A stretch of DNA of 64,000 bases from Novosphingobium resinovorum (GTDB lineage Bacteria > Pseudomonadota > Alphaproteobacteria > Sphingomonadales > Sphingomonadaceae). Shown here piece after piece: positions 1 through 64,000 of the stretch. Both the position numbers and the translations under genes were made by a program. The DNA is taken from assembly GCF_001742225.1 (NCBI RefSeq), contig NZ_CP017078.1, forward strand, positions 186,001-250,000, given 5' to 3'. Position 1 is the first letter of the stretch, and every line of letters starts with the position of its first letter. A model generated the notes under the pieces. That model did no database searches, was not told the origin of the DNA, and worked only from the letters and a program-made list of their open reading frames with translations.

Positions 1-536
1 GCCGATATTCCGACCAGCACAAGTGTGAGCTGTGCCTGAGACACCCGCCGCTCGCCAAGGACCGCATAGACGGCAAGCGCCGCCGAGGCGCCGCAAATCG
101 CAACGGCGCCGCCGGCAAGGACTCCGAAGGCCGTCCCGGAACGAAGCCAACGGGCGGTCAGCATCGCGGCGATCATCGTCGCTACGACCACCAGCGTGAG
201 CGAGGCGAGCGCGGAATATCCCAGGTCTGCTATTTCCCCGAGGGTGACGCGGGTGCCCAGGAGCACGATCGCGACGCGAAGCAACGTACGCGATGCAAGC
301 CCGAGGCCGGCGGTGAGGCGTTTGTCGGCGCGAAGAAAGTTCAGCGCCAAGCCGACGAGCAGCGACATCAGGACGACGGGCGCACCGTAACGATCGGACA
401 GATAGACGGCAGCAAGCGTCGCCAGACCCGTTACTATGAGGCCCGGCGCATAGTCGCGCGGCTTCGTCGCCGGATCCGGGGCGGCGTCGCCGTACAGGTC
501 GGCGGCAAAAAGTGCGGCATCGGGGGATCGTTTCAT
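1..536 (-). CDS. YeiH/UPF0324-family putative sulfate/sulfite exporter, 3' end beyond window
   Basis: The reading frame starts at the ATG at 534-536 (MKRSPDAALF) and runs off the left edge, so about 178 N-terminal residues are present. Several hydrophobic segments alternate with short loops, as expected of an inner-membrane transporter. The segment GGAVAICGASAALAV near residues 140-155 closely matches GGSVAICGASAAMAI in the complete protein at 29977-31017, and the pattern LSDRYGAPVVLMSLLVG also has a counterpart there. Both belong to the UPF0324 (YeiH) family of multi-span putative sulfate/sulfite exporters. It is transcribed away from the dioxygenase operon that begins 1.2 kb to the right. 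The substrate is inferred from the family only. Confidence 0.8.
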   Translation of the reverse strand, partial: MKRSPDAALFAADLYGDAAPDPATKPRDYAPGLIVTGLATLAAVYLSDRYGAPVVLMSLLVGLALNFLRADKRLTAGLGLASRTLLRVAIVLLGTRVTLGEIADLGYSALASLTLVVVATMIAAMLTARWLRSGTAFGVLAGGAVAICGASAALAVYAVLGERRVSQAQLTLVLVGIS

Positions 537-665
537 CAGCCTTTTCCACCGTGGTTCGGCAAGCTCATTACTCCTAATGTGGCACGTAGCTTTCACTCAG
601 CCGGATTAAACCCGGGTGATCCACGAGCAGCGATGGCGGACTTGTGAAGAGACCGTGGATCCCCT

Positions 666-754
666 GTTGTCTATATCGAGGGCTACGATAATCGGCGACG
701 CATCCATTTGCCATCGGTTATACGGCTCCGAAACAGCCGAACTACGAAGGGTGA
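666..754 (+). pseudogene. IS3-family transposase (OrfB) C-terminal remnant
   Basis: The translation from 666 reads VVYIEGYDNRRRIHLP, and after a one-base frame change near 712 it continues as IGYTAPKQPNYEG and stops at 752-754. This is the usual end of IS3-family OrfB (YIE-FYNRRR-H---IGY-sP---). Nothing upstream resembles the catalytic core, so only the tail remains. It is short, and the call rests on this motif. Confidence 0.55.
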
Positions 755-1017
755 AAACCCGGGTCGATCAAAACGCGGCAACATCATCATAAAACTGTGG
801 AAGCGGTCCCTTGGGGCAACCTCTTCTTCAAGAGCTGATGTCGCATGTCCAGCCAAAGGGGCCGCTGCAATCAGGGCCGCGCAAGATTGGAGGCCGAATT
901 CATAACACGAAGGCGCCTGATTGCTTCGGACAGCTCGAAAATCCTCTGGTGGTGATGATGTGAACTTATTCATTGGCTGGGCGATCTGGCGGAGACGGTG
1001 ATCGTGGAACAGCCTCG

Positions 1018-1330
1018 TTTCTTGCTTGTGGAATCGTTTTGCGGCGCTGAGCGCGCGGGCGATATCGCCTATCGCTCAAAGAAAGACGAGGCCTTCCTTG
1101 CCGCCGGCATGTTCACCAGCAACAGCCAATACAAGAAGCCGCTGAGGCGGCCGATGCGGAGCACTTCGCCAGAGACAATGCGAAACGATCCGATATGCTC
1201 GACGTCGAGCACGTGTTCGTGGGCCAGAAACCTCGGCGTGGGACTGCTCACCCGGACCATCAGCATGGCCGCGCCCGCATCAAGATCGGCATGGCCAAAC
1301 TGACCGATAACTTCCATGCGTCAAAGCGCG
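1018..1330 (+). pseudogene. IS5-family transposase C-terminal remnant with frameshifts
   Basis: Pieces of an IS5-type transposase tail appear in two frames. AYRSKKDEAFLAAGMF and KKPLRRPM lie in one frame, MLDVEHVFVGQK in another, GLLTRTISMA back in the first, and RARIKIGMAKLTDNF in the second. In order they match the family pattern AYRSAENEAfLa--G, KkPkGRPMp, RvEHVFa-QK-RmGL-iRTIGi-RA--KIGmAnL-YNf. At least two frameshifts separate them, so the gene is dead. It is unrelated to the intact IS5-type element at 5002-5930, whose transposase is a different subgroup. Confidence 0.65.
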
Positions 1331-1730
1331 AACTGCGCCCGCTTGATCGCAAACTGCAGCAGGGGCCCGCCAGCGGAAATTTGCTACTCAGCACCCCCGA
1401 ACGGCCTCCAAATCACGCCGCTTCCCAGCCTGACGTGCTCAACAGGGCCGGCGGAAGCCATCGGTTTTGAAGCGTCCAGCTTGAACGGTAGCATAGCCTG
1501 TGCTACGTGCACCGCACGCTCAGATCTCGAACGCGTTCGACATTCCCGCGGAAAAGCCCGCCAGCGGCACGGTGTCTTCCGTCATTCGAAATGCAAAACG
1601 CTAAAAAAATGGACAATGGGTTTGATCGTAAGAACGAGCGACCCGATCTAAGAGTACTGTTCTAATTAAATAATTGCAAGGATCAATTTCCCTGGATACA
1701 GGAAAATAAAGTCACCTTTCGGGGGGAATT

Positions 1731-3098
1731 ATGGATACCATAGAGCTTCTCGAAAACTGCATCGATGAACGGATTGGAGAAGGAGTTCTTCGAGTTGACC
1801 GCCGAGCCTACACAAATCCGGATCTGTTAGAGTGGGAATTCGAACATATCTTCGAAGGAAACTGGGTATATCTCTGCCATGAAAGTCAAGTTTATCGACC
1901 GCGAGACTTTCTGTCGTTGACCGTGGGTCGCCAGCCGGTGTTGGTAACACGTAACAAAGAGGGCGAGCTACGGGCCTTCATCAATTCCTGTGCTCATAGA
2001 GGTGCGTTAGTCGCGCGTGAGACCACAGGGAATCGCGCTGCATTTACCTGCCCGTTCCATGGCTGGACATACGATCTGGACGGCCGCCTGGTTGACATCC
2101 CTTTGGAGGAAGGGGCTGGCTATCCTTGTCAATTCAACAAGAGCGAAATCGGATTAACACCTATCCCCCGACTGGAAAGCTATCGCGGGTTCGTGTTCAT
2201 ATCATTTAACTCTGACGTTCAGCCTTTAGGTCAATGGCTCGGAGATGCTACGACTTTCATCGATTTGATCGTTGACCAGTCTCCGGATGGATTGGAAGTA
2301 TTGCCCGGTACAGCTACTTATACCTACAAAGGTAATTGGAAGCTTACGTACGAAAACCAAGCTGATGGTTATCATGCTGTCACTACCCATGGGAATTATA
2401 TCCGTACCGTGTTAAATCGGCAAACGGAGAACAGGAAGGGCAGTATGACGGCTGATCAGCCGTCGATGGATCTATCTGAACTTACGCGAAGTGATGGCGG
2501 ATTTTATGATCTTGATCACGGACACGTAATGCTTTGGTGGGATTGGGGCGATCCGAAGAGCCGACCCAACTTCGGACAGTATGATAATTATAAGCAGAGC
2601 GTCGGTGAAGAGCGGGCGAACTGGATGGTGAACCGCGCGCGCAATCTAATATTATATCCCAACGTTCTGTTGGCCGACCATATGTCGATGCAAATACGCG
2701 TTTATCGACCACTATCGGTGGATCGGACAGAGGTAACTATTTACTGTCTCGCGCCTAAGAATGAATCTCCGCAAAACCGCTCGCATCGGCTGCGCCAATA
2801 CGAAGACTTCTTTAACGTCACGGGCTTGGCTACATGTGACGATGCCGCAGAGTTCGAGGCGCAGCAAGCAGGAGCTCAAAGCGGTCGGTTCGTACCCTGG
2901 AGCGACTTGAGCCGTGGGCTGGCGCACATGATCCACGGGCCTAATGAGCTTGCCAGCCGGCTGGGGATCAATCCCCGTTATTCCGGTTCTAAACAGGAGG
3001 ATGAGCCGATTATGTGGGCCCAGTGCCGTCATTGGCGAGACACATTGCTTTCTAATGTTTTTCAGGAACAGAATAGAGCTCGGTCTCTGGTAAAGTAA
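1731..3098 (+). CDS. Aromatic-ring-hydroxylating dioxygenase, large (alpha) subunit, benzoate/anthranilate type
   Basis: 455 residues, the usual length of BenA/AntA/CbdA-type oxygenase alpha subunits. The Rieske [2Fe-2S] site is visible as CAH at 87-89 and CPFH at 107-110. The mononuclear iron site is ENQADGYHAVTTH, with His215 and His220 and the bridging Asp212. A further Asp lies in TGLATCDDAAEFE near residue 370. Such enzymes add both atoms of O2 to an aromatic carboxylate (or similar acid) to give a cis-diol. The small subunit follows 19 nt downstream and an aromatic-acid transporter after that. No ferredoxin-reductase gene is in the window, so electrons must come from elsewhere. The start has GGGGGG six to eleven bases upstream. 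The exact substrate (benzoate, anthranilate, 2-halobenzoate or a sulfonated arene) cannot be read from the sequence. Confidence 0.9.
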   Translation: MDTIELLENCIDERIGEGVLRVDRRAYTNPDLLEWEFEHIFEGNWVYLCHESQVYRPRDFLSLTVGRQPVLVTRNKEGELRAFINSCAHRGALVARETTGNRAAFTCPFHGWTYDLDGRLVDIPLEEGAGYPCQFNKSEIGLTPIPRLESYRGFVFISFNSDVQPLGQWLGDATTFIDLIVDQSPDGLEVLPGTATYTYKGNWKLTYENQADGYHAVTTHGNYIRTVLNRQTENRKGSMTADQPSMDLSELTRSDGGFYDLDHGHVMLWWDWGDPKSRPNFGQYDNYKQSVGEERANWMVNRARNLILYPNVLLADHMSMQIRVYRPLSVDRTEVTIYCLAPKNESPQNRSHRLRQYEDFFNVTGLATCDDAAEFEAQQAGAQSGRFVPWSDLSRGLAHMIHGPNELASRLGINPRYSGSKQEDEPIMWAQCRHWRDTLLSNVFQEQNRARSLVK

Positions 3099-3117
3099 CC
3101 TTTTCCGCGGGGGAATT

Positions 3118-3615
3118 ATGGAGAAATTTCTTGAGTTCATTCCAGAGGTCGTCGACTTTCTCAATACTGAAACGTATTTTGTCGATCGGCAGATGTGGGA
3201 TGAGTGGCTTAACCTGTTTTCCGAGGATTGCGAGTATTGGCTACCCTCTTGGGAGTCAGACACGCAGCTTATCACCGATCCGCAGACGGAAGTCTCACTT
3301 ATCTACTATAGTGATCGAAGCGGTTTAGAAGACCGGGTATTTCGATTGCGTACTGGAGCAGTTTCATCAGCTACACCGATGTCGCGCACGGTTCACATCA
3401 CAAGCGGTGTTCGTATCCTTTCGGTATCTGGATCGGCTCTTGAGGTGGCTGCAAGTTGGGTATGCCACTGGGTTTGGCGTAAGGAATTCAACACCTATGC
3501 CGGACACTATGAATACATCCTCGAGCGAACCGGTGATGTACTTAAGATCAAGCGAAAAAAGATCGTCTTGATAAATGACGTGATTCCGAGGGTGTTGGAC
3601 TTTTATCACATTTAA
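3118..3615 (+). CDS. Aromatic-ring-hydroxylating dioxygenase, small (beta) subunit
   Basis: 165 residues with the SnoaL-like cone fold sequence of BenB/AntB beta subunits: FLNTETYFVDRQMWDEWL near the N-terminus, DCEYWLP, and a C-terminal strand pattern ending LKIKRKKIVLINDVIPRVLDFYHI-like. The beta subunit is structural in these alpha3-beta3 oxygenases and has no metal ligands. It starts 19 nt after the alpha subunit and is followed 14 nt later by the transporter, so the three form one operon. The 14 bases around its start (GGGGGAATTATGGA) are identical to those at the alpha-subunit start, which suggests matched translation of the two subunits. Confidence 0.88.
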   Translation: MEKFLEFIPEVVDFLNTETYFVDRQMWDEWLNLFSEDCEYWLPSWESDTQLITDPQTEVSLIYYSDRSGLEDRVFRLRTGAVSSATPMSRTVHITSGVRILSVSGSALEVAASWVCHWVWRKEFNTYAGHYEYILERTGDVLKIKRKKIVLINDVIPRVLDFYHI

Positions 3616-3629
3616 GAGGCGGTCGGAAT

Positions 3630-4940
3630 ATGCACAAACAGGAGGCCGGTGCCTCGGCAGACGGGGGCAGAGCCAAACACACAGCCTTACAAATACGTGT
3701 CGTAGTCCTCGCTTTCTTGGCAGCTCTGCTGGATGGTTTAGATCTACAGATAATCGCTTACGCAGCGCCCGCCATAGCTAAGAATTTGAGTTTAACGGAA
3801 ACGTCACTTGGGATAATCTTCAGTGGTGGTTTTGCTGGCCTCGCTGCTGGTTCGATACTTGTTGCCCCTTTGGGAGACCGTTGGGGTCGACGGCCGATAA
3901 TAATATCTTGTCTTGTGTTATTTGGCGCATGCGTTTTAATCACGCCATTCGCAGCCAATGCGCAGCAGCTCTTCGTGCTGCGGGTTTTGACGGGTCTCGG
4001 CCTCGGCGGTGTGATGCCCAACGCCATCGCGATCTCAATGGAGTTCGCGACATCCCGTTTACGTGCCTCCATGGTCTCGTTCACCTATTTCGGATTTAAC
4101 ATCGGAGGAGCAGCAGGTGGAATAGTGGCAGCCACCTTGATCCCATTAGTGGGATGGAAGGGAATGATGTTCATCGTCGGTCTTCTGCCGTTGATGCTCG
4201 CATTGATTCTGTTCTTCTTTCTGCCTGAGTCACCTGAATATCGTGCAAACAAGGAACGTGCGCCGAATAGGACCAATAGCATTCGTAATGCTCGGCGCGA
4301 CGGCACCAATGAGTCTGCTGAGGATGGGCTTGCTTTGCGATCTTCCCCGATTCGCGAGATCTTTTCCTTAGAAAATAGAAGAAACTCTGCTTTGATGTGG
4401 CTGGCAATGTTCGCTAACTTGTCGGTGGTTTTCGGAATTCTGCAGTGGCTTCCGACCCTCCTTAACCAAGCTGGTTTTGCGTTGGGCAGCGCAAATTCAT
4501 TAGTCGCCCTCTCATGGATATCGACGGTTCCTGGCGTGGTCCTTTTACTTTATGTAGCAAAGATGGTTGGACTTCCGAGGGCTGTAGGCCTGTTCCTGTG
4601 CGTTGGAAGTGTCGTGATCTTTGGGCTAGGAGTGGTCATAGCAACCGCCGCAAGCGATGCAATGTGGCTGCTTATGGTCGGAATTGGCATGACGGTCACT
4701 GCGGCGCAGGTCGGTTTTTACTCGCTGCTAACTGCCGTCTATCCGGGTTCCAGCCGCGTCACTGGGATTGGCTGGGCGCAGGGAGTTGGGCGCTTGGGCG
4801 CTGTTGTAGGCCCATCAGCGATAGGCTTTCTATTGGCTGGGGGCACGAGTACGATAGCTCTCTTCGCTTACTTCTCGATCCCCGTGCTGATATCAGCAGT
4901 TGCGGTATGGCAGGTCAGGCCATTGCGCTTAGCTGCGTAG
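3630..4940 (+). CDS. MFS transporter, aromatic acid:H+ symporter (AAHS) type
   Basis: 436 residues with about twelve hydrophobic spans. The first span holds LLDGLDLQIIAYAAPAI, the D-G-x-D signature of the AAHS family (PcaK/BenK). The loop after TM2 has GDRWGRRP, the general MFS motif. A longer charged loop (about residues 195-240, RANKERAPNRTNSIRN...) separates the two halves. It most likely brings in the substrate of the dioxygenase encoded just upstream, with which it shares an operon. The complete IS5-type element begins about 60 bases after its stop. The three genes 1731-4940 appear less GC-rich than the plasmid backbone, which hints at separate acquisition. Confidence 0.88.
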   Translation: MHKQEAGASADGGRAKHTALQIRVVVLAFLAALLDGLDLQIIAYAAPAIAKNLSLTETSLGIIFSGGFAGLAAGSILVAPLGDRWGRRPIIISCLVLFGACVLITPFAANAQQLFVLRVLTGLGLGGVMPNAIAISMEFATSRLRASMVSFTYFGFNIGGAAGGIVAATLIPLVGWKGMMFIVGLLPLMLALILFFFLPESPEYRANKERAPNRTNSIRNARRDGTNESAEDGLALRSSPIREIFSLENRRNSALMWLAMFANLSVVFGILQWLPTLLNQAGFALGSANSLVALSWISTVPGVVLLLYVAKMVGLPRAVGLFLCVGSVVIFGLGVVIATAASDAMWLLMVGIGMTVTAAQVGFYSLLTAVYPGSSRVTGIGWAQGVGRLGAVVGPSAIGFLLAGGTSTIALFAYFSIPVLISAVAVWQVRPLRLAA

Positions 4941-5001
4941 GTCAGGAGCTGGGCACCTCTATCCAACCAGGGACCTCCAAAAACCCCTCGCCAACCCGGG
5001 C

Positions 5002-5930
5002 CTTAGAGTCCGTCTCGAATCTCATACGTAACGACCGAGCCGTCTGACGAGGATCAGGGCGGCAGCGGCATAGAGGAAGGCTGTTGCGGAGCGGATTGTG
5101 TGCTCGAAGTCCTTTGCGAGGCGGCGATTGCGGTTGATCCAGGCGAAGGTGCGCTCGACGACCCAGCGTCTGGGATGGACGACGAACCCGGTCTGATCGG
5201 CGAACTTGCGGACGATCTCGATGGCGATCGAGGTGGCGTCCGCGACGCGCGCGCTGTTGTAGGCGCTGTCGGCGAAAGCGCGTTCGACGAAGGGATGCCG
5301 CAGTCGCGATTGCTTGAGCAATGGCACCGCGCCGTCGCGATCTTGCACATCGGCCGGGTGGACGAGCAGTGCGAGCGCACGTCCGTCGGTATCGACCATG
5401 GCGTGGCGCTTGCGCCCCATCACCTTCTTGCCCGCGTCGTAGCCGCGTGACCCGCCGGCCTCGGTCGTCTTCACGCTCTGGCTGTCGATGACCGCTGCCG
5501 ACGGGCACGGCTCCCGACCGAGGCGAACTCGGTCAAGCTGGACCAGATGATGGTTGAGGCTTTCGAATACGGAACGATCCCGCAGTTCCGAGAACCACCG
5601 ATAAACCGCGCGCCAAGGCGGAAAGCTGTCGGGCAGAAGCCGCCACGGGCAGCCGGACCGCAGCACATAGAAGATCGCCTCGACGATCTGGCGCATCGAC
5701 CAGCGCCGCCGCCGACCACGATGTCGGGGCGGCGGCAAATACGGCTCGATCAGTCGCCACTCCGCATCGGTAAGATCACTTCCATAGCGAAGGTTCGCGC
5801 GGCTATGCTGCGTTCGGGCGGTCGGGGTCCACATCGGTTCTTCCAGATCAGGTGTCGCAACCCCTGTGGAATCATACCGGAGCCCGATCGTCCACCCTCA
5901 TTACGCTGCCGTTTCGAGACAGCCTCTAAG
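5002..5930 (-). mobile_element. Complete IS5-family insertion sequence (about 929 bp)
   Basis: The ends are imperfect inverted repeats. The left end at 5002 reads CTTAGAGTCCGTCTCGAA; the right end, read inward from 5930, is CTTAGAGGCTGTCTCGAA (16 of 18 identical). One transposase gene fills the interior on the minus strand. The element sits directly behind the MFS transporter gene. Exact ends and target duplication are uncertain by one or two bases, because the TTA/TAA at the tips could belong to the target. Confidence 0.75.
5022..5834 (-). CDS. IS5-family transposase (DDE)
   Basis: 270 residues. The N-terminal YGSDLTDAEWRLIEPYLPPP is the DUF4096-type start typical of this IS5 subgroup. The catalytic residues are in AAVIDSQSVKTT (first D), RAFADSAYNSA (second D) and VVERTFAWINRNRRLAKDFE (E). 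The frame is intact, so the element may be active. Some IS5 relatives use a programmed frameshift, but here a single frame covers the protein. Confidence 0.88.
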   Translation of the reverse strand: MWTPTARTQHSRANLRYGSDLTDAEWRLIEPYLPPPRHRGRRRRWSMRQIVEAIFYVLRSGCPWRLLPDSFPPWRAVYRWFSELRDRSVFESLNHHLVQLDRVRLGREPCPSAAVIDSQSVKTTEAGGSRGYDAGKKVMGRKRHAMVDTDGRALALLVHPADVQDRDGAVPLLKQSRLRHPFVERAFADSAYNSARVADATSIAIEIVRKFADQTGFVVHPRRWVVERTFAWINRNRRLAKDFEHTIRSATAFLYAAAALILVRRLGRYV

Positions 5931-5951
5931 CAATGGTCGAATATCTCTAAT

Positions 5952-5980
5952 CAGGGGGGCTTTGGTGTATGCTCCCCTGG
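5952..5980. repeat. GC-rich inverted repeat between two insertion sequences
   Basis: CAGGGGGGC and GCTCCCCTG face each other across about ten bases, between the IS5-type element and IS6100. It may be a terminator stem or the remnant of an element end. No T-run follows on either strand, so the function is open. Confidence 0.35.
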
Positions 5981-6036
5981 TTGATGATCGTCGTGTAAGT
6001 TTGTTGGTTCGCATTCCAGTTGAGAGCTGATGTAAC

Positions 6037-6916
6037 GGCTCTGTTGCAAAGATTGGCGGCAGTCAGAGGTAGGCTGTCGCTCTGCGCCGATCAGGCGGCT
6101 GCTGCGAAATGGTGGTTGAGCATGCCCATGGCCTCCGTCAGCGCCGAGGGCCCAATGCCAAAAGCTCTCTCCACAAGGCGCACCTCGCCCCTGATGCCGG
6201 GCTGCAGGCACCAGGGGCGAGCCTGTCCTTTGCGCAGGGCTCGCATGACTTCGAATCCCTTGATCGTGGCATAGGCCGTGGGGATCGATTTGAAACCGCG
6301 CACCGGCTTGATCAGTATCTTGAGCTTTCCGTGATCGGCCTCGATCACGTTATTGAGATACTTCACCTGCCGGTGGGCCGTCTCCCGGTCCAGCTTTCCT
6401 TCGCGCTTCAATTCGGTGATCGCTGCACCATAGCTCGGCGCTTTGTCGGTATTGAGCGTGGCAGGCTTTTCCCAGTGCTTCAGGCCTCGCAGGGCCTTGC
6501 CCAGGAACCGCTTCGCTGCCTTGGCGCTGCGGGTCGGCGACAGGTAGAAATCGATCGTGTCGCCCCGCTTGTCGACTGCCCGGTACAGGTAGGTCCACTT
6601 GCCCCGCACCTTGACGTAGGTTTCATCCAGGCGCCAGCTCGGATCAAAGCCACGCCGCCAGAACCAGCGCAGCCGCTTCTCCATCTCCGGGGCGTAGCAC
6701 TGGACCCAGCGATAGATCGTCGTATGGTCGACCGAAATGCCGCGTTCCGCCAGCATTTCCTCAAGGTCGCGATAGCTGATCGGATAGCGACAATACCAGC
6801 GCACCGCCCACAGGATCACATCACCCTGGAAATGGCGCCACTTGAAATCCGTCATCGTTCCGTCCGTCCAATCTCCGCCAAGCATGCTCAAGCTTCACGA
6901 TTTTTGCAACAGAGCC
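6037..6916 (-). mobile_element. IS6100 (IS6 family)
   Basis: The ends are 14-bp perfect inverted repeats, GGCTCTGTTGCAAA at 6037-6050 and its complement at 6903-6916. This gives exactly 880 bp, the length of IS6100. The 8 bases outside (GATGTAAC on the left, GTCTAGCG on the right) do not match. The copy therefore lacks the 8-bp target duplication of simple insertion, as expected after IS6-mediated deletion or cointegrate resolution. The broken alcohol dehydrogenase at 7012 lies next to its right end. Confidence 0.93.
6091..6891 (-). CDS. tnpA: IS6100 transposase (DDE)
   Basis: The longest frame has 266 residues; the commonly used start is the ATG giving MTDFKWRHFQGDVI, 12 residues in. The N-terminal helix-turn-helix SYRDLEEMLAERGISVDHTTIYRW is followed by the DDE core: RLDETYVKVRGKW, LNTDKAPSY and NVIEADHGKLK. 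The sequence agrees with the IS6100 transposase I know from mobile resistance and catabolic regions. IS6-family elements move by replicative cointegrate formation and often flank catabolic genes in sphingomonads. Only one copy is in the window. Confidence 0.93.
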   Translation of the reverse strand: MSMLGGDWTDGTMTDFKWRHFQGDVILWAVRWYCRYPISYRDLEEMLAERGISVDHTTIYRWVQCYAPEMEKRLRWFWRRGFDPSWRLDETYVKVRGKWTYLYRAVDKRGDTIDFYLSPTRSAKAAKRFLGKALRGLKHWEKPATLNTDKAPSYGAAITELKREGKLDRETAHRQVKYLNNVIEADHGKLKILIKPVRGFKSIPTAYATIKGFEVMRALRKGQARPWCLQPGIRGEVRLVERAFGIGPSALTEAMGMLNHHFAAAA

Positions 6917-7011
6917 GTCTAGCGAGAAGCGGACATACCGCCGATCAATGCGTAGGTCCGGAAGTGACCCAAAGCGGACACGCCGGTGGCAGTTGGTGGC
7001 GGTCGCCACGG

Positions 7012-7616
7012 CTAGTCGATCACCCGATCAGCCCCGAGCGAGCGCACCAGCCCGGCGTTGCCCGCGCTGCAGACGCCAGTGACCTCAGCGCCGAAATACT
7101 TAGCCAACTGCACGCCGTAGGCGCCAACACAACCCGAGGCACCGTTGATCAGCACCTTCTGGCCTGGCTGGATCCTGGCCCGGTTGAAAAAGTCGAGCGC
7201 CGTGACGCCCCCAAACGGCACGCCTGCCGCGTCCTCGAACGAGAGGCCCTCCGGCATTAGCGCGACGCACTCGTCCTCGCGCACCAGCTTGTACTCGGCG
7301 TGGCAGCCAAAGACGTCGATGCCGAACACCCGGTCGCCCGGCCTGAACTTCGTCACCGCCTGCCGACTGCCTCGACCGTCCCGGCGAACTCGACGCCGAG
7401 CACCTTCTTGCGCGGCCCGAAGATGCCGAGCACCAGCCGCCCGGGGATCGCGAACGGTTTCGGCATGTTGAAGGCCCTCAGCCGCGCATCGCCCGAGGTG
7501 ACCGAACTCGCCGCCAGCTTGACGAGAAGGTCGCGCCCGCCCGGCACGGGCTTGGGCACCTCCTGGATCGAAACGACATCCGGGGGGCCGTATTTCTTGT
7601 AGACAGCAGCTCTCAT
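7012..7616 (-). pseudogene. Zinc-type alcohol dehydrogenase/quinone reductase (MDR), frameshifted and truncated
   Basis: The start MRAAVYKKYGPPDVVSIQEVPKP at 7616 is a typical MDR N-terminus and reads to GVEFAGTVEAVG near 7360. The sequence then continues in another frame as TKFRPGDRVFGIDVFGCHAEY, then ALDFFNRARIQPGQKVLINGASGCVGAYGVQLAKYFGAEVTGVCS, the Rossmann part. It ends abruptly at GADRVID at 7012, where the family continues for more than 100 residues. A frameshift near 7360-7375 and loss of the 3' end make it non-functional. The break about 95 bases from IS6100 suggests an IS6100-linked deletion. Confidence 0.85.
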
Positions 7617-7673
7617 GGCATCCTCCTTGAAGGGGCGCGGGGTTCAGTCTTGGGATTGGCTTGGGGTCGGCCG

Positions 7674-7901
7674 TCAGCCCTTGGGCGGCTCGGCCTTCCA
7701 CTGAAAGACCTCGCCGATCGGCACGCCGAACACTTCAGCGATGCGGAACGCCGCTTCCAGCGACGGCGAGTATTTGTTCTGCTCGATGGCGGCGATGGTC
7801 TGCCGGGTCATGCCGATGCGATCGGCCAGGTCCTGCTGCGTCATCTCGTCATGGTCGAAGCGCAGCCGTCGGATCTTGTTGGAAATCGGCGGCGCGGCCA
7901 T
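7674..7901 (-). CDS. XRE-family helix-turn-helix regulator (75 aa)
   Basis: A single HTH domain fills the protein: MTQQDLADRIGMTRQTIAAIEQNKYSPSLEAAF (about residues 20-52) is the Cro/CI-type helix-turn-helix, followed by the dimer-type tail ALGVPIGEVFQW-like (VFGVPIGEVFQWKAEPPKG). The start is the ATG at 7899-7901, which overlaps the TGA of the upstream membrane-protein gene by one base (TGATG). The two are therefore translationally coupled. Small XRE proteins paired with a small membrane protein are common; the regulator usually controls its own operon. Confidence 0.85.
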   Translation of the reverse strand: MAAPPISNKIRRLRFDHDEMTQQDLADRIGMTRQTIAAIEQNKYSPSLEAAFRIAEVFGVPIGEVFQWKAEPPKG

Positions 7902-8365
7902 CAGCTCAGCACCCGGAAGCGGATGATAATGATGATCTCGGCCAGCACGTTGGCAGCGACGGCGGCCAACAGCAGCGCGTTGGCCATGACGATGGCAAAG
8001 CTCCCGACCGGATCGGTTGGAAAGCCTGCCGCAAAGTCCCTGCCCCAGAGCAGTGCCGACGCCGAAATACCGAGTACCGCCCACTCGAACAGCGGCTTGG
8101 TCATCCTGGCTGCGCCGCTCTCCATCTGCTTTTCCAGCTCGTCGGGGCTGGCGCCGAAATCCTTGAGCCGACGCCGGGAGGCGAGCAGGTTCAGGCCGAG
8201 CAGCAGCACGACCGTGATCCCCATGCATACGAGGAACAGCGTCCACAGCGCCTGCCCATCCAGCACGCGCGCGCCGACGCCGCGCCAGACTTCAGAAAAA
8301 TAGTATCCCCACACCACCAGCGTGGTGACGACGGCGATCCAGGCGGTTTTCTCGCGGAAGGACAT
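7901..8365 (-). CDS. Small membrane protein, partner of the XRE regulator
   Basis: 154 residues with four hydrophobic spans: about 8-25 (AWIAVVTTLVVWGYYF), 42-62 (WTLFLVCMGITVVLLLGLNLL), 93-108 (LFEWAVLGISASALLW) and 120-147 (SFAIVMANALLLAAVAANVLAEIIIII). The charged central loop SRRRLKDFGASPDELEKQMESG faces the cytoplasm by the positive-inside rule. I do not recognise a named family. The coupling with a DNA-binding partner suggests a sensing or autoregulatory pair, but no function can be assigned. Confidence 0.7.
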   Translation of the reverse strand: MSFREKTAWIAVVTTLVVWGYYFSEVWRGVGARVLDGQALWTLFLVCMGITVVLLLGLNLLASRRRLKDFGASPDELEKQMESGAARMTKPLFEWAVLGISASALLWGRDFAAGFPTDPVGSFAIVMANALLLAAVAANVLAEIIIIIRFRVLS

Positions 8366-8798
8366 TTGACGCCTCCGTGCACAATTTCTTGGGCGCTATA
8401 TCTAACATTTCTTACGACATGTCTAGTATTTTTGACATGGTGACGAAGCTTTTAGGCGAGATGCCGCCCGAACGCCCAAGAGCGAAGTCGCGACGTTTTT
8501 CCCAGCCCGTGAGTGTCTTGTCGGGCACTGAGACCAGCGGCCGCTTCTGGCGCAAGATGCCAGGATGTCCTGCCTCCCTCATGTCCGCGTCTGGGCAGCG
8601 GCCTTTTGGGCGGCAATGACAGAAATGGGGACACGTTGCCGTCGCAGTGCGGCCGCCACCTCAACGGCGGCTTTCCCAGCCTCGCGGCCCAGAAGCCGTC
8701 AGGCAGGAATTCACCCCTATTCAGCCCTACATTGGGCGAACGGCCAGCCCGGCGGCGAGAGTTTCCGAAGCCCCCTGCCCTATCCAGCCTCGCCGAAA
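8366..8798. other. Intergenic region with the promoter area of the XRE/membrane pair
   Basis: No gene is recognised in these 433 bases. The AT-rich part 8395-8440 lies just upstream of the minus-strand membrane-protein gene. It contains several GACATGT/ACATGTC-like half sites (around 8417-8441), which may be operators for the XRE regulator. The rest is GC-rich with no convincing coding frame. Confidence 0.4.
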
Positions 8799-9323
8799 TT
8801 ATGGCGTTCGCCAAGACGCCGAGGTTGTTGGAAGCCGACCGTCAGGGTCAACAACCTTTAGAACCGGACCATCCGACTGGTTCCAGCGCCAGAGTGCGAC
8901 ACAGCTTCCACCTGGAGACATAAAAGAGGGATAGATGACCCCATCGACCTTCGCGTCAAAAAGCATTTGATATGCGGCATGCGTGGCAGCGACAGCCCCC
9001 TTGTCCAATTCCGACCGCCACTCCGTCTTGTGAATGTCCTGGTCGAAGCCCCATTCGTCGAGAACTACGGGATCGGTCGTGTCGACAAGGCGGGCGCCGG
9101 TCAGCTCGAGTTGAGCGATCAATGCTGGATGCTGCACGAACCCTTGGTTGTATTCTGCCCAGGCGGTCGACAATTCCCGCGCGGCGTAAATCGTGTGGAC
9201 GCCGATCGGATTCCAACGGCCTCCAAAACGAGCAGCGCCCTCCCCCGATAGCGGTAGATGTGACCAGCGAGGAACGTAGGCTCGCCACAAAATGATCGGC
9301 TTAAGGTCTGTCAACTCAGGCAT
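8799..9323 (-). CDS. RES-domain toxin of a type II toxin-antitoxin pair
   Basis: 174 residues with the RES domain pattern: LWRAYVPRW near the start (first Arg), GGRWNPIGVHTIYAARELSTAWAEY (the Arg-Trp-Asn and Glu positions) and PSFMSPGGSCVALW (the Ser region). RES toxins characterised so far act on NAD+ (degradation by phosphorolysis or hydrolysis). The gene starts inside the last codons of the antitoxin gene (8-nt overlap, 9316-9323), the usual arrangement of Xre-RES pairs. The tail LPTTSASWRTP after the domain is short. Confidence 0.87.
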   Translation of the reverse strand: MPELTDLKPIILWRAYVPRWSHLPLSGEGAARFGGRWNPIGVHTIYAARELSTAWAEYNQGFVQHPALIAQLELTGARLVDTTDPVVLDEWGFDQDIHKTEWRSELDKGAVAATHAAYQMLFDAKVDGVIYPSFMSPGGSCVALWRWNQSDGPVLKVVDPDGRLPTTSASWRTP

Positions 9324-9687
9324 AGACGCCCGAGCGCACAGCCTCCAGATAGGCCAAGACCTGATCTGCCTTGCCGTCTCCCACCAGATCGTAAGCCGTC
9401 TTGCCCGCCCAGCCAGGAATTGGTTGGTGCTTAAACCAGATTACCGCACGATTTTCGTCGCCAGCCATCTCTGCGGCCATAGCCAGGATACGCACGATCG
9501 GGCTTAGCGCCGCGTCCACCTTCCGGGTGGCGGTTTTGGCGGTGAGCGTATTTCGGGCAATTCCGACAAGCTTGGCCAGCTCCGACTGTGTCACGCCGAG
9601 CTGTTCGGACAGCCGCGGCGCCGACAGGAAGGGCGAGCCGCCATCGCCAAACCGAACTGCACCTATCTCGAGACCCTGGGGCTGCAT
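9316..9687 (-). CDS. Xre/MbcA/ParS-type antitoxin (DUF2384) partner of the RES toxin
   Basis: 123 residues from the ATG at 9685-9687, chosen because GGAGTG lies 4-9 bases upstream. The N-terminal part holds an HTH (LSEQLGVTQSELAKLVGIARNTL). The C-terminal part WFKHQPIPGWAGKTAYDLVGDGKADQVLAYLEAVRSGVYA is the toxin-binding DUF2384 domain. Such antitoxins neutralise the RES toxin and repress the operon. The pair next to repC should help plasmid maintenance. Confidence 0.87.
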   Translation of the reverse strand: MQPQGLEIGAVRFGDGGSPFLSAPRLSEQLGVTQSELAKLVGIARNTLTAKTATRKVDAALSPIVRILAMAAEMAGDENRAVIWFKHQPIPGWAGKTAYDLVGDGKADQVLAYLEAVRSGVYA

Positions 9688-9710
9688 GAAGCACTCCAAT
9701 CATCCATTTT

Positions 9711-9740
9711 TTGAGCACGTTTCATGCAATATGCGCTCAA
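9711..9740. promoter_or_regulatory. Inverted repeat in the RES/Xre promoter region (probable operator)
   Basis: TTGAGC at 9711-9716 and GCTCAA at 9735-9740 form an inverted repeat 24 bases ahead of the antitoxin start, in an AT-rich stretch. This is where an Xre antitoxin would bind to repress its own operon. The assignment is by position and symmetry only. Confidence 0.45.
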
Positions 9741-9784
9741 ACCATGCTCATTTCAAGTCGACCTGATCGGGCAACTCCATGCAA

Positions 9785-11128
9785 CTAGGTTTCGCGATCC
9801 CACTTATCGATGCTCTTCCTCAAATTATCGCTGACCTCGAGCCGCTTCTGGGTACGATCGAGCCGTTGGGCGGCGCCCAGTTCGCCTTCGGCCTCCGTGA
9901 CACCCGCCCCCGCCGCTTTGGCCGCGTCGAGTTTGGCCCTCAACAGCGCCATGATCATTGGCCAGGTCGAGAATTTCCCTTCCTTGGCCCGCTCCGTCAG
10001 ATTTCGCAGGTAGCCCCCTGGCGACTTGATCTGATCAGACTTCTGGTAGATCGCGGCGATGGTGATTGCAGCCTGCTGTTCACCCAATGCCACTCGCGCG
10101 TCTTCCCAAGCGCTGGGGCTGATCCCCAACACCGGACGGGCCAGATCCGCCGCGGTTAGGAAATCTCGCCAATTACGAATGCCGCCGCCGCCCTTCACCA
10201 ACCACAGCAGGTTCGGACAGGCATCCAGCACGATACCCAGAGGCAGTTCGCGCTTCGGCAAGCTCCGCAGGTTGTCAGATCCACCGGCGCTGCCGCTCGC
10301 TTCGTCTTTTATTCCTAAGCCGCGTTCAGATTCAGTTTTAGATTCGGTATTTGAATTCTGTATGTGGCGCTCAGTTTGAGACTCATTGGTATTCAGATTC
10401 TGTGATTTTACGAAGGATTCCAATACGTCACGGATTTGCGTCCAAAGGTCGTCGAGTTCTGCAGCTATGGCTTCGAGAACCTGGCGCGGCGCTGTCCTGG
10501 GTAGGCGGCCGACGATCGCCTGGTACTCCAGATGCACGCCGCCCCAGTTGCCAGGAACGCCCTCCTCAATACCGGCCTCGATCATCTTGACGATGTCGCG
10601 GCGGCAGATGGTTAACCGCTCCTTAACGAGCTTGTACGCCTTTTTCTCGGCGCGCATCGCTTCAGCGAACTCTTTGAACTCGTTGGCACGGGCGACGATC
10701 GGTGAGAGATCAAAGCCATAGGCTTGCTCAACCTCTCCGCCCTGCCCCTTGCGCGCGTAGCGCTTGCCATTGGGGCTATCCCGGCGGACGATCAGTCCGC
10801 AGTCAACCAAGTTGGCGAGGTGACGCCGCAACGTCGCCGGCGACATGCCATTGGCGCGACCGATGAGCATTTCATTGGATGGCCAGACGATCAGGGCGCT
10901 ATCGCCATAGAGGGCGGTTTCCGGGTGGAAAGATAGGAGTGCGTCCAGGATGGCGAGTGCCCGATCGGACGCGCCTAGGGCAAGCCTGGCCTCCTTGATA
11001 TCCCTGAACACATGCCACTTGTGCACGGTCGCATCTGGAGCTGCACTCTGGGCCGCCACCTGACTTGCAATCATGCCAAGCGACATCGGTCGCCGCCCAA
11101 AAGGCGTCGTTGCGGTATGCGTCTGCAT
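9785..11128 (-). CDS. repC: RepC replication initiator of a repABC plasmid
   Basis: 447 residues, typical for RepC. The N-terminal half is the winged-helix initiator region (ALAILDALLSFHPETALYGDSALIVWPSNEMLIGRANGMSPATLRRHLANLVDCGLI, about residues 58-113). A low-complexity, Asn/Thr/Ser/Glu-rich linker (about 245-275) joins the C-terminal domain (PLGIVLDACPNLLWLVKGGGGIRNWRDFL...). RepC binds the plasmid origin, which in this family lies inside repC itself. It is the last gene of repABC, 187 bases after repB. That gap encodes the antisense RNA that limits RepC synthesis. The start has AAGGTG upstream. Confidence 0.95.
   Translation of the reverse strand: MQTHTATTPFGRRPMSLGMIASQVAAQSAAPDATVHKWHVFRDIKEARLALGASDRALAILDALLSFHPETALYGDSALIVWPSNEMLIGRANGMSPATLRRHLANLVDCGLIVRRDSPNGKRYARKGQGGEVEQAYGFDLSPIVARANEFKEFAEAMRAEKKAYKLVKERLTICRRDIVKMIEAGIEEGVPGNWGGVHLEYQAIVGRLPRTAPRQVLEAIAAELDDLWTQIRDVLESFVKSQNLNTNESQTERHIQNSNTESKTESERGLGIKDEASGSAGGSDNLRSLPKRELPLGIVLDACPNLLWLVKGGGGIRNWRDFLTAADLARPVLGISPSAWEDARVALGEQQAAITIAAIYQKSDQIKSPGGYLRNLTERAKEGKFSTWPMIMALLRAKLDAAKAAGAGVTEAEGELGAAQRLDRTQKRLEVSDNLRKSIDKWDRET
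10300..10420. other. Candidate origin of replication (AT-rich tract inside repC)
   Basis: Within repC this stretch is markedly AT-rich and has repeated TTCAGATTC-like words (for example at 10325-10333 and 10392-10400). It encodes the low-complexity linker. In repABC plasmids studied so far the origin maps to an AT-rich tract within repC, so this is the best candidate by analogy. Confidence 0.5.
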
Positions 11129-11159
11129 TGTCTTTCACCTTGTGTAGGGCAAAAGAATT

Positions 11160-11280
11160 CCGGCCGCTGAAGCGGTGAGACCCGATCAGGGTCTTGACTG
11201 CGATTTCGGGAAGTGCGATTCTCGCGTTACCACACGTCGAGAAGGGCTTCCGGAATTCGCTTTCGGGGGCCTTTTTCTTT
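11160..11280 (+). ncRNA. Counter-transcribed antisense RNA (ctRNA) between repB and repC, approximate extent
   Basis: The repB-repC gap of repABC plasmids encodes a small antisense RNA on the strand opposite to repC. Here the plus strand ends in a strong terminator (11245-11280), and the words GCGAGAATCGCA and CCCGATCAGGGTC in this gap, read on either strand, look like those of other repABC ctRNA regions. The 5' end is not determined. The RNA is expected to pair with repC leader RNA and lower RepC translation or transcription, setting copy number and incompatibility. Confidence 0.65.
11245..11280 (+). terminator. Rho-independent terminator of the repABC antisense RNA
   Basis: The stem GGCTTCCG (11245-11252) pairs with CGGGGGCC (11264-11271), with two G-U pairs, and is followed by TTTTTCTTT. 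It stops transcription on the plus strand, opposite to repC. Confidence 0.7.
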
Positions 11281-11315
11281 TGCGATTGGTCCAGGCGGTG
11301 AGGAGATCCCCTCGC

Positions 11316-12326
11316 CTATTGCTTCTGTTCTGTATCTCCCTCTTCATTGGCAAATTCGGAATAGAGTGCGTCGAGACGCGCTGCGACAAAAGCGGCGAAC
11401 TCAGGGACGCGCCTTTCGTCGAAAGTGATTGCTGTGTGGGAGCCGCGACGCTCTACGAGCGCCGCCCGGCGCCCCTCTGGCGTGTTCCATGCTCCACCCT
11501 TCGATGAGCGTTCAGCACTTGGCGCCGTCACCTTGAACACCATGTTAAAACGGGTGTCGCTGTCGGCCGCCCGGAAGCCCTCGGAAGCTACGACGTCATC
11601 GATCCTGGCACCCGTCTTGGATTTATCAATGGCTTCAGCCAGTGTGTGCCATCGAGCACGCCCAGCTTTCACGGCCGGCCCAATCTGCCGTGCCAGTTCC
11701 TCGGGGATACGTCTGGCAATAGAGATGTACCGGCTTAGGTCCGATTTGTCGGTGGATATCGCTGACATGATCACTGCGCGTTCGTAGCCGGAGTCCTCCA
11801 GGCGCTTGGCGAAGAGCGCCTTCTCGATAAACGAAAGGTCAGCACGATCCAAATTCTCGCGGCCTTGGGCGACAACCACTTCATCGTCTGACAGATCACG
11901 AACGATCGCCTTCACCGGGTGCGCAAGTCGCACAAGCGCACGCAGGCGGCGTCGACCGTACGCGATCTGGAAGCGACCCGGAGCAGCCGGACTCGGCCGG
12001 ACTAGGATGGGCACCTGCTGTCCGTCTCGCTCAATGCTCGAAACCAGTTCGTCAAAGCCAGGGTCGATCTCAGCCGGCAGGCGGTCGGCTATGGGCGAGG
12101 GATCAATCAGTGCAGGATCAAGCGAGACGACGTGATCCCCAGTAAGAAGCTGCTCCTGAAGTTTGGCAGCCGCTCGCGCGCCTTGCGTCAATTCCTGAAG
12201 CGAGGTGCCCATTGCACCGATCGCGCCACTACGGACACGTTCAGGATTTTTAACAGCCGAGCTGTTCGACGAAGGGGGGGCGGCCTTCCCAAGAAAGAGG
12301 GAGTTTAGCGCGTCCTTGCGGCTCAT
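11316..12326 (-). CDS. repB: RepB, ParB-like partition protein
   Basis: 336 residues. The ParB/Srx-type N-terminal domain holds VPILVRPSPAAPGRFQIAYGRRRLRA (about residues 100-125), where GRRR is the conserved nucleotide-binding box. It is followed by a helix-turn-helix region (LSFIEKALFAKRLEDSGYERAVIMSAISTDKSDLSRYI) and the RepB-specific C-terminal half. RepB binds the parS palindromes just upstream and works with the RepA ATPase to segregate the plasmid. The start is supported by AAGGAGG eight bases ahead. It lies between repA and repC in one operon. Confidence 0.94.
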   Translation of the reverse strand: MSRKDALNSLFLGKAAPPSSNSSAVKNPERVRSGAIGAMGTSLQELTQGARAAAKLQEQLLTGDHVVSLDPALIDPSPIADRLPAEIDPGFDELVSSIERDGQQVPILVRPSPAAPGRFQIAYGRRRLRALVRLAHPVKAIVRDLSDDEVVVAQGRENLDRADLSFIEKALFAKRLEDSGYERAVIMSAISTDKSDLSRYISIARRIPEELARQIGPAVKAGRARWHTLAEAIDKSKTGARIDDVVASEGFRAADSDTRFNMVFKVTAPSAERSSKGGAWNTPEGRRAALVERRGSHTAITFDERRVPEFAAFVAARLDALYSEFANEEGDTEQKQ

Positions 12327-12351
12327 GCTTTGCCTCCTTGGAACTGGGAGA

Positions 12352-12367
12352 GTTGGGAGCTCCCAAC
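12352..12367. promoter_or_regulatory. parS site 1 (16-bp perfect palindrome)
   Basis: GTTGGGAGCTCCCAAC is a perfect palindrome and fits the GTTNNNNGCNNNNAAC pattern of repABC parS sites. It lies in the repA-repB gap, just ahead of repB, and is the expected binding site for RepB. Confidence 0.88.
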
Positions 12368-12397
12368 AAGGCCATTTGGCAAATTTTGTGCATAAGA

Positions 12398-12413
12398 GTT
12401 GGGAGCTCCCAAC
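12398..12413. promoter_or_regulatory. parS site 2, identical copy
   Basis: The same 16-base palindrome as at 12352-12367 recurs 46 bases away (start to start) in the repA-repB gap. Two identical copies in tandem should allow cooperative RepB loading. Confidence 0.88.
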
Positions 12414-12444
12414 TTATGGCCGTTCACTGAATATAGGTCGACAG

Positions 12445-13701
12445 TCATGGCCGACCCCAAGCTGCTTTCATCAGATGCTCGATCTCGCCATTGACCGCGT
12501 CGAGTGCTTCCATGGCACGATCATATGTGGACCTGGTGAGGTTTTCCCGGCCGATCTCGTAAAGGGTTTGCTTGGTGAGACCGGCGTCGGATACCGCGGC
12601 TGACTTAACCATTGCATTTGTCAAAACGTGGTCGCCAAACAGATTGCGGAGCAGCGCGGCTACTTTGGTCTGAGGGCCATCCTGCGGTTCGTATCGCGTC
12701 AGGAGATATCGGATAAAATCATACTGCAACCGGCCGCCAGCGTCGCGCACAACGCCCAGCAGATCCCGCGTCATGAGAAGAAACTGGCTCATCGACGCCA
12801 CATCCAGCATTTGCGGATGAACGGTTACCACCATTGACGTGGCGGCGCATAAACCGCTGAGCGTTAAAAAGCCAAGCTGAGGGGGGCAGTCAAGCACAAC
12901 GACATCATAGTCATCGGCCACCTCGTCCAATGCACTGGCGATGCGCGCGAAGAAAATCCCATCTCCGGACTTTGTGCCATCCATCAAGGCCCTGGGCGTG
13001 GTGTGCTCGAATTCCATGAGCTCGAGATTGCCGGGCACCAGGTCCAAGCCATCGAAGTAGGTTTTTCTGACGACGTCCTTAAGGCTCTTGCGACCTTCAT
13101 CATAGCGGATTGCTGCGTAGAGAGTTTCGTTGGCGCCAACATCGGTTTCAGGGAGCACTCCAAGTAGGGCGGAGAGGCTGGCCTGGGGATCAAGGTCAAT
13201 GGCGAGTACCCGATATCCCTGCAGTGCGAGATACTGGGCCAAATGAGCAGAGGTTGTCGTCTTGCCCGAGCCGCCTTTGAAGTTTGTTACTGCAATGACC
13301 TGCAAGTGTTCTGTTCCGCGTCGGTGCGGAATAAAATCAGTCGCTTCTCGGCCCCGCGTGCCGCTCGCCAACAGCGCACGTATCTCATTGATCTGGCCCA
13401 GCGTGTATAGGCGGCGGCCGTTACTCGTGGTTTCAGGCTGAGGTCCCTCGCCGGCGAGCGTCATCTTCCGAAGTGTTGAGTCTGAAACTCGCATCAATCG
13501 GGCGGCCTCACCGGATGTGAACCGCCGCAAGGTCTTTTGTGACGTTGGCGGAAACATCGCTTGGCTCAGCGCTTGCAGTTGGGCGCTGAGGAGTTCAGCA
13601 TGGGCGCCGATGGTCTCATCAGCATCGGCGTTTTGCTGCGGCTCGTTGGCAACACTTGTGTTCACGGGCGTTTCTCTCGTCACGGAAGTTCGGCCACACA
13701 T
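12445..13701 (-). CDS. repA: RepA, ParA-like partition ATPase and repABC repressor
   Basis: 418 residues. The N-terminal part carries a MerR-like winged helix (TSGEAARLMRVSDSTLRKM, about residues 62-80). The Walker ATPase core has NFKGGSGKTTTSAHL (deviant Walker A, 140-154), IDLDPQASL (Walker A') and VVLDCPPQLGFLTL (Walker B). RepA powers plasmid segregation with RepB and represses the repABC operon. The start used gives MCGRTSVTRE; a GTG 12 codons in (VNTSVANEPQ) is an alternative. Confidence 0.94.
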   Translation of the reverse strand: MCGRTSVTRETPVNTSVANEPQQNADADETIGAHAELLSAQLQALSQAMFPPTSQKTLRRFTSGEAARLMRVSDSTLRKMTLAGEGPQPETTSNGRRLYTLGQINEIRALLASGTRGREATDFIPHRRGTEHLQVIAVTNFKGGSGKTTTSAHLAQYLALQGYRVLAIDLDPQASLSALLGVLPETDVGANETLYAAIRYDEGRKSLKDVVRKTYFDGLDLVPGNLELMEFEHTTPRALMDGTKSGDGIFFARIASALDEVADDYDVVVLDCPPQLGFLTLSGLCAATSMVVTVHPQMLDVASMSQFLLMTRDLLGVVRDAGGRLQYDFIRYLLTRYEPQDGPQTKVAALLRNLFGDHVLTNAMVKSAAVSDAGLTKQTLYEIGRENLTRSTYDRAMEALDAVNGEIEHLMKAAWGRP

Positions 13702-14408
13702 GCCAATTTACCGTGACGATACCGAAGCTGCGCGCGCTTGCAAGGAGTTAATGGTTAACAACTCGTTCTGGTGGATAACGCTCGCAGGACCCCTTCTGCC
13801 AATTTATGATTATATTCCAGAACGTTAGCCATAGTCTGAACCTACTCGGTCGGGCACAACGCGTCCGCGAAAAAGTGGGGTTATCCGAGGTCACCGTAGA
13901 CATCCGAGGCGCTGGCTTATCACTTCGCCCTAATATTGCTGCGACTCGGCAGCAGCCACCAATTGGCTGCAAGCCCATTTGAGTTGTGCCCCGCGACGCT
14001 GCTTAACAGGACCATACTTGTCCGCAGCAAAACGAGAGGGCATTTCCTAGATGACCTTAGGCGAGTTAATCTGGTTTCGAAATTTCGGTTTTCCGAAGTT
14101 CGACCTGATCTCACTTGCTACCGCGAACCCAGCGGGGCTAGCGATCACAGGAAGCCTAAAGTATATGTCTCGTGAGACGGCACGTACCGTCTCGGGGCTT
14201 AGTAACCCCTCACAAGTCGGCTGATGCCACCGGAACGGCGTCAACTCCCCAAACCTATGGTCGGGGAGCCTGTGGCGTATGCAACAGGTTCTCGGACTAA
14301 AGGCCACAGGGACCGTACTTGTGCGGTTTACTAACTCCCCGATCACCAGGAGTAAGGAGGCTATCGTGGGGGCGTACCACGAATTCGGCCTTCTCCCTCG
14401 GGGAAGTA
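13702..14408. other. Non-coding region between repA and traM, with a dense array of short hairpins at its right end
   Basis: No gene is recognised here. The part next to repA (13702-13900) should carry the repABC promoter. From about 14170 to 14408 short inverted repeats follow one another: GAGACGG-6-CCGTCTC at 14174-14193, then GGGG/CCCC, CTCCCC-12-GGGGAG, CCTGT-10-ACAGG, ACTCC-10-GGAGT, GTGG-6-CCAC and CTTCTCC-3-GGGGAAG. This ends at the traM start codon and could be a structured leader or a small RNA. Confidence 0.45.
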
Positions 14409-14738
14409 ATGCCGAAGAACCGTGCAACGTCGAGCTCTCGCTCCGAAGAACTCTCGGTCGTCACCGAATGGTCCAAGTGCGAGCTCGAAGCGCTTGTGGC
14501 GGATGGCATCGTGCGGTACCGCGCAGCAGCGGCCACAGCTCAGAAGGCACATAACCGTTGGCGCCGATTCGTGGGTGCCGGGAATGAAGCCGAATACTCT
14601 ATCCGACTAGTAGAATACCGCCGCGCACATGCCGACTGCGAAGCCCACCGTGTCGCGCTCAATCATCTCATCGATCAGTTGGGCTATATTCCCACCGTAG
14701 CCACCAGCACGCCGTCACTGCATACGGAGTCACAGTAG
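14409..14738 (+). CDS. traM: TraM-like quorum-sensing antiactivator
   Basis: 109 residues from the ATG at 14409. The region LEALVADGIVRYRAAAATAQ, then EYRRAHADCEAHRVALNHLIDQLGYIPTV follows the pattern of Ti-plasmid TraM (lt-dAIr-HR-LvekAd, siEMHaqmsaLntLIs-LGyiPkV). TraM binds the LuxR-type activator TraR and blocks it until the signal accumulates. The gene runs convergently with traR and overlaps its last 9 bases. It is longer at both ends than the roughly 100-residue Ti protein and only distantly similar, so the name rests on the pattern and the location beside traR/traI. Confidence 0.7.
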   Translation: MPKNRATSSSRSEELSVVTEWSKCELEALVADGIVRYRAAAATAQKAHNRWRRFVGAGNEAEYSIRLVEYRRAHADCEAHRVALNHLIDQLGYIPTVATSTPSLHTESQ

Positions 14739-15452
14739 AATCCATTTCCGGTGCACAGCCACTCCGACTGCCTGGTAGGTGTTCACCACGTTGAGCCGCG
14801 CGCGAATGTTCTGCAGCTGGTATTCTACAGCGCGTTTGGTGGTGTTTCTAAGCACGGCAATATCGGCATTCGATTTGCCGTGCAGGAGCCAGGACAGGGT
14901 CTCAAGTTGGGTCTCGGTGAGGGGGCAGGCGGGGGCGCTCATCATTCCCTGATATCGGTCGCGGACGAACCCGTCGATGAAAGCGCCGAGCGCGAGGGTG
15001 GAGAAAGCGTCTCCCAAGAGTTCACCTTCAGCCTTGGTCTGGCTTGATGCGAAGGTGATCAGCGCGCGTCGGCCAAATCCGCCAAAGATCGGAATCGAGA
15101 CCCCTGATCGAATTTCGAAGGCACGCGCGTTACTGTAGAACGCCCGGTGTTCCTTTCGGAGTGCCACCGGCGGCCGGGTCTCTGACCACCCAAAAGCTCC
15201 CCGTTTGGGATTGACCGCCTCGATAATCGGATCGATCGAGAACAATTGATGGTCGAGGTAATGTCGCTGCCACTCCTCGGGATAATTGGACAGACCGTAG
15301 ACGTTGGCCTCGTGCACCGACAGGTAGGTAAACCAATCGAAGCCATGCTCATTGGCGTATCGTTGCAGGGTCTTTTGCACGGCCTCTCTATCTCGGGCCA
15401 GCGATAACCAGTCACGCAATAGGTCGAACTTAAGCCGTCTCGACACCCCCAT
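14730..15452 (-). CDS. traR: LuxR-family quorum-sensing activator, TraR-like
   Basis: 240 residues from the ATG giving MGVSRRLKFDLL; the open frame extends further upstream, but TraR proteins are about 235 long. The autoinducer-binding domain has WFTYLSV, NYPEEWQRHYLDHQLFSIDPII and GFGRRALITFAS. The C-terminal HTH is LTETQLETLSWLLHGKSNADIAVLRNTTKRAVEYQLQNIRARLNV. Bound to acyl-homoserine lactone it should activate the traI-trb and traA/traC operons and repABC. It is divergent from traI. No sequence like the Ti tra box is obvious in the 212-base gap, so its binding site may differ. Confidence 0.85.
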   Translation of the reverse strand: MGVSRRLKFDLLRDWLSLARDREAVQKTLQRYANEHGFDWFTYLSVHEANVYGLSNYPEEWQRHYLDHQLFSIDPIIEAVNPKRGAFGWSETRPPVALRKEHRAFYSNARAFEIRSGVSIPIFGGFGRRALITFASSQTKAEGELLGDAFSTLALGAFIDGFVRDRYQGMMSAPACPLTETQLETLSWLLHGKSNADIAVLRNTTKRAVEYQLQNIRARLNVVNTYQAVGVAVHRKWILL

Positions 15453-15664
15453 CCGGCAGCCCCCGATTACATGATTAGTTTTATCATATTCTGTTGGACT
15501 AATAACAACTCCGTTGGCGCCTTGTCTCCCCACGATGGGAGAACCGATTTGCGGAGTACCACGGCTGCGTGGTTGATCGTACCGATGAGGGCCTTCGGTA
15601 AACCGAAATAGCCCCGAACGTCTGTTCCTGATTGGTTGCCGCCATACCAAAGCGGAGAGCCAAC

Positions 15665-16288
15665 ATGCGTCTTATCGCGGTCCAAAACCAAGGCCTGACT
15701 AGAGATTCTCATCTCATCGAGCAGATGCACGTGCTGCGTGCCCGCGTCTTTCGCGACCGCCTGGGTTGGGATGTTGATGTCGCCGGGGGGCACGAGGTTG
15801 ACGACTACGATGCGCTAAACCCGGTCTATCTTCTGGTGGTCAGCGACAGCACCAAACATGTGGTTGGCTGCGCGCGGCTTCTGCCAGGATCCGGGCCGAC
15901 GATGCTGGGGCGCACGTTTCCGGTTCTTCTTGATGGTGGGCCGCTTCCTAGCGGGCACCACCTCATAGAGAGCTCCCGATTTTGTATCGACACCGATGTG
16001 GCTGGAGCAAACACCGCGCGCGGGCTCCACCAAGCCACGATGATGCTCTTCAGCGGTATTCTGGACTGGGCCATTGCGCATGGGTACTCCCAAGTCATGA
16101 CGGTGACCGATCTGCGTTTCGAGCGGATCCTCAAGCGGGCAGGGCTCCCTTTCTCGCGCCTGGGGTCGGCGCATCCAATCGGCAATACGATGGCCATCGC
16201 CGGCATTGTCCCGGCAACTGAAGAGACGGCCTTCTCGGTGCGACCAGCCGGCTATCTGCCGCTTGGTCAGTCACTGATCGCCGCCTGA
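15665..16288 (+). CDS. traI: LuxI-family acyl-homoserine-lactone synthase, TraI-like
   Basis: 207 residues from the ATG (MRLIAVQNQG) preceded by GGAGAG. The conserved positions are visible: RARVFRDRLGWDV (Arg, Phe, Trp), EVDDYDALNPVYLLV (Glu-Asp), GCARLLPGSGPTML and ESSRFCIDTD (E-xx-RF). It makes the acyl-HSL signal from acyl-ACP and SAM. As in Ti plasmids it heads the trb operon: trbB begins 36 bases downstream. Confidence 0.92.
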   Translation: MRLIAVQNQGLTRDSHLIEQMHVLRARVFRDRLGWDVDVAGGHEVDDYDALNPVYLLVVSDSTKHVVGCARLLPGSGPTMLGRTFPVLLDGGPLPSGHHLIESSRFCIDTDVAGANTARGLHQATMMLFSGILDWAIAHGYSQVMTVTDLRFERILKRAGLPFSRLGSAHPIGNTMAIAGIVPATEETAFSVRPAGYLPLGQSLIAA

Positions 16289-16324
16289 AATCACCTCCTG
16301 CTTTCCATGTCCGGAGGAACCATC

Positions 16325-17293
16325 GTGTCCAACCGCCAATCTCATCAGCGCCTGGTCCACAAACTGCGCGAAGCCCTGGGGAGCACGCTCTGTAACGCAC
16401 TCGACGACGCACTCGTCGTCGAGATCATGCTCAATCCGAATGGCCAACTCTTTGTCGAGCGGATCGGTGAGGCAATGACCTGCGCCGGCACTCTGGCGGC
16501 GCAGGCCGCAGAAACCATCATCGGCACGGTTGCTCATGCACTGGGGACTGAAGTCAACGCGGCCCGGCCGATCATCTCTGGCGAACTGCCAATTGACGGA
16601 CACCGCTTCGAAGGCCTGTTGTCGCCGGTTGTCGCGGCGCCGGTCTTTACCATACGCAAGCGAGCCACGCGCCTCTTCCCGCTCCAAAGCTACGTGCTGG
16701 ACAGGATCATGACCGATTATCAGGCCGCGATGATCCGGAACGCAGTGGAAAGCCGCATGAACATCGTGGTCGCCGGTGGCACCGGGACCGGCAAGACGAC
16801 CCTGACCAATGCCGTCATCGCTGAAATTGTCACGGCCAGCCCGGAACAGCGCCTCGTCGTCCTCGAAGATACTGCCGAAATCCAGTGCGCCGCCGAGAAC
16901 GCAGTGTGCCTGCACACCACCGAAGAGGTCGACATGAACCGGTTGCTGAAGTCCACCATGCGCCTTCGACCCGACCGGATCATCGTTGGCGAGGTGCGAG
17001 ATGGTGCGGCCCTCACACTGTTGAAGGCCTGGAACACCGGGCACCCCGGCGGCGTCACCACCATCCACGCCAACAATGCGCTTTCGGCATTGACCCGCCT
17101 CGAGCAGCTAACGGCAGAGGTCAGCCAGCGCCCCATGCCGGAAGTGATTGGCGAAGCCGTAGACCTGGTCATCTGGATCGAGCGCGTTCCCAAGGGGCGC
17201 CGGGTGCGGGACCTCCTGCTGGTCGAAGGCTATCGCGATGGCCGCTATCGCGTCGAATCCTGCAATCCGGAGGACAGTCGCGATGTCGCGTAA
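16325..17293 (+). CDS. trbB: TrbB, conjugation VirB11-type ATPase
   Basis: 322 residues from the GTG at 16325, chosen because CGGAGGA sits six bases upstream; an ATG at 16307 is the alternative. Walker A is GGTGTGKT (151-158). The later boxes [11 protein letters not shown] (Asp box), [33 protein letters not shown] (Walker B region) and TTIHAN follow the secretion-ATPase pattern. It forms a hexameric cytoplasmic ATPase at the base of the mating channel. It overlaps trbC by 11 bases. Confidence 0.94.
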
Positions 17294-17642
17294 GACACTT
17301 GGAATCGCGATCAGCGTGCTCATTGTCGGCGCGCTTTGTACACAACCGGCGCTGGCGAGCGGGGGAGGGGGGTTGCCCTGGGAAGCTCCGCTCCAGCAAA
17401 TCCAGGAGTCGATCACGGGGCCGGTTGCCGCAGCGATAGCACTCGCGGCCGTCGCAATCGCCGGCGGCATGCTGATCTTTGGCGGCGAGCTTAACGATTT
17501 TGCCCGACGGCTGGTCTATGTGGTGCTGGTTGCCGGCATTCTACTCGGCGCCACCCAGATTGTTGCCCTCTTCGGCTCGAGCGGCTCGTCCATTGGCCAG
17601 GTAGAGAACCCGGACCCGGGTTTGGTGCGGATCGATGGCTGA
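17283..17642 (+). CDS. trbC: TrbC, conjugative pilin (VirB2-like)
   Basis: 119 residues from the ATG at 17283 ([16 protein letters not shown]). A long signal sequence ends at [10 protein letters not shown], followed by two membrane spans ([23 protein letters not shown] and [22 protein letters not shown]), as in pilins of this type. The TraF peptidase encoded at 45.7 kb should mature it. It overlaps both trbB and trbD. Confidence 0.9.
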
Positions 17643-17934
17643 GGTCGCCAGCCGACTGCAGCGCGTCCGCATTCATCGCGCCTTGTCACGGCCGAACCTG
17701 TTGTTCGGCGCCGACCGCGAGCTCGTGCTGGTCACCGGCCTTGCCGCCGTCATCCTGATCTTTGTGGTCCTGACGCCGATCTCGGCCATTGTGGGCGTGG
17801 CGATCTGGATGCTGGTGATCGGATTGCTGCGGATGATGGGCAAAGCCGATCCGCTCATGCGCAAGGTCTATCTCCGCCACCTTCGCTACCGGCCTAGTTA
17901 CCGGCCGACCGCATCCCCTTGGCGCCGGTACTGA
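17635..17934 (+). CDS. trbD: TrbD, VirB3-like inner-membrane protein
   Basis: 99 residues, with one strongly hydrophobic stretch of about 45 residues ([36 protein letters not shown]) that probably makes two spans, and a basic C-terminus ([13 protein letters not shown]). The N-terminal [18 protein letters not shown] is the family signature. It overlaps trbC by eight bases and is followed by trbE. Confidence 0.9.
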
Positions 17935-17945
17935 GGACAGGGGAC

Positions 17946-20381
17946 ATGGTGGCGCTTAAGCAATTCCGCAATACGAGCCCTGGCTTCTCCGATCTTCTGC
18001 CCTATGCAGGACTAATCGACAATGGTGTGCTCCTGCTCAAGGACGGCTCGCTTATGGCCGGCTGGTATTTCGCCGGACCGGACAGCGAGAGCGCAACCGA
18101 CATCGAGCGCAATGAAGTCTCAAGGCAGATCAACGCCATCCTTGCCCGACTGGGCTCTGGTTGGATGATCCAGGTCGAAGCACTGCGCATCCCGGCCACA
18201 AGCTATCCCACACGCGAACAATCGCACTTTCCCGACCAGGTGAGCAGGCTGATAGACGACGAACGGCGCCAGCGGTTCGAAGCGGCTGACGGGCATTTCG
18301 AAAGCCAGCACGCCATCATACTGACCTATAGGCCACCCGAACCGCGAAAATCCGGGCTGGTCCGCTATATCTATTCGGACGCGGACGCGCGCAACGAGCG
18401 GTTCGGCGACAGCGCCTTGGGCGCCTTCAACACGGCCATCCGCGAATTTGAGCAGTACATGGCCAATGTGCTTTCAATCCGAAGGATGGTGACGCGAGAG
18501 GCAACCGAAGCGGGCGGCACCCGGATCGCGCGCTACGACGAACTGCTGCAATTCGTGCGCTTCTGCACCGTCGGGGAAAACCACCCGGTTCGCCTGCCGG
18601 CAATCCCGATGTATCTCGATTTTCTGGTGACAGCCGAATTTCACCACGGACTGACGCCGCTAGTGGACAACCGGCATCTCGCTGTTGTCGCCATAGATGG
18701 ATTTCCCGCGGAAAGCTGGCCAGGCATCCTCAATGTCCTCGACGCCATGCCATTAGGTTATCGCTGGTCATCCCGCTTCATGTTCCTCGATCCGCTTGAG
18801 GCGCGCCAAAAGCTGGAGCGCACCCGCAAGAAGTGGCTACAGAAAGTCCGGCCGTTCATGGACCAGCTGTTCCAGACGCGGTCGGGAGCCATTGACCAGG
18901 ATGCGGCGCAGATGGTGGCCGAAGCCGAGGATGCGATCGCGGAGGCCAACTCCCAGCTTGTTGCCTATGGCTACTATACCCCCGTCATTGTGCTGTTTGG
19001 CGAAGACGACGACCTGTTGCGCAAACAGGCCGAAGGCATCCGTCGTCTCATCCAGGCCGAAGGGTTTGGGGCTCGCATCGAGACGATGAATGCCACTGAA
19101 GCCTTTCTGGGATCATTGCCCGGCAATTGGTACGCCAATATCCGCGAGCCGTTGATCAACACCCGCAACCTTGCCGATCTCATCCCGCTCAACACGGTTT
19201 GGGCCGGAAGCCCAGTTTGCCCATGCCCATTCTATCCCGCCGGGTCACCACCCCTGATGCAGGTGGCCAGCGGCTCGACGCCGTTCCGGCTCAACCTGCA
19301 TGCGGGCGACGTCGGTCACACGTTGATCTTTGGCCCCACCGGGTCGGGCAAATCCACGCTACTGGCGCTGATTGCAGCGCAGTTCCGCCGCTACGAGAAT
19401 GCCCAGCTATTTGTCTTCGACAAGGGCCGGTCGCTGTTGCCACTGACGCTGGCGATTGGCGCCGATCACTACGATGTCGGGGCAGGGGAGGGGCTCACCT
19501 TCTGCCCGCTGGCATCGCTTGAAACGGACGGCGACCGCGCCTGGGCCACCGAGTGGCTCGAAACACTGATCGAACTGCAAGGCGTCAAGATCACGCCCGA
19601 TCACCGCAATGCCATCGCCCGCCAACTCGGATTGATGGCGCAATCGGAGCGCCGGTCGCTCTCGGACTTCGTTTCTGGCGTGCAGCAGCGCGACATCAAG
19701 GATGCGCTCCTGCACTACACCGTCGATGGCCCGATGGGACACTTGCTTGATGCCGAACAGGATGGCCTGACGCTGTCCTCATTCCAAACGTTCGAGATCG
19801 ATGAGCTGATGAATCTGGGCGAGCGCAATCTCGTTCCTGTCCTGCTCTATCTGTTCCGTCGTATCGAGAAGCGCCTGACCGGAGCACCGAGTCTCATCAT
19901 TCTCGATGAAGCCTGGTTGATGCTTGGCCATCCAGTGTTCCGAGACAAAATTCGAGAATGGCTCAAGGTTCTGCGCAAGGCTAATTGCGCCGTGGTCTTG
20001 GCCACTCAGTCCATCTCGGACGCAGAGCGCTCCGGCATCATCGATGTCCTCAAGGAATCCTGCCCGACCAAAATCTGCCTTCCGAACGGGGCGGCGCGCG
20101 AGGTGGGCACACGAGAATTCTACGAGCGGATCGGCTTCAACGACCGGCAGATCGAGATCGTCGCCGGGGCCATGCCGAAGCGGGAGTATTACGTCGTTTC
20201 CCCCGATGGACGGCGTCTTTTCGACATGGCGCTTGGCCCGGTGACGCTCAGCTTTGTCGGGGCCAGCGGCAAGGATGATCTCAAGCGCATCACGGCGTTG
20301 CATCAGGAATTTGCTGGCGACTGGCCGGCCCATTGGCTCGCAGAACGAGGGATCGCCCATGCGCATGACTTGTTTGTCTAG
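17946..20381 (+). CDS. trbE: TrbE, VirB4-type conjugation ATPase
   Basis: 811 residues from the ATG at 17946 (MVALKQFR), chosen because GAGGACAGGGG precedes it and Ti TrbE starts the same way; an upstream start at 17919 would overlap trbD. Walker A is GPTGSGKST (463-471) and Walker B is SLIILDEAWLML. The VirB4 N-terminal domain covers roughly residues 1-400. It powers pilus assembly and DNA transfer at the inner membrane. It overlaps trbJ by 23 bases. Confidence 0.95.
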   Translation: MVALKQFRNTSPGFSDLLPYAGLIDNGVLLLKDGSLMAGWYFAGPDSESATDIERNEVSRQINAILARLGSGWMIQVEALRIPATSYPTREQSHFPDQVSRLIDDERRQRFEAADGHFESQHAIILTYRPPEPRKSGLVRYIYSDADARNERFGDSALGAFNTAIREFEQYMANVLSIRRMVTREATEAGGTRIARYDELLQFVRFCTVGENHPVRLPAIPMYLDFLVTAEFHHGLTPLVDNRHLAVVAIDGFPAESWPGILNVLDAMPLGYRWSSRFMFLDPLEARQKLERTRKKWLQKVRPFMDQLFQTRSGAIDQDAAQMVAEAEDAIAEANSQLVAYGYYTPVIVLFGEDDDLLRKQAEGIRRLIQAEGFGARIETMNATEAFLGSLPGNWYANIREPLINTRNLADLIPLNTVWAGSPVCPCPFYPAGSPPLMQVASGSTPFRLNLHAGDVGHTLIFGPTGSGKSTLLALIAAQFRRYENAQLFVFDKGRSLLPLTLAIGADHYDVGAGEGLTFCPLASLETDGDRAWATEWLETLIELQGVKITPDHRNAIARQLGLMAQSERRSLSDFVSGVQQRDIKDALLHYTVDGPMGHLLDAEQDGLTLSSFQTFEIDELMNLGERNLVPVLLYLFRRIEKRLTGAPSLIILDEAWLMLGHPVFRDKIREWLKVLRKANCAVVLATQSISDAERSGIIDVLKESCPTKICLPNGAAREVGTREFYERIGFNDRQIEIVAGAMPKREYYVVSPDGRRLFDMALGPVTLSFVGASGKDDLKRITALHQEFAGDWPAHWLAERGIAHAHDLFV

Positions 20382-21144
20382 ACTGGCCTTCGGGCTCCTG
20401 CTCTACTCAGCTGCGGTGCAGGCGCAGGCGGCGGGACAACTTGTTGGTGCCACCGAATTCACTCAGATCCTGAACAATGCCGAGTTGGTCGGGCTCGCCG
20501 GCCAGTCCGGCATTCAGATCGACAATCAAGTGACCCAGATCGCTCACCAGGTCGAGCAGATCCAGAACCAGCTTCGCATCTACGAGAACATGCTGCAGAA
20601 CACCCTTACCCTTCCCGAGCAGGTCTGGGGCCAGGTGGAGAACGACCTCAACCGGCTGCGTGCCATTGTTGGGGAAGGGCAGGGGATCGCCTTCTCGATG
20701 GGCAATCTCGACGACGTGTTGCAGCAGCGTTTCCAGAGCTACGCCCAACTGAAGGACGGTCCTCTCTCCGGTGAGGATTTTTCATCCGCGTACCAAAGCT
20801 GGTCCGACACCACCCGCGACACGATCGGGGGCACTCTCAAGGCTGCGAACCTGACAGCAGAACAATTCTCGTCGGAGGAAGCGACCATGGATCGACTGCG
20901 GACGATGTCCGGCACGTCTGTTGGGCAAATGCAGGCCCTGCAGGTCGGTCACCAGATCGCCACCCAGCAGGTCGCGCAGATGCAAAAGCTGCGAGGGCTG
21001 GTGTCCCAGCAGATGACGATGATGGGCACCTGGTACCAGTCCGAACAGGCCGCCAAGGATCTAGCCCAGACCCGGCGCGAAGACTTTTTCAGCACCACAC
21101 GTCCACCAACCTCAGGTGGACAACAGATGGAGCCTCGCTGGTGA
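20359..21144 (+). CDS. trbJ: TrbJ, VirB5-like conjugation protein
   Basis: 261 residues from the ATG at 20359 (MRMTCLSRLAFGLLLYSAAVQAQAAG), with a signal peptide likely cut after AQA. The mature part is rich in Gln/Asn heptad-like helices (IDNQVTQIAHQVEQIQNQLRIYENML), as expected for TrbJ/VirB5 pilus-tip proteins. The C-terminus ends RPPTSGGQQMEPRW, nearly repeated at the end of the next small gene product. Confidence 0.92.
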   Translation: MRMTCLSRLAFGLLLYSAAVQAQAAGQLVGATEFTQILNNAELVGLAGQSGIQIDNQVTQIAHQVEQIQNQLRIYENMLQNTLTLPEQVWGQVENDLNRLRAIVGEGQGIAFSMGNLDDVLQQRFQSYAQLKDGPLSGEDFSSAYQSWSDTTRDTIGGTLKAANLTAEQFSSEEATMDRLRTMSGTSVGQMQALQVGHQIATQQVAQMQKLRGLVSQQMTMMGTWYQSEQAAKDLAQTRREDFFSTTRPPTSGGQQMEPRW

Positions 21145-21320
21145 AGCCGATCGTTCTAATTGCAGTCGCTGTGTTCGGTCTCGGCGCAGTCGTGGCAGTC
21201 GCCCTGTTCCAGGCAACCTTCAAGACCGAAACTACTCGCACCAGGACGCTCGACTACTTCGATTCCGAGCGACCTCCAACACACGGTGGGCAGCAAATGA
21301 AACCCCGGTGGGGCGGTTAA
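21141..21320 (+). CDS. trbK: Small TrbK-like membrane protein (59 aa)
   Basis: The GTG at 21141 overlaps the trbJ stop by four bases, and the TAA overlaps the ATG of trbL by one base, so the gene fills the trbJ-trbL slot exactly. The product starts VKPIVLIAVAVFGLGAVVAVALF, one membrane span or signal anchor, and ends RPPTHGGQQMKPRWGG. In Ti and RP4 plasmids trbK between trbJ and trbL encodes an entry-exclusion protein. The name here rests on position and size, since such small proteins vary. The tail copies that of TrbJ. Confidence 0.7.
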   Translation: MKPIVLIAVAVFGLGAVVAVALFQATFKTETTRTRTLDYFDSERPPTHGGQQMKPRWGG

Positions 21321-22501
21321 TGCGCTGGACCTCATCGCGCACGGCCTGGGTGCTGCTCATCGCCGTTTGGGTTGTTGCCTTTGGTCCGGCTTACGGCCAG
21401 GACGGCGCTGTTCTGACTAACCTTGAGAACGGCATCGCCAATGCAGCGGCAGGGTGGGAGACCACCATCATGCAAGCTGCGCGATCGCTATTTTGGATCC
21501 TTGCTGGCATCGAAGTCGGCATTGCGGCCGTTTGGCTGGCCATCCAAGGGGCGTCGCTTGACAATTGGTTCGGCGAACTGGTGCGACGCATCCTGTTCAT
21601 CGGCTTCTTCGTCTTCGTACTCGAACAAGGACCAACGTTTGGCCGCGCAATCGTCGATAGCCTTTTCCAGATCGGCTCCAGTGGCGGCTCGGCCTCCCCC
21701 GTCGATGTGTTCAATGCTGGTATTGCCGTAGCATCCGACATGTCGCACGACGTGCGCTTCGGCTTGTTTGAGGACAATGCCCTCGCGATCGCGGCGGTGT
21801 TCGCTATGATCGTCGTGGTCATCTGCTTTGCCTTGGTTGCCGCCATCTTCGTCGCCGTGATGGTGGAAATGTACGTGGGGCTGCTCGCCGGCATGATCAT
21901 GCTGGGCCTGGGTGGCTCGAGCTTCACCAAGGATTTCGCCGTTCGTTACCTGGTCTATGCCTTCAGCGTTGGCATGAAGCTGATGGCGCTTGTCATGATC
22001 GCCCGCATTGGCTCAGAGGTACTGATTGAGATGGCTGATGCCAGCTCGAGTGACGACAAGTTCCTGACCTCGCTCGCCATAGCGGGCATTGCTGTCGTCG
22101 TGTTCATGATCTCGATCTATGTGCCCGCCATTATCCAGGGCGTTATCCAGGGTGTTTCGATCACCAATGGCGGCGAGACACTACGCCCAACCTTTGGTTC
22201 TGCGCAGTTTGGTGCCGGCGTTGCGGCCATGGGTGCAACCGCAATGGGCGCTGGCGGCCGCGCCGCAGCTGGAGCCTTTGAAAAGGGTGGCTTTACAGGT
22301 GCTGCCGCGGCCGGATCGGCAGCAATGGCATCGACCGCCATGCGGGGACTTGCCGCGACTGCCTCGGCGGTCAAGGACCAGGCCATAGGCGGGCCCGGTA
22401 GTTTCGGCACCACCACTATGGGCCTGGCCAATGCCAAACTCGCAGCCAGCGACGCCCGCGCAAAACCCTCTTCCTCCGGCCAAAAGGCCGGCAAGCCGTA
22501 A
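21320..22501 (+). CDS. trbL: TrbL, VirB6-like polytopic channel protein
   Basis: 393 residues from the ATG at 21320. A signal-like start (WVLLIAVWVVAFGPAYGQDG) is followed by about six membrane spans between residues 50 and 270, then a long Ala/Gly-rich tail (GAGVAAMGATAMGAGGRAAAGAFEKGG...). This is the usual layout of TrbL. It forms part of the inner-membrane channel. Confidence 0.93.
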   Translation: MRWTSSRTAWVLLIAVWVVAFGPAYGQDGAVLTNLENGIANAAAGWETTIMQAARSLFWILAGIEVGIAAVWLAIQGASLDNWFGELVRRILFIGFFVFVLEQGPTFGRAIVDSLFQIGSSGGSASPVDVFNAGIAVASDMSHDVRFGLFEDNALAIAAVFAMIVVVICFALVAAIFVAVMVEMYVGLLAGMIMLGLGGSSFTKDFAVRYLVYAFSVGMKLMALVMIARIGSEVLIEMADASSSDDKFLTSLAIAGIAVVVFMISIYVPAIIQGVIQGVSITNGGETLRPTFGSAQFGAGVAAMGATAMGAGGRAAAGAFEKGGFTGAAAAGSAAMASTAMRGLAATASAVKDQAIGGPGSFGTTTMGLANAKLAASDARAKPSSSGQKAGKP

Positions 22502-22528
22502 GGCGCGCCGGAGCATCGAGCAATTCCC

Positions 22529-23191
22529 ATGCCCAAGCATATGTCCGCAGACAATCCTTACCTTGCCGCGCGACTTGAGTGGAACGAACGCTACGGCGGT
22601 TTTGTCCGGGCTGCCAACAGCTGGCGTCTGGTCGCCGTCATCTCGATGGTCATGGCCCTGATCGGGATCAGCTATGCGCTCTTTCAGAGCACTCAGGTCA
22701 AGCTGGTACCCTACATCGTCGAAGTCGATCGGTTAGGAACCCCAGCGTTGGCGGGTTTCCCCGAGCAAATCGAGTATGCAGACCCGCGGGTCGTGCGATC
22801 CATGCTTGGCGGCTTTGTCGCCGGGTTCAAGTCGATCACGCCCGATGCCGTCGTCCAAAAGCAATACATCGACCGCACCTATGCGTTGCTGCGGACGACC
22901 GACCCGTCGACGGAAAAGGTGAATGCCTGGTTTCGGGGCGCAAATCCATTTGAGCGGGCCCGGACCGTCACGGTCTCCATCGAAATCAACAACGTCGTAG
23001 CCCTGTCCAACCAGTCCTACCAGATCGACTGGACCGAGTTCGAGCGCGACCGACAGGGCAAGGAACTCGCGACCAGGCGCTTTCGGGGCATCGCGACCGT
23101 AACGCTCTCCCCACCACTGGATGAGGCCACCATTCGCCTCAACCCCATCGGCCTTTACATCCGCGACTTCGATTGGACGGCCCAGCTGTGA
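22529..23191 (+). CDS. trbF: TrbF, VirB8-like inner-membrane protein
   Basis: 220 residues (or 216 from the ATG four codons in). [25 protein letters not shown] is the family N-terminus, followed by one membrane span ([18 protein letters not shown]) and a periplasmic VirB8-like domain. It nucleates the channel core. The end overlaps the possible GTG start of trbG. Confidence 0.93.
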
Positions 23192-23211
23192 TCTTACCCA
23201 AGTTTTTTGCC

Positions 23212-24039
23212 ATGACACCAATCCGACAGCACCACGGCCGCACCCTCGTGTCGCTCGCCTGCTTGTTCCTCACGTCAAACGTGGCCCTGGGGCAGGACAT
23301 GACTGCCAATGAGACCAAAGGCACGAGCCTATCCAGCCAGTGGCAACACGGCGAAGGGCTCGTCACGCACGGGCCAGACGGCAAGGTTGTGTTCCTCTAT
23401 GGGGAAGTGCAGCCGTCCGTCGTTTGCTCGCCCCTTCAGGTTTGCGACATCGAGCTGCAACCAGGGGAGGTCGTCAGAGATGTACTGGTCGGCGACAGCG
23501 TCCGCTGGAAGGTCGAGCCGGCCACCTCCGGCGCAGCCGGCGCTCAGGCCGTGCATCTGATCGTCAAGCCGTCGGAACCTGGTATCGAAACGTCCATGGT
23601 GGTGACCACCTCGCGGCGCACCTACCACATCCGTCTCAAGTCCCATCATGCCGACTACATGGCCCGGGTGGGCTTCGAATATCCCGACGATGTCGCGGCC
23701 CGGCTCGACGAAATCAACCAGCGGATGGAAGCCAGCATCATCGGCGGGGCAGGGGTCCCGGCCGAGAACCTCGATTTCGGATTCCGCACCGATGGCGCTG
23801 CCCGCTGGAAGCCCACCCGCATCTATACCGACGGGCTCAAGACCTACATTCAATTTCCCTCGGCGCTTGCCGGCAGCGATGCGCCGGTCCTGTTCGTGAT
23901 CTCCGGCGGCGAAAATCGGATCGTCAACTATCGGCTGCAGAGCAACATGATGGTCGTCGACTACCTCATCGACCACGCAGTGCTTGTATCGGGCGTCGGC
24001 AACCGGCAGCAGAAAATCACAATTCGGCGGGGACAATGA
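23212..24039 (+). CDS. trbG: TrbG, VirB9-like outer-core channel protein
   Basis: 275 residues from the ATG at 23212; a GTG at 23188, overlapping the trbF stop, is the alternative start. A signal peptide ([17 protein letters not shown]) precedes a periplasmic part with [22 protein letters not shown] and the C-terminal [26 protein letters not shown], both hallmarks of VirB9/TrbG. It forms the outer ring with TrbH and TrbI. It ends in ATGA overlap with trbH. Confidence 0.93.
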
Positions 24040-24503
24040 AAAAGATCGCGCAGTTCGTTTTCGCACGGCAGATGCTCATTTTGGTGGGTCTGGCAACGAG
24101 CCTGGCCGGCTGCCAGACCTTCGGTCTCGGCACCTCTAGCGTCCTGGTCAGTACCGACCATGCACAAGTATCCGCGGCAGCTGCAGCTGTGATCGCCGAG
24201 GATCTGGTCGGGCGTCTCGCTGAGGTCGTCGGCCCGGGCACCGGCACGGTTTCGCTCCAGCCCGACGACTCGGCCTTTGCCCTCGCCCTGGAAACATCAT
24301 TGCGGGACTGGGGGTATGCGGTCGCGGTTGATCAGAAGACCGATAGCGAGACCATCATACCAGTCGCCTATGTGATCGACGCATTCGAGGGGAGCGTGCT
24401 TGCGCGCCTCTCGACAAATACCGTCGATCTCGGTCGCGCCTATTCGCTGACCGAAACCGGTGCAACGCCAGTGAGTCCCCTATCGGTTCTGCAGCGCAGT
24501 TAG
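24036..24503 (+). CDS. trbH: TrbH, VirB7-like lipoprotein
   Basis: 155 residues. The start [29 protein letters not shown] has a lipobox (LAGC), so it is an outer-membrane lipoprotein. The rest is a small periplasmic domain. The ATG overlaps the trbG TGA by four bases. It occupies the trbH position of the Ti operon. Confidence 0.88.
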
Positions 24504-24513
24504 GAAGGCAGCA

Positions 24514-25797
24514 ATGGCATCGCTCGATATCTCGTCGGAGCCGCGTGGTGGTACAGGCGGCCCCAAGGTCCGTCGCCTCAACCGCCTTCCTGTCATCATC
24601 GCCATTGCCCTCACGGTGATCTTTTCGGTGGTCATCATCTATGGGATTTCAACGAGGGGCATCTATGGACCGGGAGGGCAGGGGCTCGATGACACCGGTG
24701 GACTGCCCGCCAGCAGCTTCGGAGACCGTCTCAAACAGGGCGTACCCGACGGGGTCATCGAGGCACCGCAACCGGAGCCCATCCGCGTGCAACCAGAGCC
24801 GACGCCTGTTGTCCCCGCGGCAAATCCTTTCCAGCCAGCACCACCAGCGGCATCATCCCCAACGCCGACTGGCCCAGTTGTGGAACCAGAGGAGGATTGG
24901 CGCGCCCGACTGCATCGGGAGCAGGAGGAGCAAATGCTGCGCGAGCTACATCGGCAAAGGATGGCCAGTTTGCAGGCCGACCAGGCGGCACAGGACTCCC
25001 CTACTGCCGTCGATCTCAAGGACTTAGCGGTCCGCAGCGGCGAACCATCGAACCCTGCCGCACCCGGGGCAGGGCGCCCTGACCTTGCGGGCCTCTATGC
25101 GGCTTCGTTGCAAGGAGCCGGGCAAGAGAACGTCGATCCCAATGGTCAGGCTGCCAAGGAGAATTTTTTCAATCAGGATCTCAAGGATCTGGGATATCTG
25201 CCCAATCAGGTCGTGGCACCGATTTCGCCCTATGAGCTAAAGCGGGGCTCGGTTATTCCCGCGACCTTGATCACGGGCGTTAATTCCGACCTTCCGGGGC
25301 GGATCATCGCCCAGGTCAGCCAGCACGTCTATGACAGCGCAACGGGACACCATGTCCTTATTCCACAGGGGACTCGGCTCTTCGGCCGCTATGATTCCAA
25401 AGTCACGTTTGGACAGCGGCGGGCGTTGGTCATCTGGACGGACATCGTTTTTCCGAACGGCTCAACGCTTCAGATCGGCGGCATGGCGGGCGCCGACATG
25501 CAGGGGTACGGTGGGTTCTCTGACCAAGTCGACAACCACTATTTTGAGGTGTTTGGATCAGCGATTCTAGTCGCTGCCATCGGCGCAGGCATCGACATGG
25601 CCCTTCCGGATGACCGAGGCTCAGCAGACAACAGCGCCACAGATGCCGCTCGGCGATCATTTGCAGAAACTTTCAGCGAAGTCGCAGACCGCACCATTGG
25701 TCAGAACATGGATGTTCAGCCAACATTGGAAATCCGGCCGGGATACTTGTTCAATGTGTTGGTAGACCAGGACATGGTATTCCCGGGTCCATTTTGA
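24514..25797 (+). CDS. trbI: TrbI, VirB10-like channel protein
   Basis: 427 residues. One inner-membrane anchor (LPVIIAIALTVIFSVVIIYGI, about 26-46) is followed by a Pro-rich linker (about 80-130: PQPEPIRVQPEPTPVVPAAN) and a coiled stretch (RARLHREQEEQMLRELHRQR). The C-terminal VirB10 domain has VIPATLITGVNSDLPGRIIAQVSQ, GTRLFGRYDSKV and PGYLFNVLVDQDMVF. It spans the periplasm. It is the last gene of the traI-trb operon; IS debris starts directly after it. Confidence 0.94.
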   Translation: MASLDISSEPRGGTGGPKVRRLNRLPVIIAIALTVIFSVVIIYGISTRGIYGPGGQGLDDTGGLPASSFGDRLKQGVPDGVIEAPQPEPIRVQPEPTPVVPAANPFQPAPPAASSPTPTGPVVEPEEDWRARLHREQEEQMLRELHRQRMASLQADQAAQDSPTAVDLKDLAVRSGEPSNPAAPGAGRPDLAGLYAASLQGAGQENVDPNGQAAKENFFNQDLKDLGYLPNQVVAPISPYELKRGSVIPATLITGVNSDLPGRIIAQVSQHVYDSATGHHVLIPQGTRLFGRYDSKVTFGQRRALVIWTDIVFPNGSTLQIGGMAGADMQGYGGFSDQVDNHYFEVFGSAILVAAIGAGIDMALPDDRGSADNSATDAARRSFAETFSEVADRTIGQNMDVQPTLEIRPGYLFNVLVDQDMVFPGPF

Positions 25798-25902
25798 CGA
25801 ATAGGGATGGTGGATAGCGAAATGGTCCTGCCGAGGTGATCCGGACATGTCCGATTTGGGGCCGGAGAACGAACCCGCTGCGCGGGAGGGTGGCCGCGGT
25901 GG

Positions 25903-25968
25903 GATAGCGGCCAGCGCCACCTTCGCCTTGAACACCGGCGTGTGATTGCGGCGGGGTCGTCTCGTCAT
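25903..25968 (-). pseudogene. IS3-family OrfA N-terminal remnant
   Basis: The frame starting at 25968 reads MTRRPRRNHTPVFKAKVALAAI, the standard beginning of IS3-type OrfA (RR-h-peFKakVALaA). The family sequence stops after about 22 residues. The remainder of the open frame down to 25657 runs into unrelated sequence. Confidence 0.6.
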
Positions 25969-26004
25969 ACTCGCTCCTGCTCGCGGCCATATTGGCCGCC
26001 ATCA

Positions 26005-26550
26005 GGCACAAAATCCACTCAGGCAACTGTCCGAATTTCCCGAGCCACCTCTTCTCGAGATGGCCGAGCAAATCGAGATGCTAACGACGCGTATCGAAAA
26101 ACTCGACACGAAGATTGTCGCGGCAGTGAAGGCAGATGAGACCGCCCGGCGACTGACTAGCATCCCAGGCGTCGGACCGATTATCGCTGCGACAGTCCGA
26201 GTCACCATTCAGGATCCCCCAGCATTCAAAACGGGCCGCGATCTTGCCGCCTGGATCGGAATTAGTCCGCGAGCCAACTCCGGCGGTGGCAAGGAGCGGC
26301 TTGGCCGAATATCAAAACAGGAAATAAGCAGTTGCGTACGCTGCTGATCGTTGGCGCGACGTCGAACCTAGAACAAGCTCGCAGGGGCGTGGAGCTGCCC
26401 TCGTGGATCATCTCGCTGATGGCACGCCCGCCATATACGGGTCGTAGCCGTCGCGCTGGCCAACAAGATTGCCCGCACAATCTGGCGCTTCTCGTCAAAG
26501 GCGGCACCTACCCAGGCACCCACGATCATGACGAGCGCATAGAACAAAAG
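26005..26550 (+). pseudogene. IS110-family transposase C-terminal remnant with frameshifts
   Basis: The part MAEQIEMLTTRIEKLDTKIVAAVKADETARRLTSIPGVGPIIAATVRVTIQDPPAFKTGRDLAAWIGISPRANSGG is the transposase_20 domain of IS110/IS1111 elements. After KERLGRIS the sequence changes frame to continue as NKQLRTLLIVGATSNLEQARRG and later as VAVALANKIARTIW and LALLVKGGTY. At least two frameshifts and the missing N-terminal DEDD domain make it a pseudogene. Confidence 0.75.
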
Positions 26551-26947
26551 GAATTCCGGCTTCTCGCGCCGGGATCAAGCGGCAAGGTGCCAAAGCATGA
26601 TGAACCCGAGGGACGATATCTCGATGCCGACCAGACCGTCTGACGCACTGCGCCTTCGAGCGCGTGAATTTGATTAGGCGATCGGTATCGCGGATCTCAT
26701 CGTGGCCAGCGGTCAAGGGCCGCGCCAATAGGCCGGACATATGACTGCACCGTCCGACGGCGATTTATGCGACGAACACCTTGCTAACCGGGCCGTTCCA
26801 CATATGCGTCAGAGCCAAATTTACACGCCGAAACACACCGCATCCCGCTTGCCCTCATCACAGAAATTGGCCTTCCTATACAGACCCTGTTTCGCAAACG
26901 ACCCAAGCAAATGGCGACCATCGGGAAGTGAGCCGATGGTCACCGCC

Positions 26948-28481
26948 TTAATGATTTACCGGATCGAGCGAGGTGATTGTGGCGTTCAAGTCCGGCACAA
27001 TGCGCCGAACTTGCGCTGCGATGAACATAACTGCCACCGGGTCTCCGAATGTGCCGGCAGACGGGGGCCCGATCACCCGCAGGGTTTTTTTGAATCGTGC
27101 CATCGCTTCCAACGCCTTCGCAATTTGCGGTAACATCGAAACCCAAGCCGTTTTCGTGCACACTTAGCATGCCCTGCTCGACGAGCGAAACGAGGACAGG
27201 ATTATCGGACAAAGCGGATCTAGCATCTAGACCCGTACAGTTTATCACCAGATCGTAATCTCTGCGTAGCCGCGTCTTGTCAGCGCCGACTTGCATATCG
27301 GCTGTCACATTCAATGATTTTGCCGGTGCGTCGACATTAAGGAGGGTGGCAGCAAGAAAACGGACGCGGCCCTTTGCCTCTGCTTTGCGAACCATTTTAT
27401 CGTTCATCACAGGGGCGCGAAAGCGATGCACATCATAGTAGACCCGCAGCTTTTTCAGGAAGCGTTGCTGCTCATCGATCGGCAATTGCGGCCAAAGCTT
27501 CCATACCGTGTCCCGAACGGCGTCGAAAGGATCATGCCAGCTTCCGCCCGCTTCCTGCACGCGACTGATTTCGGTACGCAGGGCGCGGCACCACCGACGG
27601 ATAGAAGGAACTTCGTCCGCAAGAAAAGTGGGAACTGGCGCATCCGTATTCGGCACTTTCGGTTTTGCTGCCGCCGCGTCCTCGGATGGGCGTTCAACAA
27701 TGTCGGGAGCATGTGCTGAGGGGCGTAGTCCGCGTCGGGAAATGACCGTTATATCGCATTGAGGGCGCTCCCGCAGCAATGTCGAAACAACATCAAGCGC
27801 GGTCAGACCACTGCCGACGACAAGAGCCCTGGCATTGTCAGCGACGTCGAGCAGACGCCGCGGCTCAAGCGGGTTGGCTACGATCGCCGGGTGCAAGTGG
27901 GCAGAAGCGGGAAACGGAGCGCGCAAGGAAGGCTCAGGATTGCCGGTCGCGATAACTAAAAGCTCGGCAGTCAGAACGCCGTGTTCTTTGGTCTCAACCT
28001 GATAAATCTCGTTAGCGCAGGTGACAGAGATGGCGACATCACGGACGTGTCGAAGCGTCGACCCGCACTTGGCCTCGCGCGCTTGCTTTGAAACTGTGTA
28101 GGAAAAGAACGAGCCGAGGTCGCCGCGCCGAAGGAATGCGTGTCCTGCAGGACCGAGGCAATCGGGGTCTCGATCGAGGATCCGCTCTGCCAAGCACCAC
28201 TGCAACAACTCATCGGGGCAGGCTGGGTCTATCATATGGCCTTCCAGCGGTCCGTTGAGTCGGTGGTCTGGATCCATTGTTGAATAGGCTAGCCCCGCTC
28301 CGATCACTTCGCGTGGTTCAATAACGGTGATCGCAACTGGAACGTCGGTTGTACGCAGGACTTGAACCGCCAGGGTTGCCGCGCTGAAGCCGCCACCCAC
28401 GATGATCATCCGTCGCATGGCGGCACCTTTGATAGGGGTAGAAACCTCGGCATCTTGCATTTGGGCCTCATCTTGGTTCAT
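26948..28481 (-). pseudogene. FAD/NAD(P)-binding oxidoreductase (NAD_binding_9 type), frameshift near the C-terminus
   Basis: The N-terminus carries RRMIIVGGGFSAATLAV, a dinucleotide-binding GxGxxG motif, then ITVIEPREVIGAGLAYS and a second nucleotide site ARALVVGSGLTALDVVSTL (about residues 215-235). This is the FAD/NAD(P)-binding 'NAD_binding_9' protein pattern, of unknown substrate. The frame stays in family to NGLGFDVTANCE, then leaves it. The expected ending, MARFKKTLRVIGPPSAGTFGDPVAVMFIAAQVRRIVPDL, is found in a neighbouring frame and ends at 26948. A one-base indel near 27120-27140 therefore breaks the gene, or it is a sequence error. The start at 28481 is uncertain; a start 21 codons later also fits. 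It follows the SDR gene in the same direction. Confidence 0.75.
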
Positions 28482-28761
28482 CTAATCGCTCCGGCTTCTT
28501 TTCGTCATGTGGACACTGCCTGCCGCAGTTCGACATTTGACTCCGTTGTTTTTGCATGGCTCCCAGAAAGGAGCCTAACCACCTGCCGCCGTCATCAACC
28601 CCGTTCGCGCTGGGCGACAGCACGCCGGTTTGGGCGCAGCCCTCAAGGAATTGGCATTGCAGGCTTTCTGAGTTTGCATGTGACGCTGCTGGTGCTCGGT
28701 TTTGTCCCAATCATGCCGCTTGTCGGACAGGAACCGTCGGTGTGGCGTCGGCCAGAACGAC

Positions 28762-29565
28762 CTAGACCTTCTCCAGGGCGTCGATTGCTTCTGGCGTCTG
28801 CGTCAGCCGGTGGACCAGTCGCAAGGATCCGGCAGCGGTGAAGCCGCCATCCACCGGGATCGCGGCGCCGTTCACAAAGGTCGAATCGCTTGACGCCAGA
28901 AACAGCACCACTTTGGAAATCTCGTCGATTTCACCATGCCGTCGCGCAGGGCTGGCGTGGCGCATCGCTGTGAAATGGGGGAAGCCAGCGGAAAGCTCAC
29001 TGATGATCGTGCCCGGGCAGACCGCATTCACTCGGATTCCGAATTCGCCCAACTCGGATGCGGCGGTGCGCGTTAGGCCCAGAAGCGCAGTCTTGCTACA
29101 GGAATAGGCCACGCATTTCACGCCCACGAAGGATGCCAGCGAACCGATGTTGATGATCGAGCCGTGCCCGGCCGCCTTCATTACGGAGCCGACATGCTTG
29201 ATACCTAGAAATGGCCCGGTGATGTTCACGCCCATCACGCGGGACCAATCCTCAATTGATGTATCCAGCGTACCGTGCTGGTTAATAATTCCGGCATTGT
29301 TGACCAAAATTGAGATGCGGCTCTTCCAGTCCAGCACCGCCTGAACGACGCCCCGCCACTCATGCTCTTGCGCGACATCCAATTTGAAAAACTTGATTTC
29401 GTGACCGGCCTTCCGCATTTCTGCTGCGAAACGCTCACCTTCTTCGATCAGCACGTCGCAGATCGCGACGGCCGCTCCAGCTTCGGCGAACAGCCGGGCT
29501 TGGGACGCCCCCTGACCTCTTGCGCCCCCGGTGATGATGGCGACCTCTCCCGCAAGCCTTTCCAT
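28762..29565 (-). CDS. Short-chain dehydrogenase/reductase (SDR)
   Basis: 267 residues from the ATG at 29565, chosen because GGGGGAGCT lies just upstream (the open frame extends 14 codons further). The cofactor motif is TGGARGQG (12-19), NNAG is at 89-92, and the catalytic residues are Ser142, Tyr154 and Lys158 (INIGSLASF, YSCSK). The C-terminal VNGAAIPVDGGFTA is usual for classical SDRs. An Asp after the second strand (ICDVL) suggests NAD+. It is divergent from the exporter operon across a 411-base region. The substrate is unknown; a dihydrodiol or cyclic alcohol dehydrogenase role in the sulfonate island is an inference. Confidence 0.88.
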   Translation of the reverse strand: MERLAGEVAIITGGARGQGASQARLFAEAGAAVAICDVLIEEGERFAAEMRKAGHEIKFFKLDVAQEHEWRGVVQAVLDWKSRISILVNNAGIINQHGTLDTSIEDWSRVMGVNITGPFLGIKHVGSVMKAAGHGSIINIGSLASFVGVKCVAYSCSKTALLGLTRTAASELGEFGIRVNAVCPGTIISELSAGFPHFTAMRHASPARRHGEIDEISKVVLFLASSDSTFVNGAAIPVDGGFTAAGSLRLVHRLTQTPEAIDALEKV

Positions 29566-29976
29566 GTGTTCAGCTCCCCCTTCACTCACAGCTCTGACTA
29601 GCTCCAAATTTAGCGTGGTCGTGAAACGGAAAGCAATTCCTCTATTGATCGTCTTTTAGATTTCACCTACCGTTCGCGAATTTTCGATACCCGTTTGCCG
29701 GTTCGACAAATTAACATGCCGTAGCATGCTCAATTTGCTGCAGATTTTTGATAGAAATTCGGAAGCGGCGGTGTGCGGCCCCCGGTGAACATGCTTAAAT
29801 CAGAATGATATATTAATATTGACCAATTTTCCGATACAGCATAGCGTTCTTCCGCAGGGCTCAGACGACAGTTGGTAGCCAGGCTTTAGAGCGCTTCCGT
29901 TGTCTTGGGCGGAACACCTTTTTGAGTGGCACGGAGAAAAGTCGACCGCCCCCGCGAGGTGTGAGCGGCTCTGTCG
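29566..29976. promoter_or_regulatory. Divergent regulatory region between the SDR gene and the exporter/sulfocatechol genes
   Basis: These 411 bases carry no gene and are AT-rich in the middle. Visible elements are the inverted repeat CATGC-CGTA-GCATG near 29715 and the operator-like near-palindrome at 29798-29818. The leftward SDR/FAD genes and the rightward exporter genes must both be started here. Confidence 0.55.
29798..29818. promoter_or_regulatory. Operator-like near-palindrome, copy 1
   Basis: This AT-rich 21-base site begins AATCAGAAT. The same left half occurs at 31872 and, with one change, at 36610. At 36610 the right half is the near-complement TATTCTGATT; here the right half is more degenerate. 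It lies about 160 bases ahead of the exporter gene. Confidence 0.4.
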
Positions 29977-31017
29977 GTGTCGGAGATGCGGCCATCTGCA
30001 ATGCTTGTGAAATATCCCATCGTCACGCAGCTCAAAATCGCCTTTCCCGGAGTTTCGATCTCGGTGCTGATCGCCGTCGCGGCGCAGTTTCTCTCGGAGC
30101 ATTACGGGGCCCCCGCGATGTTGATGGCATTGTTGCTGGGGCTGGCGCTGAACTTCTTGTCTGAAGAAGGAACGCAGACCGCCCCAGGCGTCGCAATCGC
30201 CTCAAAGACTATTCTGCGTCTCGGGGTGGCGCTTCTTGGTGCGCGCATCTCGGTGGATATGCTGAGCGGCCTGGGGGGCTGGATGATCATCCTGATAATA
30301 TCAGGAGTCGTGGCGACGATCCTGTTTGCCCTGGCCGCATCGCGTTTGTTTGGGCGTGGGTGGGGCTTTGCATTGCTGACCGGCGGATCGGTTGCGATAT
30401 GCGGTGCGTCTGCGGCTATGGCCATCGCTTCGGTTCTGCCAAAGACCGAACGATCCGAAAGGGATCTGATCTTCACCGTGCTTTCGGTCACGGTCCTATC
30501 GACCGTTGCGATGATCCTTTATCCAATCTTGTCACAGGCACTGGGTTTTTCATCGCGCGCGGCTGGGGTTTTCTTGGGCGGGACCATCCACGACGTGGCG
30601 CAAGTGGTCGGCGCTGGCTTCTCCATCGACAATGAAACCGGAGAAAACGCCACGCTGGTCAAACTGGTGCGCGTCGCGATGCTGGCACCGGTTGTCTTGG
30701 CTATCTCGATTGTCGTGCGACCGTCGGAGACATCCCAAGCACCGGACAGCCAGAAACGGCAACCTTTGCTGCCCAGGTTTTTGATCGGGTTTCTTGTTCT
30801 TGCCGGCGTCAATTCGGTTGGTTTTATCCCTGACAGCGTCGGCAACTATCTGGCGGAGATATCCCGATGGGCATTGTTGATCTCGATCGCGGCGGTAGGG
30901 ATCAAGACATCGCTTAAAAAGATTCTCGGGGTCGGTCCTGTCGCCATTGCGCTGATCGTGCTCGAGACGCTGTTTCTGGGGTCATTCATTCTTGGCGGGC
31001 TGCAACTGCTGGTGTGA
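29977..31017 (+). CDS. YeiH/UPF0324-family putative sulfate/sulfite exporter
   Basis: About 340-346 residues, full length for the family, with some ten hydrophobic spans. The signature GGSVAICGASAAMAIASVLPKT (about residue 135-155) and FLGGTIHDVAQVVGAGFSI (about 200) are family hallmarks. Start choice is open: GTG 29977, ATG 29986 or ATG 30001; none has a strong ribosome site. Its stop overlaps the GTG start of the TauE-like gene by four bases, so the two are coupled. Sulfite made when 4-sulfomuconolactone is hydrolysed must leave the cell or be oxidised, and this gene fits that need. A partial homologue lies at 1-536. Confidence 0.85.
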   Translation: MSEMRPSAMLVKYPIVTQLKIAFPGVSISVLIAVAAQFLSEHYGAPAMLMALLLGLALNFLSEEGTQTAPGVAIASKTILRLGVALLGARISVDMLSGLGGWMIILIISGVVATILFALAASRLFGRGWGFALLTGGSVAICGASAAMAIASVLPKTERSERDLIFTVLSVTVLSTVAMILYPILSQALGFSSRAAGVFLGGTIHDVAQVVGAGFSIDNETGENATLVKLVRVAMLAPVVLAISIVVRPSETSQAPDSQKRQPLLPRFLIGFLVLAGVNSVGFIPDSVGNYLAEISRWALLISIAAVGIKTSLKKILGVGPVAIALIVLETLFLGSFILGGLQLLV

Positions 31018-31841
31018 CCGACGCGACCTGGCAGGCCGCGGTGCGCAACTGGCCGGGCGGACTAATGGTGGAGCAAAAGATCGGCATGTCCAGCGCACCT
31101 GAAGCTTGGGTGGTTGCTGCAATAGCAGCCTTCCTTATTGGCATGGCGAAGGGCGGTTTGGCCAATGTGGGGGTTATCGCCGTTCCCTTGATGTCCCTGG
31201 TCAAGCCGCCGCTTACCGCTGCCGGATTGCTGCTCCCGATCTATGTCGTTTCTGATGCATTCGGCGTCTGGCTTTATCGGCACCGGTATTCTGCCTCCAA
31301 TCTGCGCATCCTGATTCCTTCGGGATTTTTTGGGGTCCTGATTGGCTGGTTATTGGCCGGGCAGATCTCCGACGCGATTGCCAGTGTCATTGTTGGTTTC
31401 ACCGGCTGCGGCTTCGTGGCTGTGCTGCTGGCACGACGAGGGGTGCCATCGGTGCCGCGTCAAGCCAACGTGCCCAAAGGATGGTTTCTGGGGGTGGCCA
31501 CCGGCTTTACCAGCTTTTTGACTCATTCCGGTGCGGCGACCTTCCAGATGTTCGTGCTGCCGCAACGGCTGGACAAGACCATGTTCGCGGGCACATCAAC
31601 GCTTACCTTTGCTGCCATAAACCTATTCAAGATTCCGTCCTACTGGGCATTGGGACAGCTTTCGACTTCCTCGGTCATGTCCGCGCTAGTGTTGATTCCG
31701 GTGGCCGTGGCCGGGACGTTCGCAGGTGTTTTTGCGACGCGCAGGCTATCGACATCCTGGTTCTTCATTCTGGTCCAGGCGATGTTGCTGGTGGTCTCCA
31801 TTCAGCTTCTGTGGAGGGGAATGTCGGATATCCTGAACTAG
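31014..31841 (+). CDS. TauE/SafE-family sulfite exporter
   Basis: 275 residues from the GTG at 31014, overlapping the upstream stop. It has about eight hydrophobic spans; IGMAKGGLANVGVIAVPLMSLVKPPLTAAGLLLPIYVVSD at residues 42-82 is the conserved first half repeat of TauE/SafE proteins, and THSGAATFQMFVLPQRLDKTMFAGTSTLTFAAINLFKIPSYW is the second. Members next to taurine and sulfoacetate degradation genes export sulfite or sulfoacetate. The coupling to a YeiH-type exporter and to desulfonation genes supports sulfite or sulfate export here. Confidence 0.88.
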   Translation: MTDATWQAAVRNWPGGLMVEQKIGMSSAPEAWVVAAIAAFLIGMAKGGLANVGVIAVPLMSLVKPPLTAAGLLLPIYVVSDAFGVWLYRHRYSASNLRILIPSGFFGVLIGWLLAGQISDAIASVIVGFTGCGFVAVLLARRGVPSVPRQANVPKGWFLGVATGFTSFLTHSGAATFQMFVLPQRLDKTMFAGTSTLTFAAINLFKIPSYWALGQLSTSSVMSALVLIPVAVAGTFAGVFATRRLSTSWFFILVQAMLLVVSIQLLWRGMSDILN

Positions 31842-31871
31842 CTGGAGATCGCAATGTCAGAACGCTCAATC

Positions 31872-31892
31872 AATCAGAATGTAATCTTGACA
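31872..31892. promoter_or_regulatory. Operator-like near-palindrome, copy 2
   Basis: This 21-base site begins AATCAGAAT and its right half ends CTTGACA. It matches the symmetric pattern at 36610-36630 in most positions. It lies 57 bases ahead of the cycloisomerase start. A second shared word, ATACCGTTCCGAT, follows at 31897-31909. Confidence 0.45.
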
Positions 31893-31896
31893 TAGA

Positions 31897-31909
31897 ATAC
31901 CGTTCCGAT
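31897..31909. repeat. 13-base word shared with the flavoprotein promoter region
   Basis: ATACCGTTCCGAT occurs here and again at 41749-41761, in the gap between the IclR regulator and the flavoprotein gene. Both are non-coding sites ahead of genes of the same island, which suggests a common regulator binding site. Confidence 0.5.
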
Positions 31910-31948
31910 TTATTGCTTCGAGTGAAGCTGCCCGTCCGCTGAGATGTC

Positions 31949-33322
31949 ATGACATTTTCCCCGCTTGATTCCGCCCTGCTTGGACCGTTGTTCGCGACCG
32001 ATGAAATGCGCACGGTCTTCTCCGAACGGCGTTTTTTGGCGGGAATGCTTCGTGTTGAAGTGGCCCTGGCGCGCGCGCAGGCGGCAGAGGGCCTTGTCAG
32101 TTCGGAATTGGCCGACGCGATCGAGGTTGTTGGTACTGCCGGGTTGGACCCCGAGGCGATGGCGGCGACTACTCGCATGACAGGAGTGCCCGCAATATCG
32201 TTCGTCCGTGCGGTGCAATCGGCCCTGCCGCCCTCACTGGCGGGTGGATTTCATTTCGGCGCCACCAGTCAAGACATCGTGGATACGGCCCACGCGCTCC
32301 AGCTGGCCGAGGCACTCGATATTATAGAAGTCGATTTACACGCCACTGTCAGCGCAATGATGAATCTGGCCGCTGCTCACTGCAATACACCCTGTATCGG
32401 GCGCACGGCCTTGCAGCACGCAGCGCCAGTTACGTTCGGCTACAAGGCGTCCGGCTGGTGCGTTGCCCTGGCGGAGCATCTGGTGCAGCTTCCCGCGCTG
32501 CGAAAGCGGGTTCTGGTGGCGTCGCTAGGGGGGCCGGTTGGTACCCTTGCCGCGATGGAGGAGCGGGCCGACGCTGTACTGGAGGGTTTCGCTGCGGACC
32601 TGGGGTTGGCCATTCCCGCCCTGGCCTGGCACACGCAGCGGGCCCGGATCGTCGAGGTGGCCAGTTGGCTGGCCATATTGCTGGGAATTCTGGCAAAAAT
32701 GGCCACCGATGTCGTTCACTTGTCCTCCACGGAAGTGCGCGAGCTTTCCGAACCTGTAGCGCCGGGCAGGGGGGGCTCCTCGGCGATGCCTCACAAGCGG
32801 AACCCGATTTCCTCGATTACCATCCTGTCCCAGCATGCTGCGGCAGGGGCCCAGCTCTCCATTCTCGTGAACGGCATGGCCAGTCTGCACGAACGTCCGG
32901 TGGGGGCGTGGCATTCGGAATGGTTGGCTCTGCCGACGCTGTTCGGCCTTGCCGGCGGTGCCGTGCGCGAGGGCAGGTTTCTGGCCGAGGGGCTGCTGGT
33001 CGATGCCGACCAGATGGGTCGCAATCTACAATTGACCAATGGCCTGATTTTCAGCGACGCGGTAGCCGGCCAGTTGGCAAAGCACTTGGGTCGGGCCGAG
33101 GCTTATGCCGCTGTCGAGGATGCCGCCGCCGAGGTGTTGCGTTCAGGCGGCAGCTTTCAGGGTCAGCTGAACCAGCGCCTGCCCGATCACCGCGACGCTA
33201 TCGCTATTGCTTTTGATACGACGCCGGCGATCCAGGCCGGGGCCGCCCGCTGCCGTAGTGCGCTGGATCATGTGGCTCGTATTCTTGGACCCGCCTCTAC
33301 CATCGGATTTCAAGGAGGCTAA
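31949..33322 (+). CDS. pcaB2: 3-carboxymuconate/3-sulfomuconate cycloisomerase (PcaB-like)
   Basis: 457 residues, fumarase/aspartase superfamily. The signature PGRGGSSAMPHKRNP (about residues 270-285) and the early boxes GFHFGATSQDIVDTA and GRTALQHAAPVTFGYKASGW match bacterial PcaB (3-carboxy-cis,cis-muconate cycloisomerase). Beside a type II protocatechuate dioxygenase, a sulfomuconolactone hydrolase and maleylacetate reductase, the likely substrate is 3-sulfomuconate, cyclised to 4-sulfomuconolactone, as known for PcaB2 of Hydrogenophaga intermedia S1 and Agrobacterium radiobacter S2. The sequence alone cannot separate the two substrates. The next gene starts five bases after its stop. Confidence 0.85.
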   Translation: MTFSPLDSALLGPLFATDEMRTVFSERRFLAGMLRVEVALARAQAAEGLVSSELADAIEVVGTAGLDPEAMAATTRMTGVPAISFVRAVQSALPPSLAGGFHFGATSQDIVDTAHALQLAEALDIIEVDLHATVSAMMNLAAAHCNTPCIGRTALQHAAPVTFGYKASGWCVALAEHLVQLPALRKRVLVASLGGPVGTLAAMEERADAVLEGFAADLGLAIPALAWHTQRARIVEVASWLAILLGILAKMATDVVHLSSTEVRELSEPVAPGRGGSSAMPHKRNPISSITILSQHAAAGAQLSILVNGMASLHERPVGAWHSEWLALPTLFGLAGGAVREGRFLAEGLLVDADQMGRNLQLTNGLIFSDAVAGQLAKHLGRAEAYAAVEDAAAEVLRSGGSFQGQLNQRLPDHRDAIAIAFDTTPAIQAGAARCRSALDHVARILGPASTIGFQGG

Positions 33323-33326
33323 TGAC

Positions 33327-34229
33327 GTGACGACACTGTTTGAGGCGACGACCATCCCGATTTGCGAGGGCCCGCGCGACCAGACCGCCGAGATCCTTTT
33401 CGAGATGCCGCCGGGTGCGTGGGATACCCATTTTCATGTTTTTGGCCCAGTTTCATCGTTTCCATACGCAGAACACAGGCTCTATTCCCCACCGGAGTCG
33501 CCACTTGAGGATTATCTGGTGTTGATGGAGGCTTTGGGGATCGAGCGCGGCGTTTGTGTCCATCCGAATGTTCATGGTGCCGACAATTCGGTGACGCTCG
33601 ACGCAGTTGCGCGGTCCGATGGTCGTCTGCTGGCGGTGATCAAGCCACATCACGAGATGACTTTTGTTCAGCTGCGGGACATGAAGGCGCAGGGGGTCTG
33701 CGGGGTACGTTTTGCCTTCAATCCGCAGCATGGCTCGGGCGAGTTGGATACTCGTTTGTTCGAGCGTATGTTGGACTGGTGCCGCGACCTAGGCTGGTGC
33801 GTAAAATTGCATTTCGCGCCCGCTGCGCTGGACGGTCTGGCTGAACGTTTGGCGCGCGTCGATATTCCGATCATCATCGATCATTTCGGGCGGGTGGACA
33901 CCGCGCAAGGTGTGGATCAGCCGCACTTCCTGCGTTTGCTCGATCTGGCCAAACTGGACCATGTCTGGATCAAGCTTACGGGGGCAGATCGTATTAGCGG
34001 TTCCGGCGCGCCATATGACGATGTCGTGCCCTTCGCGCACGCTTTGGCAGATGTGGCGCCCGACCGCCTCCTCTGGGGTTCGGATTGGCCGCATTCAGGC
34101 TATTTCGATCCGAAGCACATACCCAATGACGGCGACTTGTTGAACCTTTTGGCGCGTTTTGCCCCCGATGCTGAACTGCGTCGTAAGATCCTTGTGGACA
34201 ACCCGCAGCGCCTGTTCGGGGCTGCTTGA
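33327..34229 (+). CDS. Amidohydrolase, probable 4-sulfomuconolactone hydrolase
   Basis: 300 residues from the GTG at 33327, preceded by AAGGAGG. The metal-binding pattern of the amidohydrolase-2 (COG3618) family is visible: DTHFHVFG (His35, His37), IIDHFGR and LLWGSDWPHSG (Asp253). In the known 4-sulfocatechol route a member of this family hydrolyses 4-sulfomuconolactone to maleylacetate and sulfite. The neighbours on both sides are the enzymes just before and after that step, which makes the assignment strong. Related 2-pyrone-4,6-dicarboxylate lactonases are the alternative. Confidence 0.85.
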   Translation: MTTLFEATTIPICEGPRDQTAEILFEMPPGAWDTHFHVFGPVSSFPYAEHRLYSPPESPLEDYLVLMEALGIERGVCVHPNVHGADNSVTLDAVARSDGRLLAVIKPHHEMTFVQLRDMKAQGVCGVRFAFNPQHGSGELDTRLFERMLDWCRDLGWCVKLHFAPAALDGLAERLARVDIPIIIDHFGRVDTAQGVDQPHFLRLLDLAKLDHVWIKLTGADRISGSGAPYDDVVPFAHALADVAPDRLLWGSDWPHSGYFDPKHIPNDGDLLNLLARFAPDAELRRKILVDNPQRLFGAA

Positions 34230-34241
34230 GGAGCCGAGCCG

Positions 34242-35297
34242 ATGCAACCTTTCGTCTACGAAACAGCCCCAGCGCGCGTCGTTTTCGGGCGCGGCACTTC
34301 GCAGAATCTGCGGCGGGAACTTGAGGCCCTGAATTTTGGCAGGGCGCTGGTTCTTTCCACGCCCGACCAAAAAGAACAATCGCTGCGAATTGCCCAGGGC
34401 CTGGGTTCTCAGCTGGCGGGGTCGTTCCACGCCGCTGCCATGCATACGCCTGTCGAGGTCACCTTGCAGGCGCTTGAGGTGCTGAAGGATGTGCAGGCCG
34501 ATTGCATCGTGGCGATTGGCGGCGGCTCAACCATTGGGTTGGGCAAGGCACTGGCCCTGCGCACCGATCTGCCGCAGATCGTCGTCCCGACGACTTATGC
34601 CGGCTCGGAAATGACGCCGATCCTGGGAGAGACGGAAAACGGGCTGAAGACCACACAGCGTAATCCCAAAGTGCAGCCGAGGGTGGTTCTCTACGATGTG
34701 GACCTGACTGTGACGCTTCCGGTGCAGGCCTCGGTTACATCAGGCATGAATGCGATCGCCCATGCGGCCGAGGCATTATATGCGCGGGACGGCAATCCGG
34801 TGATCTCGCTGATGGCCGAAGAGGCGATCCGCGCGCTGGCCCATGCCCTGCCGCGTATCGTTGCCACTCCCGACGATATCGAAGCGCGCAGCGATGCCCT
34901 CTATGGCGCGTGGCTGTGCGGAACGTGCCTGGGTTCGGCCGGAATGGCGTTGCACCATAAGCTCTGCCACACCCTCGGCGGAAGTTTCGATTTGCCACAT
35001 GCCCCGACCCACACGGTCATCCTCCCCTATGCGCTCGCCTATAATAGTGATGCGGCCAGGCCCGCAATGGCAGCCATCGCGCGCGCGCTGGGCATGGCGG
35101 ATGCAGCGATGGGCATGAGAGCGTTGTCCATGCGGTTGGGCGCCCCGACATCGCTGCGTGAGTTGGGCATGGCAGAAGCCGATCTTGACCGCGCCGCCGA
35201 CCTGGCCACGCAAAATGCCTATTGGAACCCGCGACCCATCGAGCATGGGCCGATTCGTAACCTTCTGGGACGGGCCTGGGCTGGAACTCCGGTCTGA
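34242..35297 (+). CDS. macA: Maleylacetate reductase (iron-containing alcohol dehydrogenase family)
   Basis: 351 residues, the length of maleylacetate reductases. The cofactor region has IVAIGGGSTIGLGKALALRTDLPQIVVPTTYAGSEMTPI, and the metal/active-site region has SGMNAIAHAAEALYA and GMALHHKLCHTLGGSFDLPHAPTHTVILPYALAYN. It reduces maleylacetate to 3-oxoadipate with NAD(P)H. It starts 12 bases after the hydrolase, in one operon. 3-Oxoadipate would then enter the TCA cycle through enzymes not in this window. Confidence 0.92.
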   Translation: MQPFVYETAPARVVFGRGTSQNLRRELEALNFGRALVLSTPDQKEQSLRIAQGLGSQLAGSFHAAAMHTPVEVTLQALEVLKDVQADCIVAIGGGSTIGLGKALALRTDLPQIVVPTTYAGSEMTPILGETENGLKTTQRNPKVQPRVVLYDVDLTVTLPVQASVTSGMNAIAHAAEALYARDGNPVISLMAEEAIRALAHALPRIVATPDDIEARSDALYGAWLCGTCLGSAGMALHHKLCHTLGGSFDLPHAPTHTVILPYALAYNSDAARPAMAAIARALGMADAAMGMRALSMRLGAPTSLRELGMAEADLDRAADLATQNAYWNPRPIEHGPIRNLLGRAWAGTPV

Positions 35298-35353
35298 AGG
35301 ACCTAGAGGACAGTCAATTCATTGATCTGAAGTCACCAACGAGGAGATATGGG

Positions 35354-36538
35354 ATGAACGAGAACATTGCGATCCGCAAATTGGGCCGCCGACTCCGATT
35401 GGGCATTGCCGGTGGCGCGGGTCATTCGCTGATTGGTCCGGTTCACCGGGAGGCGGCTCGGCTTGACGATTTGTTCTCTCTCGATGCTGCGGTGCTGTCC
35501 AGTAACGCGGAACGCGGGGATGCTGAGGCCGCGGCTCTCGGAATTCCGCGCTCCTATTCGTCCACCGCCGAGATGTTCGCAATGGAGAAGGCTAGGCCCG
35601 ACGGTATTGAGGCCGTTGCCATAGCCACGCCGAATGACAGCCATTACCGGATTCTGTGCGAGGCGCTGGACGCCGGGTTGCATGTAATCTGCGACAAGCC
35701 TTTAACCTCCACGAAGGCCGAGGCCGACGACGTGCTGGTGCGGGCGAAGGCCGCGGGCAAGGTTGTGGTCCTGACCCACAATTATTCTGGCTACGCCATG
35801 GTACGCCAAGCCCGCGCCATGGTCGCCGCCGGTGAACTTGGGAAAATCCACCAGATTCACGGGGTCTACGCTCTGGGCCAGATGGGCCGTTTGTTCGAGG
35901 CCGACGAAGGGGGCGTGCCTCCGGGGATGCGTTGGCGGATTGATCCTGCGCGCGGTGGCGACAGTCACGCCCTGGTGGATATCGGCACCCATGTGCACCA
36001 TCTGGCTACCTTCATCACGCAGTTACAGGTCGTTGAGGTAATGGCCGATCTTGGGCCGGCGGTTCAAGGCCGCGCGGCCCATGACAGTGCCAACGTCATG
36101 TTCCGTATGGAAAACGGAGCTTTCGGATCGTTCTGGGCCACCAAGGCGGCATCGGGGGCCAGCAAGCTGGCGATCGAAGTCTACGGTGACAAGGGCGGCG
36201 TCCTGTGGGAGCAGGCCGACGCCAATAACTTGCTACATATGCGGCAGGGCCAACCCCCAGCCCTGATTGGTCGACAAGTTGCCGGGCTGCATCCTGCGGC
36301 AATCCGCGCGATGCGGGGGCCGGGTTATCATTTCGTGGAAGGCTATCGCGAGGCCTTTGCGAATATGTACGTGGATTTCGCCGAACAGATCTTGGCCATG
36401 ATGGGCAAGGGGGCCGCAGATCACCTGGCATTGGAAGCGCCGTCGGTCGTGGACGGCCTGCGCTCCATGGCGTTCATCGAAGCCTGTGTGGCGTCGTCGC
36501 AGGACCGCCAATGGCGGCAGGTGGAGCAAGTCAGTTGA
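35354..36538 (+). CDS. Gfo/Idh/MocA-family oxidoreductase
   Basis: 394 residues; start preceded by GAGGAGATATGGG. The Rossmann part has LRLGIAGGAGHSLIGPVHREAARL, VAIATPNDSHYRILCEALDAGLHVICDKPLT (with the family's C/E-K-P box) and LTHNYSGYAMVRQARAMVAAGELGKI. The C-terminal alpha/beta sheet domain includes SHALVDIGTHVHHLATF. Members reduce or oxidise sugars, but the family also contains dihydrodiol dehydrogenases (mammalian DHDH, the phthalate dihydrodiol dehydrogenase Pht4). Since it sits between macA and pcaH, oxidation of a sulfonated dihydrodiol to 4-sulfocatechol is a reasonable guess. It is not part of the known lower route. Confidence 0.87.
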   Translation: MNENIAIRKLGRRLRLGIAGGAGHSLIGPVHREAARLDDLFSLDAAVLSSNAERGDAEAAALGIPRSYSSTAEMFAMEKARPDGIEAVAIATPNDSHYRILCEALDAGLHVICDKPLTSTKAEADDVLVRAKAAGKVVVLTHNYSGYAMVRQARAMVAAGELGKIHQIHGVYALGQMGRLFEADEGGVPPGMRWRIDPARGGDSHALVDIGTHVHHLATFITQLQVVEVMADLGPAVQGRAAHDSANVMFRMENGAFGSFWATKAASGASKLAIEVYGDKGGVLWEQADANNLLHMRQGQPPALIGRQVAGLHPAAIRAMRGPGYHFVEGYREAFANMYVDFAEQILAMMGKGAADHLALEAPSVVDGLRSMAFIEACVASSQDRQWRQVEQVS

Positions 36539-36609
36539 TCTCTCAGCGGCTTCGGCATTTTTCCCGGGCTGGCGGCTCCCCGCAGCTCCCTCCGGTGGAA
36601 AGAACGGGT

Positions 36610-36630
36610 AATCAAAATAATATTCTGATT
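36610..36630. promoter_or_regulatory. Operator-like near-palindrome, copy 3 (most symmetric)
   Basis: The left half AATCAAAATA and the right half TATTCTGATT are near-complements around one central base: nine of ten pairs match. It lies about 175 bases ahead of the pcaH start, in the only gap within the pathway genes. The half-sites recur at 29798 and 31872. Confidence 0.5.
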
Positions 36631-36784
36631 TTAAAGGATGTTCCAGACAGCTGATTATTCCTGAAATTTAGGGCTCTTTCGGCTGTAGCAATTGACTAAA
36701 AGCCGAATTTAAGGGTAATTAAACAAACGCTGTTCGTATTATTTAAACAGGTGAGTGATGGCGATATTCCTGGAAGGCTGGCCG

Positions 36785-37495
36785 ATGGTTTCATCTGAAT
36801 ACCCGGCCAGAAGCGTTGAGGCGCACCCGGCCTATCTGACGCCAGACTATGTTTTCACGCGAAAGCGTGCGCCGACTCGACCGCTGCGGTTAATTCCTCA
36901 GTCTGCGACGGAGCTGTATGGCCCGGTTTATGGACAAGAGAGCGTCCGTCCGGGGGATAACGACCTGACCCGTCAGCACGAAGCTGAGCCGGTGGGGGAG
37001 CGGATTCTGGTGACGGGGCGCGTGACCGACGAAGACGGGCGGGGTGTCCCTAATACGCTGCTAGAGATCTGGCAGGCCAATGCCGCCGGTCGCTATATCC
37101 ACAAGCTTGACCAGCATCTTGCCCCGCTTGATCCAAATTTCTCGGGGGCAGGGCGTACGGTTACGGGGGCTGATGGCTCTTATTCCTTCATCACGATCGT
37201 GCCGGGCGCCTATCCGGTCGTGGGGCTGCACAATGTCTGGCGCCCGCGCCACATCCATGTGTCGTTGTTCGGTCCGTCCTTCGTGACCCGCTTGGTTACC
37301 CAGATATATTTCGAGGGCGATCCGCTGCTGAAATATGACACGATCTACAACACGGCGCCCGACATCTCGAAGCGCAGCATGGTGGCGCAGTTGGACATGG
37401 GCGCCACGCAATCCGAATGGGGCCTGACCTATCGCTTCGACATCGTTCTGCGTGGGCGCAACGGCAGCTATTTCGAGGAACCCCATGACCACTAA
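36785..37495 (+). CDS. pcaH2: Protocatechuate 3,4-dioxygenase beta subunit, type II (4-sulfocatechol-active type)
   Basis: 236 residues from the ATG at 36785, preceded by GGAAGG; starts at 36755 or 36758 would add ten residues. The non-haem Fe(III) ligands are visible: Tyr104 (GRYIHK), Tyr143 (GAYPVV), His156 and His158 (WRPRHIHVSLFG). Where classical PcaH has Tyr-Pro-Trp, this protein has Tyr-Pro-Val, a change in the active-site pocket. With PcaG it opens the ring of protocatechuate or, in type II enzymes, also 4-sulfocatechol to 3-sulfomuconate. It is separated from the upstream genes by 246 bases and probably has its own promoter. It overlaps pcaG by 11 bases. Confidence 0.88.
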   Translation: MVSSEYPARSVEAHPAYLTPDYVFTRKRAPTRPLRLIPQSATELYGPVYGQESVRPGDNDLTRQHEAEPVGERILVTGRVTDEDGRGVPNTLLEIWQANAAGRYIHKLDQHLAPLDPNFSGAGRTVTGADGSYSFITIVPGAYPVVGLHNVWRPRHIHVSLFGPSFVTRLVTQIYFEGDPLLKYDTIYNTAPDISKRSMVAQLDMGATQSEWGLTYRFDIVLRGRNGSYFEEPHDH

Positions 37496-38075
37496 GACCC
37501 CACTGACCATCACCCCCTCGCAGACTGTCGGGCCTTTCTATGCCTATTGCCTGACCCCGGAGGACTACGGGACGCTTCCACCGCTGTTCGGCGCGCAGCT
37601 TGCGACCGAGGACGCCGAAGGGGAACGGATTACGATCCAGGGAACGATCACGGACGGAGAGGGGGCCATGGTTCCCGATGCCTTGATCGAGATCTGGCAG
37701 CCGGACGGGCAGGGGCGTTTTGCTGGAGCCCATCCAGAGCTGCGGAATTCGGCCTTCAAGGGCTTCGGGCGCCGCCACTGTGACAAAAGCGGAAACTTCA
37801 GTTTCCAAACCGTGAAGCCTGGCCGGGTGCCCACTGCCGACGGCGTGATGCAGGCACCCCATATCGCTTTGTCGATCTTCGGCAAGGGATTGAACCGCCG
37901 GCTCTATACGCGGATCTACTTCGCAGACGAGGCATCGAATGCCGAGGACCCCGTTCTGTCGATGCTGTCCGAGGATGAGCGCGTGACCCTGATCGCCACC
38001 TCTGAATCGCCCGCCGCATATCGCCTCGACATCCGCCTGCAAGGCGACGGCGAAACGGTGTTTTTCGAGGCCTGA
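37485..38075 (+). CDS. pcaG2: Protocatechuate 3,4-dioxygenase alpha subunit, type II
   Basis: 196 residues. ITPSQTVGPFYAYCLTPED is the PcaG N-terminus, and ALIEIWQPDGQGRFAGAHPELRNSAFKGFGRR and PHIALSIFGKGLNRRLYTRIYFADE are the structural intradiol-dioxygenase strands, without the iron ligands. It pairs with the beta subunit from the overlapping upstream gene; the ATG lies inside the last codons of pcaH. The IS21-type element begins about 100 bases after its stop. Confidence 0.9.
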   Translation: MTTKTPLTITPSQTVGPFYAYCLTPEDYGTLPPLFGAQLATEDAEGERITIQGTITDGEGAMVPDALIEIWQPDGQGRFAGAHPELRNSAFKGFGRRHCDKSGNFSFQTVKPGRVPTADGVMQAPHIALSIFGKGLNRRLYTRIYFADEASNAEDPVLSMLSEDERVTLIATSESPAAYRLDIRLQGDGETVFFEA

Positions 38076-38236
38076 GTCGGCCGGCAAGTTTGCGGGGATC
38101 CGTCCGCCGCAATTGTGTTTCGCTATAGACGCCACGGCTGCCGCATGCCGCCGGGTGGAAGGGCCTTGCAAGGCCTGTCAACGGCGGAGTAAAATCCGGC
38201 CAGGCGGCGGAGTAAAACCAGGCCACTTGTGGCCCA

Positions 38237-38283
38237 CGCATGAGACACCCGGGAGGGCGTAGCCCAAGCGGGGGTCTCATGCG
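38237..38283. repeat. 10-bp perfect inverted repeat downstream of istB
   Basis: CGCATGAGAC (38237-38246) and GTCTCATGCG (38274-38283) form a perfect stem around a GC-rich loop that can itself fold. It lies between the IS21 end and the istB stop, so it may stop transcription crossing the element end. Confidence 0.5.
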
Positions 38284-38305
38284 TGTGCGGCGGTTTTCTG
38301 GGGGT

Positions 38306-39064
38306 TCAGCCAGCCTTGCGGGCGCGGCTTTGAGCGAGACGATAGCTGTCGCCGTTCATCTCGAGGATGTTGACGTGGTGGGTGATGCGATCGAGCAGTG
38401 CACCAGTCAATCGTTCCGATCCCAAGGTCTCGGTCCATTCGTCAAACGGAAGATTGCTGGTGATCAGGGTGGCACCCCGTTCGTAGCGTTGCGAGATCAT
38501 CTCGAACAGCAGCTCCGCGCCGGTCTTGGAGAGCGGCACGAAGCCCAGTTCGTCGATGATGAGAAGCTGGCAGGCGGCCATCTGCTTCTGGAAGCGGAGC
38601 AGACGCCGTTCGTCACGAGCCTCCATCATCTCGCTGACCAGGGCGGCCGCTGTGGTGAAGCCGACGGACAGGCCCTTCTGGCATGCGGCCAGGCCGAGAC
38701 CGAGTGCAACATGCGTCTTTCCTGTGCCGCTCGGGCCGAGCGCAATGACGTTCTCGCGCCGCTCAATCCATTCGCATCGGGCCAGTTCCAGCACCTGCAT
38801 CTTGTTGAGCTTGGGGATAGCGGCAAAGTCGAAGCTGTCCAGGCTTTTGACGACGGGGAATTTGGCGGCCTTGATGCGGCGCTCGACCTTGCGGCGATCG
38901 CGTTCGATCATCTCCCTTTCGGAAAGCCGGAAGAGGTATCCGATATGATCGACACCCTCGGCGGCACATAGCCGGGCCAGTTTCTGGTACTCGCGCTGGA
39001 ATGTCGGCAGCTTCAGGGTCTTGAGATAGTGCGCGAGAAGAATCTCCGGTGCTTCGACGGTCAT
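38306..39064 (-). CDS. istB: IS21-family helper ATPase IstB
   Basis: 252 residues, AAA+/DnaC-like. Walker A is GPSGTGKT (110-117), Walker B is LLIIDELGFVPL, and SNLPFDEW follows as sensor region. IstB loads the transposase complex on target DNA. Its ATG overlaps the istA stop by four bases. Confidence 0.93.
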   Translation of the reverse strand: MTVEAPEILLAHYLKTLKLPTFQREYQKLARLCAAEGVDHIGYLFRLSEREMIERDRRKVERRIKAAKFPVVKSLDSFDFAAIPKLNKMQVLELARCEWIERRENVIALGPSGTGKTHVALGLGLAACQKGLSVGFTTAAALVSEMMEARDERRLLRFQKQMAACQLLIIDELGFVPLSKTGAELLFEMISQRYERGATLITSNLPFDEWTETLGSERLTGALLDRITHHVNILEMNGDSYRLAQSRARKAG

Positions 39065-40584
39065 ACCGCTTCCTCCTCATGCGCGGAAAGCAGGCGCATA
39101 TACGCTTTCGCCGATGTCGTCTCGACCGTCGCCCTCGGCAGGTAGGGGTAGATGGACAGGTCCAGTCGAGGCGGTCGACGTTCCACCCGGCACAGGATCA
39201 GATGTTTGACGGCATCGAAGCCGATGGCTCCGAGCTGGAGGGCCTGTTTTACCGCCGCATGCAGGTCTGCAAGTTCAAAGCTCTCCAGCAGGCGCAGGAC
39301 CTGCACGTACTCACGCCGGCCGTGCTTTGCCATGCGGGCCTCCATCAGACGGCGCAGCGTGGCGAACTCTTCCGGCAAGTCCCAGCCCTGGAGAGGCGCT
39401 GCCTGATCCAGCGAATTGATCTTTTGCTCGATCAGCGGCAGGTAATGCACAGGATCGAAGATGACGTCTTCTCGTTCCCAGCTCCGGGGATGGCGGGCGA
39501 TAGTCTCGCCGCGGCAGCCGATCACCACTTCGTTGACATAACCCCTGACCCAGACATCCTGATGGCCATAGGCGACCGGGACGGAATAGTCGTTGGTCTT
39601 GTAGCGAACGAGCGACTGGGCAGTGACTTTCGCACTCGCCTGATCGCAGGCATCGAATGGAGATGCCGGCAACGCACGCATGGCAGCCAGATCGCGCTGC
39701 AGTCGTTCCCCGATCGTCTCGCTCTCACCACGCAGCCTGTCGCGCTGGCGCTTGCGGCATTGCTCTTCCAGCCAGGCGTTGAACGCCTCCCATGTCGCAA
39801 ACTGCGGGATCGGCACCATGAAGTTGCGCCGGGCATAACCGACGAGACCCTCGACGTTCCCCTTGTCGTTGCCCTTTCCCGGACGACCATAACGATCCCG
39901 GATTAGGTAGTGGGACAGGAAGCCGCTGAACAACGCAGCCCGCTTGCGGGTGCCGTCGGGCAGGATCTTGGCGACAAGGCAGCGGTCGTTGTCGTAGACA
40001 ATTGATTGCGGTACGGCCCCGAAGAAGGCAAAGGCGTGGATGTGGCCGTCGACCCAGGCTTCGGCCACCGCCGCCGGATAGGCTCTGACGTAGCAGCCAT
40101 CGCTGTGGGGCAGATCGAGTACGAAGAAGTGGGCCTTCCGCTCCACGCCGCCGATCACCACCATCGCCTCGCCGAAGTCGGCTTGCCCATGACCCGGCGG
40201 ATGCGACAGCGGCACGAACACCTCCTGGCGACGCTGATCCCGCTCGCGCATGTAATCCTTGATGATCGTGTAGCCGCCGGTGAACCCGCGCTCGTCACGC
40301 AGCCGGTCAAACACTCGCTTGGCCGTATGGCGCTGCTTGCGCGGCACCTTCACGTCCTCATCAAGCCAGTGATCGATCGTCGAAACGAACGCATCCAACT
40401 TGGGCCGCCGGATCGGTGATCGCCGCTGGTAACCGGGAGGCGTCGAATAGGACAGCATCTTGGCAACGCTGTCGCGCGATATGTTGAAATGCTTTGCAGC
40501 CTGACGCCGGCTCATGCCTTCCGAGCAAGCCAGTCGAACCCTCAGATATAATTCCACGGTGTAGATCCCCAGGCCCTCCTGCAT
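39061..40584 (-). CDS. istA: IS21-family transposase IstA
   Basis: 507 residues from the ATG giving MQEGLGIYTVELYLRVR; the open frame extends 18 codons further up. The N-terminal HTH is GMSRRQAAKHFNISRDSVAKML. The DDE core has GHGQADFGEAMVVI (first D), PQSIVYDNDRCLV (second D) and GNDKGNVEGLVGYARRNFMVPIP (E). Complete and in frame, so the element may be active. Confidence 0.92.
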   Translation of the reverse strand: MQEGLGIYTVELYLRVRLACSEGMSRRQAAKHFNISRDSVAKMLSYSTPPGYQRRSPIRRPKLDAFVSTIDHWLDEDVKVPRKQRHTAKRVFDRLRDERGFTGGYTIIKDYMRERDQRRQEVFVPLSHPPGHGQADFGEAMVVIGGVERKAHFFVLDLPHSDGCYVRAYPAAVAEAWVDGHIHAFAFFGAVPQSIVYDNDRCLVAKILPDGTRKRAALFSGFLSHYLIRDRYGRPGKGNDKGNVEGLVGYARRNFMVPIPQFATWEAFNAWLEEQCRKRQRDRLRGESETIGERLQRDLAAMRALPASPFDACDQASAKVTAQSLVRYKTNDYSVPVAYGHQDVWVRGYVNEVVIGCRGETIARHPRSWEREDVIFDPVHYLPLIEQKINSLDQAAPLQGWDLPEEFATLRRLMEARMAKHGRREYVQVLRLLESFELADLHAAVKQALQLGAIGFDAVKHLILCRVERRPPRLDLSIYPYLPRATVETTSAKAYMRLLSAHEEEAV

Positions 40585-40803
40585 ACGTCGCAGAAGGAAA
40601 ATAGGTGGCCGACTTTTACGCCGCCCGAAGCGGGACAATCCCGCCGCTACCGTGGTCTAATTTTGCACCGCCGCTCTCAAACGCTTCTAACACCGACAAA
40701 TTATTGGTGTAGGTCAATCAGGGTAGGGCCAGACCAATCTGGCGCTGGGTTGAACGTGCCACATTACGGAATTTCGATCACCATCTGGCCTTGGCCGGCT
40801 CAG

Positions 40804-41592
40804 TCACAGGGGTCTTTCGCGAAAGTATGCGGAAGCGGGAAGGGAATGTCCCAAATCTTCCGCAGCCTGCTTCAATGGTCCTGCCGCTTCGATAATTGCG
40901 TCGCGATCGAACACCGCTGTCGGTCCCGCGACTGAGACTGTTCCCGCTATGCGACCGTCGGTCAGGCGGATCGGCATGGCGATGGAACTAATTCCGGGAA
41001 GAAGGCTATTGACGGCAAAGGCGTAGCCGCGCTGACGGATTTCTTTCAACGCTTCCAGCAGCTGGCTTGCCGAAATGATGGCGCCGGGACCGGACGTAGG
41101 TTGCGAAAATCCCTCGGCCGCAACTTTCATCAGCGCCTCATCGTCGCTGAAGGTCGAAAGCCAGGCCAGTCCACTGGCGGAGGTTGCCAAATGTGCGGTG
41201 CCATTATTGTCACTGCCGGGGTCGTAGCGAAGGCCGCTGGTGGCACCTTGCGCCTTGGCAACAAAGACAAGTTGTGCACCATCCGTGACGCTGAGGCGGA
41301 TTAATTGCCGTGTGCTGGCCGCCAGCCGTTCCAAGATGGGATGAACGATCTCGGCCACCCCACTTTGAGCAAGATAGCTCAGAGCTATGGCGGGAAACTT
41401 CATGCGTAAAGCATAAGCGCCTTTGGCAGCATCCTGAAAGACGTAGCCATAGCTGACCAGCTGGTTCAGAATGCGGTGGGTTCCACTCGCCGGCATGCCT
41501 ATTGAATTTGCAACTTGGCTGACGGACAGACCTTCCGGAAAAGAGGATAACAGTTCAAGAATCGAAAGACCCCGCTCAAGTGTCGAACTCAT
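40804..41592 (-). CDS. IclR-family transcriptional regulator
   Basis: 262 residues from the ATG giving MSSTLERGLSILELLSSF; the frame extends 18 codons further up without a ribosome site. The N-terminal winged helix is LSVSQVANSIGMPASGTHRILNQLVSYGYV. The C-terminal effector domain has GLAWLSTFSDDEAL and AMPIRLTDGRIAGTVSVAGP. IclR relatives (PcaR, PcaU, PobR) control aromatic-acid genes in response to pathway metabolites. It is divergent from the flavoprotein gene, and the 364-base gap holds the word ATACCGTTCCGAT that recurs ahead of pcaB. It is the best candidate regulator of the sulfonate island. Confidence 0.9.
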   Translation of the reverse strand: MSSTLERGLSILELLSSFPEGLSVSQVANSIGMPASGTHRILNQLVSYGYVFQDAAKGAYALRMKFPAIALSYLAQSGVAEIVHPILERLAASTRQLIRLSVTDGAQLVFVAKAQGATSGLRYDPGSDNNGTAHLATSASGLAWLSTFSDDEALMKVAAEGFSQPTSGPGAIISASQLLEALKEIRQRGYAFAVNSLLPGISSIAMPIRLTDGRIAGTVSVAGPTAVFDRDAIIEAAGPLKQAAEDLGHSLPASAYFRERPL

Positions 41593-41956
41593 AACCTGTC
41601 CTCTGCCAGACGAAACATCATTGTGGGGTGCCACACGGAACAGCATTATTGGGCTGTTTCAATCACTTCTTATATATATCTTGCGGGCTGGCGCCAGCCA
41701 AGCGTTCAATGAATGTCCACGGCTTTGGCGGATCGCACAAGGGATACCATACCGTTCCGATAAAAATAATAATGCCATTCCGGTATTGACCGATATTATT
41801 TTTTAGCGGATTGTTCTGACAGTAGAAATCGAAGTTTACGAAAAACACTCTTCGGCGAGGCTGTTATGGCGATTTCGCGACAGGCTGGCTATGCTGGTAC
41901 TGCTTGTGAAGGAATGGCCTACTGAACGGTGGCCCTTCTGAACAAGTCGGAAATTT
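41593..41956. promoter_or_regulatory. Divergent AT-rich control region between iclR and the flavoprotein gene
   Basis: No gene. The part 41740-41830 is AT-rich and holds ATACCGTTCCGAT (41749-41761), an opposed CGGTAT about 20 bases later (41781-41786), and GTTCTGACA (41813-41821), the complement of TGTCAGAAC ahead of pcaB (31855-31863). Confidence 0.5.
41749..41761. repeat. 13-base word shared with the pcaB promoter region
   Basis: This is the second copy of ATACCGTTCCGAT (first at 31897-31909). Here the downstream CGGTAT makes an inverted pair with its ATACCG, as a dimeric regulator would need. Confidence 0.5.
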
Positions 41957-43720
41957 ATGACTATGCGTAAATTGCTTGTCCCATCGGAGCGTTCTGTCGC
42001 GGCGGAATACGATGTGGTGGTCGTCGGGTCTGGCGCGTCGGGACTTGCTGCGGCTGTGACTGCGGCCCATCATGGGCTGCGCGTAGTGGTATTGGAAAAA
42101 TTCCGTCAGTTCGGCGGCACCTCCGCTTGGTCAGGGGGTTGGCTGTGGGTGCCACGCAATCCCTTGGCGACAGAGGCTGGCATTGTGGAAGACAAGGATA
42201 CACTTCGACAATTCCTGACGGCCGCAATGGGCGAGCATTATCCTCGAGAGCGAGTTGAAGCGTTTCTGGATGCGGCTCCCGCCATGGTTCGCTTTTTCCG
42301 CGACGAGCTTGCAATGGCCTGGACCGACGGCAATCGGTTGCCTGACATGCTTGGCAGGTTGCCGGGTGCTGGCACTGGTGGTCGATCCGTAACGGCCGCG
42401 CCGTTCGACGGCCGCAAGTTGGGGGCAGAGGTGCATCGAATGCGGCCGCCCAAGCCCGAAACATCGTTTCTGGGAATGGGGATCGCCTCGGGTGCCGACC
42501 TGTCGCACTTCATGAACACTACGCGTTCCTTTCGATCGTTCTTTCATGCTGCCCGGCGAATGGTTGCGCATCTGTGGGACCTGGCGTTGCACAGGCGCGG
42601 GATGCACCTGGTCGGAGGGAATGCGCTCGTGGCCCGCTTGGCTGAGATCGCTTTCCGTCAAGGGATTGAGATTCATACTTCGACGCCAGTTGCGCGGCTG
42701 ATGCGCGCGCCGGGCGGGCGTGTTTTGGGAGTTTCGCTCACCGATGGGCGAAGCATCCGGGCGAGGTCCGGCGTGGTTTTGGCCGCAGGTGGGTTTCCTT
42801 GGGATCCAATCCGCCGCCAGCAACACTTTCCGCACAATCCGACGGGTCAGGAACACTGGCCAGCGGCCCCATCTGAAAACTCCGGCGACGGCATCCGCAT
42901 GGGGGAGTGGATTGGGGGCGTGGTCCACCGCAATCTCGCCCAACCGGCAAGCTGGGCACCGGTGTCGATCGTACCTTATCCCAATGGTCAGTCTGGTCAC
43001 TGTCCGCATTTGCTCGAACGCGGCAAGCCTGGAATCATCGCTGTCCGTGCAAATGGCCGTCGCTTTGCCAATGAAGCCAACGGCTATCACGAATTCATGG
43101 GTGCGCTTCAGCAGATAACGCCGGAAGGCCAGTTGCCGCGTTGCTGGCTGATTGTGGACAGCCTGTTTCTGCGGCGTTACGGGCTGGGAATGGTCAAACC
43201 CGCGCCGGTGCCGTTCCGGCATCATATCCGCTCGGGATATCTCAAAGTCGGCGCCAGCCTCGAGACGCTTGCCGCGACCTGCGGGATCGACCAGCAGGCA
43301 CTTCTCCGCACTGTGGCAGAGTTCAACAAAAATGCCGAAAACGGTACGGATCCCGAGTTCGGGCGCGGAGAGACCCCCTTCAATCGCGGTGTTGGCGACC
43401 CCGCGGTCAAGCCCAATCCATGCGTGGCCCCGATCCGCAAAGGCCCATTCTATGCCGTCGAGATCCGCACCGGAAGTCTGGGGACGTTCATGGGGCTGAC
43501 GGTTGATAGCCGCGCCCGCGTTGTCGATGCAGAAGATCGTCCGATCGAGGCTCTTTATGCTGTTGGCACCGATGCAGCTAGCATCATGGGCGGCACCTAT
43601 CCGGCGGGAGGCATCAATCTGGGACCCGGAATGACCTTTGGGTTCGTGGCTGGCCGGGACCTCGCTGGGCTGGCGCCGATCAACGAAGGCCAACAGGAGA
43701 AAGCGGCAAACTCTATCTGA
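41957..43720 (+). CDS. FAD-dependent fumarate-reductase/3-ketosteroid-dehydrogenase-like flavoprotein
   Basis: 587 residues. The FAD-binding site is [31 protein letters not shown] (about 18-48), followed by [18 protein letters not shown], as in KSTD-type dehydrogenases. The C-terminal [58 protein letters not shown] closes the FAD site. Such enzymes introduce double bonds next to a carbonyl (3-ketosteroid-1-dehydrogenase, 4-oxocyclohexanecarboxylate desaturases). In this island it could help to aromatise a ring precursor, but no step of the known sulfocatechol route needs it. It is divergent from the IclR gene. Confidence 0.88.
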
Positions 43721-43915
43721 AGTTCGATCGGCACCTCGCTCAGAAAAGACGATACCTGCCCAGAGTACTGTTTCGCCAGTTCTATATCCGACAGACACAT
43801 CGCAAGCCCCGCTCCATCCAGTTGATGGCGGTATGGAGCGTTCACGATCGTCAAAACAGTAATCGGAGACCTGTTCATCGATGCAGCTAGACGAGTATTC
43901 GGGCTGGCAAGATTT
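43721..43915. other. Right border of the catabolic island
   Basis: The 195 bases between the flavoprotein gene and vapC show no gene or mobile-element end. The switch from island to plasmid backbone must lie here or within the vapBC pair. Confidence 0.4.
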
Positions 43916-44302
43916 CTATACGCAGCGGATTGGCCCAGAGTAGCGACCGACCATTTCATCCACGGTGAGAAGCTGAATGCCTACAGCGGTAGCCTGGGCA
44001 ATCAGCATCCGATCAAATGGATCTTTGTGAATCGGTGGAAGGCTATCGACCGCGACAGCGTGTTCGCTGGTTATCGGCAGCTCCACATATCCATTGTCGA
44101 GCAAGCCTCGGCGCAACAATCTCGGATCGACCTGAAAATCGTCTCGACCCAAACCCCGCTTGATGGCAACTTCCCAGAGGCTGACTGGGCTAAAGACAAG
44201 CTCCGTCTCCGGATCCTCCAGCACATCACGCGCCGCATTGGGCAGCCGATCCGGCTCACCTGCCGCCCAGAGCAAAATATGCGTATCGAGCAGAACCTTC
44301 AT
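43916..44302 (-). CDS. vapC: VapC-type PIN-domain toxin
   Basis: 128 residues with the PIN acidic residues in MKVLLDTHILLWAAGEP (Asp6), SLWEVAIKRGLGR (Glu) and DPFDRMLIAQATAVG (Asp pair), and TVDEMVGRY at the end. PIN toxins are endoribonucleases that cut tRNA or rRNA. It overlaps the antitoxin gene by four bases. It should stabilise the plasmid after division. Confidence 0.9.
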   Translation of the reverse strand: MKVLLDTHILLWAAGEPDRLPNAARDVLEDPETELVFSPVSLWEVAIKRGLGRDDFQVDPRLLRRGLLDNGYVELPITSEHAVAVDSLPPIHKDPFDRMLIAQATAVGIQLLTVDEMVGRYSGPIRCV

Positions 44303-44550
44303 TCGCCGGAGCCGAATAGCTGCTCGATCTCATCCCCACCCATGCGGTCAAAATCGTCTGGCACGGTAAACTGCCCGCTCATGAAGCCCAGTCGGCGCGC
44401 TTCCGAAATGGCGGGCCGATCGAGTGGCACGACCCTCACCATGGGCTTGCCAGCTTTGGCGATAATAAAAGACTCTCCCTTTGCCGCCCGCTCGATTAGA
44501 CGCGAGAGGTGCGTCTTGGCGTCATGAATGTTGACCGTTTGCACCGTCAT
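44299..44550 (-). CDS. vapB: Phd/YefM-type antitoxin of the vapC toxin
   Basis: 83 residues. MTVQTVNIHDAKTHLSRLIERAAKGESFIIAKAGKPMVRVVPL is the Phd/YefM DNA-binding N-terminal fold. The C-terminal part (PDDFDRMGGDEIEQLFGSGE) should wrap the toxin. The gene is first in the operon and follows a 17-base palindromic operator at 44570-44586. Confidence 0.9.
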   Translation of the reverse strand: MTVQTVNIHDAKTHLSRLIERAAKGESFIIAKAGKPMVRVVPLDRPAISEARRLGFMSGQFTVPDDFDRMGGDEIEQLFGSGE

Positions 44551-44569
44551 CTCCTGTTTGACTTAGTTT

Positions 44570-44586
44570 AATGAACTTAGTTCATT
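44570..44586. promoter_or_regulatory. vapBC operator palindrome
   Basis: AATGAACT and AGTTCATT form a perfect 8-bp inverted repeat around one base, 20 bases ahead of vapB. It overlaps the stop codon of traB (44582-44584), so repression of vapBC occurs inside the end of the transfer operon. Confidence 0.65.
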
Positions 44587-45799
44587 CATGCTTTGGCCGC
44601 AAGTCCGATTGAATGTGATTGAACGCCATGGCCACTGGAACACCAAATAGGCGTGTCCACGCCGTCACCGCCACCCTCTGGATGGCGACGATATTGGTCG
44701 AGCCGGTCCACCAGCCATTTGCCGTCGCCACAGTTACATCCGGAGTAAACAACATGGAATGTAGGACGGGCCAAACCAGCAACTGTTCGTAGCAGAGCAG
44801 CACGGCTAGCCGCAGGCCGTCGAGCGTGACCACGGGGTTTCCAAAGAAATCCGCATTGGCGCCATCGGAAGTCCAGGGCTGCCACATCGAAACCGGCACG
44901 GGCATGCGCTGGCGGTAGAGTACGGCTGAGCTTCCTGCCGCGACCGAGACCATGAGGTTGTCGTAACCCGTCTCGGTCAAGACTACGGCGCCGCCAACAA
45001 CTGTCACGTCGAGATCCGCAAGCCCCCGCCGCCACAGAGCCTCGATGGTCGGGGTCCAAATGCCAAAGGCACTCTCAGGCAGTACAACGACTTCTGCACC
45101 GTCGGCCGCGGCTTCCCTAACCAATGCCATCGTCGAAAGTTGCTGGCCATAATCGGCATATTGATCCCGTCCCGAAACGAAGCTCGTGTCGATTCCTCGC
45201 CACCTGGCCGGCGACGCGGGATCTGTCCACGTAACTGCAGAAAAAAGCGCGAGTGCGCCGATGATGACAATAGCAGGCCACCGAAACCTGGTGGTGGAGA
45301 CCATCAGCACGACGATGGTCACGCCCAACCCCCACCAACCCCATCCCGGGAATATGATGCCAGTTGCGGTGACTGGATTGGCCCACCCCACAATTCCGAG
45401 TGGCGGCACCGACATCAGCACATTGGCGAGAACGTAGTTGCGGGCTTGTCTCCACCCCTCTCGCCTCGACCAGCAGGCAGCATGGACGCCGACAAAGGCC
45501 AGCGACGCACCCACCCATAGTGACAGGCCCAGGAGAATATCGCTTCCGAAGAAGTTGGAAACGCCTTGGGGCAGTCCGCGTGAGGCACCAAGAAAATAGG
45601 CGCTGGCAATGAGTGCCGCGCTGAAACGCGACCCCGCCAAACTCCACACGGCCGGGAACACCATGGCCAAAGGCAAGGTCCATGGATCCCCGCTCCAACC
45701 GACAACACCAATTGCCGTGGCTCCCAGCGTCAGAACCAGGAGCCGACCCGGGCTATTGCGCCATGACCGCAACGGGATTGGCCAGACCGAGAATGCCAT
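44582..45799 (-). CDS. traB: TraB, conjugal transfer protein with nitrilase-like domain
   Basis: 405 residues from the ATG at 45799, overlapping traF by 47 bases; a later start is possible. Five or six membrane spans fill the first half ([17 protein letters not shown] ... [21 protein letters not shown]). The second half resembles apolipoprotein N-acyltransferase/nitrilase: [14 protein letters not shown] (Glu) and [16 protein letters not shown] (Cys). The order traA-traF-traB matches Ti plasmids. In Ti plasmids it improves transfer, and the chemical role is not settled. Confidence 0.88.
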
Positions 45800-46292
45800 C
45801 GTCCGGGAGCGGCCCGAAATAGCGCGAGTCATAGGAGCCTCCGAAGGGGGAATGCAGAAAAACGGAGTTAGGCGGAACACGGCCACCTGAACATGCAGGC
45901 AGCGACCGGCCAGCGGCGTCGACTGAATGAACAGCCGAACTCGGCAAGATAGCGCCATCGATGCGGACGGCCGTGTCGATTTCGATGTCCTGGCCCGCAA
46001 CCGCAACAACGGTCTTGATCAACGGCCCGGTGCCGCCGGGGCAGAGCCCCTTCGGCAGGTAGCCCCGCTTGACGGCCAGCACGAATGCCAAGGTCTCTGG
46101 CGGACAGATGAAGACAAGATCGCCGGCAGCCACCTCTCGATCGAGCGGTTCGATCCGCCAGAGCCCGAGGGGGTAGCTGGGCGTGAGGTTGAGGCGCAGT
46201 CCTCCCCAAAAGCCCGCAACGAACACGGAGATGACAATCCCGGTGCCGATAGCCAGAATGCCGGCGGCCGCCTTTTGCTGCCGCATCGTCAC
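45753..46292 (-). CDS. traF: TraF, signal-peptidase-like pilin maturation protein
   Basis: 179 residues from the GTG at 46292 (or 177 from the ATG at 46286). One N-terminal membrane span ([23 protein letters not shown]) precedes an S26-type peptidase: [30 protein letters not shown] (Ser in S-x-P-x-G) and [18 protein letters not shown] (Lys). It processes and cyclises the TrbC pilin in related systems. The GTG overlaps the end of the out-of-frame traA tail. Confidence 0.9.
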
Positions 46293-46452
46293 AAGCCTCG
46301 CGTCACGGTGCGTTGACGTTCGAGCGCCTGCCGTTCTTTCACAGCCTGCTCGGTCTTTTCATGCGCTGCCAGCTTCTGCCCGGCGCGCATGGCTGGCCAG
46401 GCGCTGGCCAGTTTTTCACGTTCGTTGGGTTTCAGGCCTGCGGCCATGGTAT
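46289..46452 (-). other. traA: Out-of-frame C-terminal extension of traA
   Basis: In the -1 frame relative to the end of traA this stretch reads GPAFNTMAAGLKPNEREKLASAWPAM and then a charged helix ([22 protein letters not shown]), stopping at 46289-46291, where it overlaps the traF start. It looks like the normal TraA ending and shows that the annotated stop at 46432 is premature. Confidence 0.65.
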
Positions 46453-49400
46453 TAAAGGCCGGACCGTCAGCTCGATTGGCATTGATCCCCAGGAGGCTCG
46501 ATCCCCGAAGCGCTCGGCAATGGCGGCGTTGAATCCATCAAGCTCTGCCTTGACCATTTTGTTCGCCAGGGCGAAGCCGAGCGCCGATGGCAGGTCGTTG
46601 CGGTCGATCGCGTCGCGCACCTTTTCCAGGGCTGCCGCTGCATCTTGTGACAAGGATGGAATGTCCACTCGAACACGAGCGCGCGACTTCTCCTCGTCGG
46701 CTTCGATCCGCGCCGTCGCGTTTGCCCGCAAGCGTAGATAGCGCTCAATCTCGACCCGCAGAGCCGAACCGTTCCGTTCGGCGTTCGAGCGGTCGGCCTT
46801 CTCCTGTCGCGAGGCCAGCAGTCCGGACCTACCCTTCAAGGCCCCGAACGCTGCCGGCCTCTGTTCGAGCTTATCCAGAACCGACTGGCGATGCTCTGGA
46901 TCGGCGATCACCGCATCGAACTTCATGGTCGCCAATACCACTGGCGGATCGGCGAAAGTGTTGCGGAAACGGTCAGAGACTTCCTCCCATTGGCGTTTGC
47001 AGGCTGGATCGGCAAGGACCCGCTCCTCGACGATATCGCTGACGGTTTTGGCGAAACTGCCAATGCCTGGGATCATCGGTTCACTCCTGACTATGGTCGC
47101 GGACGAAGCGACTTTGACAACGCTGATACGCGCGCCGACCGCGACAAGCCGACTAGCGACGTTGGCCAGCCGCGCCTTCTGACGCAGGGCCCAGCGGTGG
47201 CGATCGGCGACCAGGGTTCGGGCCACCCGAATGGCATGCAGACCGCGCGTGGTGGCGTATCGAAGCGCGGCGGAATAGAGCTGGCCCTGCTCGTAATCCA
47301 GGGTCGTTTCCTTGGCATTGCGCTGCGCAAGGATTTTGATCAGACCGCCAACCTTGTCGAACGAGCGACGGCCATAGTAAAGCGCGACGTCCTCGCGGTG
47401 CCGGGTCATGGCGACATAGGTCAGATGCTTGTCCAGCGACAGTGTCGCCAACACTTTCACCCGATCTACGGTGGCCCCCTGGCTCTTGTGGATGGTGGTG
47501 GCATAGCCATGATCGATATTGCGGTAGAAGCGCTGCTCGACCTCGACCCGGCGGCGGCTGTCACTGGGACCATCACCAATTTCGGCAACGATCCGCCCGC
47601 TGCTCGCCTCAATGACGCGGGCAATCATGCCATTTTTGACACCCAGAGATCCCTCATTCTTGAGGAAAACAATCTGGTCGCCAGCAGCAAAAAGCCGTTC
47701 ACCATCCTCGGTCCGGAAGGCGTGACCCGGCTCGATCAGTCCCCGCTCGATGAGCTTACCGCGGGCTAGAACGTTCAGTGCGCGGACGTCCTTGCGGAGA
47801 TGGGCAAGGATCAGTATCGACTTGGTCGGATTGTAGTCACGATTCCAGTCATCAATCAGGCTAATGACAGCCTCAGTCTTGAGCGCGGAACCCAGGACCC
47901 TGCCCTGATCCGTGTAGCGCGTGATGGCCTCGGCAACATTGCCCCGCGCAAAATCCAGCGACGCGTCCCGCATCCATTGCTGCTTCTGCCGATAGATGTT
48001 TTCCAGTTCCGCGTAGCCGACGCGACCGGCCAGGGCACGGAAGGCCGCACCGGCTTCGATGGGCTGCAACTGCTCAGGATCGCCGACCAGCACGAGCTTC
48101 GCACCGGTGGCCGCGACCACGCCCACGAACTCGGCCATCTGCCGGGAGGACACCATGCCGGCTTCGTCCAGCACGAACACCGTACGCTCGTCGAGCAGAT
48201 CCCGCCCCTTGCTCCAGCGCAACTGCCAGGAGGCCAAGGTGCGGCTGTTGATCCCCGCTTCCTTATCCAGTCCTTCCGCGGCCTTGCCTGCGAGCGCGGC
48301 GCCGACGACCCGATAGCCAGCCGCCTCCCAGGCTTCGCGCGCTGCCGTCATCATCGTGGTCTTGCCGGCACCGGCGCGGCCGACCACGGCGGCAATCCGT
48401 TCGTGTCCGGTCACGTGCTCGATCGCGGATCGCTGTTCGTCCGAGAGCCGGACATGCCTCTCAAAGATCGACCGGACGATCTGCCGCTCGACCCCAAAGC
48501 CCCTGCTCTCAGCCAGGAGGAATGCAGAATCGGCCATTTCCGCCTCGATGCGGATCAGGGCGCGCGTCGTGTTGCGAGATCGCAGAATTTCACCGGTGTC
48601 GAGGTCGACCCGTTCGCGCTCGAGCCGTACGATCTCCGGATCCTGTAGAACCCGTGTCATGATGCCGGCGAAGGTTCCCGCATCGTCGATGTAACGATGC
48701 ACGAGCTTTGCCAGGTCACGCTCATCGAAGACGCTTCGCTCCCGGCTGACCATGTCCAGAACGATGGCTGGATTGCGCTCGATCTTGCGGGCGGATTTCA
48801 GGCGTTGCGCCTCAAACAGTCTAAGGCGGTCGAGTTCGGCGTCGCGCCCCTCGCGCTCAGCCTGTCGCTGGATCGCTTTGGCGGCCACCCCGATATGGAT
48901 GGTCGGTGCGATGTCGATTCCGCGCTCCGCATAAGAGCGGCCATCAACGCGGACATCATGGCCATTGAGCGCGAGATGGTGGTTCTGACAATTGTACCAG
49001 GCTTGGCGAATGGCCAGGAACTCATCCTTGTCGCCGGCCCAGAGTCGATAGACGATCTGCCCGGATCTGGTGCGCACCACCGCGCCATCCTCACCAATCA
49101 CCGGAACCTTTTTGGCACCAAATCCGTCCTCGGTCAGCGGCCTGAGACTGGTCATCAGATGCACATGGGGATTGCCCGGGACGTCGTGATAGACCCAGTC
49201 CGCCACGATGCCGCGCGCCAGAATTTGTTCCGCCACAAACTGGCGCATCAGCGCGATGTTCTGTCCGGTCGTTAGTTCGACCGGCAAGGCAAGAATGAAC
49301 TCCTTGGCCAATTGCGCATCAGGGCGCTTCTCGAAATTCTCGACCCTATTCCAGAACGCCTCCGCCGCGCCGGCCACCGAACGCTCGGCGATCATCTGTC

Positions 49401-49590
49401 GCGCCCAGGCGGGAGCATCCGGGGGCAGAAGGAATTCTTCATGCACCATGCCCGGCTTGCGCGAATAGTCGATCACCCTGCCCTCGCCCTCATGCTCCAT
49501 GCGCGCACAATGCCGATAGGCAGCGGCAGCGACAGCGCTGCGACCGGAACCGCGGCTGATGAGTTGGGGAGTGAAATGGGTGATGGCCAA
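46432..49590 (-). CDS. traA: TraA, conjugative relaxase/helicase (Ti type)
   Basis: 1052 residues in the continuous frame. The N-terminal MobA/MobL relaxase has Tyr25, and GNPHVHLMTSLR (His142, His144) gives the metal-binding histidines. The helicase half has Walker A VVGRAGAGKT (402-411), RTVFVLDEAGMVSSRQMAEF (Walker B) and a late TIHKSQGATVDRV and TYVAMTRHREDVALYYGR. TraA nicks at oriT and unwinds the transferred strand. The frame ends at TVRPLIPWPQA, but about 55 more family-like residues continue in another frame to 46289, so a frameshift near 46452 probably truncates the tail. It heads the traA-F-B operon, divergent from traC-D-G. Confidence 0.93.
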   Translation of the reverse strand: MAITHFTPQLISRGSGRSAVAAAAYRHCARMEHEGEGRVIDYSRKPGMVHEEFLLPPDAPAWARQMIAERSVAGAAEAFWNRVENFEKRPDAQLAKEFILALPVELTTGQNIALMRQFVAEQILARGIVADWVYHDVPGNPHVHLMTSLRPLTEDGFGAKKVPVIGEDGAVVRTRSGQIVYRLWAGDKDEFLAIRQAWYNCQNHHLALNGHDVRVDGRSYAERGIDIAPTIHIGVAAKAIQRQAEREGRDAELDRLRLFEAQRLKSARKIERNPAIVLDMVSRERSVFDERDLAKLVHRYIDDAGTFAGIMTRVLQDPEIVRLERERVDLDTGEILRSRNTTRALIRIEAEMADSAFLLAESRGFGVERQIVRSIFERHVRLSDEQRSAIEHVTGHERIAAVVGRAGAGKTTMMTAAREAWEAAGYRVVGAALAGKAAEGLDKEAGINSRTLASWQLRWSKGRDLLDERTVFVLDEAGMVSSRQMAEFVGVVAATGAKLVLVGDPEQLQPIEAGAAFRALAGRVGYAELENIYRQKQQWMRDASLDFARGNVAEAITRYTDQGRVLGSALKTEAVISLIDDWNRDYNPTKSILILAHLRKDVRALNVLARGKLIERGLIEPGHAFRTEDGERLFAAGDQIVFLKNEGSLGVKNGMIARVIEASSGRIVAEIGDGPSDSRRRVEVEQRFYRNIDHGYATTIHKSQGATVDRVKVLATLSLDKHLTYVAMTRHREDVALYYGRRSFDKVGGLIKILAQRNAKETTLDYEQGQLYSAALRYATTRGLHAIRVARTLVADRHRWALRQKARLANVASRLVAVGARISVVKVASSATIVRSEPMIPGIGSFAKTVSDIVEERVLADPACKRQWEEVSDRFRNTFADPPVVLATMKFDAVIADPEHRQSVLDKLEQRPAAFGALKGRSGLLASRQEKADRSNAERNGSALRVEIERYLRLRANATARIEADEEKSRARVRVDIPSLSQDAAAALEKVRDAIDRNDLPSALGFALANKMVKAELDGFNAAIAERFGDRASWGSMPIELTVRPLIPWPQA

Positions 49591-49835
49591 CGAAGCAGCT
49601 TCCCAGAGTGAGAGTTCGGTCGCTCACCCAGAACCGTTCCTTGCCTTCCGGCGGAGCCCGCACGTTGCATGGCAACGTATTACTGCGCCCTTGGAGCCGT
49701 TCTGTCTGAACGGCGGGATAGTCGCAAAAAAGCTCAGTGATGCCGACTTCGGTTTCCCGAAGCTGCGCTTCGGGCGCTTTGCGACCATGATTGCTCAGCC
49801 TTCAGAGGCAGACCAATCATTGGAGGACCGCACAA
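49591..49835. promoter_or_regulatory. traA-traC divergent region containing oriT
   Basis: This gap holds oriT (49662-49713) and must contain the two divergent tra promoters. A further imperfect dyad around GAAGCTGCGCTTCGGG (49760-49775) is present. I do not see a copy of the Ti tra box. Confidence 0.6.
49662..49713. other. oriT: oriT with nick region and flanking hairpins
   Basis: CGTATTACTGCGCCCTTGG at 49676-49694 resembles the nick region of Ti plasmids and of RSF1010-type oriTs (core TGCGCCCT). It is flanked by two perfect inverted repeats, ACGTTGC-3-GCAACGT (49662-49678) and CCGTTC-5-GAACGG (49697-49713). The location between traA and traC is that of Ti plasmids. It is the place where TraA should nick. 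Confidence 0.8.
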
Positions 49836-50081
49836 ATGGCAAAACCTTCTGCGCGCCTGCGCGATGAAATCGCCAGGCTTCAGGAACAGCTCAAGCAAGC
49901 AGAAACACGAGAGGCCGAGCGTATCGGGCGCGTGGCGCTCAAAGCCGGCCTTGGTGACATAGAGGTCGCCGACGCCGATCTCTTGAAGGGCTTAGAGGAA
50001 CTGACCGCACGGTTTCGGAAGGCGACGGGGGCGAAGGCGCCCAGCTCTGGCGCGCCTGGGGGCGGAACTCCGGTGGGCTGA
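49836..50081 (+). CDS. traC: TraC, conjugal transfer accessory protein
   Basis: 81 residues from the ATG at 49836 ([12 protein letters not shown]), preceded by TGGAGGA. A coiled-coil-like helix ([32 protein letters not shown]) is followed by a Pro/Gly tail. Ti TraC has the same start and size and is thought to assist relaxosome formation. First gene of traC-traD-traG. Confidence 0.87.
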
Positions 50082-50085
50082 GAGA

Positions 50086-50400
50086 ATGATGCGAAACGCA
50101 AGGGCTGAGGATCGCAAGAAGGACACCAGGGAGAAGATCCAGCTTGGCGGCCTGATCGCCAAGGCCGGGCTTCGTTACGAGAAACGGGCACTGCTTCTTG
50201 GCCTGCTGATTGACGCAAGGCGCCGCTTGACCGGCGATACAGCGGAGCGTGCGCGCCTGCTGGCTATTGGAGAGGAAATCTTTCGCAATGATCGCCAAGA
50301 AGCTGACGCTGCTGATCATGCCGATGCTGTCGATGACGGCAGCGGTTTGGACGCTGATGGGGATCGAGCAGTGGACAGCGGGACTGGGAACAACCCCTGA
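50086..50400 (+). CDS. traD: TraD, small conjugal transfer protein
   Basis: 104 residues. The first 70 ([39 protein letters not shown]) match the small TraD of Ti plasmids. The remaining Asp/Ala-rich part overlaps traG by 113 bases and is probably an accident of overlapping frames. Starts four bases after traC. Confidence 0.87.
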
Positions 50401-52198
50401 CGCCCGCATGGTTTTGGGTCAGATCGGCATTGCTCTGCCCTACACGCTGGCCGCTGGTATCGGGATTATTTTCTCGTTTGGATCGGCTGGCTCGCCGTCA
50501 ATCCACTACGCCGGCTGGGGCGTGGCTGGAGGCGGCGTGATCGTCGCGCTGATCGCGACAGCACGCGAAACAATCCGGCTTTCTGCCTTCATTGATCGGG
50601 TGCCACAGGGCACGCTTCTGAGCTATGCCGATCCGGCCACCCTTATCGGTGGGATGATCGCACTCGGCGTGGGATTGTTTGGCCTGCGCATTGTCATGCG
50701 TGGCAACATGGCCTTCGCTGGCAACGCACCAAAGCGGATCTTCGGGGAACGCGCCGTTCACGGTGCCTCGAACTGGATGACGCAAGCGGACACGGCAAAT
50801 CTCTTTCCCGAAGCTGGTGGTATCGTCATCGGCGAACGCTATCGGGTCGATAAGGACGTGATTGCCGAACGCGCCTTCCGTTCCAGCGACAGAGAGAGCT
50901 GGGGAGCGGGAGGAAAGAGCCCCCTCCTCTGCTTCGACTGCGCGTTCGGTTCCACCCATGGTATCGTCTTTGCCGGATCAGGGGGCTTCAAGACCACGTC
51001 GGTCACCATCCCGACGGCACTCAAATGGGGCCATGGTCTGGTTGTGCTGGATCCGTCCAACGAGGTGGCGCCGATGGTGAGCCGGCATCGCCGGGCGGCG
51101 CGGCGAACAGTGGTTGCGCTCGATCCGCTCAATCCCACAATCGGGTTTAATGCCCTCGATTGGATTGGCCGTTTCGGCGGCAGCAAGGAGGAGGATATCG
51201 CGGCCGTTGCGTCCTGGATCATTACCGAAGCTCCCCGCGCCGGCTCGGCCCGTGACGACTTCTTCCGGGGCGCGGCGCTGCAACTGCTCACGGCACTCAT
51301 CGCGGACGTGTGTCTGTCCGGACATACGGATGCCGCGGATCAAACACTGCGTCGTGTGCGGGCCAACCTCGCCGAGCCGGAGCCAAAACTGCGTCAGCGC
51401 CTGCAGGCGATCTACGACAATTCGGGCTCTGTGTTCGTCACGGAAAACGTCGCGCCGTTTATCAATATGACGCCGGAGACCTTCTCGGGCGTCTACGCCT
51501 CTGCCGCCAAGGAAACGCATTGGTTGAGCTACGAGAACTATGCCGCGCTCGTGTCAGGCGATGCATTTTCAACCGACGACCTCGCCGCCGGCACCACCGA
51601 CATATTCGTTAATCTCGATCTCAAGACCCTGGAAAACCATCCAGGCCTGGCTCGCGTCATCATTGGAGCTCTGATGAATGCCATCTACAATCGCAATGGC
51701 CATATCGAAGGTCGCACCCTCTTCCTGCTCGATGAGGTCGCGCGACTTGGCTTCATGCGAATTCTCGAGACCGCGCGCGATGCCGGCCGAAAATACGGCA
51801 TCACTCTTCTGCTGCTCTTCCAGTCGATCGGCCAGATGCGAGAAGCCTATGGTGGCCGGGACGCCACCAGCAAGTGGTTCGAGAGCGCGTCCTGGATGTC
51901 ATTCGCCGCGATCAACGATCCCGAAACTGCGGACTACATCTCGAAACGGTGCGGTGACACGACGGTCGAAGTCAGCCAGGTCAGCACCAGCGCAAGATCC
52001 TCCGGATCGTCCCGCACCCGATCCAAACAATTGTCCCGACGACCACTCATCCTGCCGCACGAAGTTTTACAGATGCGAGCCGATGAGCAGATCGTTTTCA
52101 CCGCAGGCAATAGACCTATCCGATGCGGCCGCGCGATCTGGTTCCGTCGCAAGGACATGAGCGGGCGGGTGGAGACAAACCGGTTCGACAGAAGCTGA
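50288..52198 (+). CDS. traG: TraG, VirD4-type coupling protein
   Basis: 636 residues from the ATG at 50288. Two or three N-terminal membrane spans precede the ATPase. The nucleotide site is [12 protein letters not shown] (a Walker A variant), Walker B is [16 protein letters not shown], and [17 protein letters not shown] follows. The coupling protein links the TraA-bound relaxosome to the Trb channel. The tail becomes Ser/Arg rich ([20 protein letters not shown]). Confidence 0.93.
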
Positions 52199-52376
52199 GA
52201 TGAACAATCGCCTTCGGCGTTGCCGTTTACCACAGGGCGCCGACCGTCCCTTCGGCGCTGTATGGGATGCGCGTTCCGGCCTCTGCCATGCTGCGCGGAT
52301 ATCCGCTTCGGCCCTGTCGGGCTGGAAAACGGCAAAGAAGAGAGGGGCTCGTGACGTCTGCATCCATCACCAAGGT

Positions 52377-52448
52377 GAATCGCCGTCCGCCTGGCGATTC
52401 CAAACTCTGATTGGACGACGATTCTGCCATCGGCCAGAATCGTCCAAT
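52377..52448. repeat. Two adjacent hairpins ahead of the WGR gene
   Basis: GAATCGCC/GGCGATTC (52377-52400) and ATTGGAC...GTCCAAT with GATTCTG/CAGAATC inside (52410-52448) form two stems. The second overlaps the ATG of the WGR gene, so it may hide its start. The 180 bases before them (52199-52376) contain nothing recognised. Confidence 0.45.
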
Positions 52449-52698
52449 GACCGAAGCGCCCCAGGACATCTATTTGCGCCGCATCGATCCGAGCCGGAAC
52501 ATGGCACGCTACTATGCGCTCTCAATCCAACCCACCCTGTTCGGCGGCAGTTCGGTGGTGCGCGAATGGGGGCGGATCGGAACCAGGGGGCAATGCAAGG
52601 TCGTGCTTTTCGACGACGTCGAGCAGGCCGAGCGGATCAGAGATAGGATCGAGCGTTCGAAGCGGCGCCGAGGCTATTGCGAAGTCGGGTCGTCCTAG
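52447..52698 (+). CDS. WGR-domain protein
   Basis: 83 residues, almost entirely a WGR domain: IYLRRIDPSRNMARYYALSIQPTLFGGSSVVREWGRIGTRGQCKVVLFDDVEQAERIRDRIERSKRRRGY, with the W-G-R at about 42-44. WGR domains occur in nucleic-acid-binding proteins such as PARPs. Stand-alone copies are frequent on sphingomonad plasmids, with no known role. Confidence 0.88.
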   Translation: MTEAPQDIYLRRIDPSRNMARYYALSIQPTLFGGSSVVREWGRIGTRGQCKVVLFDDVEQAERIRDRIERSKRRRGYCEVGSS

Positions 52699-52772
52699 GC
52701 ATCGGCATATCGGGCGATGCTAAACTCGACTGCGAATAAATTCGAAGCATGAGCAGATCAAAAAGAAGAGGC

Positions 52773-52919
52773 TTACGCCCCCTCCTCTGATGCCAGCGCT
52801 TCATCGCGCTGCCGGATGAGTTCGGCAAGCTCGGCGTCCAGCACCAGGCGTTCTTGGGGCGTGAGCAGGCAGTGCCGCAGCTCGGCGCGCAGTTCTTCGA
52901 TGCTGTCGATGATGATCAT
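52773..52919 (-). CDS. Small hypothetical protein (48 aa)
   Basis: Start ATG at 52919 with AAGGAGAG upstream; product MIIIDSIEELRAELRHCLL... ending in an acidic helix (LAELIRQRDEALASEEGA). The frame upstream of this ATG is open but GC-driven. The strong ribosome site and helical composition support a real gene. I do not recognise a function. Confidence 0.65.
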   Translation of the reverse strand: MIIIDSIEELRAELRHCLLTPQERLVLDAELAELIRQRDEALASEEGA

Positions 52920-53181
52920 GACCGTCTCTCCTTGTCGTTGACGGCAAGGGCGGACGCGCGTGCGAGGCCGGGGCAAGGCTCGCTCTTGCGACCGGCAGAG
53001 CCGGCGGACGGAGGAACCGAAATGCGTAGCATTTTGGAGGGGCCGTTCGGGCTTGCGGCGGGCCGAGGAGCCGTAGGCTGGGCCGCAACAGAGAGGAGAA
53101 CCGCGATCCCGGCCAGGGATCGCGTCCGTCAGGCGGATCGAAGATCCGGCCCTAAAACTGGTGGGCATCAGGCAGCGGCGG

Positions 53182-53376
53182 CTAACCCATCTCCGCCTCA
53201 ATGCCGAGGGCCTTGAGGCGGGCTCGATCGCCGATGTCTACGACCCCGTCGTCGTTGGACAGGAAGCTGAAGCCATCGTTCCATATCTCGCCGAGGTGCG
53301 GACATGTTCCGTCGGGCCACACCGCGATGTCGTCGGGATGAAGGGAATGTGTGATGGCGGGGCCAACTTCGGTCAT
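53182..53376 (-). CDS. Small hypothetical protein (64 aa)
   Basis: MTEVGPAITHSLHPDDIAVWPDGTCPHLGEIWNDGFSFLSNDDGVVDIG... has balanced, non-shadow composition and begins after CAAGGATCC. It lies in the cluster of small leftward genes. No known domain is seen. Confidence 0.55.
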   Translation of the reverse strand: MTEVGPAITHSLHPDDIAVWPDGTCPHLGEIWNDGFSFLSNDDGVVDIGDRARLKALGIEAEMG

Positions 53377-53462
53377 GTGCCTGGATCCTTGTGATGCCGG
53401 TGGTTCTTGCCTGAACTGGCTGAAGCCCCGCCTCTGCGGCGGGGCCCCTGCGATCGGTGCGA

Positions 53463-53774
53463 TCAGTCCCGGTTCGGCCGCGACCAGATCAGCTGGAGGC
53501 CTTCCTCGCCCTCCACCTCGATCAGGGTGGCGTAGATCGGGGCGGGGAAGCTGGGATCGTCCAGCTTGATCGAGAGGTAGTCGCGCTCGGTCTCCTTGGA
53601 GACCTTCTGCCAGGCCGCACCTAGCTCGGCGGCGCCCGAGAAGATGCGGAAGTGGGGGCCTTTGTCGGAGGGGTTTTCGACGCGTTCAAGGCGGGCCTTG
53701 ACGTTGAGGGTGAGGGTCTTGATCGAACCGGTGAAGCCGTTGGCGGTGGTGGTGAAGGTGCCGATGGTTGCCAT
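53463..53774 (-). CDS. DUF736 family protein
   Basis: 103 residues from ATG 53774 with AAGGAATG upstream. [55 protein letters not shown] is the typical DUF736 start (IG-F----G--G-I-TL-----). DUF736 genes are a regular part of conjugative plasmids and ICEs of alphaproteobacteria; the function is unknown. Confidence 0.92.
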
Positions 53775-54584
53775 TTGTCGCATTCCTTTGGTTTCTCGGG
53801 CCGCGACCATCGCGCCCTCGATGGCGGTCGACAGACCGGAGGCGTTCGACCCGCACCCAAAGGGCCGAAATGCAATGGAGGGCGGCCGGGAAAGGCTTTC
53901 TTGCCCCGCGAGGAATGACGGCGCAGCCGGCAGGGGATGAAAGTCGAGACCGGTTGTTGCGGGGTTAAGAGCGAGACCGAGCGCAGCGAGTTCGGCCTTC
54001 GGTCAGACCAGCCACATCGAGGACGCGAATGGACGTACCCGTCGCAGGAACAACCGGAATGCAGACAGGCGACCCCATGTCGGAAACGTCTTGCCACCAT
54101 CGGTAACGCGCGGTCAGATGATCGCCAAACCCGTCCCCTTGTCTGGCACCGACTGCGCCGGGAATCCGCCAACCGATGCCTGGTCCGGCCCTTCTTCATT
54201 GCCGATCGACCGCCTGATGGGTCTGGTGGCGGGGATTTGACGGTGGCTGCGTTCCCCACGCTCTCATGCTGGACAGCCGATCCATCCGACAGAGTCAGGC
54301 CCGTTGCCGATATCGCGGGTGGGGCGCACCCCTCACTGGTTGCGTCTGACTGGACGCAAGAACTGACCCAAAGTCCTCGTCGCAAGGCGGGACCTTTTGT
54401 CAGCTATCAACAGAGGAGCAGTGTCGACGCCTCACGCGGCGCTATCGGGCTGAACCATAGCCGCCCGCCATGGCCGGAGGAGTGGATCGGGTCTCAAGCA
54501 ACATGTCGCCGCTACCCGCACAAGCGCAGCAGCCCGGTATCATCCTATTGCAGTCGTGTCGGCCGGAAGCGTCACTGCCTGTGC
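53775..54584. other. Long non-coding stretch between DUF736 and toxin-antitoxin genes
   Basis: About 800 GC-rich bases with several long open frames of low-complexity, Arg/Pro-rich composition, which I take as chance frames. No motif, repeat or RNA is recognised. Confidence 0.4.
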
Positions 54585-54627
54585 GAATTGTCAACACGCA
54601 CGAAATGTTCTAATGTACCAACAATTC
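54585..54627 (+). promoter_or_regulatory. Promoter and operator of the second toxin-antitoxin operon
   Basis: TTGTCA (54588-54593) and TAATGT (54611-54616) are spaced by 17 bases and make a good sigma-70 promoter 31 bases ahead of the antitoxin. The inverted repeat GAATTGT (54585-54591) / ACAATTC (54621-54627) brackets both boxes, as expected for an autorepressed operon. Confidence 0.65.
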
Positions 54628-54647
54628 TGACCGCTAGGAATGGCGAC

Positions 54648-54902
54648 ATGACCATCACCACATTATCCAGCCGAGAATTTCAGCAAAACGCCAACCAGGC
54701 GCAAAAGGCCGCCCGGAGCGGCCCCGTCTTTATCACCAACCGGGGCAAGCCGACGCAAGTGCTGCTGAGCATCGAGGAATACCAAAGGATCACCGGACAG
54801 CGCCGGAGCATCGTCGCGGCGCTATCCATGCCGGGACTATCGGATATTGAGGTGGAGTTTCCGCGGTCGCGTGAAGTTCCCCGTCCGGCAGATTTCTCCT
54901 GA
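54648..54902 (+). CDS. Phd/YefM-type antitoxin
   Basis: 84 residues from ATG 54648 (preceded by TAGGAATGG). MTITTLSSREFQQNANQAQKAARSGPVFITNRGKPTQVLLSIEEYQ is the Phd/YefM fold. The C-terminal IEVEFPRSREVPRPADF should bind the toxin. The stop overlaps the toxin ATG (TGATG). The long upstream frame leading into it is not part of the gene. Confidence 0.9.
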   Translation: MTITTLSSREFQQNANQAQKAARSGPVFITNRGKPTQVLLSIEEYQRITGQRRSIVAALSMPGLSDIEVEFPRSREVPRPADFS

Positions 54903-55327
54903 TGTTCGTGCTCGATACCAATGTGATTTCCGAACTGCGCAAGGCCGGTGACGGCAAGGCAGACGCTAATGTCGTCGCGTGGCTCGACAGCGTGGACGCC
55001 GCAACGTTCTACCTATCGGCGGTGACGCTCATGGAGCTTGAACTCGGCATTCTGTTGATGGAGCGGCGCGACCCGAACCAGGGCGCCCGGCTGCGCACCT
55101 GGATGGATCGCCATATCGTTCCCGAATTTGCCGAGCGGACCTTGCCGGTGGATACGGCCGTGGCATTGCGGTGCGCCCGGCTTCATGTGCCCAACCCCTG
55201 CGCCGAACGGGATGGCCTCATTGCGGCGACAGCACTGGTGCATGGGATGACGATCGTCACGCGCAATGTGGCCGACTTCGAGTCGACTGGGGTCGAGATC
55301 ATCAATCCCTGGCGCCACTCAGCCTAG
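54902..55327 (+). CDS. VapC/FitB-type PIN-domain toxin
   Basis: 141 residues. The PIN residues are MFVLDTNVISELRKAG (Asp5), TLMELELGILLMERRD (Glu), AERDGLIAATALVHG (Asp) and VTRNVADF (Asp), the FitB-like arrangement. It is predicted to be an RNase neutralised by the upstream antitoxin. Confidence 0.9.
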   Translation: MFVLDTNVISELRKAGDGKADANVVAWLDSVDAATFYLSAVTLMELELGILLMERRDPNQGARLRTWMDRHIVPEFAERTLPVDTAVALRCARLHVPNPCAERDGLIAATALVHGMTIVTRNVADFESTGVEIINPWRHSA

Positions 55328-55435
55328 TAAGGTGGGTCCGATCGATTGCCGATCGTCGTCGTAGGCTGCGGGTAAGTATGCGCTGGCGGACCGGGGAAGG
55401 CTCACCTTCCCCGGTGACAACAGGAGCTTGGAACA

Positions 55436-55738
55436 TCAGGCCGCCGCGCGCTCTTCGGAGGCTGCCGGCTGCAGAGCATGCAGAAAATTGACCGCCCGCT
55501 GCGCATGGGCGGCGGCCTGGAAGATGGCGCGCTTGTCATCGGCGAGGACCTTGAGCCAGTTTCCGAGATAGGCGGCATGGTCCGGGCGTGGCTCGAGCTC
55601 TGGCACGATGCCCAGATCGGCGCAAAGCAGCGCCGAGCCGATTTCCGCGACGAGTTCCTCCCGCGCCCGCTCTGATCTGTCCTTTGAATAGCGACTGAGA
55701 TCGCGGCCGACGCGGTTCGGTTTCGCCGTCCAGTGGAT
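55436..55738 (-). pseudogene. ardC: ArdC antirestriction protein, C-terminal part (gene split by RIT element)
   Basis: From the junction the frame reads IHWTAKPNRVGRDLSRYSKDRSERAREELVAEIGSALLCADLGI and ends in QPAASEERAAA at 55436. This is the C-terminal third of ArdC-like zincin antirestriction proteins. The N-terminal two thirds lie at 61684-62316, and the two halves join in frame once the 5.9-kb insertion and one copy of TGGAT are removed, giving about 309 residues. The insertion inactivates the gene. Confidence 0.87.
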
Positions 55739-55764
55739 CTTATGCCGATATCGGCATAACACGC
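55739..55764. repeat. Extra 26 bases outside the left inverted repeat, with a perfect palindrome
   Basis: Between the ardC sequence and the left inverted repeat lie 26 bases, most of which form a perfect palindrome of TTATGCCG and CGGCATAA around AT..AT. The right end has no counterpart: there the inverted repeat abuts ardC directly. Confidence 0.6.
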
Positions 55765-55790
55765 ATTATGCCGTAAGTCGGATTATGCCG
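55765..55790 (+). repeat. RIT element left inverted repeat (26 bp)
   Basis: It starts ATTATGCCGTAAG and ends GGATTATGCCG. It is a perfect complement of 61659-61684. Immediately inside, GCCGCATGGCCGA (55787-55799) and TCGGCCATGCGGC form a long perfect stem. Confidence 0.85.
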
Positions 55791-55848
55791 CATGGCCGAG
55801 CTTTTCGGCTGTCACGCCGGCTTTCGGCCATGCGGCAGTTCGGCATAA

Positions 55849-56841
55849 TCAGAGCGCTTCGAGGAAGGCGAGCAGTTCGTCGCTGGGACGATACCGCCCG
55901 GGATGTGTTTCCGGGCCGGCGACCTGAGAAAGCGCCTTTTCCTTCAGCCGCATGTCGGCGTGTATATAGATCTGGGTCGTTTCCACGGATTCGTGCCCGA
56001 GCCATAATGCGATCACGGATTGGTCGACGCCGTGATGGAGCAGTTCCATCGCCGTGCTGTGGCGAAGCGTGTGTGGCGTGACGCGTTTGCCTGCAAGACT
56101 CGGACACGCTTGTGATGCCTTCAGGCAATGCTTGCGCACCAAGTGCTCCAAAGCATCACGGCTGAGCGCCTCGCCCCGGATCGACGGGAACAGCGGGCCA
56201 TCGCCGTCGCGGCGCTCGCCGATCCAGCTCTGGATAAGCTTGGCCGTATCGCGACGAAGAGGCGTACTGCGTTCTTTCCGGCCCTTGCCGATGCACCGGA
56301 TATGAGCGCCGGTGCCGAGGATCACGTCCTTGCAGCGCAGGTTGATCAGTTCGGACGCCCGCAACCCCGTCTGAAGCGCAAGCAACAGCAGGACGTGATC
56401 ACGTCGCCCCACCCATGTCATTCGATCCGGTGCTGCCAGCAGCGCCGCTATCTCCCCAGCGTCAAGGAACGTCACGCTCCGCTTCACATACCGCTTGTTC
56501 GGCATCGAGAGAACGCGCTGACAATGAAGAAGCCAGCTCGGATCGGTCAATGCAACGTAGCGGAAGAACGAGCGGATAGCGGCAAGACGCGTATTGCGGG
56601 TGCGGGCCGTGTTGCCGCGCGCCGTTTCCACATGTGTCAGGAAGTCGGCGACAAGATCGGCATCGAGATCTTCGATCGTCAGCTTCGTGGGTGGCTTTCC
56701 ACACCGTGAGCTTGCGTACCGGATCAGCAGCCGGAATGTGTCTCGGTAGCCAGCGACGGTGTGATGGCTTGCTTCCATCTGCGTTAAGAGCCGATCGGTG
56801 AAGAAGCGCTGGATCAGCGCGGGGAAGTTGGTCGCCTTCAT
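55849..56841 (-). CDS. Tyrosine recombinase, third of the trio (RitC-like)
   Basis: 330 residues from ATG 56841 (MKATNFPALIQRFF). The N-terminal SAM-like core-binding domain is residues 5-110. The catalytic domain has TGLRASELINL (Arg), HTLRHSTAMELLHHG (His-x-x-Arg), LGHESVETTQIYIHAD (His and Tyr nucleophile). The ATG overlaps the stop of the middle recombinase by four bases. The stop codon lies inside a CGGCATAAT copy of the end repeat. Confidence 0.9.
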   Translation of the reverse strand: MKATNFPALIQRFFTDRLLTQMEASHHTVAGYRDTFRLLIRYASSRCGKPPTKLTIEDLDADLVADFLTHVETARGNTARTRNTRLAAIRSFFRYVALTDPSWLLHCQRVLSMPNKRYVKRSVTFLDAGEIAALLAAPDRMTWVGRRDHVLLLLALQTGLRASELINLRCKDVILGTGAHIRCIGKGRKERSTPLRRDTAKLIQSWIGERRDGDGPLFPSIRGEALSRDALEHLVRKHCLKASQACPSLAGKRVTPHTLRHSTAMELLHHGVDQSVIALWLGHESVETTQIYIHADMRLKEKALSQVAGPETHPGRYRPSDELLAFLEAL

Positions 56842-57782
56842 CGGGTTTCCACCTCCGCCGCCACGCCTGTTATTCGAGCGGAGGCCAGTTCCAGCAGCTC
56901 CGGGACCGCTTCCAGATACCAGTATGTGTGGGCGGGGTGCGCATGACCGAGCCATGTCGTGAGCTTGATCATCTCGCGACCGACGTCTTTGCCCGACCGA
57001 TACCAGCTCAGCATGGTACGCACCGCGAAGGTGTGGCGAAGATCGTGGATACGTGGTCCACGACCGTGCCGAAGATGAAGCTGCGGCTGCCGCAGCCCGA
57101 TCTGCTGGCAGACGTGCGCGAAGTTGTAGCGTGCGCCGCAATCGCCAAGACGACGCCCCTCACAGGTCACGAAGAATGCTTCCGGCCTGCGCCCGAGCAG
57201 CCGATCCCGCTCGCGACCATAGCTTTCCAGCCGTTCCACGACGCTCGGGGCCAGCGGCAGCAACCGTTCTTTGCCGAGCTTGCCCTGCCGGATACGAAGC
57301 ACTCCGGATTCGGCATCGAGATCGTGAGGATCGAGACCGAGAGCTTCGCTGATCCGAAGTCCGGTCACGGCGATCAGGCCGAAGAGGGTTGAGCAGGTCA
57401 GGCCGCGCAGGCCGTAGACCGATGGCAGCGTCCGCGCTTGGTCGATGATCGCGACGATTTCGGCGTCACTATAGATGTATGGATGCACACGCTGAACGCG
57501 ACCCGGCACCAATCCCCGGGGCGGAGCCTCGTGTCTGGAGTCCATGCCGTGCAACCACTCAGCAAATTGGCGGGCCACCCTGAAGCGCGTTGCCCGTGTT
57601 CCTGGACTTGCAGAGGGAAGGCTTTCGAGCCAGCGCATGATCAGGCTGGCGCTGACGTACTGCGCACCGCCGTTGTCGGCGAAGGTTACGAAGCGGCGAA
57701 GTATCCGTTCATCGGTGCTCAGATTGGCGCCGAGTTGCCTTCTGATGGTGAGATAGCGGTCCATTTCGGCAAGGAAGCTCAT
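56838..57782 (-). CDS. Tyrosine recombinase, second of the trio (RitB-like)
   Basis: 314 residues from ATG 57782 (MSFLAEMDRYLTIRRQLG), whose ATGA overlaps the stop of the first recombinase. Catalytic positions: TGLRISEALGL (Arg), RIHDLRHTFAVRTML (His-x-x-Arg), LGHAHPAHTYWYLEAV (His, Tyr). Longer than usual between the last boxes. Coupled to both neighbours. Confidence 0.9.
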   Translation of the reverse strand: MSFLAEMDRYLTIRRQLGANLSTDERILRRFVTFADNGGAQYVSASLIMRWLESLPSASPGTRATRFRVARQFAEWLHGMDSRHEAPPRGLVPGRVQRVHPYIYSDAEIVAIIDQARTLPSVYGLRGLTCSTLFGLIAVTGLRISEALGLDPHDLDAESGVLRIRQGKLGKERLLPLAPSVVERLESYGRERDRLLGRRPEAFFVTCEGRRLGDCGARYNFAHVCQQIGLRQPQLHLRHGRGPRIHDLRHTFAVRTMLSWYRSGKDVGREMIKLTTWLGHAHPAHTYWYLEAVPELLELASARITGVAAEVETR

Positions 57783-58996
57783 CGTGCCACCTCCGAGGTC
57801 GGCCAAGGCTGCGCAATGGAACGCAACCCGTCCGTGTCGAGCTTCGCGTAGATCATCGTCGTTGCCCGCGACCGATGCCGCAGCAGATCGCCGATCTCTT
57901 CCAGTGAGGCGCCGGCACGAACCATGTTCGTCGCCAGGCTGTGGCGCAGAACATGCGATCCCACATAGGGTGTCGGCGGCTTCACGCCCGTCGCCGCGAA
58001 CGCCTCCTTCAGTATGGCGTTAATGACCTGGCTGTCCTTGAACGGACGGTTGGGCGCCCGATGCGTCACGAACAGCGTGCGCGTGGTCGTTGAGGTTCGT
58101 TCCACCTGTAGATACCGGGTGATCGCTTCGCCGACGTCCGGTGGGATTGGCAGCCGGTCATGTTGCTGCCCTTTTCCACGAACCAGAAGTACGCCGGCGC
58201 GCCAGTCTATGTCGCACAACTGGACAGCGATGACTTCCGGCGCGCGCAGGCCGAGGCGGGCCATCAACAGCAGCATGGCGTAGTCACGGGCGCCGCGCCG
58301 CGGATTGGTGCGCACGGAGGCCACGACGGCCTCCACCTCATCGGGCGACAGATAACGAGGGAGCCTTGCGCCCCAGGGCTTGCGTGCTCTGGGGACGCAA
58401 AGCGACAGGTTCGTGGTCGTATGGTCCTGCGCGAACAGATATTGGAAGAAGCTGCGCAGATGCGTTGCTGGCGTCTTGTCGCGGAACGGGCGCTTGCGCG
58501 CGAGTAAGTGCTCCATGAACGCGACAACATCCTGCGCGTTCAGCGCCGGCAGGTCGAGCATACGGTCGCCGAAGCGATGATCGAGAAAGCGGTCCGCGAA
58601 CCTCAGCACATGATAGACAGAGCGGGGGCTGAGGCCGCGTTGCCGCAGAAGGTAGGTTTCAAAGCTGTCCAGCAGTTCGCGACGTTCGGCCTGTGCGGGT
58701 GTCAGCGGCGGTCGTGTCGCCACTCCTATCTCAATCAGATGCGTGACGAACAGTCTGGCAAGGTTGGGAACCTTGATCTGGCTTTTCGGCGTGGTCGGCA
58801 ACCGCCGTCCCAGTTCGACAGCCAAGTCTGGCGTCAATGCCGAGGGCGCAATGCCCTCGGCGTCGAGCAGGCGACCGAAGCGCCGCAATAGATAGCGGTA
58901 ATTCGTCAGCGTGTCCGGCTTGTAGTTTCTGGATGCAAGGCTTTCTTCAAATGCCGCGAGATACTGATCGAGACATGTGTGATCGGGTTTTTCCAT
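57779..58996 (-). CDS. Tyrosine recombinase, first of the trio (RitA-like)
   Basis: 405 residues, the longest of the three, as usual for RitA. It has two N-terminal core-binding segments (about 8-95 and 105-195) before the catalytic domain: LGLRAPEVIAVQL (Arg), GSHVLRHSLATNMVRAG (His-x-x-Arg), LLRHRSRATTMIYAKLD (His, Tyr nucleophile). It heads the three-gene operon. The 253-base gap to chrB should hold both divergent promoters. Confidence 0.9.
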   Translation of the reverse strand: MEKPDHTCLDQYLAAFEESLASRNYKPDTLTNYRYLLRRFGRLLDAEGIAPSALTPDLAVELGRRLPTTPKSQIKVPNLARLFVTHLIEIGVATRPPLTPAQAERRELLDSFETYLLRQRGLSPRSVYHVLRFADRFLDHRFGDRMLDLPALNAQDVVAFMEHLLARKRPFRDKTPATHLRSFFQYLFAQDHTTTNLSLCVPRARKPWGARLPRYLSPDEVEAVVASVRTNPRRGARDYAMLLLMARLGLRAPEVIAVQLCDIDWRAGVLLVRGKGQQHDRLPIPPDVGEAITRYLQVERTSTTTRTLFVTHRAPNRPFKDSQVINAILKEAFAATGVKPPTPYVGSHVLRHSLATNMVRAGASLEEIGDLLRHRSRATTMIYAKLDTDGLRSIAQPWPTSEVAR

Positions 58997-59249
58997 TTCT
59001 GTGCTCCATCTTGGTGGAGCAATAAACTTCGCGCCGAATCCCCGCTCTGTGACCAGTCGATCTTCTGCTTAGCGGCAAGTGTGACCAAGACCTTCCCTCG
59101 ATTTCATGTCCGATGTGCTGACGCGCATATAGAGTTCTTGACGTGGTGTCCTCGCCTTTCGTATCTACAATCATGGGGATTGCGAGCTCCCCACGAGGCG
59201 CCAGCCGAAGATCGCGTTCCTGTTCAACCCCGGCGACGGAGGAACGCAC

Positions 59250-60071
59250 ATGCCTGCGCCTAATGCCATTTCGTTCGACAAGCTCGCCCGCATCATCGGA
59301 ACCCCTCGCGCACCGCTCTTGATCGACGTGCGCTCCGAGGAAGATTTTGCCGCCGATCCAAGGTTGCTCCCTGGCGCCACCCGGATCGACGACCAGGCGC
59401 TCGCCGCCCTCGCTCCGCAGCTCGCCGGGCAGCCATCCATTGCTGTCTGCCAGGCCGGCCATCGGCGCAGCCAAGGCGCGGCCGCCTGGCTGCGCGCCGA
59501 AGGCTGCCCTTCGGAGTATCTCGAGGGCGGGTTCGAAGCCTGGCGTGCGGCCGAGCTACCCCTGATCGATCCCGCAAAGCTGCCAGCGCGCGACGCGCAG
59601 GGCCGCACCATCTGGGTCACCCGGTCGCGCCCCAAGATCGACCGCATCGCGTGCCCCTGGCTGATCCGGCGCTTTCTCGATCCCCGTGCGATCATCCTCT
59701 TTGTGGCGCCCGCCGAGGTCGTCGGCGTCGCCGAACGCTACGATGCTTCGCCCTTCGACATCGAGAACGTGTTCTGGAGCCATAGGCGCGAACTTTGCAC
59801 CTTCGACGTGATGCTGGCCGAGTTCGGCCTGAATATTCCCGCGCTCGACCGGCTGGCCGACATCGTCCGCGGCGCCGACACCGCCCGGCTCGATCTGGCG
59901 CCCGAGGCCGCCGGTCTTCTTGCAGCCTCGCTCGGTCTGTCGCGGATGTATTCCGACGACCTGGAGCAGCTCGAAGCAGGCATGCCGCTCTATGACGCTT
60001 TCTATCGCTGGGCTCGTGACGCAACCGACGAGACCCACAACTGGCCCACCAACAAGCCGAGGCCGGAGTGA
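59250..60071 (+). CDS. chrB: Rhodanese-ChrB fusion, chromate-resistance protein
   Basis: 273 residues; start preceded by ACGGAGGAACG. Residues 1-105 are a rhodanese domain (LLIDVRSEEDFAADPR, IAVCQAGHRRSQGAAAWLRAEG with Cys67). Residues 118-270 are the ChrB C-terminal domain (TIWVTRSRPKIDRIACPWLIRRFLDPRAIILFVAP, ELCTFDVMLAEFGL). ChrB-type proteins sense chromate or aid its handling next to ChrA transporters. The stop overlaps the chrA ATG by one base. Confidence 0.9.
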   Translation: MPAPNAISFDKLARIIGTPRAPLLIDVRSEEDFAADPRLLPGATRIDDQALAALAPQLAGQPSIAVCQAGHRRSQGAAAWLRAEGCPSEYLEGGFEAWRAAELPLIDPAKLPARDAQGRTIWVTRSRPKIDRIACPWLIRRFLDPRAIILFVAPAEVVGVAERYDASPFDIENVFWSHRRELCTFDVMLAEFGLNIPALDRLADIVRGADTARLDLAPEAAGLLAASLGLSRMYSDDLEQLEAGMPLYDAFYRWARDATDETHNWPTNKPRPE

Positions 60072-61438
60072 TGCGGGACCGCGCTTTCCCCACCCTTGCG
60101 GAGGCCACCCGCATCTGGGCCCGAATCGGGCTCCTGAGCTTTGGCGGGCCGGCGGGCCAGATCGCGCTCATGCACCGCATCCTCGTCGAGGAGCAGCGCT
60201 GGCTGGGCGAGAAGCGGTTCCTGCATGCCCTCAACTACTGCATGCTGCTGCCTGGCCCGGAGGCGATGCAGCTCGCCGTCTATATTGGCTGGCTGATGCA
60301 CCGCACGCTCGGCGGCATCATCGCGGGTTTGCTCTTCGTACTGCCCGGCATTGTGTCGATCATGGCGCTGAGCTGGATCTATGCGCTCTACGGCAATGTT
60401 GGCGCCGTCGAGGCGCTGTTCTTCGGGCTGAAAGCGGCGGTGCTGGCCATCGTCGTGCAGGCGGTCATCCGCATCGGCTCGCGCGCCCTGAAGAACGGCG
60501 CAATGATCGCCATCGCCGCCGCCTCGTTCGTGGCGATCTTCGGTTTCGCGGTGCCGTTTCCGCTCATCATCCTTGTGGCGGGTCTGGTCGGGTTCTTCGG
60601 AGCGCGTGTGGGGTTGCCCGCCTTCCATGGCGGCGGCGGCCACGGCAAGGTGGGCGAGGTCCAGGTCGATGACGCCGATACCCTCCTGGGCGAAGAGTCG
60701 CCCGCCCACACGCAGGTCAACCGCGGCTGGGCGTTTCGCATCTCGGCGGCGTTCCTCGCGCTGTGGCTGGTACCGGTCGCCCTGCTGTTCGCGGTCTTCG
60801 GCCCCGCGAACGTCTTTTCCCAGATCGCGGGCTTCTTCAGCATCATGGCCGTTGTGACCTTCGGCGGCGCCTATGCCGTTCTGGCCTACGTCGCGCAGGA
60901 GGCGGTGCAGAACTACGGCTGGCTCGCCCCTGGCGAGATGCTGGACGGGCTCGGCATGGCCGAGACCACGCCCGGCCCGCTGATCATGGTGACACAGTTC
61001 GTGGGCTTCATGGGCGCGTTCCGCAACGCGGGCGGCCTGTCGCCGCTGATGGCGGGAACGCTGGGCGGGCTTCTGACGACATGGGTGACGTTCACGCCGT
61101 GCTTCCTCTGGATCTTCCTCGGTGCGCCCTTCATCGAGCGACTGCGCGACAACAAGGTGCTGTCGGCAGCGCTGACGGCGATCACCGCCGCCGTGGTGGG
61201 CGTGATCCTGAACCTCGCAGTCTGGTTCGGCCTGCATGTGGTTTTCGACGAGGTGCGCTCGATCACCTCCTTCGGCCTCGATATCGACGTGCCCGTCTGG
61301 TCTACACTGAACCTGCCTGCTGCGGTGCTGGTGCTGGCCGCTCTTATCGCAGTGTTCCGCTTCAAGCTCGGACCAGTGACCGTTCTCGCTGGATGCGCGG
61401 CCGTTGGCCTGGTGCTAGGGGTGACGAACATCGCCTAA
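60071..61438 (+). CDS. chrA: Chromate efflux transporter ChrA
   Basis: 455 residues from the ATG at 60071. Two CHR domains are visible. The first starts WARIGLLSFGGPAGQIALMHRILVEEQRWL with NYCMLLPGPEAMQLAVYIGWL; the second has FFSIMAVVTFGGAYAVLAYVAQEAV and GLGMAETTPGPLIMVTQFVGFMGAFR. About ten to twelve spans. Long-chain ChrA exports chromate by proton or membrane-potential drive. It is followed by GCTCTC-11-GAGAGC, a possible terminator stem at 61448-61470. Confidence 0.94.
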   Translation: MRDRAFPTLAEATRIWARIGLLSFGGPAGQIALMHRILVEEQRWLGEKRFLHALNYCMLLPGPEAMQLAVYIGWLMHRTLGGIIAGLLFVLPGIVSIMALSWIYALYGNVGAVEALFFGLKAAVLAIVVQAVIRIGSRALKNGAMIAIAAASFVAIFGFAVPFPLIILVAGLVGFFGARVGLPAFHGGGGHGKVGEVQVDDADTLLGEESPAHTQVNRGWAFRISAAFLALWLVPVALLFAVFGPANVFSQIAGFFSIMAVVTFGGAYAVLAYVAQEAVQNYGWLAPGEMLDGLGMAETTPGPLIMVTQFVGFMGAFRNAGGLSPLMAGTLGGLLTTWVTFTPCFLWIFLGAPFIERLRDNKVLSAALTAITAAVVGVILNLAVWFGLHVVFDEVRSITSFGLDIDVPVWSTLNLPAAVLVLAALIAVFRFKLGPVTVLAGCAAVGLVLGVTNIA

Positions 61439-61658
61439 GGTGACCCGCTCTCACCATCCAAACGAGAGCCAAGGGCAACGTCGAAAGATCGATAAAGGTG
61501 TAAAACCCGCCGCTCGCAGAATCCGCATTCGGATAATCGGATCTCAACCGTACTAATCCCAACGGGTTCTTCAGCGTACCTTGAGCTTCATTGGGCGGCG
61601 GATTATGCCGAGCGCGAAGAGGACCATGGCCTGCAATTTCAGTATTACGCACCCGAAA

Positions 61659-61684
61659 TCGGCATAATCCGACTTACGGCATAA
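61659..61684 (-). repeat. RIT element right inverted repeat (26 bp)
   Basis: Perfect complement of 55765-55790. Its last base coincides with the first base of the TGGAT duplication. A further ATTATGCCG lies 49 bases inside (61602-61610). Confidence 0.85.
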
Positions 61685-62316
61685 TGGATATGCTCGTGAC
61701 TGAGGACAGCGACATAGGATGCCGCATCCCGGAACGTCTCGAAGGGCGGCATCTGGATATGATCGGTTGAGGGTGCATAGAACGCCTGCGACCCGCCATT
61801 GCGAAGGTCAGCACCGGCGTTGGTGAAGAACCGGTCGGCGCTTTCGATCCGTTCCACCGGATCGGAAACAGGTGCCGGCCGATGATAGTAATGCTCGGGC
61901 AGACCATCGATCTGTTCGACGTTGAACACGCCATAGGCGCGCAGGAATGGAATGTCCCGTTCAACCTCATCCCCGCGTGCGTCGGTTTCGGTCTTGGTAA
62001 ACCGGCTGGCATAGATGACCGTGGCGCTGCTCTCGCCCTTGCGGACATGGGCGCCGAGCTCGCTGGCCTGCTTGAAGGTCATCCAGATCGGCGCGACATA
62101 GCCCTGCGCCATTGCCTCCGACCAGAGAAGCAGCACATTCATGCCGCTATAGGGCTCACCATTATGGCGGAGCGGTCTGGTAATGCGTCCCGCCGTGTTC
62201 CCAGCAGCCCATGGCTGCACCCAGGGGCGCACGCCCTCCTCCAGCTGCGCGACGATCCTCTCGGTGATCCGCGCGTAGATGTCGACGCGGGTTTCGCTTT
62301 TCTCTTTCCTGCTCAT
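61684..62316 (-). pseudogene. ardC: ArdC antirestriction protein, N-terminal part (gene split by RIT element)
   Basis: Starts at ATG 62316 (MSRKEKSETR), nine bases after GGAGG; an ATG two codons upstream is closer to the ribosome site. The DUF1738-type N-terminus has VDIYARITERIVAQLEEGVRPWVQPW and GEPYSGMNVLLLWSEA. The zincin motif HEHIH falls at residues 207-211, exactly at the insertion point. Beyond it the frame continues into the element as YAVSRIMPISGA and stops at 61645. The rest of the gene is at 55436-55738. Confidence 0.88.
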
Positions 62317-62559
62317 TTTCATAAACCTCCATTGTGGAGGCCGCGCCGATCGCGGCCCCGTCACGGCGGGCGACAAGCCGGACCGGTCAGGGGGATCGCG
62401 CACCCCGACAGGGGCCGGAACGAGAGAGGAGGACGGCAAAGCCGTTGCGCGATGCACCGGGTCCGGCAAGACCGATGCAGGGACGGGGATCGAGGGCGCA
62501 TCGACAAGAAGAAGGGCGGCGCAGCGCGCCGCCCGGATGCTGTCCGGAGAACGGCCGGT

Positions 62560-62745
62560 TCAGTGGACCGACCGGCCCCCGCTGTAAGGATCGTAGATGT
62601 AGAGTACCGCGACCTCGCCCTCGTCGAGCTCCTCTTCGGGGAGCACGCCATATTCGTCGTCGGACTGGAAGAGGATCACGGTGGTCATCAGTGTGCGGGC
62701 GAGGTTCCAGGCGTGCTTCTGGGCGAGTTCGAGGTTGTGCGACAT
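62560..62745 (-). CDS. Small acidic hypothetical protein (61 aa)
   Basis: From ATG 62745 (MSHNLELAQKHAWNLARTLM), with GGAG upstream. The middle and end are acidic (FQSDDEYGVLPEEELDEGEVAVLYIYDP), a composition unlike a shadow frame. It lies 240 bases from ardC in the same direction. No function is recognised. Confidence 0.6.
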   Translation of the reverse strand: MSHNLELAQKHAWNLARTLMTTVILFQSDDEYGVLPEEELDEGEVAVLYIYDPYSGGRSVH

Positions 62746-63270
62746 CTGAGGGCTCCATCTTTGGAACGGGCCAATCCCGCTCGATGGCTCCTCAAAGGTC
62801 CGGCGCCCGGGCGCGATCACCGCAGAGGCGGAGCCGGCGCGGCCGCACGCTTGCGTAGCGGACCCCTCGTGGGTTGATCGTGGAAGATCCGGAGCCGGGC
62901 CAGGACGCCATCACAAGAGAGCGGAATTGGACCGCGGATGGGGCCGACTGGGACAAATAACTGACAAGGCTGCAGGAGCCTGACTGGTGTCGAAACCGCT
63001 GCGCCCTGATCGTCATGATGATGAAGGTCGGGTATCACCGACGCGCAAGATACTGCCTAGGCGGGCGAACGGATCGCTCAGAAACACCGCGACAGGATCA
63101 ACGAAGTCGAGGGCCTGCGGGCACTGCTCGAAGAGATAGAACGCTATAGCGGCTCTGGCACGTCCAATTAGGACGTGAACCCATAAATCAGGATCGACCG
63201 AAATGAGGTGACTTTGCGACGGTCCGCTTCAGTGCGTATGGGCGGAGCCGGCGCCCCGCCCAATTGCGAC
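62746..63270. other. Non-coding stretch with a possible short gene remnant
   Basis: No intact gene in 525 bases. From 63065 to 63171 the plus strand reads ERIAQKHRDRINEVEGLRALL and on to a stop after SGTSN, a helical tail that may be the end of a lost regulator gene. Otherwise nothing is recognised. Confidence 0.3.
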
Positions 63271-63858
63271 TCAGCCGAGCGCCGCCATCTGCAGGTCAGC
63301 CGCCTTGCGGTCGACGGTCTGGCCCGGGTTCTCGACGGTCCGCTCGAAGGGCTTCCAGGTTTCGCCGATGACGACCGCGTAGGCCGCGACGGCGCCTTCG
63401 GCTGCCATTCTGAGGGCGTGAGATTGAACGCCCATATCGGCCGCGAATTCGCGCTTGCGCTGGGCGGCGCTGTCGAAGCCGACCGGACCACCCACGTCTT
63501 CGTCTCGGGCGTCATTGGCGGACTTGGCCGTGGCGTCGCGGGCCTCTGTCACCGCCCGGCTATAGAACTGACCAGCGCCATGGGCGGACCCGACATAGGC
63601 GCCCACAATCCGCTGCAGGTGGATCTGCATGGCCCGTTCCCCCAGCCCTTCGCCGAGACTGTCAGCTGTCTCCATAATCAGGCGCTCGTGCAGCTCACGG
63701 ATACCGTTGCTGTCGAGAACGGGAAGGCCGAAGCTTTCCGAGATCGTAGAGGCCTGGTTGGCGTCCGGGCAGGCAAGCCGGACCATTTCAAGTGTGGTGC
63801 CCTTGCGGAATTGACCGCCCTTGGAGGAAGAGCGGGTGGTGCTAGTGGTCCTGGTCAT
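63271..63858 (-). CDS. Hypothetical plasmid protein (195 aa)
   Basis: Start at 63858, after AAAAGGACCACTCAT. The product is mainly helical with few hydrophobic stretches: FRKGTTLEMVRLACPDANQASTISESFGLPVLDSNGIRELHERLIMETADSLGEGLGERAMQIHLQRIVGAYVGSAHGAGQFYSRAVTEARD. Balanced composition and length argue for a real gene. I do not recognise the family. Confidence 0.65.
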   Translation of the reverse strand: MTRTTSTTRSSSKGGQFRKGTTLEMVRLACPDANQASTISESFGLPVLDSNGIRELHERLIMETADSLGEGLGERAMQIHLQRIVGAYVGSAHGAGQFYSRAVTEARDATAKSANDARDEDVGGPVGFDSAAQRKREFAADMGVQSHALRMAAEGAVAAYAVVIGETWKPFERTVENPGQTVDRKAADLQMAALG

Positions 63859-64000
63859 ATGAGTGGTCCTTTTTCTGCGCCGAAGGCTCGGACCGGCCCC
63901 ATGCCGGTCGTCCCTTCGGGTGCGGTCAAAGAAAACCGGCAGGCCAGCGGCGGCTTCAGGGTCCGGGGGGCGACAGGGGCGAGCAGGCCAGGTTTGCGAA
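63859..64000. other. Right edge, no gene seen
   Basis: GC-rich upstream region of the leftward 195-aa gene. No coding frame or motif is supported before the window ends. Confidence 0.4.

Follow-up and report, generated by a model that had tools for sequence, protein, structure and literature searches.

The question raised by this locus is how a pair of chromate-resistance genes came to lie, next to three tyrosine-recombinase genes, inside an interrupted ardC gene of Novosphingobium resinovorum, and whether the recombinases could have brought it there. Published accounts of RIT elements so far present them as a recombinase trio of about 3,500 bp (PMC3414803; this paper, PMC10214605 and PMC5385486 are cited throughout from part of their text), and their mobility has not been shown by experiment (PMC3414803), target specificity and movement being listed as “not tested” (PMC10214605, Table 1). 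In the window, by which is meant the whole 64,000-nucleotide stretch analysed (contig NZ_CP017078.1, positions 186,001 to 250,000), a RIT element of 5,919 bp including the chr pair is inserted in ardC (Table 1); about 3.5 kb without cargo would be the usual, though not a defining, size. Comparison of this element with its relatives indicates that it very probably represents a cargo-moving, ardC-preferring clade of RIT-class transposons, which would hop via a circle with two cores and use the older of these.

Table 1. Features of the RIT element and of the split ardC gene (window coordinates; HE and W denote the two sides of the interrupted HExxHW motif).
Feature	Position	Strand	Remarks
3' part of split ardC	55436..55733	-	zincin MPTase-PolyVal, from W of HExxHW; PF18818 profile positions 53-126
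W-side hexamer, GATCCA in ardC direction	55734..55739	-	in the model, would be the inner hexamer of the donor (two sites back)
Perfect 20-bp palindrome TTATGCCGATATCGGCATAA, W side of target	55740..55759		
Inner hexamer CACGCA	55760..55765	+	in the model, would be the donor site's target hexamer
Inverted repeat at ritC end	55766..55790	+	
ritC, tyrosine recombinase, 330 aa	55849..56841	-	PF00589 E 3e-35; 53-54% to pHG1 RitC proteins
ritB, tyrosine recombinase, 318 aa	56838..57794	-	PF00589 E 8e-17; 42% to a pHG1 RitB
ritA, tyrosine recombinase, 405 aa	57779..58996	-	PF00589 E 2e-28; 35% to a pHG1 RitA
chrB-like gene (cargo)	59250..60071	+	N-terminal rhodanese fused to ChrB_C
ChrA chromate efflux transporter (cargo)	60068..61438	+	PF02417 E 2e-74; TIGR00937 above cut-off
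Inverted repeat at cargo end	61660..61684	-	
HE-side hexamer, TATCCA in ardC direction	61685..61690	-	in the model, would be native target bases
5' part of split ardC	61691..62319	-	ArdcN PF08401 and start of zincin, PF18818 positions 1-57

The three overlapping tyrosine-recombinase genes had already been recognised in a preliminary description, and all three products do match Pfam Phage_integrase, with the GLR, HxLRH and C-terminal Y motifs intact in each of RitA, RitB and RitC. The RIT type proposed there is likewise borne out, each protein finding its best match in its counterpart among the trios of Cupriavidus pHG1 (percentages in Table 1). The order ritA-ritB-ritC, the overlaps, a terminal inverted repeat and an overlapping palindrome are common to this element and the RITs of pHG1 and CH34, and a pHG1 RIT adjoining an IS66 transposase has the same hexamer-palindrome-hexamer-repeat layout. 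For the inverted repeat, published RIT lengths are 28-9 and 34 bp (PMC10214605, PMC3414803); here it is perfect and present at both ends, as had been reported, and its length is 27 nt (55764-55790 and 61660-61686) rather than 26. As the two outermost bases of the repeat are part of the spacer hexamers, the element proper ends at 55766 and 61684. The palindrome that overlaps one end of RITs is here 20 bp long and adjoins the ritC-end repeat; it and its two hexamers were absent from the first reading. The repeat matches itself alone in the 6.9-Mb genome (E <= 0.001), and among 385 genomes sampled across the class the exact palindrome occurs in two, this genome being one of them, so that neither can be regarded as a chance word. 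The divergent chrB-like/chrA pair does lie inside the repeats, occupying a slot flanked by the cargo-end repeat and ritA and pointing away from the trio; the rhodanese part of the chrB-like protein is ChrE-like, under the NCBIfam cut-off, and three small extra ORFs inside the element ends gave no Pfam match. The ardC frame reads ...AVLSHEHI up to the break and WTAKPNRVGRD after it.

Several known systems resemble this arrangement in part. GInt elements (ginABCD) also have three adjacent recombinase-like genes and variable cargo, together with ginD, direct att repeats of 10-11 nt and a GinC in which the first arginine is missing (PMC5385486), features that the window element does not have. With 83 bp left after the stop codon of ritC before the element ends, no ginD-like gene seen and catalytic motifs kept in all three recombinases, the element does not fit GInt, and the possibility, raised earlier, that the trio might be a GInt with ginD falls away. 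To our knowledge there is no Pfam model for GinD, and its absence from the element is judged from the small space available and from there being no candidate gene. SE elements share the 6-bp spacer (PMC10214605) and are organised as intA-tfp-intB-srap with one joint spacer, whereas the window element has three active-looking recombinases and, apparently, two cores around a palindrome; SE membership was rejected on gene content, the intA-tfp-intB-srap core being absent and no srap-like gene having been seen. The Tn554 family is similar in being target-specific, with a 6-bp carry-over and resistance cargo, and differs in its tnpA-tnpB-tnpC genes; neither a palindrome nor a second core is mentioned for it in the available part of PMC10214605. 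With respect to RITs as described, the clade considered here adds cargo, a protein-motif target and what would be a record of donor sites. No literature report of cargo in RITs, or of ardC as a RIT target, was found, prior notice in Ricker 2013, Van Houdt 2009 or Nielsen 2017 being possible.

The proposal that the trio has moved a resistance cargo gains support from near-identical ritABC-chr units in different ardC genes. The window unit is 99.98% identical over 5,923 bp to a Pseudochelatococcus contig, and Pseudochelatococcus has two copies of the chr unit, in two ardC genes and in opposite body directions. A version 86.6% identical is present in three copies in Paracoccus halophilus, each interrupting an HExxH, and in one copy in Glycocaulis (99.95% over 5,921 bp between these two hosts). 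Between the two chr lineages the ritC end, ritB, ritA, chrB and chrA are all 86-90% identical, and the 246-bp tail beyond chrA is 76% identical. Sister elements (RitA 82-90% identical) hold an arsenic operon, OYE/TetR/glycosylase, SulP, LysR and more in the cargo slot, while in some relatives the slot is without cargo. Elements with the same ends around other cargo, which the preliminary description expected of a cargo-moving class, thus exist alongside cargo-free ones, and since the same kind of ends enclose different cargo or none, this RIT clade appears to move cargo. It had also been suggested that elements ending between ritA and chrB would mean a separate entry of the chr genes. Such elements are indeed found (L032, L034 and L036 stop just upstream of ritA), implying that at some point chr was gained by the cargo slot; thereafter it appears to have moved, and to have diverged, in company with the trio. 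In the RitA tree the sister relation of the two chr lineages is an open fork, so that a single capture of chr cannot be claimed. As far as sequences can tell, the chr unit appears to be a passenger moved between replicons by the RIT trio.

As to the target, the HExxH zinc-motif codons of ardC-type genes are cut by 46 of the 47 elements with a readable target-side flank, counted as distinct HE junctions. The one contrary element with readable non-HE flanks, L087 from Bradyrhizobium, was brought up by a flank-blind search for repeat ends (an earlier search used HE junctions only); both of its ends lack HExxH and the palindrome, and one of them is near a group II intron gene. Element L026, on a MAG contig, is bordered by the HE flank on either side and lacks the palindrome, and a RIT with the same palindrome and a RitA 38% identical (L058) lies in a solute-binding protein gene, not in ardC. 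The palindrome was also considered as a part of the native target and rejected as such, being absent from the six intact ardC loci examined (L048-L051, L065, L066). An empty ardC site, which the preliminary description proposed to look for, was found for the sister element L009, though not for the window's own plasmid. The ardC half of L009 is present in 13 plasmid records at at least 99% identity, L009 included, and in both of the two others that were opened the site reads CACGAAAG-TTGCCA-TTGGAC. In occupied L009, TTGCCA stays on the HE side and a foreign TTCACA lies on the W side; in this sister element, then, the native hexamer is seen on the HE side after insertion.

In the ardC direction the layout is HE - h1 - IR body IR - h2 - PAL - h3 - W (IR, inverted repeat; PAL, palindrome), the hexamers having the form N4CA. 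The palindrome is found on the W side whichever body end lies there, and the notion that it is a fixed end of the body was rejected for that reason. All six genomes with two fully read copies obey one rule, namely that the daughter's inner hexamer (h2) equals the donor's target hexamer (h1), the daughter's outer hexamer (h3) equals the donor's inner, and the body is flipped. At most two of six did so in any of 100,000 shuffles, and among cross-genome ordered pairs the rule holds in 2 of 980, both of them L010/L022, the same element in Sinorhizobium. In one pair (L009/L088) an outside empty site gave the donor-daughter direction, which in the others follows from the rule; the Pseudochelatococcus, Chelativorans and Sphingobium boeckii pairs, which have contig-end junctions and collapsed copies, were paired by end type, and the search for second copies covered part of the genomes. 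Left out of the test were L011 and L089 (extra DNA beside the palindrome), L023 (W hexamer shifted by three extra bases), L035, L090 and L076 (repeats of L034, L022 and L134), L093 (truncated ritA; three equal hexamers), L087, and L026, L028, L037, L038, L043, L044, L060, L091 and L144 (incomplete, counted elsewhere, or not added). The three Paracoccus copies, whose HE and W sides are unpairable and which form one row in the residue count, were also omitted; they share inner hexamer, W hexamer and direction, which would fit siblings of one unseen donor and is uninformative for the rule.

The TGGAT direct repeat noted earlier is present, yet it consists of the five of six bases common to two different hexamers, TATCCA and GATCCA. 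An ordinary target duplication was rejected as its whole explanation, because the W hexamer differs from the HE hexamer in 23 of 32 elements and the W hexamer of L009 does not occur in the empty site; most likely it is in part a relic hexamer of an earlier site. The two hexamers are the same in nine of the 32 elements, with 1.6 expected, a preference for matching ones thus remaining, and we infer that target hexamers matching the core used would be favoured, not required. At the second x of HExxH, the residues encoded by inner and W hexamers are limited to G, T, V, S, A, I, C and L, as is the case for native ones.

A mechanism that would produce these relations is as follows. The trio would close the element, or a copy of it, into a circle whose joint reads IR - h2 - PAL - h1 - IR, with h1 copied from the donor's HE flank; the joint would thus contain a pair of mirror-image cores flanking the palindrome. 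Integration would proceed through the older core, PAL-h2-IR, so that the target's own hexamer is kept on the HE side, the W side receives h2, h1 remains internal, and the body is reversed after each hop. With h1 inside and h2 on the W side, each element would carry the hexamers of its last two sites.

The nearest published precedent is integration through one core. In SE the circle takes 6 bp of the left flank, the native 6 bp stays at attL and the 6 bp of the circle goes to attR (PMC10214605), and if the same, as published for SE and Tn554, were true here, the hexamer of the left flank would turn up to the right of the element at its next site, with the palindrome as a fixed end and with random direction. 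The first half of the rule may indeed be the same, in that the donor's HE hexamer seems to be carried along: it recurs as the daughter's inner hexamer in the six donor-daughter assignments made from sequence. However, the palindrome keeps to the W side and not to one body end, direction differs in all six pairs, and the combination of same direction, same inner hexamer and a W hexamer equal to the donor's HE hexamer occurs in none of 12 ordered same-genome pairs; one-core integration is therefore unlikely, the one-step delay and the flipped direction seeming to be features of the window clade that SE does not share. The two directions might instead arise by shufflon-like inversion of the body in place, between attL (HE-N4CA-IR) and the inner core (PAL-N4CA-IR), which do resemble each other in inverted direction. 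One-core integration with a later inversion of this kind would give a W hexamer equal to the donor's HE hexamer, whereas in the six assignments it equals the donor's inner hexamer, and we consider such inversion quite improbable.

A further alternative is that an unrelated event placed chr beside a RIT already in residence, that any movement of chr is due to homologous recombination between plasmids, and that the repeats are incidental. The existence of relatives without chr (L032, L034, L036), of chrA/chrB homologues without the trio (Pelagibacterium L012) and of chr-type matches alone, which are common in the window's family, would all be in keeping with this, but near-identical units bounded exactly by the repeats in different ardC genes, the similar divergence of trio and chr genes, and hexamers that change from site to site like a recombination product leave it with very little probability. 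Transposition by the trio through a two-core circle is accordingly preferred, and it may extend beyond this clade. The 20-bp palindrome and 6-bp spacers are also found in other RIT clades, beside an IS66 tnpB-like gene, the pHG1 IS66 transposase, a strawberry-notch gene and on a Rhodococcus plasmid, for which reason the mechanism would hold for the whole class: all RITs probably form a joint whose two cores mirror each other across a 20-bp palindrome, flip at each hop, and keep at their ends a two-place shift register of former target sites.

RITs have until now been listed as mobile on circumstantial grounds (PMC10214605). The present lineage offers a defined target, an empty site, donor-daughter pairs within single genomes and a strict base-by-base prediction of the joint, and with these the need for three recombinases becomes testable. 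In the annotated plasmids examined, such elements are labelled only as integrases or recombinases. Resistance to metals (chromate, arsenic) is apparently disseminated by this vehicle among replicons from different families and orders, an anti-restriction gene being split on insertion, and, since each copy would record its earlier sites, the hops of the element would be traceable from sequence alone.

On the evidence of its sequence the element is a RIT element. The three overlapping tyrosine-recombinase genes of the preliminary description are indeed present, all on the minus strand (see the table), all three proteins keep the recombinase motifs, and the best matches of RitA, RitB and RitC are the corresponding A, B and C proteins of the trios on the Cupriavidus plasmid pHG1 (35%, 42% and 53–54%), a plasmid that carries RIT elements according to passages in two papers (PMC3414803, PMC2864759). 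Neither a ginD- nor a srap-like gene was found, and three small extra ORFs within the element's ends have no Pfam match. The inverted repeat is perfect, as had been claimed, but 27 rather than 26 nt long; its outer two bases belong to spacer hexamers, so the body is slightly shorter than the span of the repeats. The chr pair does lie inside the repeats, and its protein families suggest chromate resistance as the cargo function. The element, single-copy in its 6.9-Mb genome, splits ardC so that the ArdcN domain and positions 1–57 of the zincin profile lie to its right and positions 53–126 to its left.

Features of the element and its surroundings (positions in the whole stretch)
Feature	Position	Strand	Remark
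Small antitoxin-like ORF (our reading), then PIN-domain (VapC-type) gene	54641-55327		adjoins split ardC
Inverted repeat, left	55764-55790		27 nt
Element body	55766-61684		
ritC, tyrosine recombinase	55849-56841	-	overlaps neighbour
ritB, tyrosine recombinase	56838-57794	-	overlaps neighbours
ritA, tyrosine recombinase	57779-58996	-	overlaps neighbour
chr pair	59250-61438		inside repeats
Rhodanese-ChrB_C fusion	59250-60071	+	cargo
Chromate transporter	60068-61438	+	cargo
Inverted repeat, right	61660-61686		27 nt

The expectation that the same ends would be found around other cargo was borne out among the loci opened for comparison (L-numbers), where the corresponding slot of sister elements holds a carbon-nitrogen hydrolase (L005), an annotated NlpC/P60 protein without Pfam match (L006), an alkene reductase with TetR and an adenine glycosylase (L008, L009, L023), SulP (L022), LysR (L019), a GAF-HWE kinase (L018), an alpha/beta hydrolase (L039) or, in a Hyphomicrobiales MAG (L033:3028-9848), an arsenic-type operon of HTH_20 regulators, ArsC, SBF transporter, FMN reductase, MFS and Na+/H+ antiporter. 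Cargo-free relatives (L032, L034, L036) have no space for cargo. The small elements (about 3.05 kb) at L034, L036, L134 and L135 align with the window RitA from its residue 98 onward only, and so may lack its N-terminal part. One element is common to Bradyrhizobium (L019) and Chelativorans (L020), at 99.6–99.8% over most of its length. The chr unit itself recurs: Pseudochelatococcus contaminans has a contig of 5,927 bp that is 99.98% identical to the window element over 5,923 bp, and elsewhere in that genome the element's end turns up at four more contig positions, HE sides and palindrome sides twice each, implying two copies in two ardC genes. A second version is shared by Paracoccus halophilus (three copies, each at HExxH) and Glycocaulis profundi at 99.95% over 5,921 bp; against the window it reaches 86–90% identity across the ritC end, ritB, ritA, chrB and chrA and 76% in a 246-bp tail; the RitA tree leaves the position of the two chr lineages as an open fork. 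Judged by these identities, the chr cargo appears to move together with the recombinase trio.

The target was sought from repeat ends in all loci opened, regardless of the outside flank. This gave 73 HE matches (CAYGAR-N6-CA, the HExxH codons), many being one place under two locus names, 62 matches adjoining a 20-bp palindrome, nine at contig edges and seven others. These seven comprise one end each in L011 and L089 (extra DNA beside the palindrome), two in L039 (a second, different RIT), one in L144 (a variant palindrome not matched by the search pattern) and both ends of L087, whose flank is neither HExxH nor palindrome. After merging, our tally is 46 distinct HE junctions, all from loci with RitA at least 44% identical where aligned, although L022, L089 and L090 may be one site in three strains; thus, of the 47 elements whose target-side flank could be read, 46 sit at HExxH, a count that leaves out L017, L024, L030, L037, L040, L042, L043 and L092, where that flank is unread. 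Acidithiobacillus (L059) and Phaeobacter (L060) are included. HExxH is the name of the zinc motif; the domain itself comes from a Pfam profile match. The RIT in L087 (9003-13218), of the window's clade, is bracketed by group II intron genes that are identical to each other, one end lying near such a gene, and was perhaps disrupted after insertion. A MAG contig, L026, has an equal HExxH flank on each side of its RIT and no palindrome, perhaps through misassembly.

Beyond the window's clade, targets vary. A divergent RIT (RitA 38% identical) with a palindrome identical to the window's (L058:1494-1527) lies inside a solute-binding protein gene (SBP_bac_1), that of L061 in a gene which we read as resembling IS66 tnpB, and that of L063 (3780-11811) separates the halves of a gene of the strawberry-notch family carried by a sphingomonad plasmid. 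Another trio adjoins a gene of that family on a second plasmid (L094:2161-5609); such genes are perhaps a further recurrent target. The arrangement of 20-bp palindrome, 6-bp spacer and repeat arm is found in L059 and L061 (palindromic at 20/20 positions), L060 and the Rhodococcus locus L062 (18/20), L063 (16/20), the second RIT of L039 and the pHG1 RIT adjoining an IS66 transposase. The second RIT of L039 (1113-4755) has a long RitA-like ORF, 6-bp spacers and a palindrome of its own, TTATGCTGACGTCAGCATAA; it does not lie in an HExxH motif. In L062 (5956-11334) and L064 (5674-11956) two recombinase sets stand tail to tail, joined in L062 by a 116-bp perfect inverted repeat.

Each complete site reads, in the ardC direction, HE-h1-IR..IR-h2-palindrome-h3-W, where IR is the inverted repeat and h1, h2 and h3 are the HE, inner and W hexamers; the palindrome is always on the W side, irrespective of which body end is there. 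An empty ardC site was found for the sister element L009, not for the window's own plasmid. Thirteen plasmid records, L009 among them, are at least 99% identical to its ardC half, and in the two others opened (L065, L066) ardC is intact and reads CACGAAAG-TTGCCA-TTGGAC, while in the occupied L009 the HE hexamer is TTGCCA and the W hexamer TTCACA; native bases thus remain HE-side and foreign bases enter W-side.

Seven genomes were found to hold more than one copy: three from 25 genomes with palindromes counted, plus Pseudochelatococcus, Paracoccus, G402 and Rhizobium anhuiense T24. Six have two fully read copies and form the test set: Pseudochelatococcus, a Novosphingobium MAG (L031/L029), R. 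anhuiense T24 (L009/L088), G402 (L134/L135, 100% over 3,068 bp), Chelativorans and Sphingobium boeckii. In all six, for one ordering of the copies, the daughter's inner hexamer is the donor's HE hexamer, the daughter's W hexamer is the donor's inner hexamer, and the directions are opposite; the order is fixed by outside evidence in one pair only, and three pairs depend on junctions at contig ends. When inner hexamers, W hexamers and directions were permuted among 32 elements 100,000 times, 0/6, 1/6 and 2/6 fits arose 98,141, 1,852 and 7 times, figures that overstate certainty because related rows are not independent. Across genomes the rule holds for 2 of 980 ordered pairs, and both pair L010 with L022, which are one SulP-type element in Sinorhizobium. 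A one-core, Tn554/SE-like alternative, with the same direction, the same inner hexamer and a daughter W hexamer equal to the donor HE hexamer, fits one of those 980 pairs but none of the 12 same-genome ordered pairs. The three Paracoccus copies, with equal inner hexamers, W hexamers and direction, look as siblings would.

The simplest path yielding the hexamer rule would be a two-core circle, whose joint would read IR-h2-palindrome-h1-IR, h1 deriving from the donor's HE flank, with integration then running through the core PAL-h2-IR (PAL being the palindrome). The movement rule of SE and Tn554, as described in PMC10214605, would equal the first half of ours, in that the donor's HE-flank hexamer would be carried; what we add is a second core, a flip and a delay of one step. 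Under the two-core path, the donor of the window element is predicted to have lain in the opposite direction, with CACGCA as its HE hexamer and GATCCA as its inner one.
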